Shown one piece after another: positions 1 through 7,010 of a DNA stretch of 7,010 nucleotides. The DNA lies in contig JAUWOV010000082.1 in assembly GCA_030611945.1 (NCBI GenBank), forward strand, positions 1 to 7,010. Direction: 5' to 3'. A program made the position numbers and the translations under genes. Position 1 is the first letter of the stretch. Each line of letters begins with the position of its first letter. The stretch is from a bacterium. GTDB taxonomy: Bacteria; JAHJDO01. The notes below the pieces were generated by a model, which worked only from the letters and a program-made list of their open reading frames with translations, ran no database searches and was not told the DNA's origin.

Positions 1-80
1 TGGCTTTTTGGGGCGGGGCAACCCCGTGCCCTTAATTTCCCGTTTTTTCAATTTGTGGGGGGGGGGGTGGCCCCCGCCCG
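1..80. repeat. GC-rich palindromes and 11-G run at the window edge
   Basis: This short stretch is far richer in G and C than everything around it. Bases 11-31 can fold as a hairpin: GGGC (11-14) pairs with GCCC (28-31), GGGG (15-18) pairs with CCCC (22-25), with a CAA loop and a two-base bulge. A T-rich stretch follows, so it could act as a terminator for plus-strand transcription entering from the left. Bases 57-67 are eleven consecutive G, followed by CCCCC (71-75) and CCC (77-79), which could form a second G:C hairpin. Such palindromes could be intergenic REP-like elements. The homopolymer also raises the possibility of a sequencing or assembly artefact. No coding signal is seen here. Confidence 0.45.
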
Positions 81-100
81 TTCCAAGATTAAATTTTTTG

Positions 101-149
101 ACATTGGGATTTTGGATTTCATTGGTCATTTTGATTTTGGTATTTCGTC
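101..149. repeat. Degenerate AT-rich direct repeat downstream of hisG
   Basis: The octamer GATTTTGG occurs at 108-115 and again at 133-140, 25 bases apart. Each copy is followed closely by ATTTC and then GTC (116-127 and 142-149), with small insertions. The stretch between is made of related ATTTT/ATTGG words. It looks like a degenerate short tandem repeat in the spacer after the operon. No function is visible. Confidence 0.4.
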
Positions 150-150
150 T

Positions 151-174
151 TTAATATATTACTTTATTAAGCGG
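151..174 (-). other. Vestigial in-frame C-terminal tail of hisG
   Basis: Reading on in frame past the hisG TAA (177-175) gives P-L-N-K-V-I-Y and then a second TAA at 153-151. Long-form HisG proteins end in a strand of this type: E. coli HisG, as I recall it, ends in GASSILVLPIEKMME, which aligns residue for residue with GAQGIVE, the stop, and PLNKVIY. The TAA therefore sits where a sense codon, most simply a Tyr TAT or TAC, is expected. These bases appear to be the remains of the original gene end. A sequencing error or stop-codon readthrough are the alternatives. Confidence 0.6.
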
Positions 175-1020
175 TTACTCTACAATGCCCTGCGCACCGG
201 CTTCCTTTAATTTAGGGATGATATTTCTAACTACATCTTCATCTATTACCACTTCCAGTGCCACCCATTTTTCCCCGGCTAATTGCGATATTGTAGGAGT
301 CTTTACTGCAGGCAGTATTTTTATGATGCTCTTTAGATCTTTCTGAGCAACATTCATTTTAAGTCCAACCTTTTCTTCTGCGTTTAGAGCCCCTGTAAGA
401 AGCATTGCAAGATTTTGGATCTTTCTCTTTTTCCACGGGTTTTTCCATGCGTTTTTATTTGCAATAAGTTTGGTTGTTGAAGTCATAATCTCATCTATTA
501 TGCGAATGTTATTTGCCCGTAAAGACGAACCTGTTTCAGTAAGCTCAACAATCGCATCTACCAGCACAGGAACTTTTGCCTCAGTCGCGCCCCATGAAAA
601 TTCTACTTCTGCCTGTACACCCTTGGATTTAAGATATTTCTTCGTAACATTTACAAGTTCTGTTGCAATCCTCTTTCCTTCAAGATCCTTAACTGCCTTT
701 ATTTTTGAATTATTATTAACTCCTAAAACCCACCTAACCGGTTTCATCCCGCTTTTTGCATATATAAGATCTGCTGCTTCAACAACCTGAACGCCATTTT
801 CCATTATCCAATCCTTTCCCGTCAGACCGCAATCCAGAACCCCGTCATATACATACCTTGCCATTTCCTGCGCTCTGATAAGGATGGCTTCAATCTCGTT
901 ATCATCAACTATTGGAAAGTAAGAACGTTCAGAAGCTGATATACTAAATCCAGCTTTTTTAAATATTCTAGTAGTTGCTTCCTGAAGACTCCCTTTTGGT
1001 AATCCAAGTTTTAGTTTCAC
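175..1020 (-). CDS. hisG: ATP phosphoribosyltransferase, long form (HisG)
   Basis: HisG is the first enzyme of histidine biosynthesis; it joins ATP and PRPP to give phosphoribosyl-ATP and pyrophosphate in the cytoplasm. The 281-residue protein opens with the family signature LGLPKGSL (residues 5-12). It carries the PRPP phosphate-binding loop ELTETGSSL at 159-167. After about residue 205 it has an ACT-like domain, which marks the long, histidine-feedback-inhibited form and means HisZ is not expected. The start is GTG, set by an AAGGAG Shine-Dalgarno 8 bases upstream that overlaps the kdsC stop; the genes are 12 bp apart. It is the last gene of the minus-strand set and no other his gene is present. 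Oddity: the protein ends at GIVE, about seven residues short of the usual end, and the missing tail is still readable after the TAA. Confidence 0.95.
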
Positions 1021-1028
1021 TTTTTATT

Positions 1029-1034
1029 CTCCTT
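1029..1034 (-). promoter_or_regulatory. Shine-Dalgarno site fixing the GTG start of hisG
   Basis: The minus strand reads AAGGAG 8 bases before the GTG at 1020-1018. The first two bases of this site are the last two bases of the kdsC TAA stop, so ribosomes ending kdsC are placed to restart on hisG. Confidence 0.75.
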
Positions 1035-1554
1035 ATACATAATACTTCTTTACAGCCTTATCCCATAATCCCTTTGCTTTAAGGATCATGTTAATAATCT
1101 CGCGCACAGCCCCTTCGCCACCGTTCTTCTCAGTTACATAATGTGAAACTTGTTTTACTTCATCCTGAGCATTTGCTACCGCTACTGCAAAGCCCACTCT
1201 CCTGAGAACAGAGACATCATGCAGATCATCACCTATATAAGCAACTTCTTCATCAGCCAATCCATATTTATCTATAAGCTCTTTATATGTAATAAGTTTA
1301 TTTTCTACAACTTGATAACAATCCGTTATCTTCAGCTCTTTTGCGCGAATTTCAGTTACCTTAGACTTCCGCGCAGATATTATTGCGACCTTTAGTCCTA
1401 CTCTTTGAGCTAAAACTATTCCAACACCGTCCTGCACATTGAAAAACTTCATCTCTTCAGCAGAACTGGTCCATATAATTCGCCCATCCGTCAATACCCC
1501 ATCCACATCAAGAATAAGCATTTCTACTTTTTTTATTCTGTCATTATTAATCAT
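1033..1554 (-). CDS. kdsC: 3-deoxy-D-manno-octulosonate 8-phosphate phosphatase (KdsC)
   Basis: KdsC is a cytoplasmic HAD-superfamily phosphatase that removes phosphate from Kdo-8-phosphate, making Kdo for the inner core of LPS. The 173-residue length matches the stand-alone tetrameric type that lacks a cap domain. Visible motifs: DVDGVLTDG with the nucleophile and acid/base pair D16 and D18, motif II S60-A-R, a lysine near K86, GDDLHD with D109/D110/D113, and the KdsC C-terminal signature NGGEGAVRE at 144-152. The ATG start lies 9 bp after the stop of the upstream HAMP gene, with AAGG and AGGA sites just before it. The usual partners (kdsD, lptC, lptA, lptB) are not here. A related sugar-nucleotide HAD phosphatase fused to no transferase is the only serious alternative, and the GGxGAVRE tail argues for KdsC. 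Confidence 0.92.
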   Translation of the reverse strand: MINNDRIKKVEMLILDVDGVLTDGRIIWTSSAEEMKFFNVQDGVGIVLAQRVGLKVAIISARKSKVTEIRAKELKITDCYQVVENKLITYKELIDKYGLADEEVAYIGDDLHDVSVLRRVGFAVAVANAQDEVKQVSHYVTEKNGGEGAVREIINMILKAKGLWDKAVKKYYV

Positions 1555-1563
1555 TCCTGCCTT

Positions 1564-2127
1564 TTACCCCATTTTAAACTCTGAAAGTATATTATCCAGA
1601 GATTCAATTTCTTGCTGTATGACTTTTCTCTTATTATCCTGAGGTGTTGCACTCTTCAATAATGATTTTATTTTGTCTACAGACTCCTTAGTCTTTATTA
1701 AATTTTGTTTTACTGACTCCGTAGATTTATTTATTAATTCTGCAATGTCACGAAACTCATCTGTTTTTCGCAGATGAATTTCTTTGCTGAAATCTTTTTC
1801 AATTAATTTTTTTATATGTTTTTTTATCTTAGAAATAGGTCCTACTACTCTGTGTGATAGAAAAATAGAGACCAAAGCTATTACAGGAACAAGTAATATC
1901 AGTTGCATTGCCAATTTTATTTTCACTACATTTAATATGCTTACTAACCTTGCTTGAGGATATACCTGTGCTAGTTTTTCTCCTAACTGTGTCCAGAGTG
2001 TATGATATACTGTATATCCACATACTGCACTTATAATGAACATAAATACTAACGTCACCACTGCATACTTCATCTGAAATTTCTTGTCCACCAAGTAATG
2101 CCATCTGAATTTCTTCTTGTTTTCCAT
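1564..2127 (-). CDS. Two-helix membrane protein with HAMP domain, no output domain
   Basis: The function is unknown. The 187-residue protein has a short charged N-terminus, a membrane helix at about 20-41, a short external segment of about 30 residues, a second membrane helix at about 71-92, and then a HAMP-like linker (about 93-142; note VVGPIS at 94-99 with the conserved Pro and the DEF near 123-125). A charged helical tail, likely coiled coil, runs to the end. HAMP domains normally pass signals from membrane sensors to kinases, cyclases or chemotaxis signalling domains, but none is present here and the protein ends in full. The start is ATG, only 5 bp after the stop of the PDZ gene, with a strong AGGAGG site inside the end of that gene. 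It may be a sensor or scaffold that works with the secreted PDZ protein encoded just upstream; that is inference. Confidence 0.8.
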   Translation of the reverse strand: MENKKKFRWHYLVDKKFQMKYAVVTLVFMFIISAVCGYTVYHTLWTQLGEKLAQVYPQARLVSILNVVKIKLAMQLILLVPVIALVSIFLSHRVVGPISKIKKHIKKLIEKDFSKEIHLRKTDEFRDIAELINKSTESVKQNLIKTKESVDKIKSLLKSATPQDNKRKVIQQEIESLDNILSEFKMG

Positions 2128-2132
2128 TATAC

Positions 2133-3602
2133 TTACCCCCTCCTAATTTTAATTTCTTTTCTTACTGTTATGGTAAATTTAACACTTTTTTTCTCTTTCA
2201 GCGTTTTTATTATATCTGGCATGCTCAGACCTTTCAGAGATTTCTTATCTATTTCTGTTATTATATCGCCTGCTTTCAGCTCTGCTATATCCGCTGCGCT
2301 GCCTTTTATTACGTTGGTTATTTTTATCCCTTCCGGAATTTTCTCTATTTTTATTCCCAGCCCTTTTTTCTCTGTACCTGGAATTTTTAACATTTTTATT
2401 TGTATATCTCTTTCCACCGTCAACTCTACTTCTTCTCCTGCTGGTCCTTTCAACTTATTTATAAAACTGTCGTAGCTCATATTCTTAACGTTTTTCCCAT
2501 CTATCTCTATTATTTTAACTCCACTTCTCAGTCCGGATTTCTCCGCAGGGGAATTCTTAACTACTGAAGTGATTTTTGTGCTATTACTCGCTAATCTTAA
2601 TCCTAAATATCCTTTTTGTTTCTTTTTTGCTTGTAACGTTTCCGTGCGAACAGAAACTTTGGTTTTTTCAACAGGTATCCTATTTAAGACAATATTCCTT
2701 CTTATTACTAGACTTAGTTGCCCTGCAGAGCGTTGTTTCAGATTTTTTATTACCTGCTTCATGTTCATATATCTTGTGCTTTTTCCATTTATCGCTGATA
2801 TCATATCTTTGGATCTCAGTCCTACTCTCTCCGCCAGACTATTCTTCACTGCTTCCGTTATAGTCAATCCTGTCTGTTTTATTTCTATTCTTATTCCCAG
2901 TCTTCCTGATTCGGCTGTCATTATATGTCTTTCAATTATAAGCATTACTTCAACTGTGAGCTTTACTTCCCCTGTTCCTGAGCCTATTAAATATTCGCAC
3001 ACCTTTGCTAAAGGCATATGCTTTACCAGCTGATTGTATATGGATATTAATTTGTCACCTGTCTGAATTCCTTTTTTTGCCGCTGGACTGTCAGGATATA
3101 TCTGCATCTTATATGCACTGTCTATTTCTATCCCAAGCATCTTTTTTAACGTAATTTCCGACTCCTCCCTTATTTTTCTTAATAACTCTTCTTTCTTTTG
3201 CTTCTGCATAATATGCGCTTTTTTTCTGTCTTCTAATTTTAATAAAGCATCTTTTGCTTCTTGAAAGTTAGGATTTGTTTTTACTGCTCTTTTATATAAT
3301 TGAGATGCTTTATCAAATTGTTTCTTCTCCAGGTATTTATCTCCCAGCTGCAGATAATTCTGCTCAGGCTCATCAAATTTAATACGTGATATTCTGTTTC
3401 TATATATCCCTATTTCTCCGCCAGGAACACTGATAATCACCCTGTCTTCATATTGCTCTGTTACTATGCCTTTAATGGTGTCTCCATGTATTAGAAATAT
3501 CGTGTCTGCAAACAGACTTACACTATTTATCGCAAGCACTGTCGCTAACACAGCAGATAAGGACAGTTTCCTAATTTTCTCAATATTCATAAGTAATTGC
3601 AA
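2133..3602 (-). CDS. Secreted protein with SH3-like region, TPR and four PDZ domains
   Basis: This is probably a periplasmic or envelope scaffold; no enzyme domain is visible. The 489-residue protein starts with a signal peptide (basic stretch, then a hydrophobic core at about 14-32, ending near SLFA). A small beta-rich region follows (about 33-77, containing HGDTIKGIV and GGEIGIYRNRI). One or two TPR-like helices lie at 82-125, then a lysine-rich helix. Four PDZ domains come next, at about 154-226, 234-304, 331-400 and 413-485, each opening with a carboxylate-loop word (MLGIEI, RLGIRI, YLGLRL, GLGIKI) and carrying a GD-type or related turn. The start chosen is TTG at 3602, because AAAGG lies 6 bases before it; the ATG four codons later has no ribosome site at proper distance. 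PDZ domains of HtrA, RseP and CtpA bind C-termini, but the protease parts are absent. It is the first gene after a promoter at 3628-3656. Confidence 0.88.
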   Translation of the reverse strand: MQLLMNIEKIRKLSLSAVLATVLAINSVSLFADTIFLIHGDTIKGIVTEQYEDRVIISVPGGEIGIYRNRISRIKFDEPEQNYLQLGDKYLEKKQFDKASQLYKRAVKTNPNFQEAKDALLKLEDRKKAHIMQKQKKEELLRKIREESEITLKKMLGIEIDSAYKMQIYPDSPAAKKGIQTGDKLISIYNQLVKHMPLAKVCEYLIGSGTGEVKLTVEVMLIIERHIMTAESGRLGIRIEIKQTGLTITEAVKNSLAERVGLRSKDMISAINGKSTRYMNMKQVIKNLKQRSAGQLSLVIRRNIVLNRIPVEKTKVSVRTETLQAKKKQKGYLGLRLASNSTKITSVVKNSPAEKSGLRSGVKIIEIDGKNVKNMSYDSFINKLKGPAGEEVELTVERDIQIKMLKIPGTEKKGLGIKIEKIPEGIKITNVIKGSAADIAELKAGDIITEIDKKSLKGLSMPDIIKTLKEKKSVKFTITVRKEIKIRRG

Positions 3603-3608
3603 AATTTA

Positions 3609-3613
3609 CCTTT
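3609..3613 (-). promoter_or_regulatory. Ribosome binding site favouring a TTG start
   Basis: AAAGG lies 6 bases before the TTG at 3602-3600 but 18 bases before the ATG at 3590-3588, which is too far for the ATG. This favours TTG as the start of the PDZ protein. Both starts leave the signal peptide intact. Confidence 0.55.
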
Positions 3614-3627
3614 ATTTGACAATTAGC

Positions 3628-3656
3628 AATATAGCAAAGCATATAGGAATTTTCAA
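3628..3656 (-). promoter_or_regulatory. Sigma-70-type promoter for the PDZ-HAMP-kdsC-hisG set
   Basis: The minus strand has TTGAAA (3656-3651) as -35 box, a spacer of exactly 17 bases and TATATT (3633-3628) as -10 box, each with five of six consensus bases. Transcription would begin near 3621, about 20 bases before the TTG start and just upstream of its ribosome site. It lies in the 92-bp gap after the phosphatase gene, so the four downstream genes can be transcribed independently of the upstream pair. Confidence 0.6.
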
Positions 3657-3669
3657 GTTAAATTAACTT
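3655..3669. promoter_or_regulatory. Perfect palindrome overlapping the -35 box
   Basis: AAGTTAA (3655-3661) and TTAACTT (3663-3669) are perfect inverted arms around one central A. The palindrome begins in the -35 box of the minus-strand promoter, a usual place for an operator. It is AT-rich and no U-tract follows a GC stem, so it is not a convincing terminator for the phosphatase gene. Confidence 0.35.
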
Positions 3670-3694
3670 CTGGAGTTCCACCAAATAGCCAAGA

Positions 3695-4312
3695 TTATAA
3701 ATTTTGATTCAGATGAGATGTGCCATTAATTAGCGATATTATCTGTGTATTGTCTGTATTCTCAATAATATTTATTGCAGCATTATCCTGCTTTATCTTC
3801 CAGAACACAGTTTCCAACACATTTGGAGAAAGTATTTTACTCAATATTATCCTTATTGGACCTCCATGAGTTACAATAACAACATTATTCTCTGTTGCGC
3901 TGTTTAGTATTTCATCAAATGCCGTCTCAACTCTTTTTTTTAGTTCCAATATTGATTCACCGTTAGGAGTTGTAAAATTCATTATATTGTTCTGCCACTT
4001 AGAAAACTCATGCGGATAACTCTTCTGAATCTCCTGAAAGCTCAGTCCTTCCCAATCTCCAAAGTTAATTTCCATTAGGTCTTCTTTTGGTTCAACGCTC
4101 ATTTTGTGAGGTCTTGCTATTATTTCTGCAGTTTTTAACGCTCTTTTTAAACTACTGCTGTAAATTTTGTAAATGTTTTTCCTTTCTAATCTTTTACTTA
4201 TTAGGCCGGACTGGATTATGCCCTCTTCATTTAACTCTATATCAGTAATACCAAAATACTTTCGCGCGCTGTTTCCAGAGGTCTGGCCGTGTCTAACGAT
4301 GAATATTTTCAC
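3695..4312 (-). CDS. Histidine phosphatase family protein (phosphoglycerate mutase-like)
   Basis: This is a cytoplasmic phosphatase of the histidine-phosphatase (dPGM-like) superfamily, which works through a phosphohistidine. The 205-residue protein has the RHG motif with nucleophile H8, the second arginine at R57 (SSLKRALKTAE), the acid residue E81 in MEINFGDWEG, and the second histidine H149 in VTHGGPIR. The words EINFGDWEG and NGTSHL near the C-terminus resemble alpha-ribazole phosphatase (CobC) and GpmB-type enzymes, so a broad-range or B12-related phosphatase is possible, but the substrate cannot be fixed from sequence. The start is GTG; its last two bases belong to the TGA stop of the PHP gene (GTGA overlap), with GGGAG 8 bases before it, so translation is probably coupled. 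Confidence 0.87.
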   Translation of the reverse strand: MKIFIVRHGQTSGNSARKYFGITDIELNEEGIIQSGLISKRLERKNIYKIYSSSLKRALKTAEIIARPHKMSVEPKEDLMEINFGDWEGLSFQEIQKSYPHEFSKWQNNIMNFTTPNGESILELKKRVETAFDEILNSATENNVVIVTHGGPIRIILSKILSPNVLETVFWKIKQDNAAINIIENTDNTQIISLINGTSHLNQNL

Positions 4313-5139
4313 TCCATTGACTCCCTGTACTCTTTTAATCTTTCAACATATTTATAAGGTATTCTTACGCTTCCCATTAGAATCCGATCTTTTCCCTCTC
4401 CATGACAATCAGAGCCTCCTGTAACCAAGAGTCCATAGTCTTTTGCCAGTTTTTCATAATGCTCAGCAGTTTCCTTAGACTGATGATTATAAAACGCCTC
4501 TATACCGCATAATCCTTTTTTTATGAGGTCTATTATAATATCGTCTCTGCGCAGTAGCATTGGATGCGCAATTATAGAGACACCTCCCATCCGATGTATT
4601 AATGAAATAGTCTCCTCTGAGCTCAATTTGTACCTCGGGACATAGCATGCTTTTCTATCTCCTATATGCCTGTTAAAGGCTTCTGCAATAGATTCTACAT
4701 ACCCCTTTTTTTTCATAACATGAGCAAGATGAAGTCTTCCTATTATCCCTCCTTTTGCCAGACCTAAAATCTCTTCAAACTTTATATTCATCCCAAATTG
4801 AGTTAACTTACATACTATTTTTTTCATTCGGCTAACTCTTTGTACGGACAGGTTTTTGAGTGTGTCTTGTAAAGTTTTATTTTCCCAATCTATAAACAGC
4901 CCTAGAATATGCACTTCGCTGCCTCTCTCATCCACAGCTAATTCTACTCCGGGGATAACTTCAACATTCATATCCCTGCCAGCCTGAATTGCTTCAGGAA
5001 TGCCTTGAACAGTATCATGATCTGTTATCGCTATTGTATGTAGTCCTTTTTTGGCTGCTTCCCGCACTACTCTTCTCGGTGAAAAGGTTCCATCTGAGGC
5101 AGTAGTGTGGATGTGCAAATCAGCGCATTTGTTCTTCAT
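4309..5139 (-). CDS. PHP-domain phosphoesterase (RNase AM / 3',5'-nucleotide phosphatase type)
   Basis: This cytoplasmic metal-dependent phosphoesterase belongs to the PHP family. The 276-residue length and layout match the YciV/RNase AM group, whose members remove the 3' phosphate from nucleoside 3',5'-bisphosphates or trim 5' ends of short RNAs. Likely metal ligands in order: H9 and H11 (DLHIHTTASDG), D16, D40 and H41 (AITDHD), E66 (PGVELAV), H77 (EVHILG), H192 (IIAHP), D244 and H246 (GGSDCHG). The middle insert at about 85-170 includes GRLHLAHVM, common in this group. The start is ATG; ribosome site is weak. The stop overlaps the next gene's start. Substrate assignment is by family only. 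A short ORF upstream overlaps this ATG. Confidence 0.88.
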   Translation of the reverse strand: MKNKCADLHIHTTASDGTFSPRRVVREAAKKGLHTIAITDHDTVQGIPEAIQAGRDMNVEVIPGVELAVDERGSEVHILGLFIDWENKTLQDTLKNLSVQRVSRMKKIVCKLTQFGMNIKFEEILGLAKGGIIGRLHLAHVMKKKGYVESIAEAFNRHIGDRKACYVPRYKLSSEETISLIHRMGGVSIIAHPMLLRRDDIIIDLIKKGLCGIEAFYNHQSKETAEHYEKLAKDYGLLVTGGSDCHGEGKDRILMGSVRIPYKYVERLKEYRESME

Positions 5140-5213
5140 TTAAAAATGTCTTCATGTTTAGCCAGTTCAAGAAAATATATTACATCTTTGATCATTTCTT
5201 TATATCTTTCCAT
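5136..5213 (-). CDS. Possible 25-residue small ORF coupled to the PHP gene
   Basis: An ATG at 5213-5211 opens 25 codons beginning MERYKEMIKDV and ending HEDIFK. Its TGA overlaps the ATG of the PHP gene as ATGA, the junction seen between translationally coupled genes. The peptide is charged and probably helical. No good ribosome site precedes the first ATG; the second Met (residue 7) has a weak purine stretch in front. The same frame stays open upstream of the ATG for nine more codons to a TAA, and beyond that is open for about 30 codons from an ATG at 5333. It could be a leader peptide, the decayed end of a lost gene, or chance in AT-rich DNA. Confidence 0.25.
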   Translation of the reverse strand: MERYKEMIKDVIYFLELAKHEDIFK

Positions 5214-5273
5214 TTTTTGGTAAAGAAATACGCTTGGTCTTTATTGACAATAAGGAAATATCATAAATAAGTA

Positions 5274-5311
5274 ATTTTGTCTATGTGTATTACAAAATGT
5301 GTGATTTTGTA
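5274..5311. promoter_or_regulatory. Alternating ATTTTGT/ACAAAAT half-sites, operator-like
   Basis: ATTTTGT occurs at 5274-5280 and 5304-5310, and its reverse complement ACAAAAT at 5292-5298. The second and third copies form an 8-base perfect inverted repeat, TACAAAAT (5291-5298) against ATTTTGTA (5304-5311), around the 5-base spacer GTGTG. The first and second copies form another with an 11-base spacer. The arrangement in a divergent promoter region suggests a binding site for a dimeric regulator. Confidence 0.45.
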
Positions 5312-5446
5312 GATACTGTTCAAGCTTTTTCATGCAATCACTGAATCGTTAATAGAAGCTTGTTATTATATAGAATACACAATGATAAAAATAGCTGGAA
5401 AAAGTGGACGAAATAGGCATTAAACGCACATTTTTGTCTGTTTTTA

Positions 5447-5475
5447 TTGAGGTTTTAGGCAAATTTAAGTATAGT
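5447..5475 (+). promoter_or_regulatory. Sigma-70-type promoter for the opine dehydrogenase gene
   Basis: TTGAGG (5447-5452) and TATAGT (5470-5475) match four and five of six consensus bases, with a spacer of exactly 17. Transcription would start near 5482, leaving a leader of about 90 bases before the ATG at 5572. The leader holds only small 5-bp stems (AACAC 5485-5489 with GTGTT 5493-5497; TAACA 5498-5502 with TGTTA 5508-5512). Confidence 0.5.
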
Positions 5476-5571
5476 AACGGAGAGAACACCAAGTGTTTAA
5501 CAGTTAATGTTATGTGTAAGTAAGGCAGGCTAAAGATATATAGGGCAGAAGAAATTTTAGAAGGATATAAA

Positions 5572-6681
5572 ATGAGAAAAAAGAAATATACTGTAATTGG
5601 AGCAGGAAGTGGAGGATTGGCAATTGCAGGAGATATTTTTCTACAAGGATACGAGGTCTCTTTATACAATAGATCTGAGGAGCGGATTGAATATATTAAA
5701 GACCATGATTATACAATACAGTTCGGTGATAAATCGGATAAAATCAGGTTAAATTATGTGGGTAATATCCTTTCTGAAGCAGTATGTAATAGTGATATAA
5801 TAATCATTGTAATAACTGCAAACGGACATAGTGATATTGCTGAAAAAATTGCTCCTTATCTAAAAGATGGTCAAATAATATTACTTGTACCCGGAAGAAC
5901 ATTGGGTGCTTTGTTGTTTAGCAAAACATTGAACAAAGTAGGGTGCAAAGCAAATGTTATTGTTGCCGAAGCAAATACTTTGTTTTTTGTCGCAAGACCA
6001 AAGAAACCTGACTTAATTGAAATCAAAGGAATTAAGAATGAAGTATCAGTATCAGCATTATATTCCAGGGATACTGATTATGTGATAGATGTTCTTTTAG
6101 ATGTATTCCCTAATTTAATCAAAGCGGATACGTTTATAGACACAAGTTTTAGTAATATTGGAGCCATATTTCATCCGGTAATTTTTCTTTTAAATAAAGA
6201 ACGCATTTTAAAAAAAGAAATATTTAACTTTTACACGGATGGTGTTACTAAAAAAGTTGCTCAATATATTGAAAAAGTGGATTTTGAATTCAAATCACTT
6301 GCATCAACAATTGGAATAAATACACTTTCAGTTGTTGATTGGTTAAATTCAAGATATGGACTTCCTAAAACTTCGATCTATGAAATGATAAAATCTAATC
6401 CTACATATAAAAATATATTGGCTCCTACAACAATAAATCACAGATATATTTGGGAAGATATTCCAACAGGATTAGTGCCAATGTCTTCATTTGGAAAAGC
6501 CCTGGGAATTCCAACTCCAACAATTGACTACTTTATAGAAGAAGGAAGTAAATTACTAGATACTGATTTTCGTTCAGAGGGTAGAACGTTGTGCAAATTG
6601 GGTCTTTCAACTGATAACCTGATTTCAGATTTGTGGGATGCAACAATTAGTGGAGAAAAAAGTTACAAATTGACTCAATAA
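5572..6681 (+). CDS. NAD(P)-dependent opine/octopine dehydrogenase family protein
   Basis: Opine dehydrogenases reductively join the amino group of an amino acid to a 2-oxo acid using NAD(P)H, or run in reverse. The 369-residue protein has an N-terminal Rossmann fold with GAGSGG at 10-15 and a beta-strand ending SLYNRS at 30-35, followed by VPGRTLGA at 107-114. The C-terminal octopine-DH domain (from about 188) has SNIGAIFHP (194-202) with the probable catalytic H201, and RYIWEDIPTGLVP (291-303) with D296. These correspond to the His/Asp pair known in Arthrobacter N-(1-D-carboxyethyl)-L-norvaline dehydrogenase. Length is normal for the family. The ATG has AAGGA 6 bases upstream. No nicotianamine-synthase-like gene or metal transporter is in view, so an opine metallophore role has no support here. 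The substrate is unknown. Confidence 0.9.
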   Translation: MRKKKYTVIGAGSGGLAIAGDIFLQGYEVSLYNRSEERIEYIKDHDYTIQFGDKSDKIRLNYVGNILSEAVCNSDIIIIVITANGHSDIAEKIAPYLKDGQIILLVPGRTLGALLFSKTLNKVGCKANVIVAEANTLFFVARPKKPDLIEIKGIKNEVSVSALYSRDTDYVIDVLLDVFPNLIKADTFIDTSFSNIGAIFHPVIFLLNKERILKKEIFNFYTDGVTKKVAQYIEKVDFEFKSLASTIGINTLSVVDWLNSRYGLPKTSIYEMIKSNPTYKNILAPTTINHRYIWEDIPTGLVPMSSFGKALGIPTPTIDYFIEEGSKLLDTDFRSEGRTLCKLGLSTDNLISDLWDATISGEKSYKLTQ

Positions 6682-6707
6682 ATAAGAGTCTCGGGATTTA
6701 ATAGAAT

Positions 6708-7010
6708 GTGGATAACATTATAACATTAGACGATACAATTGGTTTAGCAAAAACAGATTTTGATGCTCATACATTAGGTATGTCTGCAATTAAAGAGCTT
6801 CTTAAAGAATGTGGTTTTAAAGTTGTTGTTGCAAATTCTGAAGTATCAAAAGCAATTACAAACCTCAGAAATATATACAATTCATCATTAATCGAAAAAT
6901 GGATTATAAAATACAATATTAAAGCTTTAGGGTTTAGTTACCGTCTGAATGTTGATGATGCAGTACTAATATTCCAAAAACTTATGTACCAATTGGAATC
7001 AAAGAAAATG
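6708..7010 (+). CDS. Cobalamin (B12)-binding domain protein, 3' end outside window
   Basis: An open frame of 101 codons runs off the window, 26 bp after the opine dehydrogenase gene. Near the N-terminus it has TDFDAHTLGMSAIKELL, containing D19-x-H21-x-x-G24, the motif by which B12-dependent mutases and methyltransferases bind cobalamin with the histidine as lower ligand. GFKVVVA and later LGFSYRL (74-80) fit the next strands of the fold; SYRL stands where family members have SxL, with about 52 residues between G24 and S77 rather than the usual 41 or so. The DAHT-G word resembles lysine/ornithine aminomutase B12 subunits, as I recall them. The start is GTG, required to include the motif because the next ATG (6780) lies after it; a stop precedes the GTG and the ribosome site is weak (GGGA, 11 bases away). 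The activity depends on the part beyond the window. Confidence 0.72.
   Translation, partial: MDNIITLDDTIGLAKTDFDAHTLGMSAIKELLKECGFKVVVANSEVSKAITNLRNIYNSSLIEKWIIKYNIKALGFSYRLNVDDAVLIFQKLMYQLESKKM

Follow-up and report, generated by a model that had tools for sequence, protein, structure and literature searches.

Gene layout and reconstruction of the operon across two contigs

The window analysed here, 7,010 nucleotides in length, is the complete contig C41 of a bacterial genome (G000; 1.66 Mb, 119 contigs, 90.9% complete). Its minus strand encodes HisG, a HAD (KdsC-like) phosphatase, a HAMP protein, a PDZ protein, a histidine phosphatase and a PHP protein, and its plus strand carries two genes (Table 1): ODH, encoding an opine dehydrogenase of 369 aa, and, 26 bp past it, MUT, which starts at a GTG codon with a B12-binding domain and is still open at the contig end. 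The common direction and close spacing of these genes, as well as the DAHTLG motif of the second, were correctly recognised in an earlier sequence-only reading of this DNA. The promoter of their own that it also assigned to them was not borne out: 3 sigma-70-like sites were found between positions 5130 and 5700 against 3.1 expected, which is chance level.

Over 141 bases, the end of the window is identical to the beginning of the reversed contig C107, and such an exact overlap is the mark of an assembly-graph branch. As bait in searches of relatives, the 101-aa MUT fragment encoded in the window matched its own genome only, where its residues 55-101 were found with 100% identity on C107. Across the C41-C107 join, MUT spans 623 aa and is followed by LIG (331 aa) and RAC (349 aa), yielding the full order ODH-MUT-LIG-RAC in an operon located between purC and php. 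The join is independently supported by the synteny of purC and php in three genomes of the same genus.

Table 1. Position, strand and basis of the features of the operon and its flanks. Plain positions refer to the window; those with the prefix L041 refer to the locus that includes C107.
Feature	Position	Strand	Basis
ODH: opine dehydrogenase, CENDH (1BG6) type	5572..6681	+	ORF, PF02317, catalytic residues
MUT N-terminal B12-binding domain, first 101 of 623 codons	6708..7010	+	ORF, contig overlap, synteny
DAHTLG: DxHxxG base-off/His-on cobalamin motif; His21 at 6768-6770	6762..6779	+	sequence
Short 5' leader with GAAGGA ribosome-binding site (5560-5565)	5509..5571	+	sequence comparison
Intergenic DNA between php and the operon, not common to other copies	5140..5508		no Rfam match
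141-bp exact overlap, window end with end of contig C107	6870..7010		sequence identity
MUT remainder on C107	L041, down to 7566	minus	exact 141-bp overlap, synteny
LIG	L041:6584-7579	minus	downstream of MUT on C107
RAC	L041:5547-6596	minus	downstream of LIG on C107

ODH, LIG and RAC belong to recognisable enzyme families

ODH matches the octopine dehydrogenase domain PF02317 with 141.6 bits (cut-off 30) and is homologous end to end (residues 3-346, E 1.5e-69) to N-(1-D-carboxylethyl)-L-norvaline dehydrogenase (CENDH, 1BG6). It keeps the catalytic His201 and Asp296, each of them conserved in 49/49 homologues, and it differs from CENDH in having a predicted B12 mutase as its operon partner. LIG contains a Ddl-like ATP-grasp domain (PF07478, 94.9 bits, cut-off 24) and scores below the NCBIfam Ddl cut-offs (144 bits at best vs 243). 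RAC has the alanine-racemase (fold-III) fold and matches the ornithine racemase Orr model NF040742 over its full length with 402 bits, below the curated cut-off of 480.

MUT is predicted to be an adenosylcobalamin mutase

The first 101 residues of MUT match the B12-binding domain PF02310 weakly (21.9 bits, cut-off 32.1), and the cobalt-binding histidine is kept by every one of the 43 aligned relatives that have a residue at this position. A short MUT subfamily (L058-L069 and others; 24/43 aligned sequences) has CxHxxG as its B12 motif, with a cysteine replacing the first aspartate. The domain that follows beyond position 7010, read on C107, is a mutase by its predicted fold; neither Pfam nor NCBIfam yields a match to this large domain.

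Structural comparisons were based on an AlphaFold2 model of the MUT homologue of L021 (pLDDT 86.6, pTM 0.88). The top seven Foldseek matches of the model are all AdoCbl mutases, namely glutamate mutase, ornithine 4,5-aminomutase and lysine 5,6-aminomutase. It aligns with glutamate mutase (1cb7_B) at Z 27.8 over 377 residues (3.2 A), with lysine aminomutase at Z 27.0 and with methylmalonyl-CoA mutase at Z 18.8, and the closeness of the first two values means that the fold alone cannot separate glutamate mutase from lysine aminomutase. In profile comparisons glutamate mutase E is the better match (5.3e-6 over 357 columns, against 0.006 over 111 columns for lysine aminomutase). The glutamate mutase family PF06368 has no match in G000, and the MUT relatives of L069 and L068 score 24.2 and 17.7 bits against its cut-off of 26.6.

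The PLP lysine that three KamE controls (motif DAHTVG) carry at His+11 of the B12 motif occurs in 0/49 MUT sequences, which makes a PLP aminomutase unlikely; the likely reaction is a rearrangement of the carbon skeleton, or another one that needs no PLP. The kinship with lysine and ornithine aminomutases proposed in the sequence-only reading thus reduces to a shared fold: MUT resembles lysine 5,6- and ornithine 4,5-aminomutases in its barrel (Z 24-27) and in a DAHTxG-like motif, whereas it lacks their PLP lysine and matches their profiles weakly. With glutamate mutase (GlmE 1cb7_B plus GlmS) it shares the barrel fold, a full-length profile match and a B12 domain devoid of PLP lysine, but its B12 domain is fused N-terminally, its scores lie below the PF06368 cut-off and the alignment gives other residues at two of the claw positions. 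For cofactor use and fold, the placement of MUT among the AdoCbl mutases of the glutamate-mutase superfamily is strongly inferred.

Eight residues of MUT (Arg219, His221, Tyr300, Asp333, Arg335, Arg372, Arg441 and Glu486) do not vary across 44 sequences, and Arg298 is found in 43, a pattern that fits a carboxylate substrate. We take the arginine claw of glutamate mutase to be Arg66/Arg100/Arg149. In the hhalign alignment, the claw positions Arg66 and Arg149 correspond to His221 and Tyr300 of MUT, and the conserved Arg219 and Arg298 lie two residues earlier; because the claw positions differ, glutamate is not assumed to be the substrate.

These assignments bear on whether the operon might serve amino-acid catabolism in the manner of an ornithine- or lysine-like fermentation, with RAC making a D-amino acid, MUT rearranging it and ODH acting oxidatively. 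Both the match of RAC to ornithine racemase and the barrel that MUT has in common with ornithine 4,5-aminomutase speak for such a route, but MUT has no PLP lysine, RAC falls short of the Orr cut-off and is usually absent from relatives (see below), and an ATP-consuming ligase is out of keeping with it, all of which makes catabolism quite improbable.

A survey with MUT as bait identifies ODH-MUT as the core

Loci retrieved with ODH as bait cannot show whether the pairing is conserved, and the survey therefore used MUT. A caution is that the MUT profile (A2) had itself been built from ODH-linked members, although the search scans whole genomes regardless of ODH. MUT was found in 15 of 385 genomes, the window's own among the 15, and in 65 of 103 genomes of the phylum of G196. 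From these searches 34 loci were retrieved, with 35 MUT genes in all; ODH lies on the same strand for 34 of them, directly adjacent in 33 cases and with LIG in between in one, and the pairing seen in the window is thus conserved in other genomes. LIG is near 20/35 of these MUT genes and RAC near 0/35. Since ODH accompanies nearly every MUT gene, LIG only part of them and RAC none, the core of the system is ODH-MUT, and LIG and RAC are additions.

The sole MUT gene of the survey without ODH nearby (L105:4579-6213) has LIG. Two ODH-MUT copies lie ~10 kb apart in L102 (2758-5593 and 12948-15636), each with genes for an Asn-synthetase-like protein and a GHMP kinase beside it, and this double region is near an aspartokinase/homoserine dehydrogenase gene and a PALP-family (threonine-synthase-like) gene.

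The operon occupies a variable site and has probably spread horizontally

Three genomes of the same genus (G002, G003 and G004) harbour purC and php without the operon between them. The two genes touch in G003, leaving the interval empty, and enclose another insert in G004, whereas in G000 the operon fills the exact interval. Since none of the three has the operon there, its simplest explanation is a recent insertion at a variable site. The interval (L041:5540-5547 and window position 5139; L113-L119) varies within the genus, and in G002 it holds an aldose-epimerase-like gene identified by eye. A flavin-reductase-like gene (L041:4144-4683) between mrdA and purC in G000, where G002-G004 have a gap of ~20 bp, looks like a second insertion.

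With ODH as bait, copies whose ODH is 76-88% identical turned up in MAGs from at least six phyla; the labels are Aminicenantes, Cloacimonadota, Bacteroidota, Victivallaceae, Spirochaetales and Chlorobiota. Some of these bins may be wrong, but the insertion in the window itself is shown by synteny. Given this degree of identity across at least six phyla, the simplest reading is that the operon was acquired by horizontal transfer. The sequence common to several copies runs from ~65 bp 5' of ODH to the RAC stop codon, and the leader of the window is largely common to several horizontally related copies, with similarity lost just upstream. The four genes keep the same order wherever the contig extent permits. 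They form a contiguous operon in L004, L007, L008 and L010 (ODH being partly off the contig in L010 and RAC in L004), and the operon is also found, with an ODH fragment, in L021.

In the Victivallaceae copy (L007:12977-15061), two Ddl-like ATP-grasp ligases are fused in one 695-aa frame. Sequences resembling an integron attC site lie upstream of the operon at L006:9530-9625 and L005:9850-9930; their sequence is suggestive, but they fold no better than shuffles and were rejected as attC sites, leaving a lead for integron mobility only.

Riboswitches and neighbouring genes point to osmotic or ion stress in relatives

By position, an osmotic or ion riboswitch lies ahead of ODH-MUT in relatives of three lineages. 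An Rfam scan placed a c-di-AMP riboswitch 5' of ODH in L058, where the ODH ATG is 2 nt past the aptamer, and in L012, where ~250 nt separate the aptamer from the start codon. Three of the four c-di-AMP riboswitches in 32 MUT genomes (G050, G485 and G486; two lineages) are directly 5' of ODH-MUT, and the fourth, also in G486, is 5' of a gene encoding a LysM cell-wall hydrolase. An nhaA-I riboswitch, with a GC-rich hairpin and T8 after the aptamer, precedes ODH in L061. Both nhaA-I copies are on that contig, the other being 5' of an Asn-synthetase-like gene; members of the same Asn-synthetase-like family also lie beside ODH-MUT in L102 and L108, both of them devoid of LIG. The Rfam scan recognised no riboswitch in the upstream DNA and leader of the window copy, and in 20 loci of the phylum of G196 nothing except tRNAs scored above threshold.

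Neighbours of ODH-MUT in relatives include a Na+/H+ exchanger with a CBS protein, an NhaC-type antiporter, an MscS-type protein and a GNAT protein, the transporters varying between loci. An NRPS context considered for L071 was rejected, the long neighbours being MopE/VWA-type surface proteins. It has been reported that Na+ and c-di-AMP riboswitches control osmolyte genes such as ablA, and Na+ riboswitches also eam (PMC9337991), and nhaA-I has been described as a Li+ sensor class (PMC9646797). The ODH-MUT loci resemble the ablA and eam operons in that a c-di-AMP riboswitch stands ahead of an amino-acid-modifying enzyme, and differ from them in the enzymes themselves.

Proposed function of the operon

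The riboswitch positions, the ion-antiporter, MscS and GNAT neighbours and the known riboswitch control of osmolyte genes argue for an osmolyte: we judge it evenly balanced whether the product of ODH-MUT-LIG-RAC is a small amino-acid derivative of no net charge, a compatible solute being the likeliest kind, and the best reading of the product class is an amidated opine-type compatible solute. In the proposed sequence of steps, MUT, as a single-chain AdoCbl mutase, would first carry out a carbon-skeleton rearrangement on an opine or on an amino acid that bears a carboxylate. ODH, to judge from its family and intact catalytic residues, would then use NAD(P)H to couple an amino acid reductively to a 2-oxo acid, so that a secondary amine is formed. 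In a third step a carboxylate may be capped as an amide by LIG or, in other lineages, by an Asn-synthetase-like amidotransferase, and a GNAT enzyme may sometimes acetylate; RAC would finally set the stereochemistry of one unit. Where riboswitches are present, their position suggests that expression would be tied to osmotic or ion stress. Tentatively, MUT might further constitute a new class of AdoCbl mutase that has the opine of ODH as its substrate and carries out a PLP-free N-carboxyalkyl rearrangement, the amidated product being a new c-di-AMP-controlled compatible solute spread between phyla; we regard this combination as possible but doubtful.

Cell-wall genes are also under the control of c-di-AMP riboswitches. 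This, exemplified by the second riboswitch of G486, is the chief reservation on the osmolyte reading, and a further one is that the window copy has no recognised riboswitch. The negative scan of the 20 loci in the phylum of G196, the inconsistency of the neighbouring transporters and the description of nhaA-I as a Li+ sensor class also count against it. In a cell-wall or envelope pathway, RAC and LIG would produce an unusual peptide unit with a D-amino acid, and MUT and ODH would provide the wall with a modified amino acid. The Ddl-like nature of LIG, the fold-III racemase RAC, the LysM hydrolase gene under riboswitch control and BacA, which precedes ODH in L068, are consistent with such chemistry. 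We nonetheless think it unlikely, because RAC is near none of the MUT genes of the survey and LIG is lacking at 15/35, leaving ODH-MUT as the core, because there is no Mur-type gene among the annotated neighbours, and because the nhaA-I control and the antiporters are linked to ions. An opine-type metallophore would follow the logic of staphylopine (racemase, condensation, opine dehydrogenase), which RAC, LIG and ODH resemble; the only metal-related gene among the annotated neighbours, however, is a single cation-efflux gene, neither metal import or export genes nor Fur/Zur-type genes recur there, and the riboswitches point to osmotic or ion stress instead, so that a metallophore appears very improbable.

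Returning to the compatible solute, the osmolyte reading would, if true, provide anaerobes with a B12-dependent means of coping with salt, explain the targets of several riboswitches and add to the glutamate-mutase superfamily a new branch that can now be assayed. Irrespective of the product, ODH-MUT represents a widespread B12-dependent pathway, present in 65 of the 103 genomes searched in one phylum and in many others.

Relationship to earlier reports

The statement in the sequence-only reading that no described pathway pairs these two enzymes holds, in that none of the papers searched explains the ODH/B12-protein pair, but the 2009 genome paper on Halothermothrix orenii had already presented the pair as a putative operon in anaerobic thermophiles (PMC2626281). 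There, Hore_09740/Hore_09750 are given as an octopine dehydrogenase and a B12-binding protein; the latter is compared with methionine synthase, and no role is assigned to the pair (PMC2626281). This is apparently the same pair, matched by description and not by sequence; only the pair is given in that report, whereas the ligase, the racemase, the mutase fold and the riboswitch links are added here. The search returned no relevant paper joining ydaO with octopine and none joining opine dehydrogenase with glutamate mutase, a c-di-AMP riboswitch or an osmolyte; an earlier listing of this gene among the gene associations of c-di-AMP riboswitches may exist. An octopine-dehydrogenase-family gene, possibly the same, is induced in ethanol-adapted Thermoanaerobacter (PMC3751872).
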